A model generated the notes under the pieces. The model had not been told where the DNA came from. It saw nothing but the letters and a program-made list of their open reading frames with translations, and ran no database searches. Shown here piece by piece: positions 1 through 64,000 of a DNA stretch of 64,000 nt (within the stretch, counting starts at the first letter, position 1; every line of letters begins with the position of its first letter). A program made the position numbers and the translations under genes. Source of the DNA: Arthrobacter sp. AQ5-05 (GTDB lineage: Bacteria > Actinomycetota > Actinomycetes > Actinomycetales > Micrococcaceae). The stretch spans positions 186,001 to 250,000 of the forward strand of contig NZ_QMKQ01000001.1 of assembly GCF_003287975.1 (NCBI RefSeq), in the 5' to 3' direction.

Positions 1-1065
1 AAGGCCGCCGGGCTGCGCGCGATCGCCGCCGGCAACGTCGGCACCCCGATCCTGGACGCGATCCGGGACCCGGAGGGCTTCGACGTGATCGCCGTGGAGC
101 TCTCCTCCTTCCAGCTGCACTTCACCCACACCATCTCCCCGCTGGCCTCCGTGGTGCTGAACATCGCCGAGGACCACGTGGACTGGCACGGCGGATTCGA
201 GAACTACAAGGCCGACAAGGCCAAGATCTACGAGCGCACCCGGGTCGCGGCGATCTACAACGCCGAGGAGCGCGTCGTGGAGGCCATGGTCGAGAACGCC
301 GACGTGATCGAGGGCTGCCGCGCCATCGGCTTCACCACCGGGGTCCCGTCGGTGAGCATGGTCGGGGTGGTCGAGGACCTCTTGGTGGACCGCGCCTTCC
401 TGGAGGACCGCAGGAACTCGGCGGCCGAACTCATCGCGCTGAAGGACATCGGCGAGGTCGTACCCCGGCACACCGCCGCCAACGCCGCGGCCGCTGCCGC
501 GCTGGCCCGCGCCTACGGGGTCGAACCCGCCGCGGTGGCCAGGGGCCTGGCCGGCTTCGACGCGGGGGACCACCGCATCCAGGCCGTGGCCCGCCGCGAC
601 GACGTGCTGTGGATCAACGATTCCAAGGCCACCAACCCGCACGCCGCCAACGCCTCGCTGGGCGCCTTCACCTCGGTCATCTGGATCGCGGGCGGCCTGT
701 CCAAGGGCGTGGAATACGACGAACTGGTCTCGGCACACGCCGCGCGGCTCAAGGCGGTGGTGCTGATCGGCACCGACACCGCCGGGCTGCGCGAAGCCCT
801 TGAACGACACGCACCACTGGTGCCGGTGATTGGGCCCGGGGTGCGCAAAACTGAACGGGAGAGCGCAGCAGGAACCACCGGCTCGGCAGCCGGCTGGGCC
901 GTGATGGCCCAGGCCGTCAAGGAGGCGGCCGGGATCGCCGAGCCCGGGGACACCGTGCTCATGGCACCTGCAGCCGCCTCAATGGACCAATTCACCTCAT
1001 ACGCACAACGCGGCAATGCCTTCATCGACGCGGTCCGTGCGCTCATGGGGGAGACAAGCAAGTAA
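1..1065 (+). CDS. murD: UDP-N-acetylmuramoylalanine--D-glutamate ligase (5' end cut by window edge)
   Basis: Cytoplasmic Mur ligase that adds D-glutamate to UDP-MurNAc-L-Ala in peptidoglycan precursor synthesis. The reading frame is open from base 1 (KAAGLRAIAAGNVGTP, then VIAVELSSFQL), so the N-terminal Rossmann domain and the P-loop lie outside the window. The central domain (NIAEDHVDWH) and the C-terminal ligase domain are present, including the WINDSKATNPHAA segment that is strongly conserved in MurD and the LMAPAAASMDQF C-terminal motif. It is followed after 9 nt by ftsW, as expected in an actinobacterial dcw cluster. The identification is secure; only the start is missing. Confidence 0.97.
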   Translation, partial: KAAGLRAIAAGNVGTPILDAIRDPEGFDVIAVELSSFQLHFTHTISPLASVVLNIAEDHVDWHGGFENYKADKAKIYERTRVAAIYNAEERVVEAMVENADVIEGCRAIGFTTGVPSVSMVGVVEDLLVDRAFLEDRRNSAAELIALKDIGEVVPRHTAANAAAAAALARAYGVEPAAVARGLAGFDAGDHRIQAVARRDDVLWINDSKATNPHAANASLGAFTSVIWIAGGLSKGVEYDELVSAHAARLKAVVLIGTDTAGLREALERHAPLVPVIGPGVRKTERESAAGTTGSAAGWAVMAQAVKEAAGIAEPGDTVLMAPAAASMDQFTSYAQRGNAFIDAVRALMGETSK

Positions 1066-1074
1066 GGAGCCACC

Positions 1075-2364
1075 GTGAGCGGCAATTCCCGGACCCCACG
1101 CGGCAAGGGCGCCAAGTCAGGCACCCCGGGCCCGGCGCGTGGCCGGGGACGGGAACCACGCGGGCCCTCCGCCTGGTTCACCCGCCTCGAGGACCCCTCG
1201 CTGCGTGGCGCCCAGATCAACTACTACGTCGTGCTGGGCACCACGTTGGCGCTGACCTTCATGGGCCTGATCATGGTGCTTTCCTCCTCTTCGGTGGAGG
1301 CCATCGCCCGGAACAAATCGGCCTTCGGCGACTTCTCCCGGCAGTCGATGTGGGCGATCCTCGGGGTCGCGGCCATGGTCGGCATGCAGATGCTGCCGCT
1401 GCGGACCCTCAAGAAGCTGGCCTGGCCGGCGCTGGGCGTCGCCGCGGTGCTGCTGCTGGCCGTGCTGGCCTTCGGCACGGAGATCTACGGCAACAAGAAC
1501 TGGATCTACATCGGTTCCTTCTCCATCCAGCCCTCGGAGTTCGCCAAGGTCGCCCTGGCCCTGTGGGGCGCATGGGTGGTCGAACGCAAGGCCAACCTGA
1601 TGGACCACTGGAAACACGCCGTCATCCCGCTGCTGGTGCCCTTCGGGCTGCTGGTGGTCGGGCTGGTGCTGCTGGGCCACGACCTGGGCACAGCGCTGAT
1701 CCTGCTGCTGATCCTGGCCGTGGTGATGTTCGTCGGCGGCGCCAAGGCCAGGCTCTTCGTGCTGGCAGGACTGCTGGGCGTGGTGGGGATCCTGGTCATG
1801 GTGCTGGTGGCGCCCAACCGCATGGGCCGCATCCTGGCCTGGCTGGGCATTGCCTGCGGGGACCTGAACGACTACTGCTACCAGGCCCAGCAGGGGCTGT
1901 TCGCCCTGGCTTCCGGAGGCTGGTTCGGCGTCGGGCTCGGCCAGTCCCGGCAGAAGTGGTCCCACATCCCCGAGGCGCAGAACGACTTCATCTTCGCGGT
2001 GCTCGGCGAGGAACTGGGCCTGCTGGGCACCATTTTCGTGATCGTGCTCTATGCGATGCTGGCGGTGGCCATGTACCGGATTGCGGTGCGTACCGGGACC
2101 ATCTTCGGGCGGGTGGCCATCAGCGGCATCATGGCCTGGCTCATCGGGCAGGCGTTCATCAACATCGGGATGGTCACCGGCCTGCTCCCGGTGATCGGCG
2201 TCCCGCTTCCCTTCATCTCCTCCGGCGGCTCGGCCCTGCTTGCCGCATTCCTGGGCGTCGGGGTGGTACTGTCCTTTGCCCGGGAACAACGCGTTCGGCT
2301 GCAGCCGGCCGGAACCCCGCGCGGGCTGGCGGCCCTGCTGGCCAGGGCGCGGGCCGAACGCTGA
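1075..2364 (+). CDS. ftsW: Peptidoglycan glycosyltransferase FtsW (SEDS family)
   Basis: A 429-residue polytopic membrane protein of the SEDS family, which polymerises lipid II at the septum with a partner class B PBP. The N-terminal 50 residues are basic, Gly/Pro-rich and cytoplasmic. About ten hydrophobic segments follow. Family hallmarks are visible: SIQPSEFAKVALA, the long extracellular segment with SHIPEAQNDFIFAV and GEELG, and the C-terminal PLPFISSGGSA. GTG start at 1075, preceded by AAGGAGCCACC, which is a good ribosome-binding site. It lies between murD and murG, so FtsW is a better call than RodA. Confidence 0.96.
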   Translation: MSGNSRTPRGKGAKSGTPGPARGRGREPRGPSAWFTRLEDPSLRGAQINYYVVLGTTLALTFMGLIMVLSSSSVEAIARNKSAFGDFSRQSMWAILGVAAMVGMQMLPLRTLKKLAWPALGVAAVLLLAVLAFGTEIYGNKNWIYIGSFSIQPSEFAKVALALWGAWVVERKANLMDHWKHAVIPLLVPFGLLVVGLVLLGHDLGTALILLLILAVVMFVGGAKARLFVLAGLLGVVGILVMVLVAPNRMGRILAWLGIACGDLNDYCYQAQQGLFALASGGWFGVGLGQSRQKWSHIPEAQNDFIFAVLGEELGLLGTIFVIVLYAMLAVAMYRIAVRTGTIFGRVAISGIMAWLIGQAFINIGMVTGLLPVIGVPLPFISSGGSALLAAFLGVGVVLSFAREQRVRLQPAGTPRGLAALLARARAER

Positions 2365-2403
2365 AACCACTTCCCACACCTTCGAAAGCAGCACACCTTG
2401 CCC

Positions 2404-3531
2404 ATGACTGACACCTTTGCCGTGGTGGTCGCCGGCGGCGGCACGGCCGGACACATCACCCCCATGATCGCGATCGCCGACGCCCTGCGCCTGGCGGATC
2501 CGGACACCGCCGTCACCGCGGTGGGAACCGCCGACGGCCTGGAAACCAGGCTGGTCCCCGAGGCCGGCTACGAGCTGCGCACCATCGCCAAGGTGCCCAT
2601 GCCGCGACGTCCCTCCCTGGACCTGCTCAAGCTGCCCTTCCGCTTCATGGCCGCGATCAAGGCCGCCGGGAAGATCCTGGATGACACCGGTGCCCGGGCC
2701 GTGCTCGGGGTTGGCGGCTACGTGTGCACCCCGGTGTACCTCGCGGCACGCAAGCGCAAGCTGCCGATCTTCATCCACGAGGCCAACGCCCGGGCCGGGC
2801 TGGCCAACAAGGTCGGTGCCCGCTACGCCGCCGGCATCGGGACCGCATTCAGCGGCACCGGGCTGCCCGGTGCCAAGGTCGTTGGCATGCCGATGCGCGG
2901 CTTCGTGGCCACCATGGACCGCGACGCGCAGCGCGATGCGGCCCGTGCGGCCCTGGGCTTCACCGGGGACGCACCGGCATTGGTGGTCACCGGGGGCTCC
3001 TCCGGGGCCGCCTCGATCAACGCCACCATCGCCGCGTCGCTGCCGCTGCTGGCGCGCGCCGGGGTGCAGGTGCTGCACATCACCGGCCGCGGCAAGGCGG
3101 TGCTCGATGCCGCGGGCGAGCCGTTGGCCGCCGAGGGGTACCGGCAGGTCGAGTACGTGGACTCCATGGACCAGGCCTACGCCGCCGCCGACCTGATCGT
3201 CGCCCGCTCGGGTGCCGGCACGGTGTGCGAGCTCGCGGTGGCCGGGACCCCCTCGGTGCTGGTCCCGCTGCCCATCGGCAACGGGGAGCAGCGCCTGAAC
3301 GCCGCGGACCTGGTCGCCGCCGGGGGAGCGCTGCTGGTGGAGGACGCGCAGTTCACCACCTCGTACCTGGCCAACACGCTGCTGCCGCTGCTGGCCGACG
3401 CCGACGCGTTGGCCGCCATGGGGGCTGCCGCCAAGACGCAGGGCAAGGCCGAAGCGGCCGCGGTCATGGCAGCGATGATCCGCCAGGGCCTGGGCCGCAC
3501 GACGCCGCCACCAACCACCACGGGAAGCTAA
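2404..3531 (+). CDS. murG: UDP-GlcNAc:undecaprenyl-PP-MurNAc-pentapeptide GlcNAc transferase MurG
   Basis: GT28 glycosyltransferase on the inner membrane face that converts lipid I to lipid II. The N-terminal [18 protein letters not shown] loop is diagnostic. The acceptor-domain segments GVGGYVCTP and [12 protein letters not shown] and the C-terminal donor site ([34 protein letters not shown]) are all present. I chose the ATG at 2404; an in-frame TTG at 2398 would add two residues, and neither has a strong ribosome-binding site. Length about 375 residues, normal for the family. It sits between ftsW and murC; the gap to murC is 5 nt. Confidence 0.96.
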
Positions 3532-3536
3532 GGGAC

Positions 3537-4937
3537 ATGCAGGAACTACATACACTCGAGAACCTCGGCAACGTCCACCTGATGGGCATCGGCGGCGTCG
3601 GGGTCTCCGCGGTGGCCAGGTTGATGCTGGCCCGCGGCCTGAACGTCTCGGGAACCGACGCCAAGGAGCTGCCGGTCCTGGACGACCTGCGCGACGCCGG
3701 GGCGCGGATCTGCGTGGGCTACGCCGCCGAGAACCTTGGCGACGCCGACACCGTGGTCATCTCCTCGATCATCAAGGCCGGGAACCCGGAGTACGACGAG
3801 GCGGTGGCCCGCGGGCTGCGCATCCTGCACCGATCCCAGGGCCTGGCCGCCACCATGGAGGGGCACCGGGTCATCACCGTGGCCGGCACCCACGGAAAGA
3901 CCACCACGACCTCGCTGATCGCCTTCATGCTGCGCGAGGCCGGGATCTCCCCGACCTTCGCCGTCGGGGCGAACATCGGCTCGCTGGGGTTCAACGCCGA
4001 GTACGGGCAGGGCCGGGTGTTCGTGGCCGAGGCCGACGAATCCGATGCCTCGTTCCTGAACTACTCCCCGGACGTCGCGGTGATCACCAACATCGAGGCC
4101 GACCACCTGGACCACTACGGTTCCGTGGAGGCCGTGCACCAGGCGTTTTACGATTTCGCGTCCCTGCTGCCCGATGGCGGGCTGCTGATCTGCTGCGCCG
4201 ACGACCCCGGATCTCTGGCCCTGGCCGTGCGGATGCGCCGCGAGCGCCCGGACCTGCGGGTGCAGACCTACGGCTTCTCCGAGGATGCCGACCGCCGCCT
4301 GGCCGATGCACACCCGCGCGGACAGCGTTTCGCCTGCACCCTGGAATGGGGTGCCGGGGAATCCGCCGAGCTGGAGCTTGCCCTGCCGGGGAACCACAAC
4401 CTGCTCAACGCCGCCGCGGGCTTCGCCGTGGGCCTGGACTGCGGGCTGGATCCCGAGGTCGCGGTGGCCGGGCTCGGCGCCTTCACCGGCGCGGCGCGCC
4501 GCTTCGACTTCCGCGGCGAGGCCGCCGGGGTGCGGGTCTATGACGACTACGCCCACCACCCCACCGAGGTGCTGGCGGCGCTGCGTGCTGCCCGTGCCGT
4601 GGCCGGCGACGGGGCGGTCCACGTGTTGTTCCAGCCGCACCTGTTCTCCCGCACCAGGGAATTCCACCGTGAGTTCGCCGCTGCGCTCTCGCTGGCCGAT
4701 TCGGCGTACGTGCTGGAGATCTACCCGGCGCGCGAAAGCCCGATTCCCGGGGTGACCAGCGAATTGGTGACCCGCGAGCTGAACACCGCAGGCGGGCTGG
4801 TGTCCATGGGCCAGGCCGCCGGGGTGCTGGCCGCGGCCGCGAAGGCCGGGGACGTTGTGATGACCATCGGTGCCGGGGACGTCACCGAGCAGGGCAGCGC
4901 CATCCTGGCCGCCCTGGAAGAACGCCCGGGCAGCTGA
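3537..4937 (+). CDS. murC: UDP-N-acetylmuramate--L-alanine ligase MurC
   Basis: ATP-dependent cytoplasmic ligase that adds the first L-Ala of the peptidoglycan stem peptide. 466 residues. The N-terminal Rossmann motif HLMGIGGVGVSAVARLM, the P-loop VAGTHGKTTTTSL, NIEADHLDHYG in the central domain and VYDDYAHHPTEV in the C-terminal domain are all conserved. The ATG at 3537 starts exactly at the expected N-terminus; the open frame continues far upstream through murG but that part is a shadow. The stop overlaps the ftsQ start (TGATG), indicating translational coupling. Confidence 0.97.
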   Translation: MQELHTLENLGNVHLMGIGGVGVSAVARLMLARGLNVSGTDAKELPVLDDLRDAGARICVGYAAENLGDADTVVISSIIKAGNPEYDEAVARGLRILHRSQGLAATMEGHRVITVAGTHGKTTTTSLIAFMLREAGISPTFAVGANIGSLGFNAEYGQGRVFVAEADESDASFLNYSPDVAVITNIEADHLDHYGSVEAVHQAFYDFASLLPDGGLLICCADDPGSLALAVRMRRERPDLRVQTYGFSEDADRRLADAHPRGQRFACTLEWGAGESAELELALPGNHNLLNAAAGFAVGLDCGLDPEVAVAGLGAFTGAARRFDFRGEAAGVRVYDDYAHHPTEVLAALRAARAVAGDGAVHVLFQPHLFSRTREFHREFAAALSLADSAYVLEIYPARESPIPGVTSELVTRELNTAGGLVSMGQAAGVLAAAAKAGDVVMTIGAGDVTEQGSAILAALEERPGS

Positions 4938-5692
4938 TGCGGGGCAACACCGGGTCGAGGCCGGGGGATTCGAACGTCTTGGACCTGCCGCAGGACCCCG
5001 CGGTGCGTGCCCGGAAACGCTGGCTCATCGGCGGAGCGGTGGTTGCCGCGCTGGTCGTGGCCCTGGTGCTGGTGCTGACGTTTTCCCCGATCCTGGCCAT
5101 CAGGTCGATCACCGTCTCGGGCAACGAGCTGGTCAGCGAGAAGAAGATCCAGCAGGCCCTCGAGCCGCTGCACGGGGTCCCGCTCTCGCGGGTCGGGACC
5201 GGGACCGTCATGGAGCTGCTGGCGGGGGAGCCGGCGGTGAAGGACGCGATCGTGCAGGCCGAGGCGAACAACACGCTGCAGGTCCAGATCGTGGAATTCG
5301 TTCCGGTGGCGGTGCTGCTCGAGGGCAAGCAGCGTTCGCTGGTGGGCCCCGACGGGCAGCTCTTGGCGAAGCTGGGAGCCAAGGACAAACAGAAGCTTCC
5401 GACCATCCGCTCCTCGAAAGTGACCAAGGATCCCAAGGTGTTTTCGATGCTCACGCGGGTTCTCTCAGAACTACCGGATAAGCTGTTGGCGACCGTGGAT
5501 CATGCAACGGCCACCAGCAAGGACTTTGTCGAGCTCAAGCTCAACGACGGGACACTGGTGATTTGGGGCAACGACCAGGATTCGGCGCTCAAGACAAAGG
5601 TTCTTGAAGCACTTCTGGGGGCCCCGAAGGACAAGAAGGCACCGATCAAGGTGTACGACATTTCCAGCCCGCAGCACCCGGTGGCCCGTTAA
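4937..5692 (+). CDS. ftsQ: Cell division protein FtsQ/DivIB
   Basis: Bitopic divisome protein linking FtsB/FtsL to the septal synthase. It has a short cytoplasmic N-terminus (about 30 residues, basic), one transmembrane helix (roughly residues 33-55, WLIGGAVVAALVVALVLVLT), then an extracytoplasmic POTRA domain starting at ILAIRSITVSGNELVSE, and a beta domain to the end. 251 residues. Its ATG overlaps the murC stop by one base. The next gene is ftsZ after a 199-nt promoter-bearing gap; ftsA is missing, which is normal for Actinobacteria. Confidence 0.93.
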   Translation: MRGNTGSRPGDSNVLDLPQDPAVRARKRWLIGGAVVAALVVALVLVLTFSPILAIRSITVSGNELVSEKKIQQALEPLHGVPLSRVGTGTVMELLAGEPAVKDAIVQAEANNTLQVQIVEFVPVAVLLEGKQRSLVGPDGQLLAKLGAKDKQKLPTIRSSKVTKDPKVFSMLTRVLSELPDKLLATVDHATATSKDFVELKLNDGTLVIWGNDQDSALKTKVLEALLGAPKDKKAPIKVYDISSPQHPVAR

Positions 5693-5787
5693 CGGCCCGC
5701 CAAAGGCGTAATTACAAGAAAAAACAACGACTTAGGGGCGACACGCTGCCTTGGTCGTTGCATGTACGAACCACGAAACATAGCGTT

Positions 5788-5817
5788 TTAACAGCGGTTG
5801 CTTGACATAACTATAAC
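5788..5817 (+). promoter_or_regulatory. Candidate ftsZ promoter
   Basis: TTAACA (5788-5793), an 18-nt spacer and TATAAC (5812-5817) lie about 75 nt before the ftsZ GTG. The gap 5693-5891 is distinctly AT-richer than the flanking genes, and a second -35-like TTGACA is present at 5802-5807. ftsZ commonly has its own promoters between ftsQ and ftsZ; which hexamers are used cannot be decided by eye. Confidence 0.35.
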
Positions 5818-5891
5818 CTTCGAGTTGAGGGTTAACGTTGGTCCGGTTGAGCTTCCTCGGTCAGCAGCACATCGAACAAGGGAATCAGGAC

Positions 5892-7061
5892 GTGGCAGCT
5901 CCACAGAACTACCTCGCCGTCATCAAGGTCGTCGGCATCGGCGGTGGCGGCGTCAACGCCGTCAACCGCATGATCGAAGTTGGCCTGCGAGGCGTCGAAT
6001 TTATTGCAATCAACACGGATGCGCAGGCATTGCTCATGAGCGATGCCGACGTCAAGCTCGATGTGGGCCGCGAACTCACCCGTGGCCTGGGCGCCGGCGC
6101 CAACCCCGACGTGGGGCGCCAGGCAGCCGAGGACCACGCGGAGGAAATCGAGGAAGTGCTGCGCGGGGCCGACATGGTCTTCGTGACCGCCGGCGAAGGC
6201 GGCGGCACCGGCACCGGTGGCGCACCCGTCATCGCCCGCATCGCCCGCGGACTCGGCGCGCTGACCATTGGCGTGGTCACCCGTCCGTTCACCTTCGAGG
6301 GCCGCCGCCGCGCCACCAGCGCCGACAACGGCATCGAGGCGCTGCGCGACGAGGTCGACACCCTCATCGTCATCCCCAACGACCGGCTGCTCTCGATCTC
6401 CGACCGCAACGTCTCGGTCCTGGACGCATTCCGCCAGGCCGACCAGGTGCTGCTTTCCGGCGTCCAGGGCATCACCGACCTGATCACCACCCCGGGCCTG
6501 ATCAACCTCGACTTCGCCGACGTCAAGTCGGTCATGCAGGGAGCAGGCTCGGCACTCATGGGCATCGGCTCGGCACGCGGCGAGGATCGCGCGGTCAAGG
6601 CCGCCGAGCTCGCCATCGCCTCCCCGCTGCTGGAAGCCTCCATCGACGGCGCCCACGGCGTCCTGCTGTCCATCCAGGGCGGCTCGGACCTCGGCCTGTT
6701 CGAGATCAACGAGGCCGCACGCCTCGTCCAGGAAGTCGCACACCCGGAAGCCAACATCATCTTCGGTGCCGTCATCGACGACGCCCTGGGAGACGAGGCA
6801 CGCGTGACTGTGATCGCCGCCGGCTTCGACCAGGTCGACGCCACCAGCGCCCCGCAGACCCTGCAGCCCGCGGTCCGCAACGCCCCCGCGGCCCCGGCAG
6901 CGGCACCCGCGGCCCCCGCGGCGGCGCCGGCGACGGCGCGCGAGGAAGTTCGCGCGGCGGTTGCCACGGCCGAGCCGGGCTTCGAGGAACTCCCTGCCAT
7001 CGTTGAGCCGGATCTCTCGGCCACCAACGACGACCTGGATGTCCCCGACTTCCTGAAGTAG
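5892..7061 (+). CDS. ftsZ: Cell division GTPase FtsZ
   Basis: Tubulin homologue that forms the Z ring. I chose the GTG at 5892 ([20 protein letters not shown]) because this is where FtsZ homology begins; an upstream GTG in frame at 5838 would add 18 unrelated residues. 389 residues. GTP-binding signature GGGTGTGG near residues 104-111, and the T7-loop segment [11 protein letters not shown]. The tail is an Ala/Pro-rich linker (about 320-370) ending in LDVPDFLK, the conserved C-terminal peptide that binds SepF in Actinobacteria. A small GGCGG-GAAA-CCGCC hairpin follows the stop at 7058-7071. Confidence 0.98.
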
Positions 7062-7099
7062 GCGGGAAACCGCCGGAGAGGGATCCTTCAAGGCCCACC

Positions 7100-7843
7100 A
7101 TGTTGCGATACCAATCGATGCTCGCCCCGAGCGTGCACATTGCATTCACTTCCGTGGCCGAAGGAAACCTTGCCTTCCACGTTCCGGATGATCGCGACGC
7201 CGTGCTGCTGCGGCGTCGCGATCTGGAACGGGACCTGGGCCTGGGCCCGAAGCGGTTCAGCTACATGGACCAGATCCACTCGGCCACGGTGCTCGAGGTG
7301 CCCGAGGATTCCCGGGACGCCGCGATCCCCACCTGCGACGCCTTGCTCAGCGGGAACGCCGCGGCGCCGCTGGCCGTGATGGTCGCCGACTGCGTTCCGG
7401 TGGTCTTCGTCGGAACCGGGGAGCACGGCGCGCTCAGCGCCGTCGCACACGCCGGACGCCGCGGACTGCTCGATGGCATCCTGGGCGCCACCGCCGAACG
7501 CTTGCGTGCGGCCGGTGCCCGGCAGATCGAGGCCTGGATCGGGCCGGCCATCTGCGGCGCCTGCTACGAGGTTCCCGAGGCCATGGCCGCCGAGGCTTGT
7601 GAACAACGCCCCGGGATCGGATCGAGAACCCGCCAGGGAACAGCCGGGCTGGACCTGCCGCATGCCGCGGCGACCGAACTGCGAGACCTTGGCATCAGGG
7701 TCACCGAATCGGGGATCTGCACCCTGGAGGACGAGGACTACTTCTCCTACCGCAGGGATCCCGGCACCGGACGGCTGGCCGGACTGGTGTGGGACACGGC
7801 CGACCCGGGCTCGCCGGGAATCGAACCGGGCTCCCGGTGCTAG
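7100..7843 (+). CDS. pgeF: YfiH/PgeF-family multicopper-oxidase-like purine nucleoside phosphorylase
   Basis: DUF152 family, formerly called laccase-domain or polyphenol oxidase. Characterised members are zinc-dependent purine nucleoside phosphorylase/adenosine deaminases, and a role in peptidoglycan editing has been proposed in Escherichia coli. 247 residues. Zinc-site segments are visible: DQIHSATV (His), VADCVPVVFV (Cys), AHAGRRGLLDG (His; the usual Trp is Arg here) and IGPAICGACYEV. It follows ftsZ after 38 nt, as in most Actinobacteria. The yggS gene that usually comes next is not present; sepF follows 170 nt downstream. Confidence 0.88.
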   Translation: MLRYQSMLAPSVHIAFTSVAEGNLAFHVPDDRDAVLLRRRDLERDLGLGPKRFSYMDQIHSATVLEVPEDSRDAAIPTCDALLSGNAAAPLAVMVADCVPVVFVGTGEHGALSAVAHAGRRGLLDGILGATAERLRAAGARQIEAWIGPAICGACYEVPEAMAAEACEQRPGIGSRTRQGTAGLDLPHAAATELRDLGIRVTESGICTLEDEDYFSYRRDPGTGRLAGLVWDTADPGSPGIEPGSRC

Positions 7844-8013
7844 GCCGCGGACCGACAGCCAAGCACCACCTTGCGCGGCCACCGCGGGGCGACACACCGC
7901 GCAAATCGCCCCAATGTCCTCCGGCACCGCCAAATGGTGCTGTAGCGTCTAGTTAGCGGAGAGACTTGCGGTTCGGTAAACCGCCGACCGCGCACGATTA
8001 AAAGGAGAAGACC

Positions 8014-8547
8014 ATGGCTGGCGCATTGCGCAAGACAATGATCTACCTGGGACTCGCCGAGGGTGACGAGAACTTCGAGGCTGAGAAGCACGACATTGAA
8101 GCGCGTGAAGAAGTGCGCGTTGTCGAGCCTGTCCGCGAAGAGCCGGTTGCCGCACAGCCTGCTCCGGTAGCACCAGTGGCACCCCGCCCTGCCATCGAAA
8201 ACGAATACCGGGCTCCGGTAACACCCATCAAGCGCGCACCTTCTGCTCGGGACGAGGACTCTTCATTGCGTCAGATCACCACCGTTCATCCACGTTCTTA
8301 CAATGATGCAAAAATCATTGGCGAGAACTTCCGTGATGGCATCCCCGTCATCATGAACGTCACGGACATGGGTGAAGCGGACGCCAAGCGCCTGGTTGAT
8401 TTCTCCGCGGGGCTGGTATTTGCCCTGCACGGCAGCATCGAGCGGGTCACCAACAAGGTGTTCCTGCTTTCACCCTCCACGGTCGAGGTCCTGGGTGAGG
8501 ACAAGAAGCAGTCCGAAGACCAGGCCACGTTTTTCAACCAGAGCTAA
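8014..8547 (+). CDS. sepF: Cell division protein SepF (FtsZ membrane anchor)
   Basis: 177 residues. The N-terminal amphipathic segment [16 protein letters not shown] is the membrane-targeting helix of SepF. A Pro/Ala-rich linker runs to about residue 80, followed by the globular SepF core ([25 protein letters not shown] ... [13 protein letters not shown] ... [10 protein letters not shown]). In Actinobacteria without FtsA, SepF tethers FtsZ to the membrane by binding its C-terminal peptide, and both partners are encoded here. Strong ribosome-binding site AAAAGGAGAAG before ATG 8014. The 170-nt upstream gap is where yggS would be expected. Confidence 0.95.
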
Positions 8548-8568
8548 GCCCAGGGGTTCGAAGGAATA

Positions 8569-8874
8569 GTGGAGCTAATTTTCGCACTGCTGTATGTGGT
8601 GCTGACGGTGCTGCAAGTCATGTTGCTCTTGCGCATAGTGCTTGATGTCACGGAGTCGTTTGCGCGCTCGTGGCGTCCGCGCGGCATGGCGCTGGTCGCG
8701 GTCTCGTTGATCGCCAAGACCACCGACCCGCCGATGCGCTGGTTGCGCTCGCGCATAAAACCGCTTGATCTCGGGGGAATCCGCCTGGATCTGGCGTTCA
8801 TCATTTTGTTCTTCGCCGTCATCGTGCTCAAGATTATTGTGAACAACCTGGGCATGGCTACGGTGCAGGGATAG
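8569..8874 (+). CDS. YggT family integral membrane protein
   Basis: 101 residues with two hydrophobic helices (residues about 3-22 and 75-97) separated by a cytoplasmic loop containing the YggT signature TDPPMRWLRSRIKPL. Function is not firmly established; family members sit beside sepF and divIVA in Gram-positive bacteria and cyanobacteria and are linked to division or nucleoid distribution. GTG start at 8569 preceded by AAGGAATA. It is 21 nt from sepF and therefore probably cotranscribed with it. Confidence 0.9.
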   Translation: MELIFALLYVVLTVLQVMLLLRIVLDVTESFARSWRPRGMALVAVSLIAKTTDPPMRWLRSRIKPLDLGGIRLDLAFIILFFAVIVLKIIVNNLGMATVQG

Positions 8875-8948
8875 GCCTTGAGCGAGGCCTGAATTACGGT
8901 GCGACAAGGCCCAAGGCAAGCGACTTTTGGAAAGAAAGTGCGTTGCCT

Positions 8949-8977
8949 TTAGCCTTTACCGGCCCAGTCGTTATAGT
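8949..8977 (+). promoter_or_regulatory. Candidate divIVA promoter
   Basis: TTAGCC (8949-8954), 17-nt spacer, TATAGT (8972-8977), about 110 nt before divIVA. The -10 is good, the -35 weak. A loose GGCCTTG/CAAGGCC stem (8874-8880 with 8905-8911) just upstream may end the sepF-yggT transcript, consistent with divIVA having its own promoter. Confidence 0.35.
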
Positions 8978-9088
8978 GTTGTCACATTAGGCGCAACGAC
9001 TGCACCGGGTTGCGCACCAATAAACGGTAAGTGTACTCGTGCCGCACTTCAGCGGTTCGAGGAGAGAACCAAGTATCGAGGTGACCAG

Positions 9089-9778
9089 ATGGCTCTCACG
9101 CCAGAAGATGTAGTCAACAAGCGATTTCAGCCGACGAAGTTTCGTGAAGGCTACGATCAGGATGAAGTTGACGATTTCCTAGACGAGATCGTTGTCGAGC
9201 TACGTCGTCTGACGCAGGAGAATGACGAACTGCGTCGCCGCCTGTCGGAAGCCGGCATCAGCGAAGGCGAACAGTCCGTTCCTGCCCCTGTGGCGGCCGC
9301 ACCGGCAGCCAAGCCGGTCGAGGCCGACAAGCCCAAGGAAGCCAAGGCTCCCGAGGTCAAGAAGGAAGAGCCCAAGGCAGCCGAAGCACCCAAGGCAGCA
9401 GAGCCGGCGAAGGTTGTTGCAGCAGCCCCGGCCGCAGCCCCAGCCCAGGCTTCCACCGCCGAATCGGCGGCAGGCGTTCTCGCCATGGCCCAGCGCCTGC
9501 ACGACGAATACGTCTCCGCGGGTGTCGAGCAGCGTGACAAGATCATCGCCGAAGCCCAGGTCGAGGCCAACAGCCTTGTTTCCGAAGCCGAGGAGAAGAG
9601 CCGCAAGACACTCTCCGCCCTGGAACAGCAGAAGACCGTCCTGGAGCGCAAGGTCGAGCAGCTGCGTGGTTTCGAACGCGACTACCGTGCACGCCTGAAG
9701 ACCTACATCGAGGGCCAGCTTCGCGACCTCGAAGCCAAGGGCTCCATGGACACGGCAGACGCCAAGGACAACGGCTAA
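9089..9778 (+). CDS. divIVA: Polar growth / septum protein DivIVA (Wag31)
   Basis: 229 residues from ATG 9089 (GAGGTGACC ribosome-binding site). The open frame extends upstream to 8927, but homology begins at MALTPEDVVNKRFQPTKF, the conserved DivIVA N-terminal membrane-binding dimer domain, with GYDQDEVDDFLDE. This is followed by a short coiled coil, a long Ala/Pro/Lys/Glu linker (about residues 68-130), and a C-terminal coiled coil (AMAQRLHDEYV to the end). It organises polar peptidoglycan synthesis in rod-shaped Actinobacteria. The product ends without extra domains. Confidence 0.95.
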   Translation: MALTPEDVVNKRFQPTKFREGYDQDEVDDFLDEIVVELRRLTQENDELRRRLSEAGISEGEQSVPAPVAAAPAAKPVEADKPKEAKAPEVKKEEPKAAEAPKAAEPAKVVAAAPAAAPAQASTAESAAGVLAMAQRLHDEYVSAGVEQRDKIIAEAQVEANSLVSEAEEKSRKTLSALEQQKTVLERKVEQLRGFERDYRARLKTYIEGQLRDLEAKGSMDTADAKDNG

Positions 9779-9816
9779 TCTGCTTCACCACTTGCCTCGC
9801 ATATTGATGGATTAAG

Positions 9817-9850
9817 ATTGTTGGCGGTCGGGTTACCGACCGCCAACAAT
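9817..9850 (+). terminator. 15-bp perfect hairpin between divIVA and lspA
   Basis: Arms 9817-9831 and 9836-9850 are exactly complementary with a GTTA tetraloop. There is no T-run after it on the plus strand. It lies 38 nt after the divIVA stop and ends 15 nt before the lspA ATG, so it either terminates divIVA mRNA without a U-tract or sits in the lspA leader. Confidence 0.55.
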
Positions 9851-9865
9851 GCGTTAAAGGACATG

Positions 9866-10468
9866 ATGGAAAACAGCTCCGTACCACCGGCACCACAGGG
9901 TGCCGCCAAGCCCGCGGCACCCGGCGCCACTCGGCGCCACCTGGTGCTCGCCACGAGCACCCTGGCCGTCCTGGCGCTGGTCCTCGACCAGTTCACCAAG
10001 CGCATCGTTGAAACCAGCATGTACGAGGGCCAGGTGATCGATGTCTTCCCGCCGGTGCTGCGCTGGTACTTCATCAAGAACTCCGGTGCAGCCTTCTCCA
10101 TGGGTGAGGGCGTCACCTGGATCTTCACCATCATCCAGGCCGCGGTGCTGCTCTATGTCGCGATCTTCCTGGTGCGCAAGGTCCGCGTCTGGTCCTGGGC
10201 GCTGGCCCTGGGCGGGCTGATGGGCGGGGTGGCGGGAAACCTCACCGACCGGCTGTTCCGCCCGCCGTCCTTCGGGCACGGGCACGTGGTCGACTTCATC
10301 GCCCTGCCGAACTTTGCCATCTTCAACGTCGCGGACATGTTCATCGTCTGTTCGATGGTCGCCATCTGCCTGTTGCTGTTCACGGGCCGAGAATTCGACG
10401 GCAGCAGGTCCGGCTCCAAGAACAAGTCCGGGACCGAGTCCGGGACCGAAACGCAGGAGAAGCCGTGA
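9866..10468 (+). CDS. lspA: Lipoprotein signal peptidase II (LspA)
   Basis: Membrane aspartyl protease that cleaves prolipoprotein signal peptides after lipidation. About 200 residues, four transmembrane helices. Conserved blocks: [40 protein letters not shown] (catalytic Asp) and FNVADMFI (second catalytic Asp). I prefer ATG 9866, because AAAGGA at 9856-9861 is spaced correctly for it; ATG 9863 is too close and the TTG at 9818 lies inside the hairpin. The C-terminal tail is Ser/Lys-rich. The stop overlaps the rluD start (GTGA). Confidence 0.95.
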
Positions 10469-11403
10469 GCGGCGAACGCACCGAAACACTCCAGGTCTCC
10501 GCGGAAGAAGCCGGCACACGCATCGATGCCCTCCTGGCCCAGCGGCTGGACATCTCCCGTGGCCAGGCTGCACTGCTGTGCACCGAAGGCAACGTCACCA
10601 TCGACGGCAGGGTCCTGGGGAAGTCCCGCAAGGCCCCCGCAGGGGCAACCATCGAAGTCTTCATCCCGCTTCGTCCGGACCCACTAGAAATCAGGGTAGA
10701 ACTCGTGGAAGACCTCAAGATCATTGCCGACGACGATGACTACGTCGTCATCGACAAGCCCGTGGGCGTCGCCGCACACCCTTCGCCCGGCTGGGTCGGG
10801 CCCACCGTTGTCGGGGCCCTGATGGCCGCCGGCTACCGGATTTCCACCTCCGGCGCATCCGAACGCCAAGGCATCGTGCACCGGCTCGATGTGGGCACCA
10901 GCGGGCTGATGGTCGTTGCCAAGACCGAACGCGCCTACACGGCACTCAAGCGCGCCTTCAAGGAACGCACCCCTAAGAAGATCTACCACGCGGTGGTCCA
11001 GGGCCTGCCCGACCCGCTGGAGGGCACCATCAACGCCCCGCTGGGACGGCACCCGGGCCACGACTGGAAGTTCGCCGTCGTCGAGGACGGCCGCGACTCG
11101 GTGACCCACTACAAGGTCATCGAGGCCTTCGGCCGGGCCTCGCTGGTGGAGGTCAATCTGGAAACCGGGCGCACCCACCAGATCCGCGTGCACTTCTCGG
11201 CACTGCGCCACCCGTGCGCCGGGGACCAGACCTACGGGGCAGACCCGAAGCTGGCCGCCGCCTTGGGGCTGACCCGGCAGTGGCTGCACGCCCAGCGCCT
11301 GGGCTTCTTCCACCCGGTGAGCGGCGAATGGGTCGAATACACCAGCGACTACCCGCTGGACCTGAACAACGCCCTGGAAATGCTGCGCGACGGCAACTTC
11401 TAG
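10465..11403 (+). CDS. rluD: RluA/RluD-family 23S rRNA pseudouridine synthase
   Basis: 312 residues. N-terminal S4 RNA-binding domain (about residues 8-70, [20 protein letters not shown]) followed by the pseudouridine synthase domain with the catalytic signature [19 protein letters not shown], whose Asp is the nucleophile. [12 protein letters not shown] is also conserved. It is translationally coupled to lspA, the same pair order seen in many bacteria. The exact uridine targets cannot be read from sequence; the RluD assignment follows length and context. Terminator hairpin immediately after the stop. Confidence 0.9.
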
Positions 11404-11411
11404 GTCCTTCG

Positions 11412-11442
11412 GCGGCACCCGCGGCACGGCTTCGGGTGCCGC
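11412..11442 (+). terminator. Terminator after rluD
   Basis: 10-bp stem GCGGCACCCG / CGGGTGCCGC (11412-11421 with 11433-11442), 11-nt loop, followed by TATTC. It closes the lspA-rluD unit before the dnaE promoter. Confidence 0.65.
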
Positions 11443-11488
11443 TATTCACATCCGGTTCGATTGGCCGGCATTGCTTGACGCAACGGCC

Positions 11489-11494
11489 TAGACT
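11489..11494 (+). promoter_or_regulatory. -10 element for leaderless dnaE mRNA
   Basis: TAGACT is followed by exactly 6 nt and then the dnaE GTG. Transcription from this -10 would start at or within a base of the start codon. No ribosome-binding site is present, which supports a leaderless transcript. Confidence 0.5.
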
Positions 11495-11500
11495 GGATCG

Positions 11501-14500
11501 GTGGCTAGCTCTAATCGCGATGGATTCGTACACCTTCACACGCACACCGAATACTCAATGCTTGACGGTGCTGCGCGCCTGACAGAACTCTTTGAAGAGA
11601 CCAACCGGCTCGGGATGACCGCCCTGGCCACCACCGACCACGGCTATTTGTTCGGGGCCTTCGACTTCTGGTCCAAGGCAACCGCCGCCGGCGTCAAACC
11701 GATCATCGGCATCGAGGCCTACGTCACCCCGGGCACCGCCCGCGACGACAAGACCCGCGTAAAATGGCGCACCGACGAGTCCCAGCGCCGCGACGACGTC
11801 TCCGGCGGTGGCCTCTACACCCACATGACGCTGTTGAGCTACAACAACACCGGGATGAAGAACCTGTTCAAGGCCTCCTCCATCGCCTCGCTCGACTCGG
11901 TCTTCGGCAAGTACCCGCGCCTTGACCGGGACCTGCTGAACACGTACCACGAGGGCATCATCGCCACCACCGGCTGCCCTTCCGGAGAGGTGCAGACCAA
12001 GCTGCGCCTGGGCCAGTACGCCGAGGCCAAGGCGGCCGCGGCCGAGTTCCAGGACCTGTTCGGCAAGGAAAACTACTTCTGCGAGTTCATGGACCATGGC
12101 CTGGACATCGAACGCCGGGTCACCCAGGACCTGCTGCGCCTGGCCAAGGAACTGGACATCCCGCGGCTCGCCACGAACGACCTGCACTACACCCACGAGC
12201 ACGACGCCCCGGCCCACGAGGCCCTGCTGGCCATCAACTCGGGTTCCACGCTGGACGAGCCGACGTACGACCAGGGCGGTTCGCGCTTCGCCTTCTCCGG
12301 ATCCGGCTACTACCTCAAGTCCCCGGCCGAAATGCGCCACCTGTTCAGGGAAATGCCCGACGCCTGCGACAACACGCTGCTGATCGCCGAGCGCGCAGAG
12401 GTCTCCTTCGACACCAGCGCCAACTACATGCCGCGCTTCCCCTGCCCGCCCGGGGAAGACGAGACCAGCTGGCTGATCAAGGAAGTCGACACCGGACTGC
12501 ACTACCGCTACCCCAACGGCATCCCGGACGACGTACGCCGCCAGGCGGACTACGAGCTCGACGTCATCATCAAGATGGGCTTCCCCGGCTACTTCCTGGT
12601 CGTGGCCGACTTCATCAACTGGTCCAAGGACAACGGGATCCGCGTGGGACCGGGACGTGGTTCCGGCGCCGGCTCCATGGTCGCGTACGCCATGCGCATC
12701 ACCGACCTGGACCCGTTGCTCCACGGGCTGATCTTCGAACGCTTCCTGAACCCCGAGCGCGTCTCCATGCCCGACTTCGACGTCGACTTCGATGATAGGC
12801 GCCGCTCGGAAGTGATCAGGTACGTCACCGAGAAGTACGGCGACGAACGCGTGTCCATGATTGTGACCTACGGGTCGATCAAGACCAAGCAGGCGCTGAA
12901 GGATTCCTCGCGCGTGCTGGGTTACCCCTTCTCCATGGGCGAGCAGCTGACCAAGGCCCTGCCCCCGGCCGTCATGGCCAAGGACATCCCGCTCAACGAC
13001 ATCGAGGACCCCAAGTCCAAGCGCTACTCCGAGGCCGGGGACTTCCGCCAGCTGGTGGCCACCGACCCCGAGGCCGCGCGCGTCTTCGAGACCGCCAAGG
13101 GCCTGGAGGGGCTCAAACGCCAGTGGGGCGTGCACGCCGCGGGTGTCATCATGAGCTCGGACCCCATCATCGACGTCATCCCCATCATGCGCCGCATCCA
13201 GGACGGCCAGGTCATCACCCAGTTCGACTACCCGACCTGTGAGGGCCTGGGGCTGATCAAGATGGACTTCCTGGGCCTGAGAAACCTCACCATCATTTCC
13301 GACGCCCTGGAAAACATGAAGGCGAACCAGGGCGTGGACCTGGACCTCGAGCGCCTGGAGCTGGACGACGCCGGCGCCTACGAGCTGATGGCCCGCGGCG
13401 ACACCCTGGGCGTCTTCCAGCTCGACGGCGGGCCCATGCGCTCGCTGCTCAAGCTCATGCGCCCGGACAACTTCGAAGACATCTCCGCGGTGCTCGCGCT
13501 CTACCGCCCGGGCCCGATGGGTGCCAACTCGCACAACAACTACGCATTGCGCAAGAACAAGCTCCAGGAAGAAACGCCGATCCACCCGACGCTCCTGGAG
13601 CCGCTGCGGGAGATCCTGGGCGGGACCTACGGCCTGATCGTGTACCAGGAGCAGGTCATGTCCATCGCGCAGAAGCTGGCCGGCTTCTCGCTGGGCCAGG
13701 CAGACATCCTGCGCCGCGCCATGGGCAAGAAGAAGAAATCGGAACTGGACAAGCAGTTTGCCGGTTTCTCCCAGGGCATGCTCGACAACGGGTACACCAT
13801 GGAGGCCGTCAAGGCCCTCTGGGACATCCTGCTTCCCTTCTCCGACTACGCCTTCAACAAGGCGCACTCGGCCGCGTACGGGGTGATCTCCTACTGGACC
13901 GCGTACCTCAAGGCCCATTACCCCTCCGAATACATGGCAGCCCTGCTGACGTCCGTCGCGGACGACAAGGACAAGACGGCCATGTACCTGAACGAATGCC
14001 GGCACATGGGCATCACCGTACTGGCCCCCGACGTGAGCGAGTCGGCGCTGAACTTCACACCTGTCGGCACCGACATCCGCTTCGGCATGGGGGCGATCCG
14101 CAACGTCGGTGCCAACGTCGTCAACGCCCTGGTCGAGGCCCGCAAGGAAAAGGGCAAGTTCGAGAACTTCGCCGATTTCCTGCAGAAGGTCCCGGCCGTG
14201 GTCTGCAACAAGCGCACCATCGAATCCCTGATCAAGGCCGGGGCCTTCGACTCCATGGGCCATGCGCGCCGCGCCCTGGTGGCCATCCACGAGGAGGCCG
14301 TGGATTCGGTCATTGCGGTCAAGCGCAACGAGGCGGCCAACCAATTCGACCTGTTCAGTGCCTTCGACGACCCCACCGCCGCTGCGGGCATGACGGTGGC
14401 CGTGCCGGATTTGCCGGACTGGGAAAAGAAGGACAAGCTCGCCTTCGAACGCGACATGCTGGGTCTGTACGTCTCGGACCACCCGCTCAAGGGCCTGGGC

Positions 14501-15067
14501 GGACTGCTGGCCCAAAACGCGGACATGTCCGTCACCCAGGTGCTCTCCGACGACGGGCCGCAGGACGGCCACACCGTCACCATCTGCGGCATGATCACCT
14601 CGCTGCAGCGCCGTATCGCCAAGAAGTCCGGCAACCCGTACGCACGCTGCGAGATCGAGGACCTTTCCGGGTCCATGGAAACCATGTTCTTCGGCAACGC
14701 CTACGCGCCCATTGCCAACGTTTTGGCCGAGGATCTGATCGTGGTGGTCAAGGGACGGGTGCAGAAACGCGACGACGGCTCCATCACGCTCAACGCCCAG
14801 GAACTCACGGTCCCGGAGATCAGCGAGGACGGCGAGGGCGGGCCGGTGGTCATTTCCATGGCCAACCACAAGGCCACCGAGGAAGTCATCTCCGCGCTCG
14901 GAGACGTGCTGCGCGTGCACCAGGGCACCACCGAGGTGCGCGTGAAGCTGCACAGCACCCGCGGGACCTCGCTGGTGCGCCTGGGCATGGAATACCGGGT
15001 CAACCCGAACTCGGCGCTCTTCGGGGACCTGAAGGTGCTGCTGGGCCCCACCTGCCTGGACGGCTAG
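11501..15067 (+). CDS. dnaE: DNA polymerase III alpha subunit DnaE1
   Basis: Replicative C-family DNA polymerase, 1188 residues, the usual DnaE1 size. N-terminal PHP domain opens with FVHLHTHTEYSMLDGAA. The polymerase palm has PGRGSGAGSMVAY and the catalytic Asp pair in MPDFDVDFDDRRR. AFNKAHSAAYGVISYWTAYLKAHYPSEYMAA follows at roughly residues 785-810, then a tandem HhH region and a C-terminal OB domain (VTICGMITSLQRR). GTG start at 11501 fits both homology and the leaderless -10. A very long antisense open frame (11555-14953) is a codon-bias shadow. Confidence 0.97.
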   Translation: MASSNRDGFVHLHTHTEYSMLDGAARLTELFEETNRLGMTALATTDHGYLFGAFDFWSKATAAGVKPIIGIEAYVTPGTARDDKTRVKWRTDESQRRDDVSGGGLYTHMTLLSYNNTGMKNLFKASSIASLDSVFGKYPRLDRDLLNTYHEGIIATTGCPSGEVQTKLRLGQYAEAKAAAAEFQDLFGKENYFCEFMDHGLDIERRVTQDLLRLAKELDIPRLATNDLHYTHEHDAPAHEALLAINSGSTLDEPTYDQGGSRFAFSGSGYYLKSPAEMRHLFREMPDACDNTLLIAERAEVSFDTSANYMPRFPCPPGEDETSWLIKEVDTGLHYRYPNGIPDDVRRQADYELDVIIKMGFPGYFLVVADFINWSKDNGIRVGPGRGSGAGSMVAYAMRITDLDPLLHGLIFERFLNPERVSMPDFDVDFDDRRRSEVIRYVTEKYGDERVSMIVTYGSIKTKQALKDSSRVLGYPFSMGEQLTKALPPAVMAKDIPLNDIEDPKSKRYSEAGDFRQLVATDPEAARVFETAKGLEGLKRQWGVHAAGVIMSSDPIIDVIPIMRRIQDGQVITQFDYPTCEGLGLIKMDFLGLRNLTIISDALENMKANQGVDLDLERLELDDAGAYELMARGDTLGVFQLDGGPMRSLLKLMRPDNFEDISAVLALYRPGPMGANSHNNYALRKNKLQEETPIHPTLLEPLREILGGTYGLIVYQEQVMSIAQKLAGFSLGQADILRRAMGKKKKSELDKQFAGFSQGMLDNGYTMEAVKALWDILLPFSDYAFNKAHSAAYGVISYWTAYLKAHYPSEYMAALLTSVADDKDKTAMYLNECRHMGITVLAPDVSESALNFTPVGTDIRFGMGAIRNVGANVVNALVEARKEKGKFENFADFLQKVPAVVCNKRTIESLIKAGAFDSMGHARRALVAIHEEAVDSVIAVKRNEAANQFDLFSAFDDPTAAAGMTVAVPDLPDWEKKDKLAFERDMLGLYVSDHPLKGLGGLLAQNADMSVTQVLSDDGPQDGHTVTICGMITSLQRRIAKKSGNPYARCEIEDLSGSMETMFFGNAYAPIANVLAEDLIVVVKGRVQKRDDGSITLNAQELTVPEISEDGEGGPVVISMANHKATEEVISALGDVLRVHQGTTEVRVKLHSTRGTSLVRLGMEYRVNPNSALFGDLKVLLGPTCLDG

Positions 15068-15103
15068 GGTGCGGGTCCCGGCTGCGCCGCGGCACGGGCG
15101 CTG

Positions 15104-15607
15104 CTACGGCTGCGCGGGCGCCGCGGCGTAGGCATCGGCCAGCGCGGGATAGAACTCGTCCCACGACACCTCGTCCGGGTTTTCCCCCAGCGTGTGGGCG
15201 ATGGCCCGTTGCATGTAGTACTCCCAGCCCGGCCCCATGTTCCGCGGGTCGTCCGCATCACCGAGCACCTGGTGGAATTCCAGCTCGCATCCGCCGGCGG
15301 CCGGCCTGATCACCAGGCCCATGCCCCAGCCGCCGAACTTGCTGGTCGTGGTGTACTCGAGTTCGTGCGGCGCCCGGCACCGGGTGATGTCCAGTTCCTC
15401 GGGATCCGATTCCTGCCCGCCCTCGAGCATCGAGAAGGTGTGCTTGCCGGTGGCCTCGTCGGTGCGCAGCACCCCGATCCACCCGGCCAAGGCCGTGGCG
15501 TCGGTGAAGGTTTCCCACAGCCGTTGCGGGGATACCTCCACGGAGCGGGTGATGACGATCCGGGACTTGCCCTCGTGTAATTGTGTCGATCCGTGTGCCT
15601 CGCGCAT
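15104..15607 (-). CDS. SRPBCC / AHSA1-domain protein
   Basis: 167 residues from the ATG at 15607 (AAAGGAAGC ribosome-binding site on the minus strand). A START-like hydrophobic-cavity fold of the AHSA1 type is indicated by IVITRSVEVSPQRLWETFTDATALAGWIG at the N-terminus and the later GWEYYMQRAIAHTLGE helix. Members are small-molecule or chaperone-related binding proteins; no substrate can be read from sequence. It is convergent with dnaE (36-nt gap) and divergent from hisD. The open frame running upstream to 17185 is antisense to hisD and not coding. Confidence 0.8.
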   Translation of the reverse strand: MREAHGSTQLHEGKSRIVITRSVEVSPQRLWETFTDATALAGWIGVLRTDEATGKHTFSMLEGGQESDPEELDITRCRAPHELEYTTTSKFGGWGMGLVIRPAAGGCELEFHQVLGDADDPRNMGPGWEYYMQRAIAHTLGENPDEVSWDEFYPALADAYAAAPAQP

Positions 15608-15763
15608 GGTCAAGTGCTTCCTTTGCCCGTCGATGGTTTGGTCCTGGAAGCAGCCTAGGCCACCGGGCCCGGCGGCGGACAGGAACATGGGGCCGGAGGC
15701 ACGGGGATTACGGCGCAGGAGTCCTCTGTGGCCACGGCTGCCGCACCGGGCCCCGGCTCGCGA

Positions 15764-15769
15764 TAAACT
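15764..15769 (+). promoter_or_regulatory. -10 element for leaderless hisD mRNA
   Basis: TAAACT followed by 6 nt (GGCGTG) and then the GTG at 15776. This decides the hisD start in favour of the second of two tandem GTG codons. Confidence 0.45.
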
Positions 15770-15775
15770 GGCGTG

Positions 15776-17134
15776 GTGACTTCCAACGTACGCCCCCAGA
15801 CCTTTTCCGCCCTCCAGGACCTCGACCTGCGAGGTGCCGCCCTGGACCATGCAAGCCTCAAGGCGGTGCTGCCGCGCCCGGAACTGAACTTCGCCACCGC
15901 GGCAGAAGCGGTCGAATCGATCATCCGCCGCGTGCGCACCGAAGGATTTTCCGCCCTGTCCGAGCTGGCCGAGCAGTTCGACGGCGTGCAGCAGGACCAC
16001 ACCCGGGTTCCGGCAGAGGCCATGGAACGGGCCCTTGCCGAGCTCGACCCCAAGGTGCGGGCAGGCCTGGAAGAATCCATTGCCCGGGCCCGCGTCTTTG
16101 CCGCGGCCCAGGTGCCCGGCGAGACCCGGGTCGAATACGGCGCCGGTGCCACCGTCACCCAGCGCTGGGTCCCGGTGCGCCGGGTGGGCCTGTACGTCCC
16201 GGGCGGGCTGGCCGTGTACCCCAGCTCGGTGATCATGAACGCGGTGCCGGCCCTGGCCGCGGGCGTCGGCTCCCTGGCCATCGCCTCGCCCCCGCAGAAG
16301 GAATTCGGCGGGCTGCCCCACCCCGTGATCCTGGCCGCCGCCCAATTGCTGGGGGTCGCCGAGGTCCACGCCATCGGCGGGGCCCAGGCCATTGCCGCCT
16401 TCGCCTACGGCGTTCCGGCCCGTGCGGGAATGGACCCGGCACTGGCCATCGAGCCCGTCGACGTGGTCACCGGACCCGGGAACCTCTTTGTGGCCACCGC
16501 CAAGCGCCTGGTCAAGGGCGTTGTCGGCATCGACGCCGAGGCCGGGCCCACCGAGATCGCGATCCTTGCCGACGCCACGGCGAACCCCGCCTTCATCGCC
16601 GCCGACATGGTCTCCCAGGCCGAACACGACCCCAACGCCGCCGCGGTGCTTGTCACCGATTCCCCCGAGCTCGCCGAGGCGGTGCGCGAGGCGCTGGAAG
16701 ACCAGTGCGCCACCACCAAGCACTCCGAGCGGGTGCGCATCGCCCTGGGCGGGAACCAGTCGGCGATCATCCTGGTCGACGACGTCGCCGCCGGGCTTGC
16801 CGTGTGCAACGTGTACGCGGCCGAGCACCTGGAGATACACACTGCCAACGCGACAGCCGACGCCGCAAGGATCACCGCGGCCGGTGCCGTGTTCGTCGGA
16901 CCCAACGCCCCGGTGAGCCTGGGGGACTACTGCGCCGGCTCCAACCACGTCCTGCCGACCAGCGGCACCGCGGCCTTCGCCTCGGGGTTGAACGTGAACA
17001 CGTTCCTGAAGGCCATCCAGGTCATCGACTACGACCGTGCCGCCCTGGCCGCGGTGGCACCGCACGTGATCGCGCTGGCCAACGCCGAGGACCTGCCGGC
17101 CCACGGGGATGCGGTGGCCATCCGCTTCCCGTGA
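15776..17134 (+). CDS. hisD: Histidinol dehydrogenase
   Basis: NAD- and zinc-dependent enzyme for the last two steps of histidine synthesis. About 452 residues. Conserved segments: YVPGGLAVYPSSVIMNAVPA, GGAQAIAAFAYG, VDVVTGPGNLFVA, DAEAGPTEIAILAD, QAEHDPNA, and LPTSGTAAFASGL near the C-terminus. The start is GTG 15776 if the mRNA is leaderless (GTG 15773 is the alternative). Other his genes do not follow; the next gene is nrdR, so hisD stands alone here. Confidence 0.96.
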   Translation: MTSNVRPQTFSALQDLDLRGAALDHASLKAVLPRPELNFATAAEAVESIIRRVRTEGFSALSELAEQFDGVQQDHTRVPAEAMERALAELDPKVRAGLEESIARARVFAAAQVPGETRVEYGAGATVTQRWVPVRRVGLYVPGGLAVYPSSVIMNAVPALAAGVGSLAIASPPQKEFGGLPHPVILAAAQLLGVAEVHAIGGAQAIAAFAYGVPARAGMDPALAIEPVDVVTGPGNLFVATAKRLVKGVVGIDAEAGPTEIAILADATANPAFIAADMVSQAEHDPNAAAVLVTDSPELAEAVREALEDQCATTKHSERVRIALGGNQSAIILVDDVAAGLAVCNVYAAEHLEIHTANATADAARITAAGAVFVGPNAPVSLGDYCAGSNHVLPTSGTAAFASGLNVNTFLKAIQVIDYDRAALAAVAPHVIALANAEDLPAHGDAVAIRFP

Positions 17135-17180
17135 GGCGCCCGGGGCAACCGGGCCGCCATTGTGCCCGATTGTGAGCCCA

Positions 17181-17213
17181 ACCACAACATGTGGTAATCA
17201 CATTGTTGTGATT
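17181..17213 (+). promoter_or_regulatory. Two adjacent palindromes upstream of nrdR (candidate operators)
   Basis: ACCACA-N3-TGTGGT (17181-17195) abuts AATCACA-N4-TGTGATT (17196-17213). Both are perfect. A TATATA run follows at about 17219-17224, so the pair would overlap or flank the nrdR promoter. NrdR itself binds paired boxes and can autoregulate, but the half-sites match the published NrdR box only loosely, so the cognate regulator is uncertain. Confidence 0.5.
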
Positions 17214-17284
17214 AGGCTATATATGGCCCTAAACTGATCCCGGGCACGTATGTGCCCGGCAAAAAGACCCGAGGAAGGGGTGCC

Positions 17285-17773
17285 ATGTACTGTCCCTATT
17301 GCAGGCACACCGATTCGCGTGTTGTGGACAGCCGATTGACCGATGACGGCACCGCGATCCGCCGTCGGCGGCAATGCGCCGCATGCGGACGCCGGTTCAG
17401 CACCGCCGAGACCACCAGCCTGAACGTGCTCAAGCGTTCCGGGGTGGCCGAGCCGTTCAGCCGCGCGAAGGTCATCAATGGCGTGCGCAAGGCCTGCCAG
17501 GGCCGGCCCGTCACCGACGACGACCTGGCCGTACTGGCCCAGGAAGTCGAGGAAGCGGTGCGCTCCAGCGGAGCGGCGGAAATCAACGCACGCGAGGTCG
17601 GGCTGGCGATCCTTGCCCCGCTGCAGCGCCTCGACGAGGTGGCCTACCTGCGCTTTGCCAGCGTGTACCAGGACTTCAAGTCGCTCGAGGACTTCGAGTT
17701 GGCCATCGCCAAGCTGCGGGCCGAACGCGAGACCCGGCCGGTGGGGCACCAGCGCCCGCTGGGCGCCCGCTAA
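17285..17773 (+). CDS. nrdR: Transcriptional repressor NrdR
   Basis: 162 residues from ATG 17285 (GAGGAAGGGG ribosome-binding site). The N-terminal zinc ribbon has [17 protein letters not shown] and [10 protein letters not shown], giving four cysteines. It is followed by an ATP-cone domain ([22 protein letters not shown]). NrdR senses ATP/dATP and represses ribonucleotide reductase genes. Upstream GTG-initiated extension to 17252 is not conserved. It lies downstream of hisD and convergent with ppgK. Confidence 0.96.
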
Positions 17774-17787
17774 GGTCCGAAGGACCC

Positions 17788-17880
17788 GGCGGGCCCGTGG
17801 CATCAACCGCAAACGGCGGGCTGCATTGTTGTCCCTTCACGGAAACGTGAATGGGGATGGCAGGGGGCCCGCCATTGTTT
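17788..17880. terminator. Nested bidirectional terminator between nrdR and ppgK
   Basis: Outer arms GGCGGGCCC (17788-17796) and GGGCCCGCC (17865-17873), followed by ATTGTTTTG on the plus strand. Inside is a perfect TTCACG-GAAA-CGTGAA hairpin (17836-17851) with a GNRA-type loop. Confidence 0.6.
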
Positions 17881-17894
17881 TGCGCCCGTGGGGA

Positions 17895-18677
17895 CTAGGA
17901 GAGCGCCGACTGCAGTGCCGCACCGACGATGCCCGCGTTGTTCTTGGACTTCGCCGTGGTGATCGGGGTGGCAATCGAAAGCTGCGGCAGGTAGTCGTCG
18001 GCGCGCTTGGAGATCCCGCCGCCAATGATGAACAGGGTGGGGGAGAAGAGGAACTCCACGTGGGAGAAGAACCGCTGCAGGCGCACCGCATACTCGTCCC
18101 AGGAAAGGCCGTCGCGTTCGCGGGCCGACGCGGAGGCGCGGGCCTCGGCGATGACCGAGTCGATTTCCAGGTGCCCGAGCTCGAGGTTTGGCACCAGCAC
18201 GCCGTTGTGGATCAGGGCCGAGCCGATGCCCGTGCCCAGGGTGATGACCAGAACCGTGCCGTCGACGCCGACGCCCGCACCGAAGTGCACCTCGGCCAGT
18301 CCGGCGGCGTCGGCGTCGTTCATGACATGGACCGGGCGTCCCAGCTGCCCGGTGAACAGCGCATCGACGTCCGTGCCGATCCACGACTTGTCCACGTTGG
18401 CCGCAGAGCGTGCCACGCCGCGGTGGATGATCGCCGGGAAGGTGACACCCACCGGGGTCCCTTCGCCGGGGGCATCCCCGCGGGCATCGAGCTCGGCCAC
18501 GATCTTGGCCACGACCTCGGCCACCGCGGCCGGGGTGGCCGGCTGCGGGGTGTCGATGCGGACGCGTTCGCCGATCAGCTTCCCGATCGAGAGGTCGACG
18601 ATGCCGCCCTTGATGCCGGTGCCGCCGATGTCGATGCCGATGGCCAGGGGAGTCGGGGTGGATGCGCTGTGTGTCAT
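17895..18677 (-). CDS. ppgK: Polyphosphate glucokinase (PPGK)
   Basis: ROK-family sugar kinase that phosphorylates glucose using inorganic polyphosphate (and often ATP), characteristic of Actinobacteria. 260 residues. N-terminal phosphate loop [16 protein letters not shown], catalytic region [27 protein letters not shown], and the ELGHLEI segment. The substrate specificity is from family knowledge. It lies 53 nt downstream of map on the same strand with its own AAGGAAA ribosome-binding site, so the two probably form an operon. Confidence 0.93.
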
Positions 18678-18730
18678 GCGGTTGGGTTTCCTTCTCGAAC
18701 GGGTACTTGACGGGGCGGTGGTGCCCTGCG

Positions 18731-19606
18731 CTAGGGCAGGGTCAGGATTTCGGCGCCGTCCTCGTTGACGAGCAAGGTGTGTTCAAATTGCGCGGTCCGC
18801 TTGCGGTCCTTGGTGGTGGCGGTCCAGCCGTCGTCCCACATGTCCCACTCGATGGTGCCCAGGGTGAGCATGGGTTCGATGGTGAACGTCATGCCCTCTT
18901 CGATGAGCTGGCTGTAGGCCGGTGCGGCATCGTAGTGCGGGATGATCAAGCCGGTATGGAAGGATTCTGCCACGCCGTGCCCGGTGAAGTCCCGCACCAC
19001 GCCATAGCCGAAGCGTTTTGCGTAGGCCGAGATGGTGCGGCCGATGACGTTGATCTCCCGGCCCGGCATGACCGACTTGATCGCCCGGCGCAGGGACTCC
19101 TCGGTCCGCTGGACCAGCAGCCGGGATTCCTCGTCCACGTCCCCGGCCAGGAAGGTGGCGTTGGTGTCGCCGTGGACCCCGCCGATGAACGCGGTGATGT
19201 CGATGTTCACGATGTCCCCGTCCTGCACCACGGTGGTGTCGGGGATGCCGTGGCAGATGACCTCGTTGATCGAGGCGCACAGCGACTTGCTGAAGCCGCG
19301 GTAGCCCAGGGTCGAGGGGTAGGCCTTGTGGTCCAGCAGGAACTCGTGCCCGATCCGGTCAAGCTCGTCGGTGGTGACACCAGGGACGATGGCCCGGCCG
19401 ACCTCGGCCAGTGCCTGGGCCGCGATCCTGGAGGCCACGCGCATCTTCGCGATGATCTCGGGGGAGCGGACCTCCGGGGCATCGGACTTGCGCGGTGCGG
19501 GGCGCCCGACATACTCGGGGCGGGGGATCGAGGCGGGGACGGTTCGTTGCGGAGTGGGGGTCCCTGGAACCAGGGAACCAATGGGCGCGGTTGAAGCTAA
19601 AGGCAT
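18731..19606 (-). CDS. map: Type I methionine aminopeptidase
   Basis: Removes the initiator methionine from nascent proteins; binuclear metal enzyme. 291 residues from the ATG at 19606. An N-terminal extension of about 40 residues with Pro-rich segment precedes the pita-bread fold, as in other actinobacterial MetAPs. Metal ligands are visible in [20 protein letters not shown] (two Asp), [11 protein letters not shown] (His), TIEPM (Glu) and QFEHTLLV (Glu). The start is chosen from a -10 element 7 nt upstream; ATG 19615 is the alternative but would lie inside that element. Confidence 0.95.
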
Positions 19607-19613
19607 GGTTTCC

Positions 19614-19619
19614 ATTCTA
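19614..19619 (-). promoter_or_regulatory. -10 element for leaderless map mRNA
   Basis: On the minus strand TAGAAT is followed by 7 nt and ATG 19606. Confidence 0.45.
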
Positions 19620-19741
19620 GCGGTGTGACGGGGCCCCAAGCCACGGCGCATTCCCGTTTCGCAAGGCATCCCGCGGCCTCCCGGCGGTAGGGTGGGGAGA
19701 TACCGAGTCACGGTGCAGGAACGAAAGGTGGGTCAGTCCCG

Positions 19742-19936
19742 ATGAGTGGAGCATTGCCCGGCGAGGGCGAATTCTGGTTCAACATCACCACCGGCCAGGT
19801 GGAGTCCGGTCCGCAGGCGGATTGGTCAAAGCTCCTGGGCCCCTACAAGTCGCGGGCCGAGGCCGAACTTGCCATGAGCAAGGTGCGCGAGCGCAACGAA
19901 CAGTGGGACGAGGCGGACGAGGAAGACGAAGAGTAG
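19742..19936 (+). CDS. Small SPOR-like acidic protein
   Basis: 64 residues, starting at ATG 19742 after GAAAGGTGGG. The first 45 residues (EFWFNITTGQVESGPQADW ... GPYKSRAEAELAMSKV) resemble the short SPOR-type proteins annotated at this position in Arthrobacter relatives; the last 15 residues are almost entirely Glu and Asp. No signal peptide, so cytoplasmic. Function unknown. It is transcribed away from map and converges with panB (23-nt gap). Confidence 0.75.
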   Translation: MSGALPGEGEFWFNITTGQVESGPQADWSKLLGPYKSRAEAELAMSKVRERNEQWDEADEEDEE

Positions 19937-19959
19937 GAAAGGGAGCGGGCGAGGGCCGG

Positions 19960-20814
19960 CTACTGTCCGAACTCGTGTTCCGGGCCCGGGAAGACGCCGC
20001 CAAGGACCTCGTCGTGGTACGCCGCGGCGGCACCAGCCACCACCGAGCGCAGGTCCGCGTACTTCTTCACGAAGCGGGCGCCCTTGCCCGCGCCGAGACC
20101 GAGCATGTCCTGCCACACCAGCACCTGCCCGGTCGGGGCGCCGCCGGCACCGATTCCCACGGTGGGAACGTGCAGGGACGCATCGACCCGGGCTGCGGTT
20201 TCGGTGGGAACCATTTCCATCAGCACGGCAAACGCACCGGCGGCCTCCAGCGCCTGGGCATCGGCAACCATCGCATCGGCCGCATCGCCGCGGCCCTGCA
20301 CCCGGTAGCCACCCAGGGCATGTTCGGACTGCGGGGTGAAACCGATGTGCGCCATCACCGGCACACCGGCGGCGACCAGCGCCCGCACATGCGGGACAAA
20401 GTACGCCCCGCCCTCGAGCTTGACCGCCTGCACCCCGCCCTCCTTCATCAGCTTCACCGCCGAGGCCACGGCCTGTTCGGGAGACACCTCGTAGGAACCG
20501 AAGGGAAGGTCGCACACCACCAGTGCGCGCTTGGCCCCGGAAACCACCGACTTTGCGAAGACGACCATGTCATCAAGGGTGATCGGCAGCGTGGAGGAGT
20601 ATCCCATCACGGTGTTTGCCGCCGAATCGCCCACCAGCAGCACCTCGATGCCGGCGGAATCGAAGATGGACGCCATCATGGTGTCGTAGGCGGTCAGCAT
20701 CGCGAACTTCGCACCCTGGTCCTTGGCCGATTGCAGGTGGTGCAGCCGGATGCGCGCGGCGGATGCGGTGCCTGGGGAGGCCGGACTTGCTGGTGTGGAA
20801 GGATGAGCACTCAT
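19960..20814 (-). CDS. panB: 3-methyl-2-oxobutanoate hydroxymethyltransferase (pantothenate synthesis)
   Basis: Transfers a hydroxymethyl group to 2-oxoisovalerate to give ketopantoate. 284 residues. Conserved: KFAMLTAYDTMMASIFDSAG, LLVGDSAANTVMGY, VVCDLPFGSY, GGVQAVKLEGG, MAHIGFTPQ, VLMEMVP and GIGAGGAPTGQVLVWQDM. Metal and substrate ligands lie in these blocks. Start ATG 20814 follows a -10-like TAGTCT by 7 nt; the open frame extends further upstream but without homology. It is divergent from glnA2. Confidence 0.96.
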   Translation of the reverse strand: MSAHPSTPASPASPGTASAARIRLHHLQSAKDQGAKFAMLTAYDTMMASIFDSAGIEVLLVGDSAANTVMGYSSTLPITLDDMVVFAKSVVSGAKRALVVCDLPFGSYEVSPEQAVASAVKLMKEGGVQAVKLEGGAYFVPHVRALVAAGVPVMAHIGFTPQSEHALGGYRVQGRGDAADAMVADAQALEAAGAFAVLMEMVPTETAARVDASLHVPTVGIGAGGAPTGQVLVWQDMLGLGAGKGARFVKKYADLRSVVAGAAAAYHDEVLGGVFPGPEHEFGQ

Positions 20815-20821
20815 GGGCAAG

Positions 20822-20827
20822 AGACTA
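20822..20827 (-). promoter_or_regulatory. -10 element for leaderless panB mRNA
   Basis: Minus-strand TAGTCT, 7 nt, then ATG 20814. No ribosome-binding site. Confidence 0.4.
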
Positions 20828-20938
20828 ATGCACATCCAGGTGAAGCGGTCGTTCCGTGTCATGAACCCAAAAACGTATAAAGTGAGTCAGTGGGGGCGGG
20901 AACCGCCGCCAAAGAACCCCTTGTGGAAGGAACCCGCC

Positions 20939-22279
20939 GTGGATCGCCAGCAGGAATTCGTCCTTAGAACCATTGAAGAACGAGACGTGCGTTTTGTGCG
21001 CCTGTGGTTCACGGACGTGGTTGGTTCCATGAAATCCGTGGCACTGGCCCCCGCCGAGGTCGAGGGCGCCTTCGAGGAGGGCCTGGGATTCGACGGCTCC
21101 TCCATCGAGGGATTGTCGCGCATCTACGAATCGGACATGCTGCTGCAGCCGGACCCCTCCACCTTCCAGATCCTGCCGTGGCGCGGCGAGGTCGAACCGA
21201 CCTCACGGATGTTCTGTGACATCCTGACCCCCGACGGGCTGCCGGCCGCCGCCGACCCGCGCCACGTGCTCAAGCGCCAGCTGGCAGTTGCCTCCGAGAT
21301 GGGCTTCACCTGCTACACCCACCCGGAAATCGAATTCTATTTGTTACGCTCCTCCGAGCTGGGCCCCGACGGCTACCCGGTTCCCGTTGACCGCGGCGGA
21401 TACTTCGACCACGTCACCGGAGGCGTGGCCCAGGACTTCCGCCGCACCGCGGTGACGATGCTCGAGGCCGTGGGAATCTCCGTGGAGTTCAGCCACCACG
21501 AGAACGGCCCGGGGCAGAACGAGATCGACCTGCGCTACGCCGATGCGCTGCAAACCGCCGACAACGTGATGACCTTCCGCACAGTGATCAAGGAAGTCGC
21601 GATCCAGCAGGGCATCTACGCCACGTTCATGCCCAAGCCCTTCTCCGACGAGCCGGGGTCGGGCATGCACACCCACTTCTCCCTGTTCGAGGGCGACACC
21701 AATGCGTTCTTCGAGGCCGGGCGCGAGTTCCAACTCTCGGACACGGCACGCCAATTCATTGCCGGGATCCTGCACCACGCCCCTGAATTCACGGCCGTGA
21801 CCAACCAGTTCGTGAACTCCTACAAGCGCCTCTGGGGCGGCGGGGAAGCCCCAAGCCACAGGTCCTGGGGACACAACAACCGCTCGGCCCTGGTCCGCGT
21901 GCCGCTGTACAAGCCCGGCAAAGGCCAGTCCGCGCGCGTGGAGTACCGCGGCATCGACTCGGCCACCAATCCCTACCTGGCCTACGCCTGCCTGCTGGGT
22001 GCCGGGCTGAAGGGCATCCAGGAAGGCTACGAGCTCGAGCCGCAGGCCGAGGAAGACGTCTGGGGCCTGAGCAGCGCCGAACGGCGCGCCTCCGGGCACG
22101 ACCCGCTGCCCGGCTCCCTGCACGACGCAATCCGCGCGATGGAGGAATCCGAGCTGGTCGCCGAGATCCTGGGCGAACAGGTCTTCACCTCGTTCCTGCG
22201 CAACAAGCGCGACGAGTGGGAGGCCTACCGGCAGAACGTCAGCCCGTTCGAGCTGCGCCGCTACCTGGGGATCCTCTAG
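20939..22279 (+). CDS. glnA2: Type I glutamine synthetase GlnA2
   Basis: 446 residues from the GTG at 20939 (MDRQQEFVLRTIEERDVRF), which matches the N-terminus and length of actinobacterial GlnA2; GGAAGGAA is a suitable ribosome-binding site. GS motifs: GLGFDGSSIEG, HPEIEFYLL, MPKPFSDEPGSGMHTHFSLF, NSYKRLWGGGEAP and VEYRGIDSATNPYLAYA. At the position where GlnA1 carries the adenylylated Tyr, this protein has EDVWGLSSAERRA with no Tyr, so it is predicted not to be a GlnE target. It lies immediately upstream of glnE (21-nt gap). A TATAAA at 20876-20881 may be its -10. Confidence 0.94.
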   Translation: MDRQQEFVLRTIEERDVRFVRLWFTDVVGSMKSVALAPAEVEGAFEEGLGFDGSSIEGLSRIYESDMLLQPDPSTFQILPWRGEVEPTSRMFCDILTPDGLPAAADPRHVLKRQLAVASEMGFTCYTHPEIEFYLLRSSELGPDGYPVPVDRGGYFDHVTGGVAQDFRRTAVTMLEAVGISVEFSHHENGPGQNEIDLRYADALQTADNVMTFRTVIKEVAIQQGIYATFMPKPFSDEPGSGMHTHFSLFEGDTNAFFEAGREFQLSDTARQFIAGILHHAPEFTAVTNQFVNSYKRLWGGGEAPSHRSWGHNNRSALVRVPLYKPGKGQSARVEYRGIDSATNPYLAYACLLGAGLKGIQEGYELEPQAEEDVWGLSSAERRASGHDPLPGSLHDAIRAMEESELVAEILGEQVFTSFLRNKRDEWEAYRQNVSPFELRRYLGIL

Positions 22280-22300
22280 GTCGACAGGGGAGCGAATTTC

Positions 22301-25300
22301 TTGCAGATCTCCACACGGCAGTTGATTTCCGCCGGGTTCGACGACCTGGAGCGGGCCAAGCGTTTCCTGGGCGACAAGGAACTGGCGGGCGTCGACCACG
22401 CCCGGCTGGTGCGGCACCTGGCCCACGCCGCCGACCCGGACCAGGCGCTGCTGTCGCTGATCCGTCTGGTTCCGCATGCCCCCGCGGCGCTGGAACTGGT
22501 CGCCGACCCGCGCACCGCCCCGGGGTTCCTGCGCCTGCTGGGCGCCTCCGGGGCGATGGCGAACTTCATGATCCGCGAACCCGGGTGCCTGGAAGTCTTC
22601 CGGGCACCGGCCCCCGAACACATGGCGGGCCGCGACGCGATGGAACTGCGTGCCCAGGTGCTGCGCGCGGTGGGCGCCGATCCGGCATCCGGGATCCCGC
22701 CGGTGGCAGAGGTGTGGGGCGAAGAAGGCTACCGGGTGCTGCGCGTGGCCTACCGCAAGGCGCTGCTGTCCCTGGTCCACCGGGACCTGGGCGCCGCCGA
22801 TGCGCTCGAGGCGATGCCGGAGGTCGGCCGGGAACTGGCCGACCTTGCTGCCGCCGCCCTCGAAGGGGCCCTGGCCATCAGCAGGGCCGAGGCCGCCGCA
22901 CGCTTTTCCGTCGAGGACGTCGCCGACGTGCGCCTGGCGGTGATCGGCATGGGCAAGTGCGGCGCCCACGAACTGAACTACGTCTCGGACGTCGATGTCA
23001 TCTACGTCCACTCGTCCGAACGCCTCGACGAGGACCTGGCCCACACCGTGGCCACGGAACTGGCCTCCGGAATCTCCCGGGCCATTGACGCCTCCGGAAC
23101 CGAACCGGGACTCTGGGAAGTCGATGCCAACCTGCGCCCGGAGGGCAAGGACGGCGCCCTGAGCCGGACCCTGGAATCCCATGCCGCCTACTACGGGCGC
23201 TGGGCAGCATCCTGGGAGTTCCAGGCGCTGCTCAAGGCCCGGGCGATCGCCGGGGACGCCGAGCTGGGTGCGGCCTACGAGGCCATGGTCGCACCGCTGG
23301 TGTGGGGTGCCTCGGAACGCGACGGATTCGTCGAGTCCGTGCAGCGGATGCGCCGGAGGGTCACCGCAAACATCAAGCCGGCCGAGCTGGCGCACCAGAT
23401 CAAGCTGGGCCCCGGCGGGCTGCGCGATGTCGAATTCACCGTCCAGCTGCTCCAACTGGTCCATGGCAGGGTCGACGAGACGTTGCGCGTGCGCTCCACC
23501 ACCGGGGCCATCGCCGCGCTTTCCCTGGCCGGGTACATCGGCCGCGACGACGCCAAGAAATTCGACAGCTCCTACCGCTTCCTGCGCGTGCTCGAGCACC
23601 GCATCCAGCTGGTGAACCTGCGCCGGACCCACCTGATGCCACACAAGGAGTCGGGCCAGCGCGTGCTGGCCCGGGCGCTGCGCTCCACCCTGGGCGTCGA
23701 GCTGTCCACCGCCGCGGCGCTGCTGGAGCGCTGGGGCGAGACCAAGAAGCTGGTGCGGCTTCTGCACGAGCGGATCTTCTACCGCCCGCTGCTGTCCAAC
23801 GCCGCCAACCTCTCCGCGGACGAGGTTCGGCTCTCGCCGGAGGCCGCGCAATCGCGCCTACGGGCCCTGGGCTACGTGGACCCGAAGGCCGCCATGCGCC
23901 ACATCGAGGCGCTCACCGGGGGAGTGCGGCGCCGCGCCGCGCTGCAACGGCAGCTGCTGCCGGTGCTGCTTGGATGGATCGCCGAGGGCGTTGACCCGGA
24001 TGCCGGGCTGCTGGGGTTCCGGCGGCTGAGCGAATCCCTGGGCGAATCGCACTGGTACCTGGGCATGCTGCGGGACTCCAACGCGGCGGCCGAGCGGTTG
24101 TGCAAGATGCTGTCGAACTCCCGCTTCATCACCGACCTGCTGGAGGTTTCCCCGGAATCGGCGGCGTGGCTGGGGTCCAGCAAGTCGCTGCAGCCCCTGG
24201 GGTACGAGGCGCTATGGGGCGAGATCTCCTCGAAGCTCAAGCGGAACCTCGGCCCCGACCAGGCGATCCGGCTGATCCGGGTCATCAGGCGCCGGGAGAT
24301 CCTGCGCATCGCCCTGGCGGACGGCGCCGCGGTCATCGACCAGGACACCGTGGGACGGGCCCTGGCGGACAACGACAGGGCCGCCGTGCGCGGGGCTCTG
24401 GAGGTGGCCCAGCGCACCGAATATTCCGCCACCCCGCAGCTGGGCGAGTTCCTGGTGGTCGCCATGGGCCGGCAAGGCGGGCACGAGATCGGCTACTGCT
24501 CTGACGCCGATGTGATGTTTGTGCAGCGCGCCTTCGACGATGCCGACCAGCAGGGCGCCCAGGAACAGGCGATGCGCATCGCCACGGCCCTCGGCTCGTT
24601 GCTGGGCAGGCCCATGGTGCCGGCCATCCAAGCCGAACCCCGGCTGGAAATCGATGCGGCGCTGCGCCCGGAGGGCAAGAGCGGCCCGCTGGTGCGCTCC
24701 CTGGCCTCTTATGAGGAGTACTACCGGCGCTGGTCCCAGATCTGGGAACAGCAGGCGCTGCTGCGGGCCACACCCATGGCGGGGTCCGAGGAATTGGCCG
24801 CCGACTTCATGGCCATGATCGATCCGCTGCGCTACGAACAGGTCATGGGCGAGGAACAAATCCGCGAGATCCGCCGGATCAAGGCGCGCGTTGAGGCCGA
24901 ACGCCTGCCCCGCGGCGCGGAGCCCGAGCGGCACCTGAAGCTGGGCCGCGGCTCCCTCAGCGACGTCGAATGGCTGGTGCAGCTGATGCAGCTGAGCCAC
25001 GCCAAGGACCATCCGGCACTGCGCACCACCTCCACACGCCCTGCACTGGCGGCCATCGCCGAGGCGGGGATCATCCCGGCCGAGGACGTGGCGCTGCTGG
25101 ACCATGCATGGTCCCTGGCGACCAGGATCAGGAGCGCCGGGTTGATTTGCACCGGGCGGGTCAGCGATGTCCTGCCCAATTCCTGGCGTGACATGGAAGC
25201 GGTGGCCCGCTGGTGCGGCTACGCACCGGGGGAGGCCTCGGTGATGGAGGATGATTACCTCAAGGCCACCCGGCGGGCTCGGCAGGTCTTCGAGCGCTAC

Positions 25301-25321
25301 TTCTATGGCTTCGAGGACTGA
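22301..25321 (+). CDS. glnE: Bifunctional glutamine synthetase adenylyltransferase / deadenylase GlnE
   Basis: 1006 residues, TTG start. Two nucleotidyltransferase domains: the N-terminal one (GMGKCGAHELNYVSDVDVIY, about residues 216-236) is normally the deadenylase half, the C-terminal one (AMGRQGGHEIGYCSDADVMF, about 720-740) the adenylylase half. Both keep the metal-binding D-x-D, so both activities are probably intact. Each is followed by a GlnE helical domain (KLGPGGLRDVEFTVQLLQL and KLGRGSLSDVEWLVQLMQL). The likely substrate is GlnA1, encoded about 4.8 kb away. Confidence 0.96.
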   Translation: MQISTRQLISAGFDDLERAKRFLGDKELAGVDHARLVRHLAHAADPDQALLSLIRLVPHAPAALELVADPRTAPGFLRLLGASGAMANFMIREPGCLEVFRAPAPEHMAGRDAMELRAQVLRAVGADPASGIPPVAEVWGEEGYRVLRVAYRKALLSLVHRDLGAADALEAMPEVGRELADLAAAALEGALAISRAEAAARFSVEDVADVRLAVIGMGKCGAHELNYVSDVDVIYVHSSERLDEDLAHTVATELASGISRAIDASGTEPGLWEVDANLRPEGKDGALSRTLESHAAYYGRWAASWEFQALLKARAIAGDAELGAAYEAMVAPLVWGASERDGFVESVQRMRRRVTANIKPAELAHQIKLGPGGLRDVEFTVQLLQLVHGRVDETLRVRSTTGAIAALSLAGYIGRDDAKKFDSSYRFLRVLEHRIQLVNLRRTHLMPHKESGQRVLARALRSTLGVELSTAAALLERWGETKKLVRLLHERIFYRPLLSNAANLSADEVRLSPEAAQSRLRALGYVDPKAAMRHIEALTGGVRRRAALQRQLLPVLLGWIAEGVDPDAGLLGFRRLSESLGESHWYLGMLRDSNAAAERLCKMLSNSRFITDLLEVSPESAAWLGSSKSLQPLGYEALWGEISSKLKRNLGPDQAIRLIRVIRRREILRIALADGAAVIDQDTVGRALADNDRAAVRGALEVAQRTEYSATPQLGEFLVVAMGRQGGHEIGYCSDADVMFVQRAFDDADQQGAQEQAMRIATALGSLLGRPMVPAIQAEPRLEIDAALRPEGKSGPLVRSLASYEEYYRRWSQIWEQQALLRATPMAGSEELAADFMAMIDPLRYEQVMGEEQIREIRRIKARVEAERLPRGAEPERHLKLGRGSLSDVEWLVQLMQLSHAKDHPALRTTSTRPALAAIAEAGIIPAEDVALLDHAWSLATRIRSAGLICTGRVSDVLPNSWRDMEAVARWCGYAPGEASVMEDDYLKATRRARQVFERYFYGFED

Positions 25322-25391
25322 AACGCCTGATGCGAAAGTAAGGTGGGTCGGGCCAGTTTGTTGTTGTCTTTGAAAGGGCAGGGAAAGAACC

Positions 25392-25721
25392 ATGCACGTC
25401 ACCAGCGCTGAACTTGATCAAATTGTCACGAAGGAATGGGAGAAGGCCGCGGCTTCGAACAATGGCCGCAGCGCCATCGCGGTGCTCAAGGACGGGCGCC
25501 TGCGCCACACCCTGGTCACGCTGCTGGCCGGGTCCACGTTGAACGACCATGAAAAGCCCGAGTCCGCGACCCTGCAGGTGTTGCGCGGGTCCATCGTGGT
25601 CAACTGGGAAGGCGAGTCCAAGACGATCGAGCACGGGGGCCTGTTCGTGCTGCCCGATGCCGTGCACAACGTCGTGGCCAACGAGGACTGTGCCTTCCTG
25701 CTCACCTCGTTGGCGGGCTGA
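25392..25721 (+). CDS. Small cupin-fold protein
   Basis: 109 residues. A single cupin barrel: HTLVTLLAGSTLNDHEKPESATLQVLRGSIVVNW forms motif 1, with a His and Glu in ligand-like positions, and GGLFVLPDAVHNVVA forms motif 2 with a His. Soluble and cytoplasmic. AGGGAAAGAACC ribosome-binding site. The substrate is unknown. It lies between glnE and a tiny HTH gene on the same strand; the link to nitrogen metabolism is positional only. Confidence 0.8.
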   Translation: MHVTSAELDQIVTKEWEKAAASNNGRSAIAVLKDGRLRHTLVTLLAGSTLNDHEKPESATLQVLRGSIVVNWEGESKTIEHGGLFVLPDAVHNVVANEDCAFLLTSLAG

Positions 25722-25760
25722 CCTCGGACCGTCGCTTGCCCAAGTCCTGTATCAATAAAC

Positions 25761-25790
25761 CTTGACGAGCCGAAAGTGTCAAGATAGGTT
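25761..25790 (+). promoter_or_regulatory. Promoter with internal inverted repeat before the 67-aa HTH gene
   Basis: TTGACG (25762-25767), 17-nt spacer, TAGGTT (25785-25790) is a good sigma-70-type promoter. Its -35 and spacer are spanned by CTTGAC-N11-GTCAAG (25761-25783), and a further TTGACG follows at 25789-25794. The arrangement suggests an operator, possibly for the HTH protein itself. Confidence 0.5.
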
Positions 25791-25812
25791 GACGTTGGAA
25801 GGCAGGTGTTCG

Positions 25813-26016
25813 ATGACCAAGACAAGGCTTGAGCAGGGCGAGGACGGAACGATTGACGCCTTGCGCGCGGTGGCCGACCTTCAACGGGACGCCAGGCGCC
25901 AGGAATCCGTGCTGGTGCGCCGCGCGCGTGCCGAGGGCTTCTCCTGGGAGGCCATCGCGCTTGTATTGGGCGTGAGCCGCCAGGCCGTGCACCAGCGTTA
26001 CGGGAAGAAGTCCTAG
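25813..26016 (+). CDS. 67-residue helix-turn-helix protein
   Basis: ATG 25813, preceded by GGAAGGCAGG. The first 35 residues form a charged helix (TIDALRAVADLQRDARRQESVLVRRARAEG). They are followed by a compact HTH: FSWEAIALVLGVSRQAVHQRYGKK, in which SWEAIALVLGVSRQAV resembles a recognition-helix motif of AsnC/sigma region 4 style proteins. No effector domain. A well-formed promoter with an inverted repeat sits upstream, so autoregulation is plausible. The frame extends upstream to 25762, but that would run through the promoter. Confidence 0.75.
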   Translation: MTKTRLEQGEDGTIDALRAVADLQRDARRQESVLVRRARAEGFSWEAIALVLGVSRQAVHQRYGKKS

Positions 26017-26044
26017 CCGATTCCTTACCCATCGCAGAAAGCAG

Positions 26045-26102
26045 AAAAGTCCGCGCGGGGCCGGAGCTTCACTCTGAAGCAACGGCGTCCACGCGGACTT
26101 TT
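26045..26102. terminator. Bidirectional terminator between the HTH gene and glnA
   Basis: 11-bp arms AAAAGTCCGCG (26045-26055) and CGCGGACTTTT (26092-26102) with T-runs on both strands. A second hairpin GCTTC-N5-GAAGC (26066-26080) lies inside. A classic Rho-independent terminator serving two convergent genes. Confidence 0.88.
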
Positions 26103-26133
26103 TAGTCGGTGCCGAGGAGTCCCGGCACCCTAC

Positions 26134-27558
26134 CTAGCAGCCGTAGTACAGCTCGAACTCGTAAGGGTTCGGGCGCAGGGCCAGCGGCTTGATTTCGTAT
26201 TCGCGCTTGTAATCGATCCAGGTGCGGATCAGGTCCTCGGTGAACACGTCACCCTCGAGCAGGAAGTCGAAGTCGTTCTCCAGGGCCTCGAGTGCCTCGT
26301 CCAGCGAAGCCGGGGCCTTCTGGATGTCCTTGGCTTCCTCGGCGGGCAGCTCGTAGAGGTCCTTGTCGATCGGGTCCGCGGGCTCGATGCGGTTCTTGAT
26401 GCCGTCAAGGCCGGCCATCAGCTGTGCGGCGAAGGCCAGGTACGGGTTGCACGCAGCATCCGGTGCGCGGAACTCGATGCGCTTGGCCTTCGGGTTCGAG
26501 CCGGTAACCGGGATGCGGATGCCTGCGGAGCGGTTGCCCTGCGAGTAGACCATGTTGACCGGGGCCTCGTAGCCCTTGACCAGGCGGCGGTAGGAGTTCA
26601 CGGTCGGGTTGGTGAAGGCGAGTACGGCGGAGGCGTGCTTCAGCAGGCCGCCGATGTACCAGCGGGCGGTGTCGGACAGGCCGGCGTAGCCCTTCTCGTC
26701 GTAGAACAGCGGGATGCCGTTGGCCCACAGCGACTGGTGGCAGTGCATGCCCGAGCCGTTGTCACCGAAGATCGGCTTGGGCATGAAGGTTGCGGACTTG
26801 CCCCAGGCATCGGCAACGTTCTTGACGATGTACTTGAACTTCAGGATGTCATCGGCCGAGTGGGTCAGCGTGTTGAACTTGTAGTTGATCTCCGCCTGGC
26901 CGGCTGCGCCGACCTCGTGGTGGGAGCGCTCGACCTCAAGGCCGGCAGCTTCGAGTTCCAGGCAGATGGCGTCGCGCAGGTCGGCCTGCTTGTCGGTCGG
27001 GGAAACCGGGAAGTAACCGCCCTTGAAGGGGGTCTTGTAACCCTGGTTGCCGCCCTCTTCCTTCTTGCCGGTGTTCCACGGGGCCTCGATCGAGTCGACC
27101 TTGTAGAAGGAGCCCTGCGGCTTGGACTCGTACTGCACGTTGTCGAAGATGAAGAACTCTGCCTCGGGGGCAAAGAAAGCGGTGTCGGCGATGCCGGTCG
27201 AGGAGAGGTAGGACTCGGCGCGCTCGGCCACGCCGCGCGGATCGCGGTGGTACGGCTCTCCGGTGCGCGGGTTCACGATGGAGAAGTTGAACGCGAGAGT
27301 CTTCTCGAGGCGGAACGGATCGATGTAGCCGGACGTGACATCGGGGATCAGCTGCATGTCGGAGTCGGAGATACCGGCGAAACCGCGGATCGAGGACGCA
27401 TCGAACAGCTGTCCGTTGATGAAGAAATCCGCGTCGACGGTGCGTGCCGGAACGTTGAAGTGCTGCTGGATGCCGGGAAGGTCGGTGAAGCGGATGTCAA
27501 CGAATTTGACGTCTTCTTCGGCAATGTATGCGATGACTTCTTCGGGACTCTTGAACAT
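26134..27558 (-). CDS. glnA: Type I glutamine synthetase GlnA1
   Basis: Principal ammonium-assimilating GS, 474 residues from ATG 27558 ([21 protein letters not shown]). Motifs: [53 protein letters not shown] and [17 protein letters not shown]. Tyr402, in the segment [13 protein letters not shown], corresponds to the Tyr adenylylated by GlnE in enteric GS, so this is the regulated enzyme. Ribosome-binding site CAGGAGTCC. The upstream gap carries a GlnR-like box and a palindrome in the leader. Confidence 0.97.
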
Positions 27559-27613
27559 GGTCAGGGACTCCTGTGTGGGGTTTCTGCTGTGACGACTAGC
27601 GTGCCGTGCCGTG

Positions 27614-27631
27614 AAACGTTTACCAACGTTT
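27614..27631 (-). promoter_or_regulatory. Palindrome in the glnA leader
   Basis: AAACGTT-N4-AACGTTT, perfect 7-bp arms. It falls just downstream of the likely glnA -10 (TAGTGT on the minus strand, 27653-27648), in the transcribed leader, and could be a repressor site or a small RNA hairpin. The CG-centred half-sites are unassigned. Confidence 0.4.
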
Positions 27632-27674
27632 TCTTCCTGTGTTATCAACACTAGCCCCCGGCGATTACTCTCCT

Positions 27675-27701
27675 GTGTCTCGATTGTTTCGGTTACGTTA
27701 C
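27675..27701 (-). promoter_or_regulatory. GlnR-like box upstream of glnA
   Basis: Read on the minus strand: GTAAC (27701-27697), 6 nt, GAAAC (27690-27686), 6 nt, GACAC (27679-27675). This matches the actinobacterial GlnR pattern GTnAC-N6-GaAAC with 11-bp periodicity. It is centred about 50 bp upstream of the start predicted from the -10 at 27653-27648, a typical activator position. Confidence 0.55.
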
Positions 27702-27826
27702 ACGGACGCGGAATTCGGCCAATGGTGCGTTAGCTAAATCACACCGTTGTCCCCAAGTATGTCGGAGGGTGCTTCGCCCGGTGCGAAAGGGGGACCTTGG
27801 GCGCGGACGCCCGGCGATTGCCCCGG

Positions 27827-27832
27827 TAGGCT
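27827..27832 (+). promoter_or_regulatory. -10 element for leaderless RDD gene
   Basis: TAGGCT, 6 nt, then the GTG at 27839. Confidence 0.45.
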
Positions 27833-27838
27833 GGGGGT

Positions 27839-28273
27839 GTGGAAAGAAAAGATTTTGGCTCGTGGCTCGAGGGCCCGCCGCAGCTAAGCAACCAGGAATG
27901 GCCCGGCAAGCGGTTGGGGCGTCCCGAAAAGGGACCCGGATCGGTCGCGCGCATTGGCCGGCGTGTCGCGGCGTTGTTGTTGGACTGGGGGATCGCGATG
28001 CTGATCTCGATGTTCTTCTTCAAGTCCGACCCCACCGCCAACTTGATCATCTTCGCGGCCACCCAGATGCTGTTTGTCGGCGTCACCGGGCACTCCATCG
28101 GACACCGCGTCTTTGGCATGCAGGTCCAGGGGCTGGATGGCAGTGCGGTGAAGCCGCTGACCGGCATCGTCCGGACGTTGCTGATCTGCCTGGTGGTCCC
28201 GGTCCTGTTCAGCGACTCCGACCAGCGCGGCTACCACGACCGCTTCGGCAAGACGATCCTGGTGCGCATCTAG
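27839..28273 (+). CDS. RDD-family membrane protein
   Basis: 144 residues. After a hydrophilic N-terminus of about 40 residues comes the RDD motif region RIGRRVAALLLDWGIAMLI (Arg, Asp). Two or three transmembrane helices follow (residues about 47-62, 64-80, 101-120), ending in YHDRFGKTILVRI, another RDD-typical segment. RDD proteins are often transporters or exchangers, but no substrate can be proposed. It is divergent from glnA. Confidence 0.82.
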   Translation: MERKDFGSWLEGPPQLSNQEWPGKRLGRPEKGPGSVARIGRRVAALLLDWGIAMLISMFFFKSDPTANLIIFAATQMLFVGVTGHSIGHRVFGMQVQGLDGSAVKPLTGIVRTLLICLVVPVLFSDSDQRGYHDRFGKTILVRI

Positions 28274-28346
28274 CCCTTCCTCCGGACATTGCGCATGGGC
28301 GGCAGGCCGAAGGCCCGGTGCAACGCGCCGCATCTACCGCATTAAG

Positions 28347-28396
28347 CAAGCAAGGTGGGTGTTGGAACCATATGGTTCCAACACCCACCTTGCTTG
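28347..28396. terminator. 50-bp perfect palindrome, bidirectional terminator
   Basis: Arms 28347-28371 and 28372-28396 are exact reverse complements centred on CATATG, with no mismatch. It is flanked by ATTAAG on the left and TTAAGG on the right. It lies between the convergent RDD and DUF4191 genes, consistent with termination in both directions, though the length is unusual. Confidence 0.8.
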
Positions 28397-28414
28397 TTAA
28401 GGAGTGCTTTGGCG

Positions 28415-29170
28415 TTAGCGCATCTGCTTGCGGTTGGGTCGTGCCCGGTTCGGGTCGATGCCCTTCGGGATCGGCAGCTTGGCGCTGCCCAGGGTGCTCA
28501 GGCGCTTGTCGACCGCGCCGATCTCCAGCTTGGTGATCGACTTCGGAAGCTTCCTCATCTTCTTGCCGACCTCGGCAAGCGGGGTCTGGCCCTCGTCGTT
28601 TCCGGCGTTGATCACATGGATCGGGACGTTCGGAAGCACGCGGCCCATGCGCTTGCGCTCGGCGTCAACCAGCGTGCGAACGCGGGCGTTGGGGCCCTCG
28701 GTGACCAGCACGACGCCTGCGCGGCCAATGCCCAGGAACACCAGGTCCTTGGTGCGCGGGTTCACCGCCACCGGCTCGTCCTTCAAGATCCAGCCACGGC
28801 GCAACACGCTCATGGCGGCGCCGGCAGCGCCGGGGCGGCCCTCAAGCTGCTTGAAAGCGGCCTTCTCTGCTCGACGCGAAAGGATCATGGTCGCCGCCAA
28901 CAGGGCCAGCGGAAGCGCGATCAGCACCGCCGTGATCCAGTTGTTGATCAGCAGGCCAACAATCAGGCCCACAACAAGGATGCCCAGGGCAGCCAGAAGC
29001 ATCAGCCAGACGACCATCGGGTCGTTCTTGCGGGTCATCTGGAAGACCTGGCCCAGCTGTTTCAGCCGGCCCGGTTCCTTGTTGGCCTTTTCGGCCTTCG
29101 GCTTGCGCGAGAACAGTCCGCGCTTAGGACTTGCAGCCTCGGACGAGGCGTTATCGGTGTTTTTGGCCAT
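28415..29170 (-). CDS. DUF4191 family membrane protein
   Basis: 251 residues. Basic N-terminal tail (FSRKPKAEKANKEPGRLKQL), two adjacent transmembrane helices (about residues 54-74 and 78-96), then a soluble domain (RGWILKDEPVAVNPRTKDLVFLGIGRAGVVLVTEG ... LPNVPIHVINAG) and a basic end. The family has no assigned function but regularly follows lipA in Actinobacteria, as here. A TAGAAT -10 lies 9 nt before the ATG (29185-29180), so besides the lipB-lipA transcript it probably has its own near-leaderless promoter. Confidence 0.85.
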   Translation of the reverse strand: MAKNTDNASSEAASPKRGLFSRKPKAEKANKEPGRLKQLGQVFQMTRKNDPMVVWLMLLAALGILVVGLIVGLLINNWITAVLIALPLALLAATMILSRRAEKAAFKQLEGRPGAAGAAMSVLRRGWILKDEPVAVNPRTKDLVFLGIGRAGVVLVTEGPNARVRTLVDAERKRMGRVLPNVPIHVINAGNDEGQTPLAEVGKKMRKLPKSITKLEIGAVDKRLSTLGSAKLPIPKGIDPNRARPNRKQMR

Positions 29171-29201
29171 AGTGATTCAATTCTACGCGATCGGGCACGG
29201 G

Positions 29202-30203
29202 CTAGGAGCCGACCAGCGAGGAAGCCTCCTGGCGGGTGTCGCCGGAGCTGGCGATGTGTTCCAGCGCCTCCGGGATCGGCAGGCCCTTCTTGCGCATGGC
29301 CCCGGCCCACAACCGGCCCGCACGGTACGAGGAGCGCACCAGCGGACCGCTCATGACGCCGATGATGCCCAGCTCTTCGGCTTCCTGCTGCAGCTCCACG
29401 AATTCCTGCGGCTTGACCCAGCGCTCGACCGGGTGGTGGCGCTCGGTGGGGCGCAGGTACTGGGTGATGGTCAGCAGGTCGCAGCCCGCCGAGACAAGGT
29501 CCTTGATGGCCTCGGAGATCTCCTCGCGGGTCTCGCCCATGCCCAGGATCAGGTTCGACTTGGTGATCATGCCGTTGGCGCGGCCCTGCGTAATGACATC
29601 CAGGGAGCGGTCGTAGCGGAACGCCGGGCGGATTGACTTGAACAGGCGGGGCACCGTCTCGAGGTTGTGCGCGTAGACCTCCGGGGCGGAGGCGCAAATC
29701 TCGTCCAGGTACTCGGGCTTGCCGGAGAAGTCCGGGATCAGCAGCTCGACGCCGGTGCCCGGGTTCAGCTGGTGGATCCGCCGAACCGTTTCGGCGTAGA
29801 GCCAGGTTCCCTCGTCCTCGAGGTCGTCGCGGGCAACGCCGGTCACGGTGGCGTAGCGCAGGCCCATCTTCTTCACGCTCATGGCGACCTTGAAGGGTTC
29901 GGCGCGGTCGACGGCCTGGGGCTTGCCGGTGTCGATCTGGCAGAAGTCGCAACGGCGCGTGCATTCGGAGCCGCCGATGAGGAAGGTTGCCTCCTTGTCT
30001 TCCCAGCATTCAAAGATGTTCGGGCAGCCTGCTTCTTCGCAGACGGTGTTCAGGCCCTCGGACTTGACCAGCTTCTTCAGCTCCACGTACTCGGGGCCGA
30101 TGTTGATCTTTGCCTTGATCCACTCGGGCTTGCGCTCCACTGGCGTGGCTGAGTTTCGCTGCTCAATGCGCAGCAGGCGGCGACCTTCGGGGGCGGCACT
30201 CAT
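29202..30203 (-). CDS. lipA: Lipoyl synthase
   Basis: Radical SAM enzyme that inserts two sulfurs into protein-bound octanoyl groups. 333 residues. Auxiliary cluster cysteines [12 protein letters not shown], radical SAM triad [11 protein letters not shown], and the C-terminal SSYRAG segment whose Ser is a cluster ligand in LipA. Its start overlaps the lipB stop by 4 nt (ATGA), so translation is coupled to lipB. The target proteins are the E2 (sucB) and glycine-cleavage H-type lipoyl domains; sucB lies 3.5 kb away. Confidence 0.97.
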
Positions 30204-30880
30204 GATCGGACTCCTTCGGGGGTGGTAGCCGTCAACGACACAATCGGGCTGAGCAGGGCTTCTAGTTCCTGCTCGATCCGGTCGAGGACATCGGCTGGAG
30301 TGACGGTGGTTCCAGTTTCTTCGCTGATGCTTGTGACACCGGCGTCGGTGATTCCACAGGGGATGATTTGTGAATAGGGTGCAAGGTCGTTGGAGCAGTT
30401 CAGTGCGAAGCCATGCATGGTCACGCCGTGGTCGACGCGGATGCCGATCGCGGCGAGCTTGCGGTCCTGCCCGCCGTTGGTTCCGGCAACCCAGACGCCG
30501 CTGCGCCCCTTGATGCGGACGGCGTCGATGCCGTAATCCAACGCAACATTGATCAGGGCTTCTTCGAGGGTCGTGACGTATTCGCGGATGCCCTTCATGT
30601 CCAGCAACCGCACGATCGGGTAGCCGACCAGCTGCCCCGGGCCATGCCAGGTGAGCTTGCCGCCGCGATCGACATCGATCACGGGGGTACCGTCGACCGG
30701 CAGGTCTTCCGGTTCGGTACGGCGTCCGGCCGTGTAAACGGCCGCATGTTCCAGGAGAAATACAACGGGGCCTGCCACACCTTCGGTCACGTCATGGTGA
30801 ACGCGGCGCTGCATATCCCACGCGATGCGGTAATCGACCAGCTCCGGGGCATGGCCAATTCGCTCGAATTTGATGGTCAT
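30200..30880 (-). CDS. lipB: Lipoyl(octanoyl) transferase
   Basis: Moves octanoate from acyl carrier protein to lipoyl domains, the first step of endogenous lipoate synthesis. 226 residues. Conserved: [34 protein letters not shown], and [21 protein letters not shown], which contains the catalytic Cys; a catalytic Lys is expected in the preceding KLAAIGIRV. The ATG at 30880 is 7 nt after a TACTGT -10, so the lipB-lipA-DUF4191 operon may start leaderless. Confidence 0.96.
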
Positions 30881-30887
30881 GGCGACA

Positions 30888-30893
30888 ACAGTA
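30888..30893 (-). promoter_or_regulatory. -10 element for leaderless lipB mRNA
   Basis: Minus-strand TACTGT, 7 nt, ATG 30880. Confidence 0.4.
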
Positions 30894-30973
30894 CGCCGTC
30901 CACCGCGAGGCCCCCGAATCGTCTAGCCGTTTGTTTCTTGTGGATAACTCAAGCGTGGATTTTCTCTCCGGCG

Positions 30974-30979
30974 TAGAAA
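30974..30979 (+). promoter_or_regulatory. -10 element for leaderless kinase gene
   Basis: TAGAAA, 6 nt, ATG 30986. The gene has no ribosome-binding site. Confidence 0.4.
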
Positions 30980-30985
30980 TGAATC

Positions 30986-32617
30986 ATGGAATTCAATGAA
31001 GAGCCGTTGGCGTTCCCGCGGATCGCGGGATACCGCACGCTCCGCCATCTGGATGAGGGCTCGGGCAGCAGCGTCTGGGTCGTTGAGGACGACGCGACAC
31101 ATGTCGAACTGGCCGTGAAGATCCTCGGCAAGGATGCTCCCGGGAATGCCGTCGCCACGGAAGCCCTGGACCTGTGCCACGAGTTTCTCGTCGAAGCGCT
31201 CGGGATCCTCCAGACCTCCCTGGGCCCCGGGATCCTGATGGAGTACTGCCCCGCAGGTTCCGCTGCACAGGTCGTGGCGGTGCGCGGCCCGCTGAGCGTG
31301 GGGGAGAGCATCACCGTGGTCGCTCCCATCGCCGCGGCACTGGCGTATCTGCATGCGCACGGACTGACCCACGGGGACCTGTCTCCACGCAACATCCTGT
31401 TCACGGCCGAGGGCAAGCCAAAGCTGGGCGACTTCGGGACACACCGCGTGGTGGGCCAGTCACCGGGAGACCTTGGCACCAAGGGCTTCTGTGCCCCGGA
31501 AACTTCCAGGGATCCCGAATCCGGGCAGCTCGAACCTGCGCGCGACGTCTACGCCCTGGCCGCGTGCACCTGGTACCTGCTCACCGGGCGGCCACCCAAC
31601 GCGACCGCCAACAGGGTCCCGTTGGGGTCCATGGTTCCGGAAGTCAACGACGAGTTCGCGAAGTTGCTGGAGCTGTGCCTTGACCAGGACCCGGCGAAGC
31701 GACCCAGTGCCGACCAGTTCGGGCAACGGATCTTCGTCGCCGGTGAACCGCTTCCCGTGGAGTTGAGCGAGGCGATCGAGCCGGAGGCCCTCAAACACAT
31801 GCTCACCACCCGGCAAGGACCGGTGTCCGGCGGGATCCTGGGCGGGCGCCGGAACAGGGGGAATCCGACGGCCGCAGACAGGGAACTGTTGAGGGAACGC
31901 AAGGCGCAGATCAAGGCGCAGCAAAAGCCTGTCCCGCGCCGGCTTCGGGCCACGCTCGGCCTCGCTGGGGCTGCGGCGGCCGATGCGGCAATCGGCGACG
32001 GGGAACGGCAATGGGCCCAGGATCACCGGATCCACGGCTTGAAGCGCGGGAATCGCCGGATCGCGGCGGCCGTGGCCATCGGGGCGCTGTTGGTGGCCGT
32101 GGCGGCCGGGGGAGCGGGCCTGCTCAAGGCAAGTGGCGACCTTGCGGCCGCAGAGCCGCCGCAAGGTTCGGCGCCCGCCACGACATCCTCCCCCGCAGTC
32201 GATCCCGCCCCGCGGGGGATGGCCGAATCGTCCCGGGAACTCATGCTGGTGGTGGCCGACCTGGCTGAGCGCCGTGACAAGGGATTGATGAGCGGGAAAA
32301 TGGAGCAGCTCAGGGACGTCCACGCTGCCGGCTCGCCTGCGCTGGAGGTGGACGGAAAAGTCGTGGCCCGGATGCATGGGCTCGGTCTGCACCTGGAGGC
32401 CTTGGAAACGCGGCTGAGCGACGTCGAGGTGCTGTCGGGAAACGAGCCGGGAGAAACGGTTCTCGAAGCCCTCAGCGTGCAAAGCGGCTACCGCTACGTC
32501 GATGCCAAGGGCAAGACGGTGGTGGACGCCAAGAAGGCCGACAGTCAACGGGTGCGCATGGTCTTGCGGTTCGCCGAGGGATCATGGCGGATCTGGCAGG
32601 TGACCGCCGCGGGCTGA
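30986..32617 (+). CDS. Membrane Ser/Thr protein kinase with atypical catalytic loop
   Basis: 543 residues. Kinase domain about 14-260: Gly-rich loop EGSGSSVWVV, Lys45 in ELAVKIL, catalytic loop HGDLSPRNILF (His129-Asn136), DFG at 152-154, CAPE in place of APE. The catalytic loop lacks both the Arg of HRD and the Lys two residues after the catalytic Asp (Ser133 instead), but Asp131 and Asn136 remain, so it could be active or a pseudokinase. A juxtamembrane linker with a Lys/Arg/Gln-rich stretch leads to one transmembrane helix (about 359-380). A 160-residue extracytoplasmic domain follows, ending in a VRMVLRFAEGSWRIWQV strand pair. No PASTA repeats. Confidence 0.85.
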   Translation: MEFNEEPLAFPRIAGYRTLRHLDEGSGSSVWVVEDDATHVELAVKILGKDAPGNAVATEALDLCHEFLVEALGILQTSLGPGILMEYCPAGSAAQVVAVRGPLSVGESITVVAPIAAALAYLHAHGLTHGDLSPRNILFTAEGKPKLGDFGTHRVVGQSPGDLGTKGFCAPETSRDPESGQLEPARDVYALAACTWYLLTGRPPNATANRVPLGSMVPEVNDEFAKLLELCLDQDPAKRPSADQFGQRIFVAGEPLPVELSEAIEPEALKHMLTTRQGPVSGGILGGRRNRGNPTAADRELLRERKAQIKAQQKPVPRRLRATLGLAGAAAADAAIGDGERQWAQDHRIHGLKRGNRRIAAAVAIGALLVAVAAGGAGLLKASGDLAAAEPPQGSAPATTSSPAVDPAPRGMAESSRELMLVVADLAERRDKGLMSGKMEQLRDVHAAGSPALEVDGKVVARMHGLGLHLEALETRLSDVEVLSGNEPGETVLEALSVQSGYRYVDAKGKTVVDAKKADSQRVRMVLRFAEGSWRIWQVTAAG

Positions 32618-32627
32618 TCCCACAGCG

Positions 32628-32660
32628 TGCCGGTGTGCCTTTCTGCACGGCACACCGGCA
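32628..32660. terminator. Bidirectional terminator between the kinase and OsmC genes
   Basis: 12-bp perfect stem TGCCGGTGTGCC / GGCACACCGGCA (32628-32639 with 32649-32660), 9-nt loop. Confidence 0.75.
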
Positions 32661-32666
32661 AGGCGG

Positions 32667-33104
32667 CTACTGGGTCAGGCTGGCATCAAGGGTGATGGAT
32701 GGAACGGCTGCCAGGGCGGCGGACACCGGACAACCCACCTTGGCTGCTTGCGCGTGGGTTTGGAATTCTTCATCGGTCAGGCCCGGAATGGTGGCCTTGA
32801 GTGTCAGCCGGATTTCGCTGATCTTGGCGCCGTCGCTGGTGTCGAAGTCCACCTCCGCGGTGGTTTCCAGCTTCTGGGCAACGTGGCCGGCACCCTTCAA
32901 GATGTTGCTCAGCGCCATCGAGAAGCACGAGGCATGGGCCGCGGCAATCAATTCCTCCGGGCTGGTCTTGCCCTCGGCTGCCTCGGTGCGGGCACGCCAG
33001 GTAACCGGGAACGTGCCGATGCCAGAGGTCTCGAAGGTGGTTTCCCCGGTGCCGGAGGCCAGGTCGCCGCTCCAAACGGTGCTTGCGCTTCTTGTGAATG
33101 CCAT
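32667..33104 (-). CDS. OsmC/Ohr-family peroxiredoxin
   Basis: 145 residues from ATG 33104 (AAGGAG ribosome-binding site). The two OsmC cysteines are visible: peroxidatic Cys in AAAHASCFSMALSNIL and resolving Cys in AAKVGCPVSAALA. It reduces organic hydroperoxides, with lipoylated protein and lipoamide dehydrogenase as known reductants for this family; sucB and lpdA lie just downstream on the map. The SPEELIAAAHASCF arrangement is closer to OsmC than Ohr. Monocistronic. Confidence 0.88.
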   Translation of the reverse strand: MAFTRSASTVWSGDLASGTGETTFETSGIGTFPVTWRARTEAAEGKTSPEELIAAAHASCFSMALSNILKGAGHVAQKLETTAEVDFDTSDGAKISEIRLTLKATIPGLTDEEFQTHAQAAKVGCPVSAALAAVPSITLDASLTQ

Positions 33105-33206
33105 GGTGATGACTCCTTGAATCTGCAACGAGACGAAGGCGAGCGCCTTCTAGGCCCATCCTAGGGGCACCGGGTGGCGAACCAAAGGGACCCGTTTAAC
33201 GACGAA

Positions 33207-33241
33207 GCGGCCTGCCACCAGGAATCCTGGTGACAGGCCGC
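33207..33241 (-). terminator. Terminator after the small membrane-protein gene
   Basis: Stem GCGGCCTG + CACCAGG (33207-33222) with CCTGGTG + CAGGCCGC (33226-33241), one C/A mismatch, AAT loop. It ends the minus-strand gene at 33283-33633. Confidence 0.65.
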
Positions 33242-33282
33242 CTGCGCACCGGCAAGAAACCGGCGGGCGCCTGCTGGGGGGA

Positions 33283-33633
33283 CTAGACCCAGAGGGTTGC
33301 CACGGCGATGGCGATCAGGGCGGTGCCGCCGGTTCCGTGGGCCAGCCCGGTGGGAACCACAAGTCCGTTCTTGATCTTCTTGCGGCCCAGCAGGGCTGCG
33401 ACGAAGACACCGATGGCCAGCAGGAGCTTGACGCCGATCTTGAAGTTGTTCACATCAAGATCACGCATCTCGAGCATGCCGACGAGAAGCAGCCCGGTCA
33501 CCAGCTGGGCGATGGCGCCATACCACTGCCAGATGTTGATTGTCGGGGTCTTGAAGTTGGCGAGCCAGCCGCCAAAGATCGCTGCTGCACCTAAAACGTG
33601 CAGGAATACCAGGAATGCAGTCAAATAGGTCAT
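33283..33633 (-). CDS. Small four-helix membrane protein, unknown function
   Basis: 116 residues with four predicted transmembrane helices (about 2-22, 35-54, 66-86, 97-115). The first helix has LVFLHVLGAAAIFGGWL. The second follows IWQWYGAIAQLVTG. It resembles the DUF2269-like or CopD-like small membrane proteins in general layout, but I cannot assign a family. The ATG is 6 nt after TAGGCT, so the mRNA is probably leaderless. Confidence 0.75.
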   Translation of the reverse strand: MTYLTAFLVFLHVLGAAAIFGGWLANFKTPTINIWQWYGAIAQLVTGLLLVGMLEMRDLDVNNFKIGVKLLLAIGVFVAALLGRKKIKNGLVVPTGLAHGTGGTALIAIAVATLWV

Positions 33634-33639
33634 GCCGCA

Positions 33640-33645
33640 AGCCTA
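33640..33645 (-). promoter_or_regulatory. -10 element for leaderless membrane-protein gene
   Basis: Minus-strand TAGGCT, 6 nt, ATG 33633. Confidence 0.5.
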
Positions 33646-33704
33646 GTGGAAACTGCACACCATCAAGAATTTGCCCGGGCAAAGGTGTTACAGGACATAG
33701 CAAA

Positions 33705-33739
33705 GGGGGCGCCCACCGCCAAAAGCGGTGAGCGCCCCC
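33705..33739 (-). terminator. Terminator after sucB
   Basis: Arms GGGGGCGC + CACCGC (33705-33719) and GCGGTG + GCGCCCCC (33725-33739), one bulged pair, followed on the minus strand by TTTGCT. Confidence 0.78.
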
Positions 33740-33751
33740 TCCAACCAAGTC

Positions 33752-35455
33752 CTAGAGACCCAGGTCTGCCTGGAAGGCACCTTCTTCAAGGCGCGCCTTC
33801 AGCGTCTGCAGGAAGCGACCTGCATCGGCGCCGTCGACCAGACGGTGGTCATAGGTCAGCGACAGGTACATCATGTGGCGGATGGCGATGGTGTCGTCCC
33901 CGTCGGCGCCGGTCACTACGACCGCACGCTTCACGATGGCGCCGGTGCCCAGGATGGCAACCTGCGGCTGGTTGATGATCGGGGTGTCAAAGAGCGCGCC
34001 GACCGAACCGATGTTCGTGATCGAGAACGTTCCGCCGGACAGCTCGTCCGGGCCGATCTTGTTGTTGCGCGTGCGCGAGGCCACGTCGGTGATCTTGGCG
34101 GCCAAGCCGGCAAGGTTCAGGTCTCCGGCGTTGGAGATGACAGGAACCAGCAAGCCCTTGTCGGTGTCCACCGCAATCGCCAGGTGCTCGGCGTTGTGGT
34201 AGGTGATCTCCTGCTTGGACTCGTCGTACTCGGCGTTCAGCTTCGGGTGCTGCTTCAGCGCCTCGGCCACGGCCTTGAGGATGAACGGCAGGAAGGTGAG
34301 CTTGGAGCCGTTGACGGCAGCGAAGTCGTTCTTGGCGGCATTGCGCAGCTTGGCGATGCGCGTCATGTCGACCTCGTGCACCTGGGTCAGCTGGGTGGAG
34401 GTTTCCAGCGACTCGCGCATGCGGCGGGCGATGACCTGGCGGATGCGCGGAGCCTTCTCCACGGTGCCGCGCAGCGAGGAGGCAGCAACCGGGGCTGCGG
34501 CCTTTGCTGCAGGTGCGGCTGCGGGGGCCGAAGCTGCAGCAGGGGCGGTCTTTGTCGCGGCTGCGGCATCGATGACGTCCTGCTTGCGGATACGACCGCC
34601 AACGCCGGTTCCGGTCACGGTGGACAGGTCGACCTTGTTCTGGTTGGCCAGACGGCGAACCAGCGGGGTGACGTAGCCGTCGTTGCCAGCTGCAGGTGCT
34701 GCGGCTGCCACTGGGGCAGTCGGTGTGGCCGGAGCCGCGACCGGGGCAGGTGCGGCAACGGGAGCCGGGGCAGCCACCGGGGCCGGGGCCGCGGCAGGTG
34801 CCGGAGTGGCGGCCGGAGCGGCGGGTGCTGCCGGGGCAGCTGCGCCTGCGGAACCGATGACGGCCAGGACGGCGCCGACCTCGGCGGTCTCGTCTTCCGG
34901 AACGCGGATTTCCAGCAGGACGCCGGCGACCGGGGACGGAACCTCGGTGTCGACCTTGTCCGTGGAAACCTCGAGCAGCGGCTCGTCAACGGCAACTTCT
35001 TCGCCCACGGCCTTGAGCCAGCGGGTGACGGTGCCTTCGGTCACGGATTCGCCCAGTGCCGGGAGGGTGATCTCGGTGCCGGATGCAGGTGCCGCAGCGG
35101 CGGCCGGAGCTGCCGGAGCGGCTGCCGGAGCTGCTTCTGCAACCGGGGCCGGTGCGGCGGCCGGGGCCTCGACCGCCGCGGGTGCCTCTGCGGCCGGGGC
35201 GGCAGCGGCCGAACCCGAGCCATCGCCAATGCGAACCAGTGCGGCTCCAACTTCGGCGGTCTCGTCTTCGGCGACGAGGATTTCCTCGATGACGCCGGCT
35301 ACCGGCGAAGGGATTTCGGTGTCAACCTTGTCGGTCGAAACCTCCAGCAACGGCTCGTCGACCTCGACGCGGTCGCCGACCTGCTTGAGCCAGCGCGTAA
35401 CGGTGCCTTCGGTGACGCTTTCACCCAAAGCGGGCAAGTTCACGGTTTCAGACAT
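33752..35455 (-). CDS. sucB: Dihydrolipoyl acyltransferase (2-oxo acid dehydrogenase E2), two lipoyl domains
   Basis: 567 residues. Two tandem lipoyl domains with lipoylation sites Lys43 and Lys167 (each in STDKVDTE), joined and followed by long Ala/Pro/Val linkers with repeated APAPVA units. A peripheral subunit-binding domain follows ([19 protein letters not shown]), then the catalytic domain ending with [15 protein letters not shown], which holds the active-site His and Asp. It is probably shared between pyruvate and 2-oxoglutarate dehydrogenase as in other Actinobacteria; no E1 is encoded nearby. Ribosome-binding site TAGGAGAAC. It is separated from upstream lpdA by a strong terminator. 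Confidence 0.92.
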
Positions 35456-35552
35456 CTTGTTCCCGTTCTCCTAAAACTAAAAAAATTTGTGTGCGAGAGA
35501 TCCGCGGTTTCCCGCACATCCCGTTGGAGGTCAGTGCCTCCGAGCTTAGTGC

Positions 35553-35588
35553 ACCGGGCACGCGCACCTCGTGGCGCGCGTGCCCGGT
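35553..35588 (-). terminator. Terminator after lpdA
   Basis: 13-bp perfect stem ACCGGGCACGCGC / GCGCGTGCCCGGT (35553-35565 with 35576-35588), 10-nt loop. It implies that sucB is transcribed mainly from its own promoter. Confidence 0.78.
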
Positions 35589-35601
35589 TAAGCGTTTGTG
35601 A

Positions 35602-36981
35602 CTAACCGTGCAACGGCTTGCCGGCCAGGGCCATTGCGGCCTCGCCAAGCGATTCGTTCTGCGTCGGGTGTGCGTGGATGAGCTGTGCCACATCCTCCGG
35701 GTAGGCTTCCCAGTTCACGATCAGCTGTGCCTCGCCGATCTGTTCGCCGATGCGGCCACCGATGCCGTGAACGCCCACGATCGGGCCGTTCTTGACGCGA
35801 ACCATCTTGATCAGGCCGCTGGTGCCCAGGATGGAGGACTTGCCGTTGCCGGCAAGGTTGTACTCGGTGACCTCGATCTGGTCGTCACCGAACTTGGCCT
35901 TGGCCGCCGGCTCGGAGTAGCCAACCGAAGCGATCTCCGGTTCGCAGAAGGTGACCTTCGGGATGTTGATGTCCTCGACGACCACCGGGTTCAGGCCGCC
36001 GATTTCCTCTGCGACGAAGATGCCGTGCTGGTAGCCGCGGTGCGCAAGCTGGACGCCCGGGACGATGTCGCCGATGGCGTAGATGTTGCCCACGCCGGTG
36101 TGGCAGCGCTCGTTGGCGAGCACGAAGCCGCGGTCCATCGGGATGCCCTGCTCTTCGTAGCCCAGGTTCGCGGTGACCGGGCCACGGCCAACTGCAACCA
36201 GCACGATCTCGGCCTCGAGGACCTTGCCGTCGGCCAGGGAGACCTTGACGCCGTTGGCGTCCTGCTCGACCTTTTCGAAGAAGACGCCGGTGTTGAACTT
36301 GATGCCGCGCTTCTTGAAGGCACGCTCCAGGTTCTTGATGATCGAGGGATCCTCGTTCGGAACCAGGGAGGGCAGGCCCTCAACGATGGTCACCTCGACG
36401 CCGAAGGACTTCCACACGGAAGCGAACTCGACGCCGATGACGCCGCCGCCGAGCACGATGGCGCTCTTCGGAAGGGTGTCCATGTTCAGCGCCTCGGTGC
36501 TGGTGAGGATGCGTCCGCCGATTTCCAGGCCAAAGGTCTTGGACTCGGAGCCGGTGGCGAGGATGATGTTCTTGCCCTTGTAGGCGACACCGTCAACGTC
36601 GATGGTGTCCTGGGAGACCAGGCGGCCGTTACCTTCGATAACGGTGACCTTCTTCATCTTCAGCAGGCCGGTCAGGCCCTTGTACTTGCCGGCGACAATA
36701 TTGTCCTTGTAGCTGCGCACGGCGCCGAGGTCAATCGACTCAAGGGTGGTGTTGATGCCGTACTTGGCACCTTCGCGGGCATTCTCGGCCAGTTCGGCCG
36801 AGTGCAGGTACGCCTTGGTGGGGATGCAACCCCAGTGCAGGCAGGTGCCACCAAGCTTGGCCTTCTCAATCAAGCCGACGGTGAAACCCAGCTGGACGGC
36901 GCGCAATGCTGCCGAGTAGCCGGCGGAACCGCCGCCGAGAATGAGGATGTCGAATTCTTGCGCTGCTGCCGATTCGGCCAC
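35602..36981 (-). CDS. lpdA: Dihydrolipoyl dehydrogenase (E3)
   Basis: FAD flavoprotein that reoxidises dihydrolipoamide in 2-oxo acid dehydrogenase complexes. 459 residues. N-terminal FAD site ILILGGGSAGYSAALRA, redox disulfide Cys47/Cys52 in GGTCLHWGCIPTKA, NAD site VLGGGVIGVEFASVW, second FAD motif NIYAIGDIVPG, and the C-terminal His-Glu pair in HAHPTQNESL. GTG start with GAGGGAG ribosome-binding site. It lies between pepA and sucB. An 8-bp hairpin sits in its leader. Confidence 0.97.
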   Translation of the reverse strand: MAESAAAQEFDILILGGGSAGYSAALRAVQLGFTVGLIEKAKLGGTCLHWGCIPTKAYLHSAELAENAREGAKYGINTTLESIDLGAVRSYKDNIVAGKYKGLTGLLKMKKVTVIEGNGRLVSQDTIDVDGVAYKGKNIILATGSESKTFGLEIGGRILTSTEALNMDTLPKSAIVLGGGVIGVEFASVWKSFGVEVTIVEGLPSLVPNEDPSIIKNLERAFKKRGIKFNTGVFFEKVEQDANGVKVSLADGKVLEAEIVLVAVGRGPVTANLGYEEQGIPMDRGFVLANERCHTGVGNIYAIGDIVPGVQLAHRGYQHGIFVAEEIGGLNPVVVEDINIPKVTFCEPEIASVGYSEPAAKAKFGDDQIEVTEYNLAGNGKSSILGTSGLIKMVRVKNGPIVGVHGIGGRIGEQIGEAQLIVNWEAYPEDVAQLIHAHPTQNESLGEAAMALAGKPLHG

Positions 36982-37049
36982 GTGAACGCTCCCTCGTTAA
37001 GAGTTGTGGCCAACGTGGTGGTCGGCCATGGTGTGTTGGGGTGATTCCA

Positions 37050-37070
37050 CGCGCCCGTGTTGCGGGCGCG
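37050..37070 (-). other. Hairpin in the lpdA leader
   Basis: CGCGCCCG-N5-CGGGCGCG, perfect 8-bp stem, about 70 nt upstream of the lpdA GTG. No T-run on the minus strand. Possible leader structure or weak terminator. Confidence 0.4.
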
Positions 37071-37187
37071 GAGAAACTGTAATGCAAGTGATCTATCAGA
37101 GTTACCTTAGCCCCATGAAACCGACAGAGCCACCTGCCGTGATGCACATTGCCGTCAACTGTGACGGGTTACACAACGCCGGGGAGA

Positions 37188-37215
37188 AACGGAAAAGTCC
37201 CGGAAAAACCCCGGC
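37188..37215 (-). terminator. Possible weak terminator after pepA
   Basis: GCCGGGG (37188-37194) and CCCCGGC (37209-37215) 36 nt downstream of the pepA stop; the loop is A/T-rich on one strand. Confidence 0.35.
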
Positions 37216-37250
37216 ATTGTGCACGCCTCGTCCATGGGGGGCAGGTGGGA

Positions 37251-38765
37251 CTACTTTCCTGCGGCCATTTCCTCGGCGAGGGTAACCAGGGTGCGCACCG
37301 AGGATCCGGTGGCGTTCTTGTGGGTGTATCCGTAGGCTGCCTGCTCGTTGAAGGCCGGGCCGGCGATGTCCAGGTGGGCCCACGGGATCTTCACGCCGTC
37401 GACCTCGCCGACGAACTCGTTGAGGAACACCGCGGCGGTCATCATCCCGCCCATCCGCTCGCCGATGTTGGCCAGGTCGGCAACCTGCGAGTCGATGCTC
37501 GGGCGCAGTTCCTCGGGCATCGGCATGGCCCAGGCGGTTTCGCCGGCCCGGTCCGCGGCGGCGACCACCGCATCGCGCAACGTGTCGTCGCCCATGACAC
37601 CGGTGGTGCGGTGGCCCAGGGCCACGACCTGCGCGCCGGTCAGCGTGGCGACGTCGATGATCGCATCGGGCTTCTCGTTGCTCGCTGCCACCAGGCCGTC
37701 GGCCATGACCAGGCGGCCCTCGGCGTCGGTGTTGAGCACCTCGACGGTCTTGCCGCCAAACATGGTGATCACATCGCCCGGACGGGTCGAGGCTCCGCCG
37801 GGCATGTTCTCGGCCATGCAGAGCCATGCGGTGACCTTGATCGGCAGGCCCAGCTCGGCAATCGCAACGATGGCCTGGTTGATGGTCGCGGCGCCGGCCA
37901 TGTCGTTCTTCATCAGGTGCATGCCGGCGGCAGGCTTGATGGAGATGCCGCCGGTGTCGAAGGTGATGCCCTTGCCGACCAGGGCCAGGTGCTTGGTGGC
38001 CTTGGCGGGGGAGTACTCGATCTTGACCAGGCGCGGTCCACGCTCCGAACCGCCGCCCACGCCGATCAGGCCGCCGTAGCCGTCCTTTTCGAGCTTCTTG
38101 TCATCGAGCACGGTGACCTTCAGCGGCAGGCCCTTGGCGTTGTCCTTGACCGCCTGGGCGAAGGACTCCGGGAAGAGCACGTTCGGTGCGGTGTTGACCA
38201 GATCGCGGGTGGCGCGCACGGTGCGGCCCAGGATCGCGGCACGCTTCAGCGCGGCCGGCAGATCCTTGTCCGCGGAGGCTGCGGTGGCGATGACGGCCTC
38301 GCCCAGCGGCAGCTTCTTGGCCGGGGTGGAACGGTGGTTGTTGAACTGGTAGGCGCCCAGGGCTACGCCCTCGGCAACGGCCGCGGCCTGTCCCACGGTG
38401 GCCGCCGGCAGGGCGAAGAGCACGGTGGGCACGCCGGCGAGCTGGCGCGTGGCGGAACCGGCGGCCCGGCGCAAGGCTTCCTCGGTCAGCGTGGATTCCT
38501 CGAAGGTACCCAGGCCGGCGAACGCCAGGGTCTCGGCCTTGGTCTCTGCGGTGGCGGGCAGGCGGACCAGTTCATCGGCGGCACCGGTGATGTTCAGGGC
38601 GGCCAGGGAACCCTGGAGGGATTCGGTGACCTTGGCGCTGAAGGGCGAGGCCACCAGAACCGGACCGTCGGTGCCCTTGGCGACACCAAGAACCAGTGCG
38701 CCGGCACTGATGCGCTTGATGTCGGTGGAGACAGCGGTCAGCTTGAGATCCATGGAGTTGATCAC
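37251..38765 (-). CDS. pepA: Leucyl aminopeptidase (M17 family)
   Basis: Bimetal cytosolic exopeptidase, about 504 residues. Metal and active-site motifs: VGKGITFDTGGISIKPAAGMHLMKNDMAGA (contains the metal-binding Lys and Asp) and VLNTDAEGRLVMADGL (the NTDAEGRL signature). The N-terminal domain is the M17 macro-like fold. I place the start at GTG 38765, which has AGGAA 7 nt upstream; ATG 38753 is an alternative with no ribosome-binding site. It precedes lpdA on the same strand with a 269-nt gap. Confidence 0.94.
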   Translation of the reverse strand: MINSMDLKLTAVSTDIKRISAGALVLGVAKGTDGPVLVASPFSAKVTESLQGSLAALNITGAADELVRLPATAETKAETLAFAGLGTFEESTLTEEALRRAAGSATRQLAGVPTVLFALPAATVGQAAAVAEGVALGAYQFNNHRSTPAKKLPLGEAVIATAASADKDLPAALKRAAILGRTVRATRDLVNTAPNVLFPESFAQAVKDNAKGLPLKVTVLDDKKLEKDGYGGLIGVGGGSERGPRLVKIEYSPAKATKHLALVGKGITFDTGGISIKPAAGMHLMKNDMAGAATINQAIVAIAELGLPIKVTAWLCMAENMPGGASTRPGDVITMFGGKTVEVLNTDAEGRLVMADGLVAASNEKPDAIIDVATLTGAQVVALGHRTTGVMGDDTLRDAVVAAADRAGETAWAMPMPEELRPSIDSQVADLANIGERMGGMMTAAVFLNEFVGEVDGVKIPWAHLDIAGPAFNEQAAYGYTHKNATGSSVRTLVTLAEEMAAGK

Positions 38766-39176
38766 GAAACGATTCCTGTTCGTTGGATGTGTACATGCAC
38801 GTCGAATGCCCATGCATCGAAGGAGCCGAAACGGCCGCGTGTTCCCGGGGTTCCCGGGACGCAAACGCCGATTGGCCTTTATCGATCGTATCGCTGAGAC
38901 CGAGCCCACAGCGCATCGGCGGGGCAACCGGCCTAGAATCGGAGTCGGGCCACGGGAAGAAAACGGCTTCCGAAGCGGTTGACCACTTCAGTAGGCAACC
39001 GAACGAATCATCTTTGGGTTCACCCGGCCCCGCACCAACCCACGGCATTCCTGGAGTTTGCGCCGCACCGATTCGGTCGCTGCAGCAAGGAAGTCCGGGG
39101 CCGCCCGAAGGCCTTGGCGTTCGGGCGGCGGTGCGGCCGGCGTAACCCATGACGCAACCTGAAAGGAGCAGCGGCA
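38766..39176. other. 411-nt gap between divergent pepA and the PAC2 gene
   Basis: No convincing gene in either direction: the short open frames here have no homology-like pattern and no ribosome-binding site. It should contain the promoters of both flanking genes. The only clear structure is a terminator-like hairpin at 39100-39129. Confidence 0.6.
39100..39129 (+). other. 10-bp hairpin upstream of the PAC2 gene
   Basis: GCCGCCCGAA / TTCGGGCGGC, perfect, 10-nt loop, 48 nt before the PAC2 ATG. It sits where no upstream gene needs a terminator, so it may be a leader attenuator or the end of a small RNA. Confidence 0.4.
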
Positions 39177-40112
39177 ATGCTTGACCCCCAATCCCTGATC
39201 AGGTTCGAAGACCACGATCTGGATGCACTCGAGCTTCAGGGCCTTGACCTGCTCATTGGCCTTCGCGGCCACGCGGACGCCGGACACGCGCTGTCCCAGG
39301 TCCGCACCGAACTGCTGGACTCGCTTGAGCCGCGGCTGATCGCCTCCTTCGACATCGACCAGCTGATCAACTACCGCGAACGACGCCCCCAGATTTCCTT
39401 CCTTGGCGACCACTTTGCCGCCTACCAGCCACCGCGCCTGGAGCTGTATCGGCTGACCGACGGGCTGGACCGGGACTTCCTCTTCCTGACCGGGCCCGAA
39501 CCGGACCTGGCCTGGGAACGGGTCACCGCCGCCGTCGTCGCCCTGGTCAAGGCCTTCAACGTGCAATTGGCCGTTTCCTTCGATGCGGTGCCGATGCCGG
39601 TTCCGCACACCCGCCCGTTGGGCGTCACGGCCCACGGCAACCGCAAGGACCTGATCGAGGGGATCTCCACCTGGACCCCCACCGCTGAGCTGCCGGCGAG
39701 CCTGGCCGCCCTCATCGAGGTCAGGCTGATCGAGGCGGGGCGCGACGCGGTGGGGTATTCCATCCACGTTCCGCACTACCTCTCCGAAGCCGAATACCCG
39801 CAGGTCGCCGTCGGCATCCTGGAGTACGTGGGCGCGGCCATGGAACTTGGCCTGCCCACGGACCGCCTGCGCGAGGCCGGCCGCAACCTCGAACCACAGA
39901 TCGCCGAGCAGGTTGCCGCGACCCCGGAAGTGGCTCGGATGGTGGAGAACTTCGAAACACGCTTTGACCAGCACATCCCGGAGATCGAGCGGCGTTCGCT
40001 GCTGGTGACCGCCGACGCCGAGGTCCCCGACGGCGACGAACTCGCCCTGGCCGCGGAGGCATTCCTCTCCGGCTTCCCCGAACAAGGTGGCACGGCTGCC
40101 AAGGAATCCTAG
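39177..40112 (+). CDS. PAC2-family protein
   Basis: 311 residues, AAAGGAG ribosome-binding site. The sequence follows the PAC2 fold (LDLLIGLRGHADAGHALSQVRTELLDSL near the N-terminus, DFLFLTGPEPDLAWERV in the middle, VGYSIHVPHYLSEAEYPQVAVGILEYVGAAM towards the C-terminus). Eukaryotic PAC2 helps assemble proteasomes; actinobacterial members are frequent in proteasome-bearing genomes but their role is not defined, and no proteasome gene is in this window. The stop overlaps the GTG of the following MFS gene. Confidence 0.85.
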   Translation: MLDPQSLIRFEDHDLDALELQGLDLLIGLRGHADAGHALSQVRTELLDSLEPRLIASFDIDQLINYRERRPQISFLGDHFAAYQPPRLELYRLTDGLDRDFLFLTGPEPDLAWERVTAAVVALVKAFNVQLAVSFDAVPMPVPHTRPLGVTAHGNRKDLIEGISTWTPTAELPASLAALIEVRLIEAGRDAVGYSIHVPHYLSEAEYPQVAVGILEYVGAAMELGLPTDRLREAGRNLEPQIAEQVAATPEVARMVENFETRFDQHIPEIERRSLLVTADAEVPDGDELALAAEAFLSGFPEQGGTAAKES

Positions 40113-41431
40113 TGACCAAGGCCGAACACCTCGACTCCGCCCGATCATGGGTGGTGTGGGCAGCCAGCCTCGGCGCCTACCTCATTGCCGTCACTCAGCG
40201 CACCAGCTTTGGCGTGGCCGGGCTGGAGGCCACAGACCGCTTTGATGCCACGGCCTCGATCCTGGCCACCTTCTCAGTGGTGCAACTGGTGGTCTACGCC
40301 GGGCTGCAGATCCCCGTGGGCATCCTGGTGGACCGGTGGGGCCCGCGGGCCATGATCACCGGGGGAGCGGCATTGATGATGGTCGGCCAATTCCTGCTGG
40401 CCATGGCCGATTCGGTCGCCTCCGGCCTGGTGGGAAGGTTCTTCGTCGGAGCCGGGGACGCGATGACGTTCGTCTCGGTGATCCGGCTGCTGCCGATCTG
40501 GTTCTCCGGCTACCGGATCCCCATGCTCACCCAGGTGACGGGCATGATCGGCCAGCTGGGCCAGTTGCTCTCGCTGATCCCGTTCGTGGCCCTGCTTCAC
40601 CTGTGGAGCTGGACCCCGGCGTTCCTCTCCCTTGCAGCCCTGTCCATGGTGGGCTTTGCCCTGGCGCTGGTGCTGGTCAGCAACGGCCCGCGCACCGACG
40701 AGGCACCGCCGGCACAGGTCAAGGCCCGGACGCTTCTGGCCGACGCCTGGCGGGAACCGGGGACCCGGCTGGGGTTCTGGACGCACTTCACCACCCAGTT
40801 CACCACCAACGTCTTCCTGCTGACATGGGGATACCCCTTCCTGGTCTCGGGCCAGGGAATCAGCCCCGCGGTCGCCTCCGGGCTGCTGTCGATCTTCGTG
40901 GTTGTGGCGATGGTGGCCGGCCCGCTGCTCGGTGCTGCAGTGGCCCGATATCCCCACCGCCGCTCGGCGATCGCGTTCAACATCATCGGGATGATCGCAC
41001 TGACCTGGCTCGCGGTGATCCTCTGGCCCGGCCGGGCCCCCATCTGGATGCTGGTCATCCTGATCATCTGCGTCGCCTCGGGCGGGCCGGCATCGATGAT
41101 CGGCTTCGACTTCGTGCGCACCTTCAACCCGGCCCACGTCATTGGCACGGCAACCGGGATCGTGAACGTCGGCGGGTTCCTGGCGGCACTTGTCACCGTC
41201 TACGTGGTGGGCTGGCTGCTGGACATCCAGCAGCGGGCCGCCGGTGCCGGTGCCGAGCTCTACAGCCTCGACGCCTTCAGGTGGGCCCTGTCCTTCCAGT
41301 TCGTGATGATGCTTGGCGGCATCATCGGCATGGTGGTCACCCGCAACAAAGCCCGCCGGGCCATGGCCCTGCGCGGCGAGTACACCCCGCGCAGCCAACG
41401 GCGCCAGGACAACACCCCCGGGAACCGGTAG
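40112..41431 (+). CDS. Major facilitator superfamily transporter
   Basis: 439 residues with about 12 hydrophobic segments. The N-terminal half has the MFS loop motif LVDRWGPRAMI between helices 2 and 3. The centre has a short hydrophilic loop (NGPRTDEAPPAQVKARTLL). The second half contains VVNWGYPFLVSG-like and GGPASMIGFDFVRTFNP segments. Substrate unknown. It is translationally coupled to the PAC2 gene (TAGTG overlap), which suggests joint expression. The C-terminal tail is cytoplasmic and basic. Confidence 0.88.
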   Translation: MTKAEHLDSARSWVVWAASLGAYLIAVTQRTSFGVAGLEATDRFDATASILATFSVVQLVVYAGLQIPVGILVDRWGPRAMITGGAALMMVGQFLLAMADSVASGLVGRFFVGAGDAMTFVSVIRLLPIWFSGYRIPMLTQVTGMIGQLGQLLSLIPFVALLHLWSWTPAFLSLAALSMVGFALALVLVSNGPRTDEAPPAQVKARTLLADAWREPGTRLGFWTHFTTQFTTNVFLLTWGYPFLVSGQGISPAVASGLLSIFVVVAMVAGPLLGAAVARYPHRRSAIAFNIIGMIALTWLAVILWPGRAPIWMLVILIICVASGGPASMIGFDFVRTFNPAHVIGTATGIVNVGGFLAALVTVYVVGWLLDIQQRAAGAGAELYSLDAFRWALSFQFVMMLGGIIGMVVTRNKARRAMALRGEYTPRSQRRQDNTPGNR

Positions 41432-41564
41432 CACCTCCCCGCGGTCCCACCGGCGCCAACGGACGGTCCCTCAACTGTTCCGCACATGCCGCAGGGGCCC
41501 CGGGACGGCCGCATCCACAGTTTCCGGGGTGCACCCTGCCGACCCCTGCCACCGCGAGGGAAAC

Positions 41565-42731
41565 ATGGTGTGCATGACTACTACACCTTCAGCTTCCAGC
41601 TTTTCCTTGGCCAGCCCCGAAGAGGTCTTGGCGTACATTCCCCACGCATTGGGGTTCTACCCGCGCAACGCGGTGGTCCTGTTGATCATGCAGGGACAGA
41701 GCCTGGCCGCGACGCTGCGCGTGGACCTGCCGCGGCCCGAAAACGGGCAGGACCAAGCGGTCCAGTGGGCAGACCAGCTGGTCCAGCTGGTGCACAAGGT
41801 CCCGGATGCCACGGCGGTTTTCATGGCCCTCTACACGGGGCAGGCCCCGGGGGACGGGCATGAATCGCTGCCCAGGCACGAGCTTGTCCGTCGGCTCGCA
41901 CCTTCCCTTGTGCGCTCGGGAATCCGCGTTCGCGATGCCTGGTACGTGGGTTCCAAGCGCTGGCACAGCTATTTCTGCGCCAGTGAAAACTGCTGTCCGG
42001 CCGAGGGCTTTGACCTGCCGGACCTGGCACTGACCGAGACCCACCTGAGGATGGTCGTGGCCGGATCGGCGCCCGAAGAACACATATGGGACGGCAGCGG
42101 AGTGGCCCCGTGGTCCAACAAGGCAACCATCCGGCAGTACGCGGGGATCCTGGTCCAGGAGTACGACGGAAAGGTCCCGCGCGAAACGCTGATCCGGGAT
42201 TGGGCCCAGCTGCTGGAGGCCGCTCCCGTGGCCGCCGAACGCAGGATGCGCACCGACGAGGCGTTTTGTGCCTCGCTCCTGGTGTCGCTCAACGACCGGA
42301 TGGTCCGCGACATCCTTCCCTTCCTGGCCGGACGTGGCGCGGTGCGTGCCGTCGAGGCGCTCAAGGAGGTGAGCCGGGCCGAAGACTTCGGGTCGGCCTC
42401 CCAGGATTTCTCCGACTTCCTGCTGGGAACCTCATCCTGCACCCCGGACTGGGAGCGGATCGATCGGCTCTGGTACTACTGCCGGGACCTGCTGGGAATC
42501 GCCGAAGGCACGGAAACCTCGGCGTTGCTGTGCCTGCTGGGTTGGATCAATTGGGCCAAGGGCAAGGGAAGCTCCGCGCTGAAGCTCTTTGCCACGGCTC
42601 TCGGGAATGACCCGGAATACCGGCTGGCACTGCTCATGAAGAAATTGCTGGAAACCGGCGAGATGCCGGGGTGGGTGGCAGATCCGCAGCGCGCCTGGCG
42701 GCTGCGCCTGGAAGGCCGGCTCAGTGCGTGA
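41565..42731 (+). CDS. DUF4192 domain protein
   Basis: 388 residues from ATG 41565, which follows GAGGG at a correct distance; ATG 41574 is possible. DUF4192 signature region SPEEVLAYIPHALGFYPRNAVVLLIMQG at the N-terminus, followed by RDAWYVGSKRWHSYFC and AEGFDLPDL. The C-terminal third is helical (TETSALLCLLGWINWAKGKGSSALKLF) and resembles a TPR-like ending. The family is actinobacterial and uncharacterised, often located just upstream of the principal sigma factor, as here. Confidence 0.85.
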   Translation: MVCMTTTPSASSFSLASPEEVLAYIPHALGFYPRNAVVLLIMQGQSLAATLRVDLPRPENGQDQAVQWADQLVQLVHKVPDATAVFMALYTGQAPGDGHESLPRHELVRRLAPSLVRSGIRVRDAWYVGSKRWHSYFCASENCCPAEGFDLPDLALTETHLRMVVAGSAPEEHIWDGSGVAPWSNKATIRQYAGILVQEYDGKVPRETLIRDWAQLLEAAPVAAERRMRTDEAFCASLLVSLNDRMVRDILPFLAGRGAVRAVEALKEVSRAEDFGSASQDFSDFLLGTSSCTPDWERIDRLWYYCRDLLGIAEGTETSALLCLLGWINWAKGKGSSALKLFATALGNDPEYRLALLMKKLLETGEMPGWVADPQRAWRLRLEGRLSA

Positions 42732-43026
42732 GCCGCCCGGGCCGGTCCCGTTGGGGAAATTGCATCCGGCACGTGGGCCAGATGAATTCCCTGGTGGTCG
42801 AAACGTGAGACACTGTTAACCAACAGACCCGGTTGGGTTCGTGCTCCATGGCTCTCAAGCCAACACCGTCGAGGTTCTCGATGGGAACAAATGGCGGGAA
42901 AAAGGCGTTCCATTTACTGGACCCTGATTCCCGACTCGCCTCTATTCGGCGGGACGCGGACTTGACAGGGTCATAGTGGTGTTACCGGTAGGTGGCATCG
43001 CGGACGAACCGTGAGAAAGGTATTTC

Positions 43027-44259
<1,233 letters not shown>

Positions 44260-44281
44260 GAACCCGGCCCCAGGGCCAAGG

Positions 44282-44332
44282 AAAGGTGCCGGTGTTGCAT
44301 CCAGCGTTGCTGGGTCGACATCGGCACCTTTT
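44282..44332 (+). terminator. Terminator after sigA
   Basis: Arms AAAGGTGCCG (44282-44291) and CGGCACCTTT (44322-44331) followed by TGC; a second palindrome CCAGC-N3-GCTGG (44301-44313) lies inside. T-rich on both flanks. Confidence 0.82.
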
Positions 44333-44396
44333 GCTTTCCCCGGGTGATGCCCACCCCTCAAGAGCGCCGTGGTACACCGGACTTCCGGCTTAACGC

Positions 44397-44431
44397 CAGC
44401 GGGACCCCGGCTCGATGCCGGGGTCCCGCTG
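44397..44431 (-). terminator. Terminator after the DUF7455 gene
   Basis: 15-bp perfect stem CAGCGGGACCCCGGC / GCCGGGGTCCCGCTG (44397-44411 with 44417-44431), 5-nt loop, 35 nt past the DUF7455 stop. Confidence 0.75.
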
Positions 44432-44465
44432 AAGGGGTCGGTGCGGCCGGTGGCCGGCGACCCGA

Positions 44466-44690
44466 TTAGTCCTCGTCGTCGTAAACGGGCTTCTCGTAGA
44501 GGCGAGCCGTTTCGTCTTGCCATTCATTGGTCAAGGGGCGCAACTTTTCTTCCACGGCGCGTGCGTGGTGTCCGCAGAAGAATAGTTCACCACCGGAGGT
44601 CTCCAATACCGCGCGCACGAAAGCCTGTGCACCGCACCGGTCGCAACGATCGAGTGCAGTCAGCTCTCGGGTTACCGTCGTCGTTGTCAT
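44466..44690 (-). CDS. DUF7455 small zinc-ribbon-like protein
   Basis: 74 residues. Cys-x2-Cys in LDRCDRCGAQAF and Cys-x2-His in LFFCGHHARAVEE suggest a bound zinc. The remainder is charged (LRPLTNEWQDETARLYEKP) and ends in DDED. AAGGAGG ribosome-binding site directly upstream is unusually strong for this window. The family is actinobacterial, usually beside sigA and parE, and without known function. Confidence 0.85.
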   Translation of the reverse strand: MTTTTVTRELTALDRCDRCGAQAFVRAVLETSGGELFFCGHHARAVEEKLRPLTNEWQDETARLYEKPVYDDED

Positions 44691-44825
44691 AATGACCTCC
44701 TTATTCGATGTGTATCCAATACAACCAGCAATCCGGCCGTTTTCTTCTTGAATAATTGCGCTTTCGCTGACCGCGTAGCCCCGGGAGGGGTGAGCTGCCG
44801 CTCACCGGCGGCACGCATCAGCGAA

Positions 44826-44855
44826 TTGACGGGGCCAGAGACTATTGTGGATAGC
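44826..44855 (+). promoter_or_regulatory. Candidate parE promoter
   Basis: TTGACG (44826-44831), 18-nt spacer, GATAGC (44850-44855). It lies 34 nt before the parE GTG, which has its own GAGGAG ribosome-binding site. Confidence 0.35.
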
Positions 44856-44888
44856 GTCGTTCCGACGATTTGAGGAGTTTTAACAACC

Positions 44889-46994
44889 GTGGCCAAAAGC
44901 GCTGACTACAACGCCCGACACCTATCCGTCCTGGAAGGTCTCGAGGCGGTTCGCAAACGTCCGGGCATGTACATCGGATCCACCGACTCTCGTGGACTCA
45001 TGCACTGCCTTTGGGAAATCATCGACAACTCCGTCGATGAGGCCCTCGCCGGCCACGGCCAGTCCATCAAGGTCCTCCTGCACCCGGACGGTTCGGTGGA
45101 GATCCACGATGACGGCCGCGGCATCCCCGTGGACATCGAACCGAAGACCGGGCTCTCCGGGGTCGAGGTCGTCTTCACCAAGCTCCACGCCGGCGGCAAG
45201 TTCGGCGGAGGCTCCTACACCGCTTCCGGCGGCCTGCACGGCGTGGGTGCATCCGTGGTCAACGCGCTCTCGGCGCGTTTGGACGTCGAGGTGGACCGCG
45301 GCGGCAAGACCTACGGGATGCAGTTCCGCCGCGGCGAGCCCGGCCGCTTCACCGACTCGGGCAAGCCCAAGCCCGATACGACCTTCGAGCCGTTTTCCAC
45401 GGCCTCGGTCCTCGACGTGGTGGGCAAGGCCAAGCGCGGGGTCACCGGAACCCGCGTACGGTACTGGGCCGACCGCCAGATTTTCACGCCCGATGCCAAG
45501 TTCTCCTACACCGAGCTGCAAGCCCGTGCCCGCCAGACGTCCTTCCTGGTGCCGGGCCTGAAGATCACGCTGCGCGACGAGCGCGGCCTGGCCGACACCC
45601 TGGGTGCGGACGGCCCCTACGAGGAGGTCTTCCAGCACGACGGCGGGATTTCCGAGTTCGTGGAGTACCTGGCCAACGACGCGGCGGTCACCGACATCTG
45701 GCGTTTCCACGGTTCCGGGACGTTCAAGGAATCGGTACCAGTCATTGACGAGTCCGGCCACAGCCGGATCACCGAGGTCGAGCGGACCTGCGAGGTCGAC
45801 ATCGCCCTGCGCTGGGGGATCGGCTACGAGACGTCCCTGCGCTCCTTCGTGAACATCATCTCCACGCCCAAGGGAGGCACCCACCAGACGGGCTTCGAGC
45901 AGGCCCTGCTGAAAACCTTCCGCAAGGTCATCGAAACCAACGCCCGCAAGCTCAAGGCCGGCAACGACAAGATCGAGAAGGACGACGTCGGTGCCGGGCT
46001 CACCGCCGTGCTGACCGTTCGCCTGGCCGAACCGCAGTTCGAGGGCCAGACCAAGGAAATCCTGGGCACCTCCGCGGTGCGCCAGATCGTGGCCAAGGTC
46101 GTGGAAAAGAGCCTTGCGGCGAAGTTGAACTCGACCGCCAAGGGAGACAAGACCCAGGCGGCGATGCTCCTGGAAAAGGTCGTCAGCGAAATGAAGTCGC
46201 GCATCTCCGCGCGCGTCCACAAGGAAACCCAGCGGCGCAAGAACGCCCTGGAAACCTCCTCGCTTCCCACCAAGCTGGCCGATTGCCGCAGCACCGACAC
46301 CCAGAAGACCGAACTGTTCATCGTCGAGGGTGACAGCGCATTGGGCACGGCCAGGCTGGCGCGTTCCTCGGACTTCCAGGCACTGCTGCCGATCCGCGGC
46401 AAGATCCTCAACGTGCAAAAGGCCTCGGTGGCAGACATGCTCTCCAACGCCGAATGCGCGGCCCTGATCCAGGTCGTGGGGGCCGGCTCGGGACGAAGCT
46501 TCGACCTATCCTCGGCCCGCTACGGCAAGGTCGTGTTGATGACCGACGCCGACGTCGACGGCGCACATATCCGCACGTTGCTGCTGACCCTGTTCTTCCG
46601 CTACATGCGCCCCATGGTCGAGGCCGGGCGGGTCTACGCGGCCGTGCCGCCGCTGCACCGGGTCGAGGTCATCAACCACGGTGCCAAGGACAACGAGATG
46701 GTGTACACCTATTCGGAGAACGAGCTGCACGAGGTGCTGGCCGCCCTGGAAAAGGCCGGCAAACGCTACAAGGAGCCGATCCAGCGCTACAAGGGCCTGG
46801 GTGAGATGGACGCGGACCAGCTGGCGGAAACGACCATGGATCCCCGCCACCGGACGTTGCGCCGGGTGGGGCTGGAACATGCGGAATCGGCCGAGCGGGT
46901 CTTTGACCTGCTGATGGGTTCGGATGTTGCCCCGCGCAAGGAATTCATCATCTCCGGTGCCGAACGCCTCGAACGCGATCGCATCGACGCCTAG
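44889..46994 (+). CDS. parE: DNA topoisomerase IV subunit B (ParE)
   Basis: 701 residues, type IIA topoisomerase ATPase subunit. GHKL ATPase motifs: EIIDNSVDEALAG, HDDGRGIPVD, LHAGGKFGGGSYTASGGLHGVGASVVNALS. TOPRIM region: VEGDSALGTARLARSSDFQALLPIRGKILNV and LMTDADVDGAHIRTLLLTLFFR. The Leu and Thr in EGDSALGTA differ from GyrB (EGDSAGGSA) and fit actinobacterial ParE. Its partner parC lies 8.4 kb downstream on the opposite strand. GTG start. Confidence 0.93.
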   Translation: MAKSADYNARHLSVLEGLEAVRKRPGMYIGSTDSRGLMHCLWEIIDNSVDEALAGHGQSIKVLLHPDGSVEIHDDGRGIPVDIEPKTGLSGVEVVFTKLHAGGKFGGGSYTASGGLHGVGASVVNALSARLDVEVDRGGKTYGMQFRRGEPGRFTDSGKPKPDTTFEPFSTASVLDVVGKAKRGVTGTRVRYWADRQIFTPDAKFSYTELQARARQTSFLVPGLKITLRDERGLADTLGADGPYEEVFQHDGGISEFVEYLANDAAVTDIWRFHGSGTFKESVPVIDESGHSRITEVERTCEVDIALRWGIGYETSLRSFVNIISTPKGGTHQTGFEQALLKTFRKVIETNARKLKAGNDKIEKDDVGAGLTAVLTVRLAEPQFEGQTKEILGTSAVRQIVAKVVEKSLAAKLNSTAKGDKTQAAMLLEKVVSEMKSRISARVHKETQRRKNALETSSLPTKLADCRSTDTQKTELFIVEGDSALGTARLARSSDFQALLPIRGKILNVQKASVADMLSNAECAALIQVVGAGSGRSFDLSSARYGKVVLMTDADVDGAHIRTLLLTLFFRYMRPMVEAGRVYAAVPPLHRVEVINHGAKDNEMVYTYSENELHEVLAALEKAGKRYKEPIQRYKGLGEMDADQLAETTMDPRHRTLRRVGLEHAESAERVFDLLMGSDVAPRKEFIISGAERLERDRIDA

Positions 46995-47003
46995 GGCGAC
47001 AAA

Positions 47004-47046
47004 CAAAGGTCGGCCGGTTCCCTTCGGGGGAATCCGCCGACCTTTG
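47004..47046. terminator. Bidirectional terminator between parE and the M56 protease gene
   Basis: 11-bp arms CAAAGGTCGGC (47004-47014) and GCCGACCTTTG (47036-47046), with a second imperfect GGTTCCC/GGGAATCC hairpin capped by TTC inside. Confidence 0.8.
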
Positions 47047-47083
47047 CCTAACGGCTGGGGTCGGGAATCGGGTGTCCGGGCGG

Positions 47084-48046
47084 TCAGCTGAAGAGACCCG
47101 GTGCCACCAGCATGGTGGTCGGCAGTGCCAGGAGCAGCAGGGCCGCCGCAAGGATCGTGGCGCGCATGGCCGCAGGCAGCGGGGGCTTGGGAGTCAGCAG
47201 GCGGCGCAGGCGATGGGAGGATAGCTCCTCGGTCGGGGCGCCGCCGGTTCCGGCGGCCGGCAGGGGGGCCGCGGACTTCCCGGATGGCTCGCCCAGGGCG
47301 CCTGTGGCAACAGTGAGCAGGGCCCGCAACAGCACAGGGGCCGTGACCTCGCGCAGGGCGGCGTCGTCGGCAAGCATCTCGACCAGCTCCTGGACGGCGG
47401 CAAGCGAAAGCTTCGAGGTCGGAAGCCACGGCAGGGCGTCGTTCCACGAGGCGAAGGCCAGCAAGAGCAGGTCGTGGCGTTGTTCCAGGTGCGCCTTTTC
47501 ATGGGCGAGGACCGCGCGCAGCTCATCGGGACTCAGGCGCTTGACCAGGCCGCGGGAGAGCACCGTGACCGAGCCGGTGAAGCCCGGCAGGCAGTAGGCG
47601 ATGGGGGTCTCGTGGTCAAGGACCAGCGTGCCGGGATTGCCGGCGGATTCCTCGGTGAGCAGCGAAAGGATGTGCCGGTGCCGGGCCCGTTGGCGCGTGA
47701 TGCGCCAGGCTGCCCGGATCAGGGTGAGGACCAGGTGGAAACCCAGCAGGGCCGCGGTGCTCAGCGCAAAGATGTGGATGGTGCCGGGCGAGTTGGCCTC
47801 CGGATCACCCAGGACGAGCCGGAGCCCGCCGCGGAGCGCTCCGATCAAGGTGTCGCCCAGCGGATCGAGGCCCCAAAAAAGAAGTGCGCCGATCATCGAC
47901 AGTCCACCGGCCAGGGCGATGGCCTGCCACACAACCATCGCGGCAAAGGGGGATCTGGCGGTCCAATGGGCGCGCGAAAGGGCGACGGGTATCGGCCATG
48001 CAAGAAGCAGGGCCAGTCCCGCCAGGAGATAGGACGTCAGCAGCAC
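47084..48046 (-). CDS. M56-family membrane metalloprotease (BlaR1-like, no sensor domain)
   Basis: 320 residues, GTG start. Three N-terminal transmembrane helices (about 4-20, 35-57, 93-113), a cytoplasmic M56 domain with zinc site HEKAH (in LAHEKAHLEQRHDLL), the downstream ELVEMLADDAAL segment expected to give the third ligand, and a final helix (about 296-318). Unlike BlaR1/MecR1 there is no C-terminal penicillin-binding domain. In the family, the protease is activated by a signal and inactivates the BlaI-type repressor; here the repressor is the gene just upstream (24-nt gap). The signal is unknown. Confidence 0.88.
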   Translation of the reverse strand: MLLTSYLLAGLALLLAWPIPVALSRAHWTARSPFAAMVVWQAIALAGGLSMIGALLFWGLDPLGDTLIGALRGGLRLVLGDPEANSPGTIHIFALSTAALLGFHLVLTLIRAAWRITRQRARHRHILSLLTEESAGNPGTLVLDHETPIAYCLPGFTGSVTVLSRGLVKRLSPDELRAVLAHEKAHLEQRHDLLLLAFASWNDALPWLPTSKLSLAAVQELVEMLADDAALREVTAPVLLRALLTVATGALGEPSGKSAAPLPAAGTGGAPTEELSSHRLRRLLTPKPPLPAAMRATILAAALLLLALPTTMLVAPGLFS

Positions 48047-48070
48047 GTTCGTTGACCGTGCCGATCGTCG

Positions 48071-48445
48071 CTAGGCGTTACGCGGGGTATCGAGGAGCAG
48101 GCGCAGGGACTGGGCTTCCTCGGCGGAGATGCCCCCGATGAAGCGAGCCAGCACGGCTTCGCGATCCAGCACGGTACCCAGTGCTTCGTTCATCAAGGAC
48201 ACGGTGTGTTCCTCGCGGCTTGTCACCGAGGTGTAGCGGTGCGGGCGGATGTCGCGTTCACGCGCCACCAGGCCCTTCTTTTCCAGCCGGGCCAGAACCG
48301 TCAGGACGGTGGTCACTGCAAGTTCCTTGCTGTCGACGCCGCCGGGCGCCGCAAGCAGGTCGCGAAGTTCATTGGCTGTGAGCGGGGTTTCGGCATCCCA
48401 AAGTAGATCCATTACTGCGCGTTCAAGGTCGCCAAGAGTGGCCAA
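48071..48445 (-). CDS. BlaI/MecI/CopY-family transcriptional repressor
   Basis: 124 residues, TTG start with AAGGA 6 nt upstream. Winged-helix N-terminal domain (GDLERAVMDLLWDAETPLTANELRDLL ... VTTVLTVLARLEKKGLVARER) and a C-terminal dimerisation helix that carries the cleavage region in the family. It is cotranscribed with the M56 protease and divergent from cydA. Twin TTCTAC-N5-GTAGAA palindromes in the shared intergenic region, nearer cydA, are its likely operators. Confidence 0.92.
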   Translation of the reverse strand: MATLGDLERAVMDLLWDAETPLTANELRDLLAAPGGVDSKELAVTTVLTVLARLEKKGLVARERDIRPHRYTSVTSREEHTVSLMNEALGTVLDREAVLARFIGGISAEEAQSLRLLLDTPRNA

Positions 48446-48555
48446 TCTAATTCCTTACAAAGTATTCCAAGCCCCGTGCAGCTAACGCAGGGGCCGACGG
48501 TCGGTGCCCTGGGCGCTTCCCGTTATGCACCAGTTTACCGCGTCCGGCGCAAATG

Positions 48556-48594
48556 TTCTACAGTGGGTAGAAACAAGTTCTACGATGCGTAGAA
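48556..48594 (+). promoter_or_regulatory. Tandem BlaI-type operators upstream of cydA
   Basis: Two perfect inverted repeats TTCTAC-N5-GTAGAA at 48556-48572 and 48578-48594; the second extends to AGTTCTAC/GTAGAACT. Centres are 22 bp apart, two helical turns, so both dimers would bind the same DNA face. Their spacing from the cydA ATG (55-95 nt) puts them over its core promoter. Confidence 0.72.
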
Positions 48595-48649
48595 CTCGTG
48601 GCGACGGGCCGACGCTGAGCCCGCGAATTTCTGCATTGAAGGGTTTGGC

Positions 48650-50224
48650 ATGGATGCACTGGAAATTGCCAGATGGCAATTTGGTATCACCACCGTTTAT
48701 CACTTCCTGATGGTCCCACTCACCATTGGCCTGGGCCTGGTGGTCGCGGTGCTGCAGACCGCCTGGCACCGCACCGGCAAGGAAGAGTACCTGCGCATGA
48801 CCAAGTTCTGGGGAAAGCTCTTCCTCATCAACTTCATCATGGGCGTGGCCACCGGCATCGTCCAGGAATTCCAGTTCGGCATGGCATGGAGCGAATACAG
48901 CCGCTTCGTCGGGGACGTCTTTGGCGCACCGTTGGCCATGGAGGCCCTGCTGGCATTCTTCGTCGAATCAACCTTCCTCGGACTCTGGATCTTCGGCTGG
49001 GACAGGTTGCCCAGGCGCATCCACCTGGCCGCCATCTGGATCGCGTCGCTGGCCAGCATCTTCTCGGCCTACTTCATCCTTGTGGCCAACTCCTGGATGC
49101 AGCACCCGGTGGGCACCGAAATAGTCAACGGCCGGGCAGTGATGACCGACGCCTGGGCCGTGTTCACCAACAACACCGCACTGGTCACCTTCCCGCACAC
49201 CATCTTCGGGGCCTTCGCGGTGGCCGGCGGATTCCTGCTGGGCATCTCCTGGTACCACCTGTACAAGCGCCGCCAATCCGGGATAGACACCGTCGATGCC
49301 GATGGGAAGGTCGTGGTGGGGGAGTCCGCAACCCTGGGCCGGAACCGAGACAGGATCGACTACAGGGTCTGGATCAAGTCCCTGCGCATCGGCGCCGTCG
49401 TTGCCATGGTGGCCTTTGCAGGTGTGGCCCTTTCCGGACACGCGCAGGCCCAGCTGATGATCCAGCAGCAGCCCATGAAGATGGCGGCGGCCGAAGCCGC
49501 ATGCCACGACGGCACCGGATTCTCCCTGCTGTCCATCGGGGACCTGCGCAGCGGCGGGGCAACAACCTGCGACGACGTGGTCGGGGTCTTTGAGATCCCG
49601 GGGCTGTTGTCCTTCCTCGCGTACGACAACTTCACCACCGAGGTCAAGGGCGTCAACACGTTGCTGCCCGAGTACCAGGAAAAATACGGGACCCACCTGC
49701 CCGACAACCCGATCTACGGCGACCGCGCAGGAACCGAGATCAACTACCTGCCGGTCATGGAAGTCACCTACTGGGGCTTCCGCTTGATGATCACCCTCGG
49801 CGGCCTGTCGGCGGTAGCCGCGGCCGTGGCCCTGTGGCTGACCCGCAAGGGGACCGTGCCGCACAGCAAATGGATCTCCCGGCTTGCACTGTTCGGCATG
49901 CTGGCCCCCTTCGGGGCCAACTCCGCCGGCTGGATCTTCACCGAGATGGGCCGCCAGCCCTTCGTCGTGGCACCCAACCCGAGCTTCGAAGGCATCGACC
50001 AGGTGTTCATGCACACGGCCGCCGCCGTCTCCCCGGGAGTCAGCGCCGGGGAGATGCTCTTCTCGCTGATCGTCCTCACACTGATCTACGCGGTCCTGCT
50101 GGTGGTCGAGGTCGTCCTGCTCACCCGCTACGTGCGCGGCGGCATCGGATCGGCCATGCCCGAACTGCGCGACCACCCCGACGACGGCCAGCAGGACACC
50201 GACGTGCTGTCCTTCGCCTACTGA
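48650..50224 (+). CDS. cydA: Cytochrome bd ubiquinol/menaquinol oxidase subunit I
   Basis: 524 residues, nine transmembrane helices. Heme ligands: His18 in the segment VYHFLMVPLTIG near the N-terminus, and the His in VTFPHTIFGAF. EFQFGMAWSEYSRFVGDVFGAPLAMEALLAFF is the strongly conserved helix-3 region. The quinol loop (about 250-330) contains Cys285 and Cys307, reminiscent of the disulfide reported in the mycobacterial Q-loop. It is the first gene of cydA-cydB-cydDC. GAAGGG ribosome-binding site. Expression is probably controlled by the divergent BlaI-type repressor. Confidence 0.96.
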   Translation: MDALEIARWQFGITTVYHFLMVPLTIGLGLVVAVLQTAWHRTGKEEYLRMTKFWGKLFLINFIMGVATGIVQEFQFGMAWSEYSRFVGDVFGAPLAMEALLAFFVESTFLGLWIFGWDRLPRRIHLAAIWIASLASIFSAYFILVANSWMQHPVGTEIVNGRAVMTDAWAVFTNNTALVTFPHTIFGAFAVAGGFLLGISWYHLYKRRQSGIDTVDADGKVVVGESATLGRNRDRIDYRVWIKSLRIGAVVAMVAFAGVALSGHAQAQLMIQQQPMKMAAAEAACHDGTGFSLLSIGDLRSGGATTCDDVVGVFEIPGLLSFLAYDNFTTEVKGVNTLLPEYQEKYGTHLPDNPIYGDRAGTEINYLPVMEVTYWGFRLMITLGGLSAVAAAVALWLTRKGTVPHSKWISRLALFGMLAPFGANSAGWIFTEMGRQPFVVAPNPSFEGIDQVFMHTAAAVSPGVSAGEMLFSLIVLTLIYAVLLVVEVVLLTRYVRGGIGSAMPELRDHPDDGQQDTDVLSFAY

Positions 50225-50255
50225 CCAGCCGACCAACGAGTTAGGACACTTTTTC

Positions 50256-51278
50256 GTGGAATTCCTTCCCACCTTGTGGTTCATCCTGATAGCCGTGCTC
50301 TGGGGCGGTTACCTCTTCCTCGAGGGCTTCGACCTGGGCGTGGGCATGCTCATGAAGACCTTCGCCCGGAACGAGAAACAACGCCGCGTGCTGCTCAACA
50401 CCATCGGACCGGTCTGGGACGGCAACGAGGTGTGGCTGATCACCGCCGGCGCCGCGACGTTCGCCGCGTTCCCGTACTGGTATGCCTCGCTTTTCTCGGC
50501 CCTCTATATCCCGCTGGTCCTGGTGCTCGTGGCACTGATCTTCCGTGCCGTGGCCTTCGAATACCGCGGCAAGGCCCACACCCGCACCGCGCGCAACGCC
50601 TGGGACTGGGCGATCTGCCTCGGCTCCTTCACCGCGGCGTTCGGTGTCGGCGCGATGCTCGCGCTGAGCACCACCGGGCTGCCGCTGAATGCCAACGGCG
50701 ACCGCGTCGGCGGGCCCTTCGCCTGGTTCAACATCTACGCGGTCCTGGGCGGCGTCGGGGTCGTCGCCTTCTGCCTGGTCCAGGGCCTGGCATTCCTCGG
50801 TTTGAAGACCGACGGGGAGATCCGCACGCGGGCCGCCCGGATCCTGGCCCGCTGGCTGCCGGTGGCATTGTTGCCGCTGGCCGCGTGGGCGGTGGCCGTC
50901 GCGCTGCTGAACAACAGCGCCACGGCCCTGGCCCCGCTGGGGCTGGCCGTGTGCGCACTGGTGTTTGCCTGGATCCATGCCCGCAAGACCAACGAGGGCC
51001 TGGCCTTCATCGGGATGGGCATCTTCCTGCTGGCCGGTGTTGCTGCGATCTTTGTGGCCGCATACCCCAACGTGCTGCCCTCCACCATCGACGCCGCCTA
51101 CAACCTGACCGTCACCAACGCATCCTCCAGCCCCTACACGCTCAAGCTCATGAGCATCGTGGCGGCGTTCGGGCTGCCGCTGGTGCTGGCCTACCAGGGA
51201 TGGACCTACTGGGTGTTCCGCAAGCGCATCAGCGAGGCCCACATCCCCGAGGCCCACGCCGTGACACCGATCGTCTGA
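50256..51278 (+). CDS. cydB: Cytochrome bd oxidase subunit II
   Basis: 340 residues with eight or nine transmembrane segments. Conserved N-terminal FILIAVLWGGYLFLEGFDLGVGML and NTIGPVWDGNEVWLITAGAATFAAFP. YWYASLFSALYIPLVLVLVALIFRAVAFEYRGK is typical of the family. GTG start with AGGAC 9 nt upstream. 31 nt downstream of cydA. Subunit II stabilises the oxidase and has no heme of its own in most bd oxidases. Confidence 0.95.
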   Translation: MEFLPTLWFILIAVLWGGYLFLEGFDLGVGMLMKTFARNEKQRRVLLNTIGPVWDGNEVWLITAGAATFAAFPYWYASLFSALYIPLVLVLVALIFRAVAFEYRGKAHTRTARNAWDWAICLGSFTAAFGVGAMLALSTTGLPLNANGDRVGGPFAWFNIYAVLGGVGVVAFCLVQGLAFLGLKTDGEIRTRAARILARWLPVALLPLAAWAVAVALLNNSATALAPLGLAVCALVFAWIHARKTNEGLAFIGMGIFLLAGVAAIFVAAYPNVLPSTIDAAYNLTVTNASSSPYTLKLMSIVAAFGLPLVLAYQGWTYWVFRKRISEAHIPEAHAVTPIV

Positions 51279-51303
51279 GCACCGGCAGGAGAAGACCCAC
51301 ACC

Positions 51304-54300
51304 ATGAAACCCCTACTGCCCGCAGGAACCGGATCACGTATTGTGTTGGCGCTGCTCGCCGGGCTGGCAGCTCTCAAGGCAATCGGGCTGATCCTGCTCG
51401 CCGACGCCCTGGCCACGGCAATCGCCCAGCTGGCCGGCACCGGCACCGCCGATGTGCAAAGGCTGCTGGCCCTGGGGCTGGCCGGGGCGCTGCTGCGCGC
51501 CGGCGCCGTCTGGGGCACCCAATTCGCGGCACGGCATGCCGGTCTGGGGTCCAAGGAGAAGCTGCGCGGGCAGCTCATGAACGTGGGCCTGTCCGGAAGC
51601 GGTGCGGAAACCGGGTCGGGCCAGGAGCACGGGGCACTTGCGGCCCTGGCCAGCCGCGGGCTCGACGGATTGGACAACTACTACACCAAATACCTGCCGG
51701 CCGTTGTCGCCGCATCGGTCATCCCGGTCATGGTCGTGGCGCGGGTGCTGGTGGCCGACTGGGTCTCGGCCCTGGTCATCGTGTTGACCCTGCCGCTGGT
51801 TCCGGTGTTCATGATCCTCATCGGGCTGCATACGGTCGAACGGGTCAAGGCGGCCGCCGCCGGGCTGGATCGGCTGTCGAACCAGTTGCTTGAACTCGCC
51901 CAGGGTTTGCCGGCGCTGATCGGCTTGCGCCGCGCCAAGGGCAAGGGCCGTGCCCTGGCGCAGGTCTCCGAGGGGTACCGGGAAAGCAGCATGAAAACGC
52001 TGCGCACCGCTTTCCTTTCCGGCCTTGCCCTTGAACTGATTGCCACGATTTCGGTGGCGGTGGTCGCGGTGTTCATCGGTGTGCGGCTTGTCTACGGGCA
52101 CATGGGACTCGAGGCCGGGCTGCTGGCGCTGGTCCTGGCCCCGGAGGCCTACCTTCCGCTGCGCGAACTCGGTGCCGCCTACCACGCCTCCGAGGACGGG
52201 GTCGAGGCGCTGGAACGCAGCGAAAAGTTCATCGCGGGCGGCACACCCGAACCGGCTTCCGGTGCCACGCGGTGCCCGTCCGCGGCGAACGCGCTTGAAA
52301 TCCGCAACCTCACGGTGCACCACCCCGGACGCACCGAACCGGTGCTGCGCAACCTTGACCTCGAGCTTGGGCGCGGCCGGGTCCATGTCCTGGACGGGGC
52401 AAGCGGCACCGGCAAGAGCACGCTGTTGCATGCGGTGCTCGGGCAGCTTGCCGCAAGCGGCATGGAGGGCAGCATCGCCGTGCGACCCGAACGCACCGCC
52501 TGGATCTCCCAGCACCCGCGGTTCACCGAGGAAACCGTGCGCGGCGAAATCATGCTCCACGCAGGGAACACGCTGGACGAAGCGGGCCTCGCCACGGTGT
52601 GTGGAGATGCGAACATCACCCACCTGGCCGAACGCAGGCTTGTCGATTGCAGCCCGGGGGAATTGCGCCGCGTCGCCGTGGCCCGGGTGCTGGCCCGAGT
52701 TGCCACGGATCCCGACGTCGAACTGGTCCTCGCCGACGAGCCGACGGCGCACCTCGACGAGGTCTCCGCCGCCCGCATCAGGGCGGCACTGGCTCGGCTC
52801 TCGGTTGGCTGTGCGCTGCTCGTGGCAACCCATGACCGCGCGCTGGCGGCCTCGCTGCGCGGCCAGGATGCGCCGGCCGCCGCCAGCCGTCCGGATTCCC
52901 CGACCGGCTCGCAGATCCCGCGCCCGGGTGCGCCCGAGCTCCGCCGGGACCAGGCACCCGCCGGGAAGCGCACACCGTCCCACTGGAACCTGCTGCGTTC
53001 GCTGCCGTGGTTCCGGGGTGGCCTGGGCCTGGGGTTGCTGCTGGCGGTGCTGGCGGCGCTTTTCGGCGTGGGCCTGACCGGGATTTCCGGTTGGCTGATC
53101 GTCACGGCCAGTCACCAGCCGCCCATGCTCCACCTGATGGTCGCCATCGTCGGGGTGCGCACCTTCGGCATCGGCCGCTCGGTGCTCCGCTACGCCGAAC
53201 AGCTCAAGATCCACGATGCGGTGTTGCGCTTCTCCGGAAACCTTCGCCAGCGACTCTGGGATGCGCTTGTCGCCCAACCGAAGATGTGGGGCGGGCTCAC
53301 CCGCTCCGGTGCGGCGCTGGGACACCTGGTGGCCGAGGTCGACGAGGTCCGCGATGCGGTTCCCCGGGTGCTGGTCCCGCCCGTTGCCGGCGTGGCTACC
53401 TGGGCCGTGGTCAGCATCGGGATCGGTTTCTGGGCGCCGCAGGCCCTGTGGCTGTCGATGGTGCTGGGCGTGCTCGCCTTTGTCGCGCTTCCGCTGGCAG
53501 TGCTGGCCGCCGAAAAGCGCACCACCATTGCCGTGAGCGCACACCGCATCTGGCTGGGCTTCAGGGTCCCGACCCTGTTGCGTGCCGCGCCCGACCTGCG
53601 CGCCAATCATGCCGCGGGCACCGCCCTTGCGCAGTTCGCCGGTGAAGACGCCAAGGCCACGGCATCGCTCCGGGCCACGGCCCGCGGTGCGGGCCTGGCC
53701 CAGGGAGGCGCCGCTTTGCTCAGTGCCGTCGCCGCGGTGCTGGCCGTGGCCGTGACAACCGGCGGGGGAGAGGCAGCCGCCGTTGCCGGGCTGCTGCTCC
53801 TTGCCCTGGGCGAACCGATCGCCAACACCGCCACCTCCGTGCAGCAGCTGCCGCAACTCGACGACGTGCTCAAACGCGTGTGGACCAATATCGAGGCTGC
53901 CCCGGCACACGCCCCGCTGGCCGAAGACCGGGCCCCGGAGCAGGACGGAACCCGGGAAACCGGCATGGGTATCCGGCTTTCCAATGTCAGTGCGGGCTGG
54001 GATGATGGCCTGCCGGTCATTGAACACGCGGATATCGAGGTTGGGGCAGGTCGGTGGGTGGGACTGACCGGACCCTCCGGATCCGGCAAATCAACCATTC
54101 TTGCCACGTTCCTGGGGGCCCTTCCGCCATTGGGGGGAACGGTGCAGGTCAAGCACCGCGGTGGGCAATGGATGGAAGCAACCCCCGCCGATCTGGCCGC
54201 GGTGTCCTGGTGCCCGCAGGAAGCGCATCTTTTCGATTCCTCGGTCCGCTCCAACCTTTGCCTGGGCCGCGGCCTCGAGGACCAACCCGGCGACGGCGAA

Positions 54301-54642
54301 CTGGTGGACGTGCTGGAACAGGTGGGCCTGGGCCGGTGGCTCGAGGCACTGCCCGGCGGCCTGGGCGGGCGCATCGGTTCCGGAGGGCACCACCTCTCGG
54401 GCGGGCAGCGCCAGCGCCTGGCCGTGGCCCGCGCACTTGTGGCCCGCTCCGCGGTGCTGCTGCTCGATGAGCCGACGGCCCACCTCGGTGCGGATGAGGC
54501 GGTGGAACTCATGGCGGACCTGCGTGGTGCATTGCGGGACCATGCGGTGCTGGTTGTCACCCACGACGCCGGAGTTGCGGCACTCACCGACCACGTCGTG
54601 GACCTGGCCGAGCTGAAGGCCGGGGTGCCGGTGGGCGTCTAG
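51304..54642 (+). CDS. cydDC: Fused CydD-CydC thiol ABC exporter
   Basis: 1112 residues; one chain carries two complete ABC half-transporters needed for cytochrome bd assembly (export of glutathione/cysteine-type thiols in other bacteria). First half: transmembrane domain about 10-310, then NBD1 with Walker A DGASGTGKST and a divergent signature CSPGELRRVAVARVLA. Second half: transmembrane domain about 565-830, NBD2 with Walker A GPSGSGKST and canonical LSGGQRQRLAVARALV, Walker B LLLDEPTAHL. A variable linker of about 60 residues joins them. AGGAGAA ribosome-binding site. The stop overlaps the stop of the convergent downstream gene. Confidence 0.93.
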   Translation: MKPLLPAGTGSRIVLALLAGLAALKAIGLILLADALATAIAQLAGTGTADVQRLLALGLAGALLRAGAVWGTQFAARHAGLGSKEKLRGQLMNVGLSGSGAETGSGQEHGALAALASRGLDGLDNYYTKYLPAVVAASVIPVMVVARVLVADWVSALVIVLTLPLVPVFMILIGLHTVERVKAAAAGLDRLSNQLLELAQGLPALIGLRRAKGKGRALAQVSEGYRESSMKTLRTAFLSGLALELIATISVAVVAVFIGVRLVYGHMGLEAGLLALVLAPEAYLPLRELGAAYHASEDGVEALERSEKFIAGGTPEPASGATRCPSAANALEIRNLTVHHPGRTEPVLRNLDLELGRGRVHVLDGASGTGKSTLLHAVLGQLAASGMEGSIAVRPERTAWISQHPRFTEETVRGEIMLHAGNTLDEAGLATVCGDANITHLAERRLVDCSPGELRRVAVARVLARVATDPDVELVLADEPTAHLDEVSAARIRAALARLSVGCALLVATHDRALAASLRGQDAPAAASRPDSPTGSQIPRPGAPELRRDQAPAGKRTPSHWNLLRSLPWFRGGLGLGLLLAVLAALFGVGLTGISGWLIVTASHQPPMLHLMVAIVGVRTFGIGRSVLRYAEQLKIHDAVLRFSGNLRQRLWDALVAQPKMWGGLTRSGAALGHLVAEVDEVRDAVPRVLVPPVAGVATWAVVSIGIGFWAPQALWLSMVLGVLAFVALPLAVLAAEKRTTIAVSAHRIWLGFRVPTLLRAAPDLRANHAAGTALAQFAGEDAKATASLRATARGAGLAQGGAALLSAVAAVLAVAVTTGGGEAAAVAGLLLLALGEPIANTATSVQQLPQLDDVLKRVWTNIEAAPAHAPLAEDRAPEQDGTRETGMGIRLSNVSAGWDDGLPVIEHADIEVGAGRWVGLTGPSGSGKSTILATFLGALPPLGGTVQVKHRGGQWMEATPADLAAVSWCPQEAHLFDSSVRSNLCLGRGLEDQPGDGELVDVLEQVGLGRWLEALPGGLGGRIGSGGHHLSGGQRQRLAVARALVARSAVLLLDEPTAHLGADEAVELMADLRGALRDHAVLVVTHDAGVAALTDHVVDLAELKAGVPVGV

Positions 54643-55278
54643 GTGCCGAGGCCTGCATCCCGGGCCAAGGCCACCGCCTCGGCCCGGCTGCCGGCCTCCG
54701 GCATGGCGAACCCGCTCGCGACATGGGTGCGCACCGGGTCTCGCTCCCGGCGTGAGCCCGGCCGTCGGGATGTTCCTGGGCGCGGGAAGAGGCGAGCAGG
54801 CTCCGGGGGCCTGGCGCCGCTCGGGGGCGGCCACGAGCGGGGAGGCGTCGAAGGCGGCGGCATTGAACTTGTTCACCACCCCGCCGTAGCCCCACAGCTT
54901 GGGCATCGACGCCGCACCGTTGCGGACCTTCCGGCACGTGGCGATGTTCTCGTAGCGGATGGTGCGCAATTGGCGCGAGGCGGTGCGTTGGATGAGCTGG
55001 TCATCACGGATGATGATGTACCAGTCCACGTAGCTGGCCACCAGCAGCGCAGTGCTGGGGAACAGTTCGATGCCGCAGATGACCATCGGCATCCGGTCCT
55101 CCGGGTCCACGGAGCCGCAGCTGGCGTAGGGGACGAGCAGCAGCCCAATCGGCGCAACCGGCCCGCCCGTCACGGCGCTGGTCTTCGGCTGCCGGATCGC
55201 TTCGGCGTTCTTCGGGTCCCGGTTCGGACGGGGCCTGGCCCGCCGGCCCACGGCAGTGGCCAGGAGCGGGACGAACAT
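54639..55278 (-). pseudogene. Frameshifted membrane/PH-like protein (unknown function)
   Basis: A protein-like pattern runs in one minus-strand frame from about 55278 to 54820. It has two hydrophobic segments (VMFVPLLATAV and the region around LFPSTALLVASYVDW), then YIIIRDDQLIQRTASRQLRTIRYENIATCRKV, which resembles a small bacterial PH domain, and LWGYGGVVNKFNAAAFDASPLV. It then loses sense, while the frame one base over continues in coding style (DPVRTHVASGFAMPEAGSRAEAVALARDAGLGT) to a TAG overlapping the cydDC stop. A one-base shift near the C-runs at 54800-54840 would join them. It may be a real pseudogene or a sequencing error. The start is uncertain. Confidence 0.5.
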
Positions 55279-55388
55279 CACGAACCCCCAGCAGGATCCA
55301 TCGGTCTTCGGCCCAGGGGATACCTCTGATTGACGGGGCACAAACGCCGTGTGGTTCCCGGCCTTCAGGACCTGGCCGGGGAGGCCGG

Positions 55389-55416
55389 CGTGGTCCGGGG
55401 GCAATCCCGGACCACG
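55389..55416 (-). terminator. Terminator after parC
   Basis: 11-bp stem CGTGGTCCGGG / CCCGGACCACG (55389-55399 with 55406-55416), 6-nt loop, 20 nt past the parC stop. Confidence 0.7.
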
Positions 55417-55436
55417 CGGTTGGCGGTTCGCCGGTG

Positions 55437-58094
<2,658 letters not shown>

Positions 58095-58207
58095 ATTGGG
58101 TGTGAATCCTCGATTCGGTACTGATGCCCGGCCTTTGGCAAGGCCGGGTTCATGGTCATGCTGCGGTTCCGGCGCGTCGATCCAAGTGCACGAGTCGCGG
58201 TGGCCGC

Positions 58208-58213
58208 TAGGCT
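58208..58213 (+). promoter_or_regulatory. -10 element for leaderless acetyltransferase gene
   Basis: TAGGCT, 6 nt, ATG 58220. It overlaps a short palindrome AGGCT-A-AGCCT (58209-58219). Confidence 0.5.
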
Positions 58214-58219
58214 AAGCCT

Positions 58220-60922
58220 ATGGTGGATGGTCGTAAACCCGGTGAATATCCGTCCCATTGGGAAGCGGACGTTGTCTTGCGCAATGGCTCGACGGCACAT
58301 TTACGCCCGATTCAACCAACCGACGCCGACAATTTGCAAAAAATGCATCGGAGCCAGTCGGAATCCTCCGTCTACATGCGCTATTTTACGTACAAATCTG
58401 CGCTAACGGCCAAAGAGCTCAAACGCTTCACCGAAGTCAACCACGTGGACCGGGTTGCTTTCGTGGTGATCCGCGGCGAGGACATCATCGGGGTGGGCCG
58501 CTACGACCGCCTCGACGACCCCACGGACGCCGAGGTCGCCTTCAACATTTCCGATGCCTACCAGGGCATGGGCGTGGGCTCGATCCTGCTCGAGCACCTG
58601 GCCGCCGCGGCGCGCGAAAACGACATCGAGCGGTTCTCCGCCGAGGTGTTGCCGGAGAACCGGAAAATGCTCACGGTCTTCGCCGAGGCCGGCTATGCGG
58701 TCAAGCGGCACTTCGACGAGGGCGTGGTGATGCTCGAGTTCCCCATCGACCCCACAGAGAAATCCCGGGCGGTGATGGAATCGCGCGAGCACCGCGCCGA
58801 GGCCAAGTCCCTGGCCGGGCTGCTGGCCCCGGCCTCCATCGCGGTGATCGGCGCCAGCCGCGAATGGGGCACCATCGGGCACACGCTGCTGCACAACATC
58901 ATCGAGGGCGGCTACACCGGAACCGTGTACGCGGTGAACCCGCAGGCCTTCGAGCTCGGGGGGCTGGCCAGCTACGCCTCGGTGGCCGAGGTCCCCGGAC
59001 CCATCGACCTGGCCGTGGTTGCCGTCCCGCAGGAATCCATCCACCAGGTCATCATCGAATGTGCGGCCGTGGGAGCCAAGGGGCTGCTGATCGCCACCGG
59101 CGGCTTCGAGAAGGATGGCGAATCCGGGTTGGCCCGCCAGCGCGAGCTGGTGCGTCTGGCCCGGGCCAACGGCATGCGCGTGATCGGCCCCGCCTCCCTG
59201 GGCCTGGTGAACACCGATCCGGCCACCTCGATGAACGCCTCGGTGGCCCCCGGCATGCCCAAGGCCGGCACCATGGGGCTGTTCAGCCAATCCGCCGCCG
59301 TGGGCGTGCTGCTCTATGCGGCCTCGGTGCGCCGCGGTGTCGGGGTCTCCTCGATCGTCTCGGCGGGGAACCGGGCCGATGTCTCGGGAAACGACGCCAT
59401 GCAGTTCTGGGAGGACGATCCGGGCACCCGCGCGGTGGGCCTGTACCTGGAATCCTTCGGCAACCCGCGCAAGTTCTCCCGCATCGCCCGCCGGCTCTCG
59501 CACTCCAAGCCCGTGATCGTGGCCAAATCCGATGTCATGGGACTGCGCCTGCCCCCGGGCCATGCGGTGCGCACCACCCAGGCGCCCGCCGCCGCGGTCG
59601 ACGCGATGCTGCGCCAGTCCGGGGTGATCCGGGTGCGCACCAACGAGGAATTGATGGAGGTCGCCCAGGTCGTCGCCGCCCAGCCGCTTCCGGCCGGAAA
59701 CGGGATCGCGGTGCTGGCCAACTCCGCGGCCCTGGCCTCGGTGGTTGCCGACGCCGCCGGGCAAAACGGGCTTGACGTCACGTTCTCCGATGCAGACATC
59801 GGGCTGCACGAAGGGGCCTCCCGCGCCCTGCCGCGGCTGGCCGCGGCCCTGGCGCGGGCGCTGGAACACCCCGCGGTGCACTGCGGGATCATCACGCTGC
59901 TGCCCGAGCCCGGGCTCACCAACGCCATGCTGGCCAGGGCCATCCGCGAGGCCGCAGCACCCTCGGGCAAACCGGTGGTTGCCGTGTTCACGGGCCTGCT
60001 GGACCCGGTGTCCACGGCCGACGGGCTGCTCGATGCCGGCACGGATGCGGACGGGCGCGGCTACGGGCTGCCCTGCTACTCCAGCCCAGGGGTCGCGGTC
60101 AATGCGCTGGCGGCCGTTGTCCGCTATGCGCGCTGGGTCGCCCGGGCGCACGGGGAAGTCATCGCCCCGGAGGGCATCGACGTGGCGGCGGCCGCGGACT
60201 TCATCGAGGACGCGCTGGGCGCGGTGGTCGGGGTGGATTTGCTGCACCTGTCCAAGGCGCAGGCCGCGGAGCTGCTGGGCCACTACGGCATCCGGGTGCT
60301 GGAGTCCACTGGATTCGAGACCGCGGACCAGGCCGTTGCCGCCGCCGCGCGGCTGGGCTGGCCGGTGGCCATCAAGGCCCGCGACGAACACCTGCGCCAC
60401 CGACTGGACCTGGGCGGGGTCCGGCTGAACATCACCGATGAATCCTCGCTGCGCACGAACATCGCGCACATGCGCGAGGTCCTGGACCCGTACGGGGCCA
60501 CCGACCTGGAGATCCAGTCCATGGCCCCGGCCGGCCAGGGCTGCGTCATCCGCGCGGTCGAGGATCCGCTGCTGGGCCCGGTGGTCTCCTTCGGGCTGGC
60601 CGGGGACGCGGTGAACCTGCTCGACGACTGGGCGCACGGGATCCCGCCGCTGACCAACACCGACCTCGCGGACCTGGTGGGCACCCCGCGGGCCGCGGCC
60701 CGGCTGCGCGGCTACCAGGGGCTTCCCTCGGTGGACCTCGCGGCGTTGGAGGACCTGCTGAACCGGGTGGCGACGCTGAAGGACAACCACCCGGAGGTGT
60801 CCTTGCTGGAGATCAACCCGGTCATGGCCACCGCCGGAGGCACGGTGGTGCTCGGCGTGGACACCTGGCTGGGCAATGCGGAGCAGCGCACCGATTCGGC
60901 CCGGCGGGCCATGAGCCACTGA
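58220..60922 (+). CDS. GNAT - acyl-CoA-synthetase fusion (Pat-type protein lysine acetyltransferase)
   Basis: 900 residues. N-terminal GNAT domain (about 20-185, acetyl-CoA loop YQGMGVGSILLEHL). A CoA-binding Rossmann domain follows (IAVIGASREWGTIGHTLLHNI), then a succinyl-CoA-ligase-like domain (GLFSQSAAVGVLLYAASVRRGVG, SAGNRADVSGNDAMQFW), and a C-terminal ATP-grasp domain (about 670-890). The domain order is GNAT first, the reverse of enterobacterial Pat/PatZ. The catalytic-His motif SHTG of ADP-forming ligases is replaced by RTTQ-like sequence, so the ligase part is probably regulatory. Likely role: acetylation of acyl-CoA synthetases and other proteins. Confidence 0.87.
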   Translation: MVDGRKPGEYPSHWEADVVLRNGSTAHLRPIQPTDADNLQKMHRSQSESSVYMRYFTYKSALTAKELKRFTEVNHVDRVAFVVIRGEDIIGVGRYDRLDDPTDAEVAFNISDAYQGMGVGSILLEHLAAAARENDIERFSAEVLPENRKMLTVFAEAGYAVKRHFDEGVVMLEFPIDPTEKSRAVMESREHRAEAKSLAGLLAPASIAVIGASREWGTIGHTLLHNIIEGGYTGTVYAVNPQAFELGGLASYASVAEVPGPIDLAVVAVPQESIHQVIIECAAVGAKGLLIATGGFEKDGESGLARQRELVRLARANGMRVIGPASLGLVNTDPATSMNASVAPGMPKAGTMGLFSQSAAVGVLLYAASVRRGVGVSSIVSAGNRADVSGNDAMQFWEDDPGTRAVGLYLESFGNPRKFSRIARRLSHSKPVIVAKSDVMGLRLPPGHAVRTTQAPAAAVDAMLRQSGVIRVRTNEELMEVAQVVAAQPLPAGNGIAVLANSAALASVVADAAGQNGLDVTFSDADIGLHEGASRALPRLAAALARALEHPAVHCGIITLLPEPGLTNAMLARAIREAAAPSGKPVVAVFTGLLDPVSTADGLLDAGTDADGRGYGLPCYSSPGVAVNALAAVVRYARWVARAHGEVIAPEGIDVAAAADFIEDALGAVVGVDLLHLSKAQAAELLGHYGIRVLESTGFETADQAVAAAARLGWPVAIKARDEHLRHRLDLGGVRLNITDESSLRTNIAHMREVLDPYGATDLEIQSMAPAGQGCVIRAVEDPLLGPVVSFGLAGDAVNLLDDWAHGIPPLTNTDLADLVGTPRAAARLRGYQGLPSVDLAALEDLLNRVATLKDNHPEVSLLEINPVMATAGGTVVLGVDTWLGNAEQRTDSARRAMSH

Positions 60923-60940
60923 GCCGTCGGTGCCCTTGGG

Positions 60941-60946
60941 TAGACT
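60941..60946 (+). promoter_or_regulatory. -10 element for leaderless DUF5998 gene
   Basis: TAGACT, 7 nt, ATG 60954. Confidence 0.5.
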
Positions 60947-60953
60947 AGGGGGC

Positions 60954-61628
60954 ATGACCCCCCTTTCTTCTGCCTCGGACCCGGACCTGCAAGCTGACCT
61001 CAACCGTGCGGGTTTCTACCCCAAGATCGTTGCGGACGTCATCGACGAGGCGCTCGACGGCCGTGAACCCGGCGGCCACCTGGTGCATCTGGAGACCCAC
61101 TTCGACCAGCACGAGGTCCATCGCCACATCACCGTGCTGGTGCTGGCCGAAGACGTCCTGCTGGTCACGCACGTCGATGACCAGCAGCTCGACGAAAAGG
61201 GCAAGGAAGTCATGGCCCAGATCTCCACCGAGCTGGTCCAGCTTTCCAAGGTCGCGACCGTGGCCACCAGTTACGTCTACCACCAGCCGCAGAACTACCG
61301 CACCGGCGACATGGTCAAGGAACTGACCCTGGGCATCGCCTGGGCCGGAGCCCAGCGCATCGACCTGGCCCCGGCCGGGTGCTCGGACCCCAATTGCGAT
61401 GCCGACCACGGCTACACGGGCACCTCCCAGCAGGAGGACCTGGTGCTGCGCGTCAGCGCCGAGGCCGACGGCGTCAAGGCCGTGACCGCCGCCCGCGCCT
61501 TCGCCAAGGCCATGCGCCGGGCCTCCGCCCCGCGCGGCGCCGAGGTGCGCTCCGTCCTCCCGGCACCGGCAGCAGAGGTCCGCGGCCGCGTCGGCTCGCG
61601 CTTCGGCCGCAACACCCACCAGGGCTAA
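60954..61628 (+). CDS. DUF5998 family protein
   Basis: 224 residues from ATG 60954, decided by the -10 seven bases upstream. Soluble. N-terminal half (LNRAGFYPKIVADVIDEALDG ... HLVHLETHFDQHEVHRHITVLVLAEDVLLVTHVD) reads as alternating strands and helices. The Cys-x4-Cys in APAGCSDPNCDADHGYTG may bind metal. The C-terminal tail is basic. Unknown function; conserved in this neighbourhood (parC, alkaline phosphatase, sepH) in related Actinobacteria. Confidence 0.85.
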   Translation: MTPLSSASDPDLQADLNRAGFYPKIVADVIDEALDGREPGGHLVHLETHFDQHEVHRHITVLVLAEDVLLVTHVDDQQLDEKGKEVMAQISTELVQLSKVATVATSYVYHQPQNYRTGDMVKELTLGIAWAGAQRIDLAPAGCSDPNCDADHGYTGTSQQEDLVLRVSAEADGVKAVTAARAFAKAMRRASAPRGAEVRSVLPAPAAEVRGRVGSRFGRNTHQG

Positions 61629-61651
61629 GGCCCCGGAAAGGCACACGCATC

Positions 61652-62836
61652 TTGGCAACCAGCACCCGAAAGACCCCGGCCTCCGCACTTCCGGCGGCCC
61701 CGCCCTACGGCAGCAAGACCATTGCCGAGCTGCTGCCCAGCGCCGCCGCTGCGCTGGGGGTGCCGGGCTTCGAAAACCACCTGGGGCTTCCGGCGGCCAA
61801 CCGCGTTGCCGTGGTGATGGTCGACGGGCTGGGCAAGGCGCTGCTGCGCGCCCGCGGGGGCCACGCCCCGTTCCTGCGCAAGCTCATGGAGAATTCCCAG
61901 ACCCTGTCTTCCTCCTTCCCCTCCACCACCGCGGCCTCGCTGGCGTCCCTGGGCACCGGCCTGCCGCCGGGGCAACACGGGGTGGTCGGCTACGACGCCG
62001 TGGATCCTGCCCGTCGCCGGGTGGTGAACCAGCTGGGCGGCTGGCCCAAGGACCTTGACCCGCTGTCCTGGCAACCGCACCCGACGGTCTTCGAGAAGGC
62101 CGCCGAGGCCGGGGTGCACACCGCCACGGTGTCCCTGTCCCAGTTCAAGGGCTCGGCGCTGACCGCTGCGGCGCTGCGCGGCCCGGTCTTCATGCCGGCC
62201 GAATCCACGCATGCCCGCGTGCGGGCCACCTGCGAGGTGCTGGCGGCCAACCCGCGCGCCCTGGTCTACTGCTACTTCAACGAGCTGGACAAGGCCGGGC
62301 ACCGCCACGGCAAGGGTTCGGCGCAATGGGGCAATGCGCTGGAGGACCTGGACTCGCTCATGCGGACCCTGGCCGCCCGCGTCCCGGCCGGCACCCTGCT
62401 GCTGCTGACCGCCGACCACGGGATGGTCGACGTGGAGGAGAAGTGGCGGATCGACTACTCCGAGTTCCCCGACCTTCTCGACGGGGTGGAACTGACCGCC
62501 GGGGAACCGCGCGGGGTGCAGCTGCACTTCGACGCCCGCACCTCCGAGGACCGCCGCGCGGCCGTGGCCGAGGCCTGGCGCGAACGCTTTGGCGCCAAGG
62601 CCTGGGTGCTTTCCCGCGACGAGGCCATTGCGCACGGATTGTTCGGGCCGGTGGGCGAGGCGGTGCGTGAACGCATCGGGGACCTGCTGATCCTGGCCGC
62701 CGAGGACGTGGCGTTCCTGGACGGGCGCAGGGTCAACCCCGCGGCGTTCGCGATGGTCGGGCAGCACGGCTCGTTGACCCGCGCCGAGTGCGAGGTCCCG
62801 CTGCTGGTGCTGGCGAAGCCCGCGAAGAAGAAATAG
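61652..62836 (+). CDS. Alkaline-phosphatase-superfamily phosphodiesterase / pyrophosphatase
   Basis: 394 residues from the TTG at 61652 (MATSTRKTP), which follows GGAAAGG at about 10 nt. Type I phosphodiesterase / nucleotide pyrophosphatase fold: metal Asp in VVMVDGLGKALL, nucleophile Thr in SSFPSTTAASLASLGTG, metal-binding NELDKAGHRHG, LLTADHGMVDV and VGQHGSLT. No signal peptide, so the substrate is probably an intracellular phosphodiester or pyrophosphate; which one is unknown. Starts 23 nt after the DUF5998 gene. Confidence 0.87.
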   Translation: MATSTRKTPASALPAAPPYGSKTIAELLPSAAAALGVPGFENHLGLPAANRVAVVMVDGLGKALLRARGGHAPFLRKLMENSQTLSSSFPSTTAASLASLGTGLPPGQHGVVGYDAVDPARRRVVNQLGGWPKDLDPLSWQPHPTVFEKAAEAGVHTATVSLSQFKGSALTAAALRGPVFMPAESTHARVRATCEVLAANPRALVYCYFNELDKAGHRHGKGSAQWGNALEDLDSLMRTLAARVPAGTLLLLTADHGMVDVEEKWRIDYSEFPDLLDGVELTAGEPRGVQLHFDARTSEDRRAAVAEAWRERFGAKAWVLSRDEAIAHGLFGPVGEAVRERIGDLLILAAEDVAFLDGRRVNPAAFAMVGQHGSLTRAECEVPLLVLAKPAKKK

Positions 62837-62844
62837 CACCCACG

Positions 62845-62895
62845 CCAAGGGCCCGCACCCGGCAATCGAAACTTGCCGTGGGTGCGGGCCCTTGG
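62845..62895. terminator. Bidirectional terminator between the phosphodiesterase gene and sepH
   Basis: 16-bp arms (62845-62860 with 62880-62895), perfect; left arm CCAAGGGCCCGCACCC. A second GGCAA-N7-TTGCC hairpin (62861-62877) sits inside the loop. Confidence 0.82.
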
Positions 62896-62960
62896 TGTGC
62901 GCTCCGGGGCTCGCCCGGCCCGTCCGCTGGATGGCGCCGGGGCGAATCAGGTGGGGGAAG

Positions 62961-64000
62961 TCAGTCGTTGTTGTTGCGGCGCCCGAAGACGATCTCGTCC
63001 CAGCTGGGCACGGAGGAACGCTTGGCCTTCTTCTTGCCGCCGGCCTCGTCGTCGCCGGACTCGGCACCGTTCTCCGTGTCCTTGTCCTCGTCGGCGCCCT
63101 GCCGGGGGCCGGGCACCAGGGAGATCGAGGTGGTGCGGGTGCTGATGCCGTCGTAGAGCTTCGGCAATCCGTCGTCCAGCGGAGCGGGGCCGGCCAGGCG
63201 CGGGTCGTCGTCGGGGTGCGGGGAACGGGAGAGCATCGCGGCCAGGGCGTCGTCGCCCTCCTCGTCGATGCCCAGGCGCTGCCCGCGACGGGCGCTGAGC
63301 ACGTCCAGCAGTTGCTCGGAGTCGGCCACTGCGGCCTCGAAGTCCACCTCGTCGCCGTCGGCCTCGACATCGAAGGGGGCATCGGCGACGGCGGTCAGCC
63401 GGCGGGCGCCGACCGGGGCATCGAGCGGCTCGAGCTCGCTGAGCACCTGGGCCCAGCGGTTCGCGTTCTGCAGCGACTTGCGGCTGGGATGGAAGGCCCA
63501 CCTGGCCATCGATTCCTCGGAACCGGAATCCAGGGCGATGCTCGCATCGGTTTCGGGCAGCTCGAAGCGGGCCACCACGTCCCAGGAGCCGTCGGCGGCG
63601 CGCCAGGCATCCCAGGCAAGGGTCTCGTTGTCGATGCCCAGCGAGTGGATGCGGTAGGCGACCATTTCGCCGAGGTTGGCCGGCTCTTCGCCGAAGATGC
63701 TGCGGTAGCCGTCGTGGGTTTGCGGGGCCGAGACCTCGACGTTGCGGGCCTGGGCCGCGATGTATTCGCGTTCGGCCAGCACCGGGCCCTCGTAGCGCAT
63801 GATGCGTTCCAGCGGCATGCCCGAATCGGCTGCGACTTCCTCGGCGGTGGCCCCCGAGCGGATCCGGGTCTGGATGTCGCGCGGCGACAGCGGGGCAACG
63901 GGTGCCAGGGAACGATCGGCCCGGGCAGCTCGAGTCAATGCACTGCGCAGCGCTTCATCGATGGGCAGCACAAAGCTGTTGCCATCCTCGCTGCTCAGGT
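62961..64000 (-). CDS. sepH: Septation protein SepH (5' end outside window)
   Basis: DUF3071 protein. The frame is open to the window edge (LSSEDGNSFVLPIDEALRSAL), so the start lies beyond base 64000. SepH is a divisome protein that binds FtsZ and promotes its assembly in Actinobacteria. Visible: N-terminal HTH (SPRDIQTRIRSGATAEEVAADSGMPLERIMRYEGPVLAEREYIA), a DUF3071 core to about 160 residues, a long acidic low-complexity region and the conserved C-terminal tail RSSVPSWDEIVFGRR. At least 336 residues are present here. Confidence 0.93.
   Translation of the reverse strand, partial: LSSEDGNSFVLPIDEALRSALTRAARADRSLAPVAPLSPRDIQTRIRSGATAEEVAADSGMPLERIMRYEGPVLAEREYIAAQARNVEVSAPQTHDGYRSIFGEEPANLGEMVAYRIHSLGIDNETLAWDAWRAADGSWDVVARFELPETDASIALDSGSEESMARWAFHPSRKSLQNANRWAQVLSELEPLDAPVGARRLTAVADAPFDVEADGDEVDFEAAVADSEQLLDVLSARRGQRLGIDEEGDDALAAMLSRSPHPDDDPRLAGPAPLDDGLPKLYDGISTRTTSISLVPGPRQGADEDKDTENGAESGDDEAGGKKKAKRSSVPSWDEIVFGRRNNND

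Follow-up and report, generated by a model that had tools for sequence, protein, structure and literature searches.

Active protein kinases that lack the Arg of the HRD motif (non-RD kinases) are known. PknG, an active non-RD kinase, controls the phosphorylation of OdhI (PMC8546545), and in M. ulcerans it is described as the sole non-RD kinase (PMC4238996). The non-RD kinase EFR autophosphorylates, and phosphorylation of its activation loop is reported to matter whereas its own catalysis does not (PMC8463890). Non-RD kinases are thought to be independent of activation-loop phosphorylation and tend to have weak activity in vitro (PMC8463890; see also PMC9403797). A pseudokinase is commonly defined by loss of the beta-3 Lys, the HRD Asp or the DFG Asp (PMC12599244).

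We analyzed a gene in a stretch of 64,000 nucleotides from Arthrobacter sp. AQ5-05 (the window). Judged from its sequence and predicted structure, the gene product is probably a non-RD Ser/Thr kinase that is capable of catalysis, is anchored in the membrane, belongs to a distinct actinobacterial clade and carries an extracytoplasmic NTF2-like sensor. The gene and the features of its kinase part are as follows.

30986..32617, + strand: non-RD Hanks-type kinase gene (kinase, transmembrane helix, NTF2-like ectodomain), ATG start, 543 aa
31031..31729, + strand: kinase domain, residues 16-248 (Pfam PF00069; PknB fold, Z 27)
31118..31120, + strand: beta-3 Lys45 (ELAVKIL), Lys in 88/92 rows
31142..31162, + strand: short alpha-C region, residues 53-59, with V56 in the canonical Glu column (pLDDT <50 at 51-60)
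31370..31393, + strand: catalytic loop HGDLSPRN, residues 129-136, without the HRD Arg and the loop Lys (sequence and alignment)
31430..31438, + strand: DFG, residues 149-151 (D149 in 92/92 rows)
31493..31501, + strand: APE motif, residues 170-172 (most members at the level of the order or class have Asp-Pro-x)

The kinase domain is of the Hanks type by profile, fold and residues. Pfam Pkinase (PF00069) matched residues 16-248 at E 6.5e-28 and 98 bits (cut-off 31.7), and the kinase core superposed on M. tuberculosis PknB (5u94; VIA-align) with Z 27.0 and rmsd 2.3 over 236 residues, at 25% identity. The beta-3 Lys (K45), D131, N136 and D149 are all present. The top NCBIfam model was the MAD6 antiphage kinase, with 79.8 bits over the kinase stretch against a cut-off of 460, so the protein is unclaimed by any named family. 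Structure prediction, which had been suggested as a check, gave this PknB-like fold together with an NTF2-like C-terminal domain. The full-length AlphaFold2 model (11 sequences) had a mean pLDDT of 67.9; it was good in the kinase core and the C-terminal domain, and poor at residues 51-60 (pLDDT <50) and in most of 275-412. In comparisons with four relatives, dN/dS of the kinase domain was ~0.13, 0.10, 0.16 and 0.12, indicative of purifying selection.

We compared the active site to those of relatives in three sets. The 90 Micrococcaceae loci, each from a distinct genome, were the 30 best matches of the family search plus 60 chosen across genera from among the matches listed, so that this sample leans to better matches. 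The alignment of 92 non-identical Micrococcaceae rows adds further related loci, drops identical rows and includes the contig-cut protein L031. Thirty members from other families, at the level of the order or class, were aligned in addition.

The original prediction held that HRDLK had become HGDLS, with loss of the Arg and the Lys, and that Lys45, Asp131, Asn136 and the DFG were kept. Both statements were correct for the window protein, and nearly all of its relatives keep the beta-3 Lys, the catalytic Asp and the DFG Asp. The window loop is HGDLSPRN where HRDxKPxN is usual; Gly130 replaces the Arg and Ser133 occupies the position of the loop Lys, and the protein is not an RD kinase. Genus-level relatives have HGD[LV]SPRN, and all 92 Micrococcaceae rows fit H-x-D-[VLI]-[SATG]-[PA]-x-N. 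In these rows position 130 is Gly (82), Ser (6), Leu (2), Arg (1) or Ala (1), and position 133 is Ser (70), Ala (17), Thr (3) or Gly (2) and never Lys. By locus, the motif was HGD in 80 of the 90, HSD in 6, HLD in 2, HAD in 1 and HRD in 1. One protein, L073, has HRDISPSN, an apparent regain of the Arg without the Lys. The 30 order- and class-level members had neither the HRD Arg (0) nor Lys133 (0). Pooling the clade (122 rows), the HRD Arg was missing from 121 and the loop Lys from all 122. Both residues were present in all 15 HRD kinases used for comparison, a contrast that is descriptive and not a test because those 15 were sorted by that motif. A sequencing slip or chance as the origin of the loop is ruled out, since the relatives share it.

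The rest of the catalytic machinery was conserved, even though the kinase domains of relatives are only 35-63% identical to that of the window protein. H129, D131, N136, D149, D187, W196, R239 and P240 were invariant in the 92 Micrococcaceae rows. Among the 30 order- and class-level members, K45, N136 and D149 were each found in 30 and D131 in 28, with Asn in the other 2. That is, across the 122 pooled rows K45 was kept in 118, D131 in 120, and N136 and D149 in 122 each. A Thr at the P+1 position is a feature of Ser/Thr kinases; P+1 Thr165 was present in 88 of the 92 rows and in 23 of the 30 more distant ones, 2 others of which had Ser.

Other parts of the active site varied. The alpha-C Glu column held Glu in 70 of the 92 rows and Glu (27) or Asp (3) in the order- and class-level members. 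The Glu was absent from all 14 rows of the window genus and its nearest relatives (V, A, G, I, T or D in the window genus), from 5/5 rows of genus g23, and from L078, L099 and L108. E59 might replace it as the partner of Lys45, although E59 is missing in some members of the genus. Arg135 lies where the tyrosine-kinase loop HRDLAARN has the Arg of its "AAR" motif. It was found in the same 14 rows and in L096 (15/92 in all), and in one of the 30 order- and class-level members (L158). Position 135 is Gly in 59 of the 92 rows, and Gly or Ala in most of the clade. With the alpha-C Glu lost and Arg135 present, the active site in the window genus has moved further away from the canonical form than that of most clade members.

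Several relatives departed from the common pattern in ways of their own. L078, L099, L106 and L108, all from Micrococcaceae, have Arg or a gap at the beta-3 Lys and keep the catalytic Asp, the Asn and the DFG Asp. Two class-level members, L166 and L171, have HGN for HGD; without the catalytic Asp they are predicted pseudokinases within a mostly intact clade. With K45 lost in 4/92 rows and HGN in 2/30, the clade does give rise to likely pseudokinases. Genus g23 (L050, L051, L065, L067 and L091), which also lacks the alpha-C Glu, has DFQE for DFG, and the Glu of DFQE might pair with the beta-3 Lys. In the APE motif, Ala is replaced by Asp in 23 of the 30 order- and class-level members and the Glu is present in just 3; Arg239, the usual partner of that Glu, was found in all 26 of these rows that had a letter there.

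The kinases with this loop form a clade. In a maximum-likelihood tree of 64 kinase domains, 49 clade rows were separated from the 15 HRD kinases by a split with support of 100/99, and the window kinase fell on the clade side. Genus g23, represented by one row only, was sister to the window genus. The HGD-type loop is an ancestral character of this clade and not an accident. The other four kinases in the window genome that scored over the cut-off are all HRD-x-K.

Using a kinase-domain profile, we found clade members in at least 30 of 99 genomes of the order (assigned by score and motif, and in most cases also by their neighbours or place in the tree), a count that leaves out second-tier matches including G212:C1 (152 bits) and G286 (145 bits). 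The same profile found members in 20 of 148 genomes of the class. A search of the phylum at E 1e-45, which may miss weaker members, found them in 5 of 149 genomes, and 5/5 belonged to the order of the window genome. Every locus above 165 bits in the order and class set had HGD, HAD or HGN. Scores do not separate the clade cleanly from HRD kinases: of 11 class loci at 146-155 bits, 10 were HRD-x-K kinases and one (L177) was a short clade member adjoining lipB-lipA, and the order locus L155 fell in the clade by the tree at just 146 bits. We rejected the notion that the gene is present in the whole family; all 197 of 197 Micrococcaceae genomes gave a match, but the matches include ordinary paralogues. 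In genera g3, g6 and g14 the best E-values were only 1e-12 to 1e-22, like those of the window genome's own HRD kinases, so the clade gene seems to be absent there or too diverged. In the open-access literature that was searched, a scope outside which most subscription papers fall, we found no description of this clade. The novelty lies in a clade marked by a loop, an architecture and a locus peculiar to it.

The part of the protein beyond the kinase has two features.

32060..32116, + strand: predicted transmembrane helix, residues 359-377 (hydropathy 2.33 from residue 359; model helix 359-375)
32222..32614, + strand: NTF2-like domain, residues 413-543, probably extracytoplasmic (AlphaFold2 model of residues 410-543 alone, pLDDT 92.7)

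The best full-length Foldseek match of the window protein was the CaMKII holoenzyme, which directed attention to the hub of CaMKII, a domain with an NTF2-like fold. The model of residues 410-543 has the alpha+beta fold of the NTF2-like superfamily. It superposed on the intermembrane-space domain of ARC6 (Z 14.4, rmsd 2.5, 127 residues), on Tim44 (Z 11.7, rmsd 3.0, 131 residues) and on the CaMKII hub (Z 10.7, rmsd 3.2, 112 residues). The original prediction had described a sensor domain unlike that of PASTA kinases, and the fold bears this out. There was no Pfam PASTA match at E up to 0.01, and the NCBIfam PASTA kinase model gave 70 bits (cut-off 450). Searched against Pfam to an E of 1, the ectodomain had no matching family; that of one relative (L021) gave a match to DUF6318 with E 0.02, which is below the cut-off. 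An ectodomain profile, iterated on the very set against which it was scored, hit 89 of the 90 proteins from Micrococcaceae, all 19 from the order and 12 of the 14 from the class, and none of the 15 HRD kinases. The members missed were L031, which is cut by the contig end, and two class-level proteins with short reading frames (344 and 276 aa). A hydrophobic stretch lies between the kinase and the ectodomain in 86 of the 89 Micrococcaceae relatives that have the domain. Hydropathy suggests a topology with the kinase inside and the NTF2-like domain outside.

The kinase gene lies among genes for lipoate and 2-oxoacid dehydrogenase functions.

29202..30203, - strand: lipA (NCBIfam lipoyl synthase)
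30200..30880, - strand: lipB, divergent neighbour of the kinase gene (NCBIfam LipB)
32667..33128, - strand: OsmC-like gene (Pfam OsmC)
33283-33633, - strand: small protein of 116 aa, between the E2 and OsmC-like genes (no Pfam match at E up to 0.01)
33752..35455, - strand: sucB-type lipoyl E2 of a 2-oxoacid dehydrogenase (TIGR02927, 805 bits)
35602..36981, - strand: lpd, dihydrolipoyl dehydrogenase (TIGR01350)

A look at the neighbourhood of orthologues had also been proposed as a check. In 87 of the 90 Micrococcaceae loci lipB adjoins the kinase gene on the opposite strand. LipA was seen in 85 of the 90 and SucB in 44, the flanks being short where SucB was counted. The OsmC-like gene adjoins the kinase gene in 12 loci of the genus (L009-L020) and in 17 of the 90 overall. 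The gene for the 116-aa protein recurs in 36 of the 90. Outside Micrococcaceae, 19 of 25 order loci were viewed with widened flanks (up to 6 kb); 17 had SucB, 17 a TIGR01777 oxidoreductase and 12 LipB. Among class-level loci, with flanks of at most 1.5 kb, a LipB or TIGR01777 gene was found at 9 of 14 clade loci and at 0 of 10 HRD loci. This steady neighbourhood suggests control of lipoate or of a 2-oxoacid dehydrogenase. It may also be merely inherited gene order, and gene order alone is insufficient as proof. Given its conservation, a search for substrates would best begin with lipoylation, the lipoyl-carrying E2/E3 enzymes or a regulator of these.

The catalytic loop has lost its two helper residues and the genus does not conserve the alpha-C Glu, which could mean that the protein binds ATP and signals by conformation instead of phosphotransfer, as an ATP-binding pseudokinase or allosteric scaffold. 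Some relatives lack K45 (4/92) or the base Asp (2/30), and EFR, also non-RD, is reported to signal without its catalytic activity (PMC8463890). However, Asp131, Asn136 and Asp149 are present in 92 of 92 rows, and a scaffold would be unlikely to need all three across the family. In addition, the window kinase keeps the beta-3 Lys, the HRD Asp and the DFG Asp, and so is not a pseudokinase as defined in the literature (PMC12599244). The original prediction raised a pseudokinase as a possibility; with the defining residues intact here and in relatives (K 88/92, D131 92/92, D149 92/92) it is unsupported, and we consider the scaffold unlikely. A kinase with tyrosine or dual specificity, in which Arg135 stands in for the missing Lys, is very unlikely. 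In tyrosine kinases the Arg of the AAR motif is described as forming a hydrogen bond with the tyrosine of the substrate (PMC4771162), and Arg135 does occur in the genus and in a few other rows, but most clade members have Gly or Ala there and the P+1 Thr is kept in 88/92. As a Lys substitute for the clade as a whole, Arg135 is ruled out by the Gly in 59/92. The HGD motif had also been likened to that of aminoglycoside and sugar kinases. The likeness is real for the motif, and the models of Kdo kinase and Bud32 gave weak matches of 15.8 and 23.3 bits, under their respective cut-offs of 21.3 and 125, but it goes no further: no aminoglycoside kinase matched in Pfam at E up to 0.01, Pkinase was well above its cut-off, the fold is that of PknB, and the P+1 Thr and alpha-F Asp are retained. 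A small-molecule kinase is extremely improbable, and we rejected it on profiles and fold.

With the beta-3 Lys, HRD Asp and DFG Asp intact and non-RD kinases known, we favour an active but atypical kinase. The loop shared by the clade and the usual neighbourhood of lipoic-acid genes also make a working regulator likelier than a dead enzyme. Against competence stand the missing alpha-C Glu in the genus, the weak model at residues 51-60 and the likely pseudokinases in the clade. The window kinase may have altered specificity or low activity. If the kinase is active, Lys45 of the cytoplasmic kinase domain would bind ATP, Asn136 and Asp149 would position Mg, and Asp131 would be the catalytic base. 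Because the HRD Arg is lost, switching may be independent of activation-loop phosphorylation. A single transmembrane helix would link the kinase to the extracytoplasmic NTF2-like domain, which would bind a ligand or self-associate and so set kinase activity.

A link to lipoylated dehydrogenases is possible. In a special case of the active, atypical kinase, the protein would substitute for PknG on the OdhI/GarA switch of oxoglutarate dehydrogenase. The window genome has no PknG_TPR match, whereas the control, C. glutamicum, matched. (PknG was scored with PF16918; PF16919, the PknG rubredoxin model, matched nothing, the control included.) The same genome has an OdhI-like FHA protein, for which the best NCBIfam model is OdhI at 160 bits (cut-off 200), and the kinase gene is near the E2 and lpd genes. 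This OdhI/GarA-like protein (L184; G000:C1:84776-85237) has ETST-ETTG near its start. In the class sample, the 20 genomes with a clade kinase and the 38 with PknG did not overlap (0). In contrast, 5 of the 30 clade genomes in the order sample have PknG too (G210, G227, G242, G257 and G283), all in family f15, and the presence of each kinase tracks families. For these reasons we do not claim replacement of PknG, which was tested and is unsupported. Of 59 order genomes, 57 have an OdhI-like protein, whether or not they carry the clade kinase; together with the five genomes that have both kinases, this leaves the OdhI link as a candidate only. GarA is also reported to be controlled by PknB (PMC12321487). 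We consider substitution for PknG quite unlikely. A wider proposal for the active kinase, rather improbable as a whole, is that the clade consists of one-pass receptor kinases, permanently without the HRD Arg and loop Lys, that use NTF2-like sensing to control lipoylation or the adjacent lipoyl-dependent dehydrogenases, an input apart from PknG-OdhI.

From a single unusual motif, these results lead to a defined clade of kinases that share an architecture and, across several actinobacterial families, a conserved gene neighbourhood. If its members are active, then a Hanks-type kinase can stay functional through long evolution with neither helper residue in its loop, and the clade would offer a testable entry to the coupling of outside signals with lipoate-dependent central metabolism.

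The window protein resembles several known systems in part. Like PknG it is a non-RD actinobacterial kinase (PMC4238996), but it has a predicted transmembrane helix and no match to the PknG TPR or rubredoxin models (Pfam, E up to 0.01). It shares with the plant receptor kinase EFR the missing HRD Arg and the layout of a single-pass receptor (PMC8463890); the ectodomain of EFR is a leucine-rich repeat and that of the window protein is NTF2-like. In bacteria, NTF2-like DUFs that lie outside the cell and are linked to a protein kinase inside it have the same layout and are proposed to be ligand sensors (PMC3924330), although the ectodomain here matched none of the Pfam families, even at an E of 1. 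The top NCBIfam model was that of MAD6, a kinase from the MADS antiphage system, yet the score was far under its cut-off, and the window locus has lipoate and E2 genes, not defence genes. PknB and other PASTA kinases have the same kinase fold, N-terminal kinase, one transmembrane helix and C-terminal outer domain; the window protein differs from them in its NTF2-like ectodomain and in having HGD-x-S for HRD-x-K. CaMKII also joins a kinase to a C-terminal NTF2-like domain, and its hub is cytoplasmic, whereas in the window protein a predicted transmembrane helix lies between the two.
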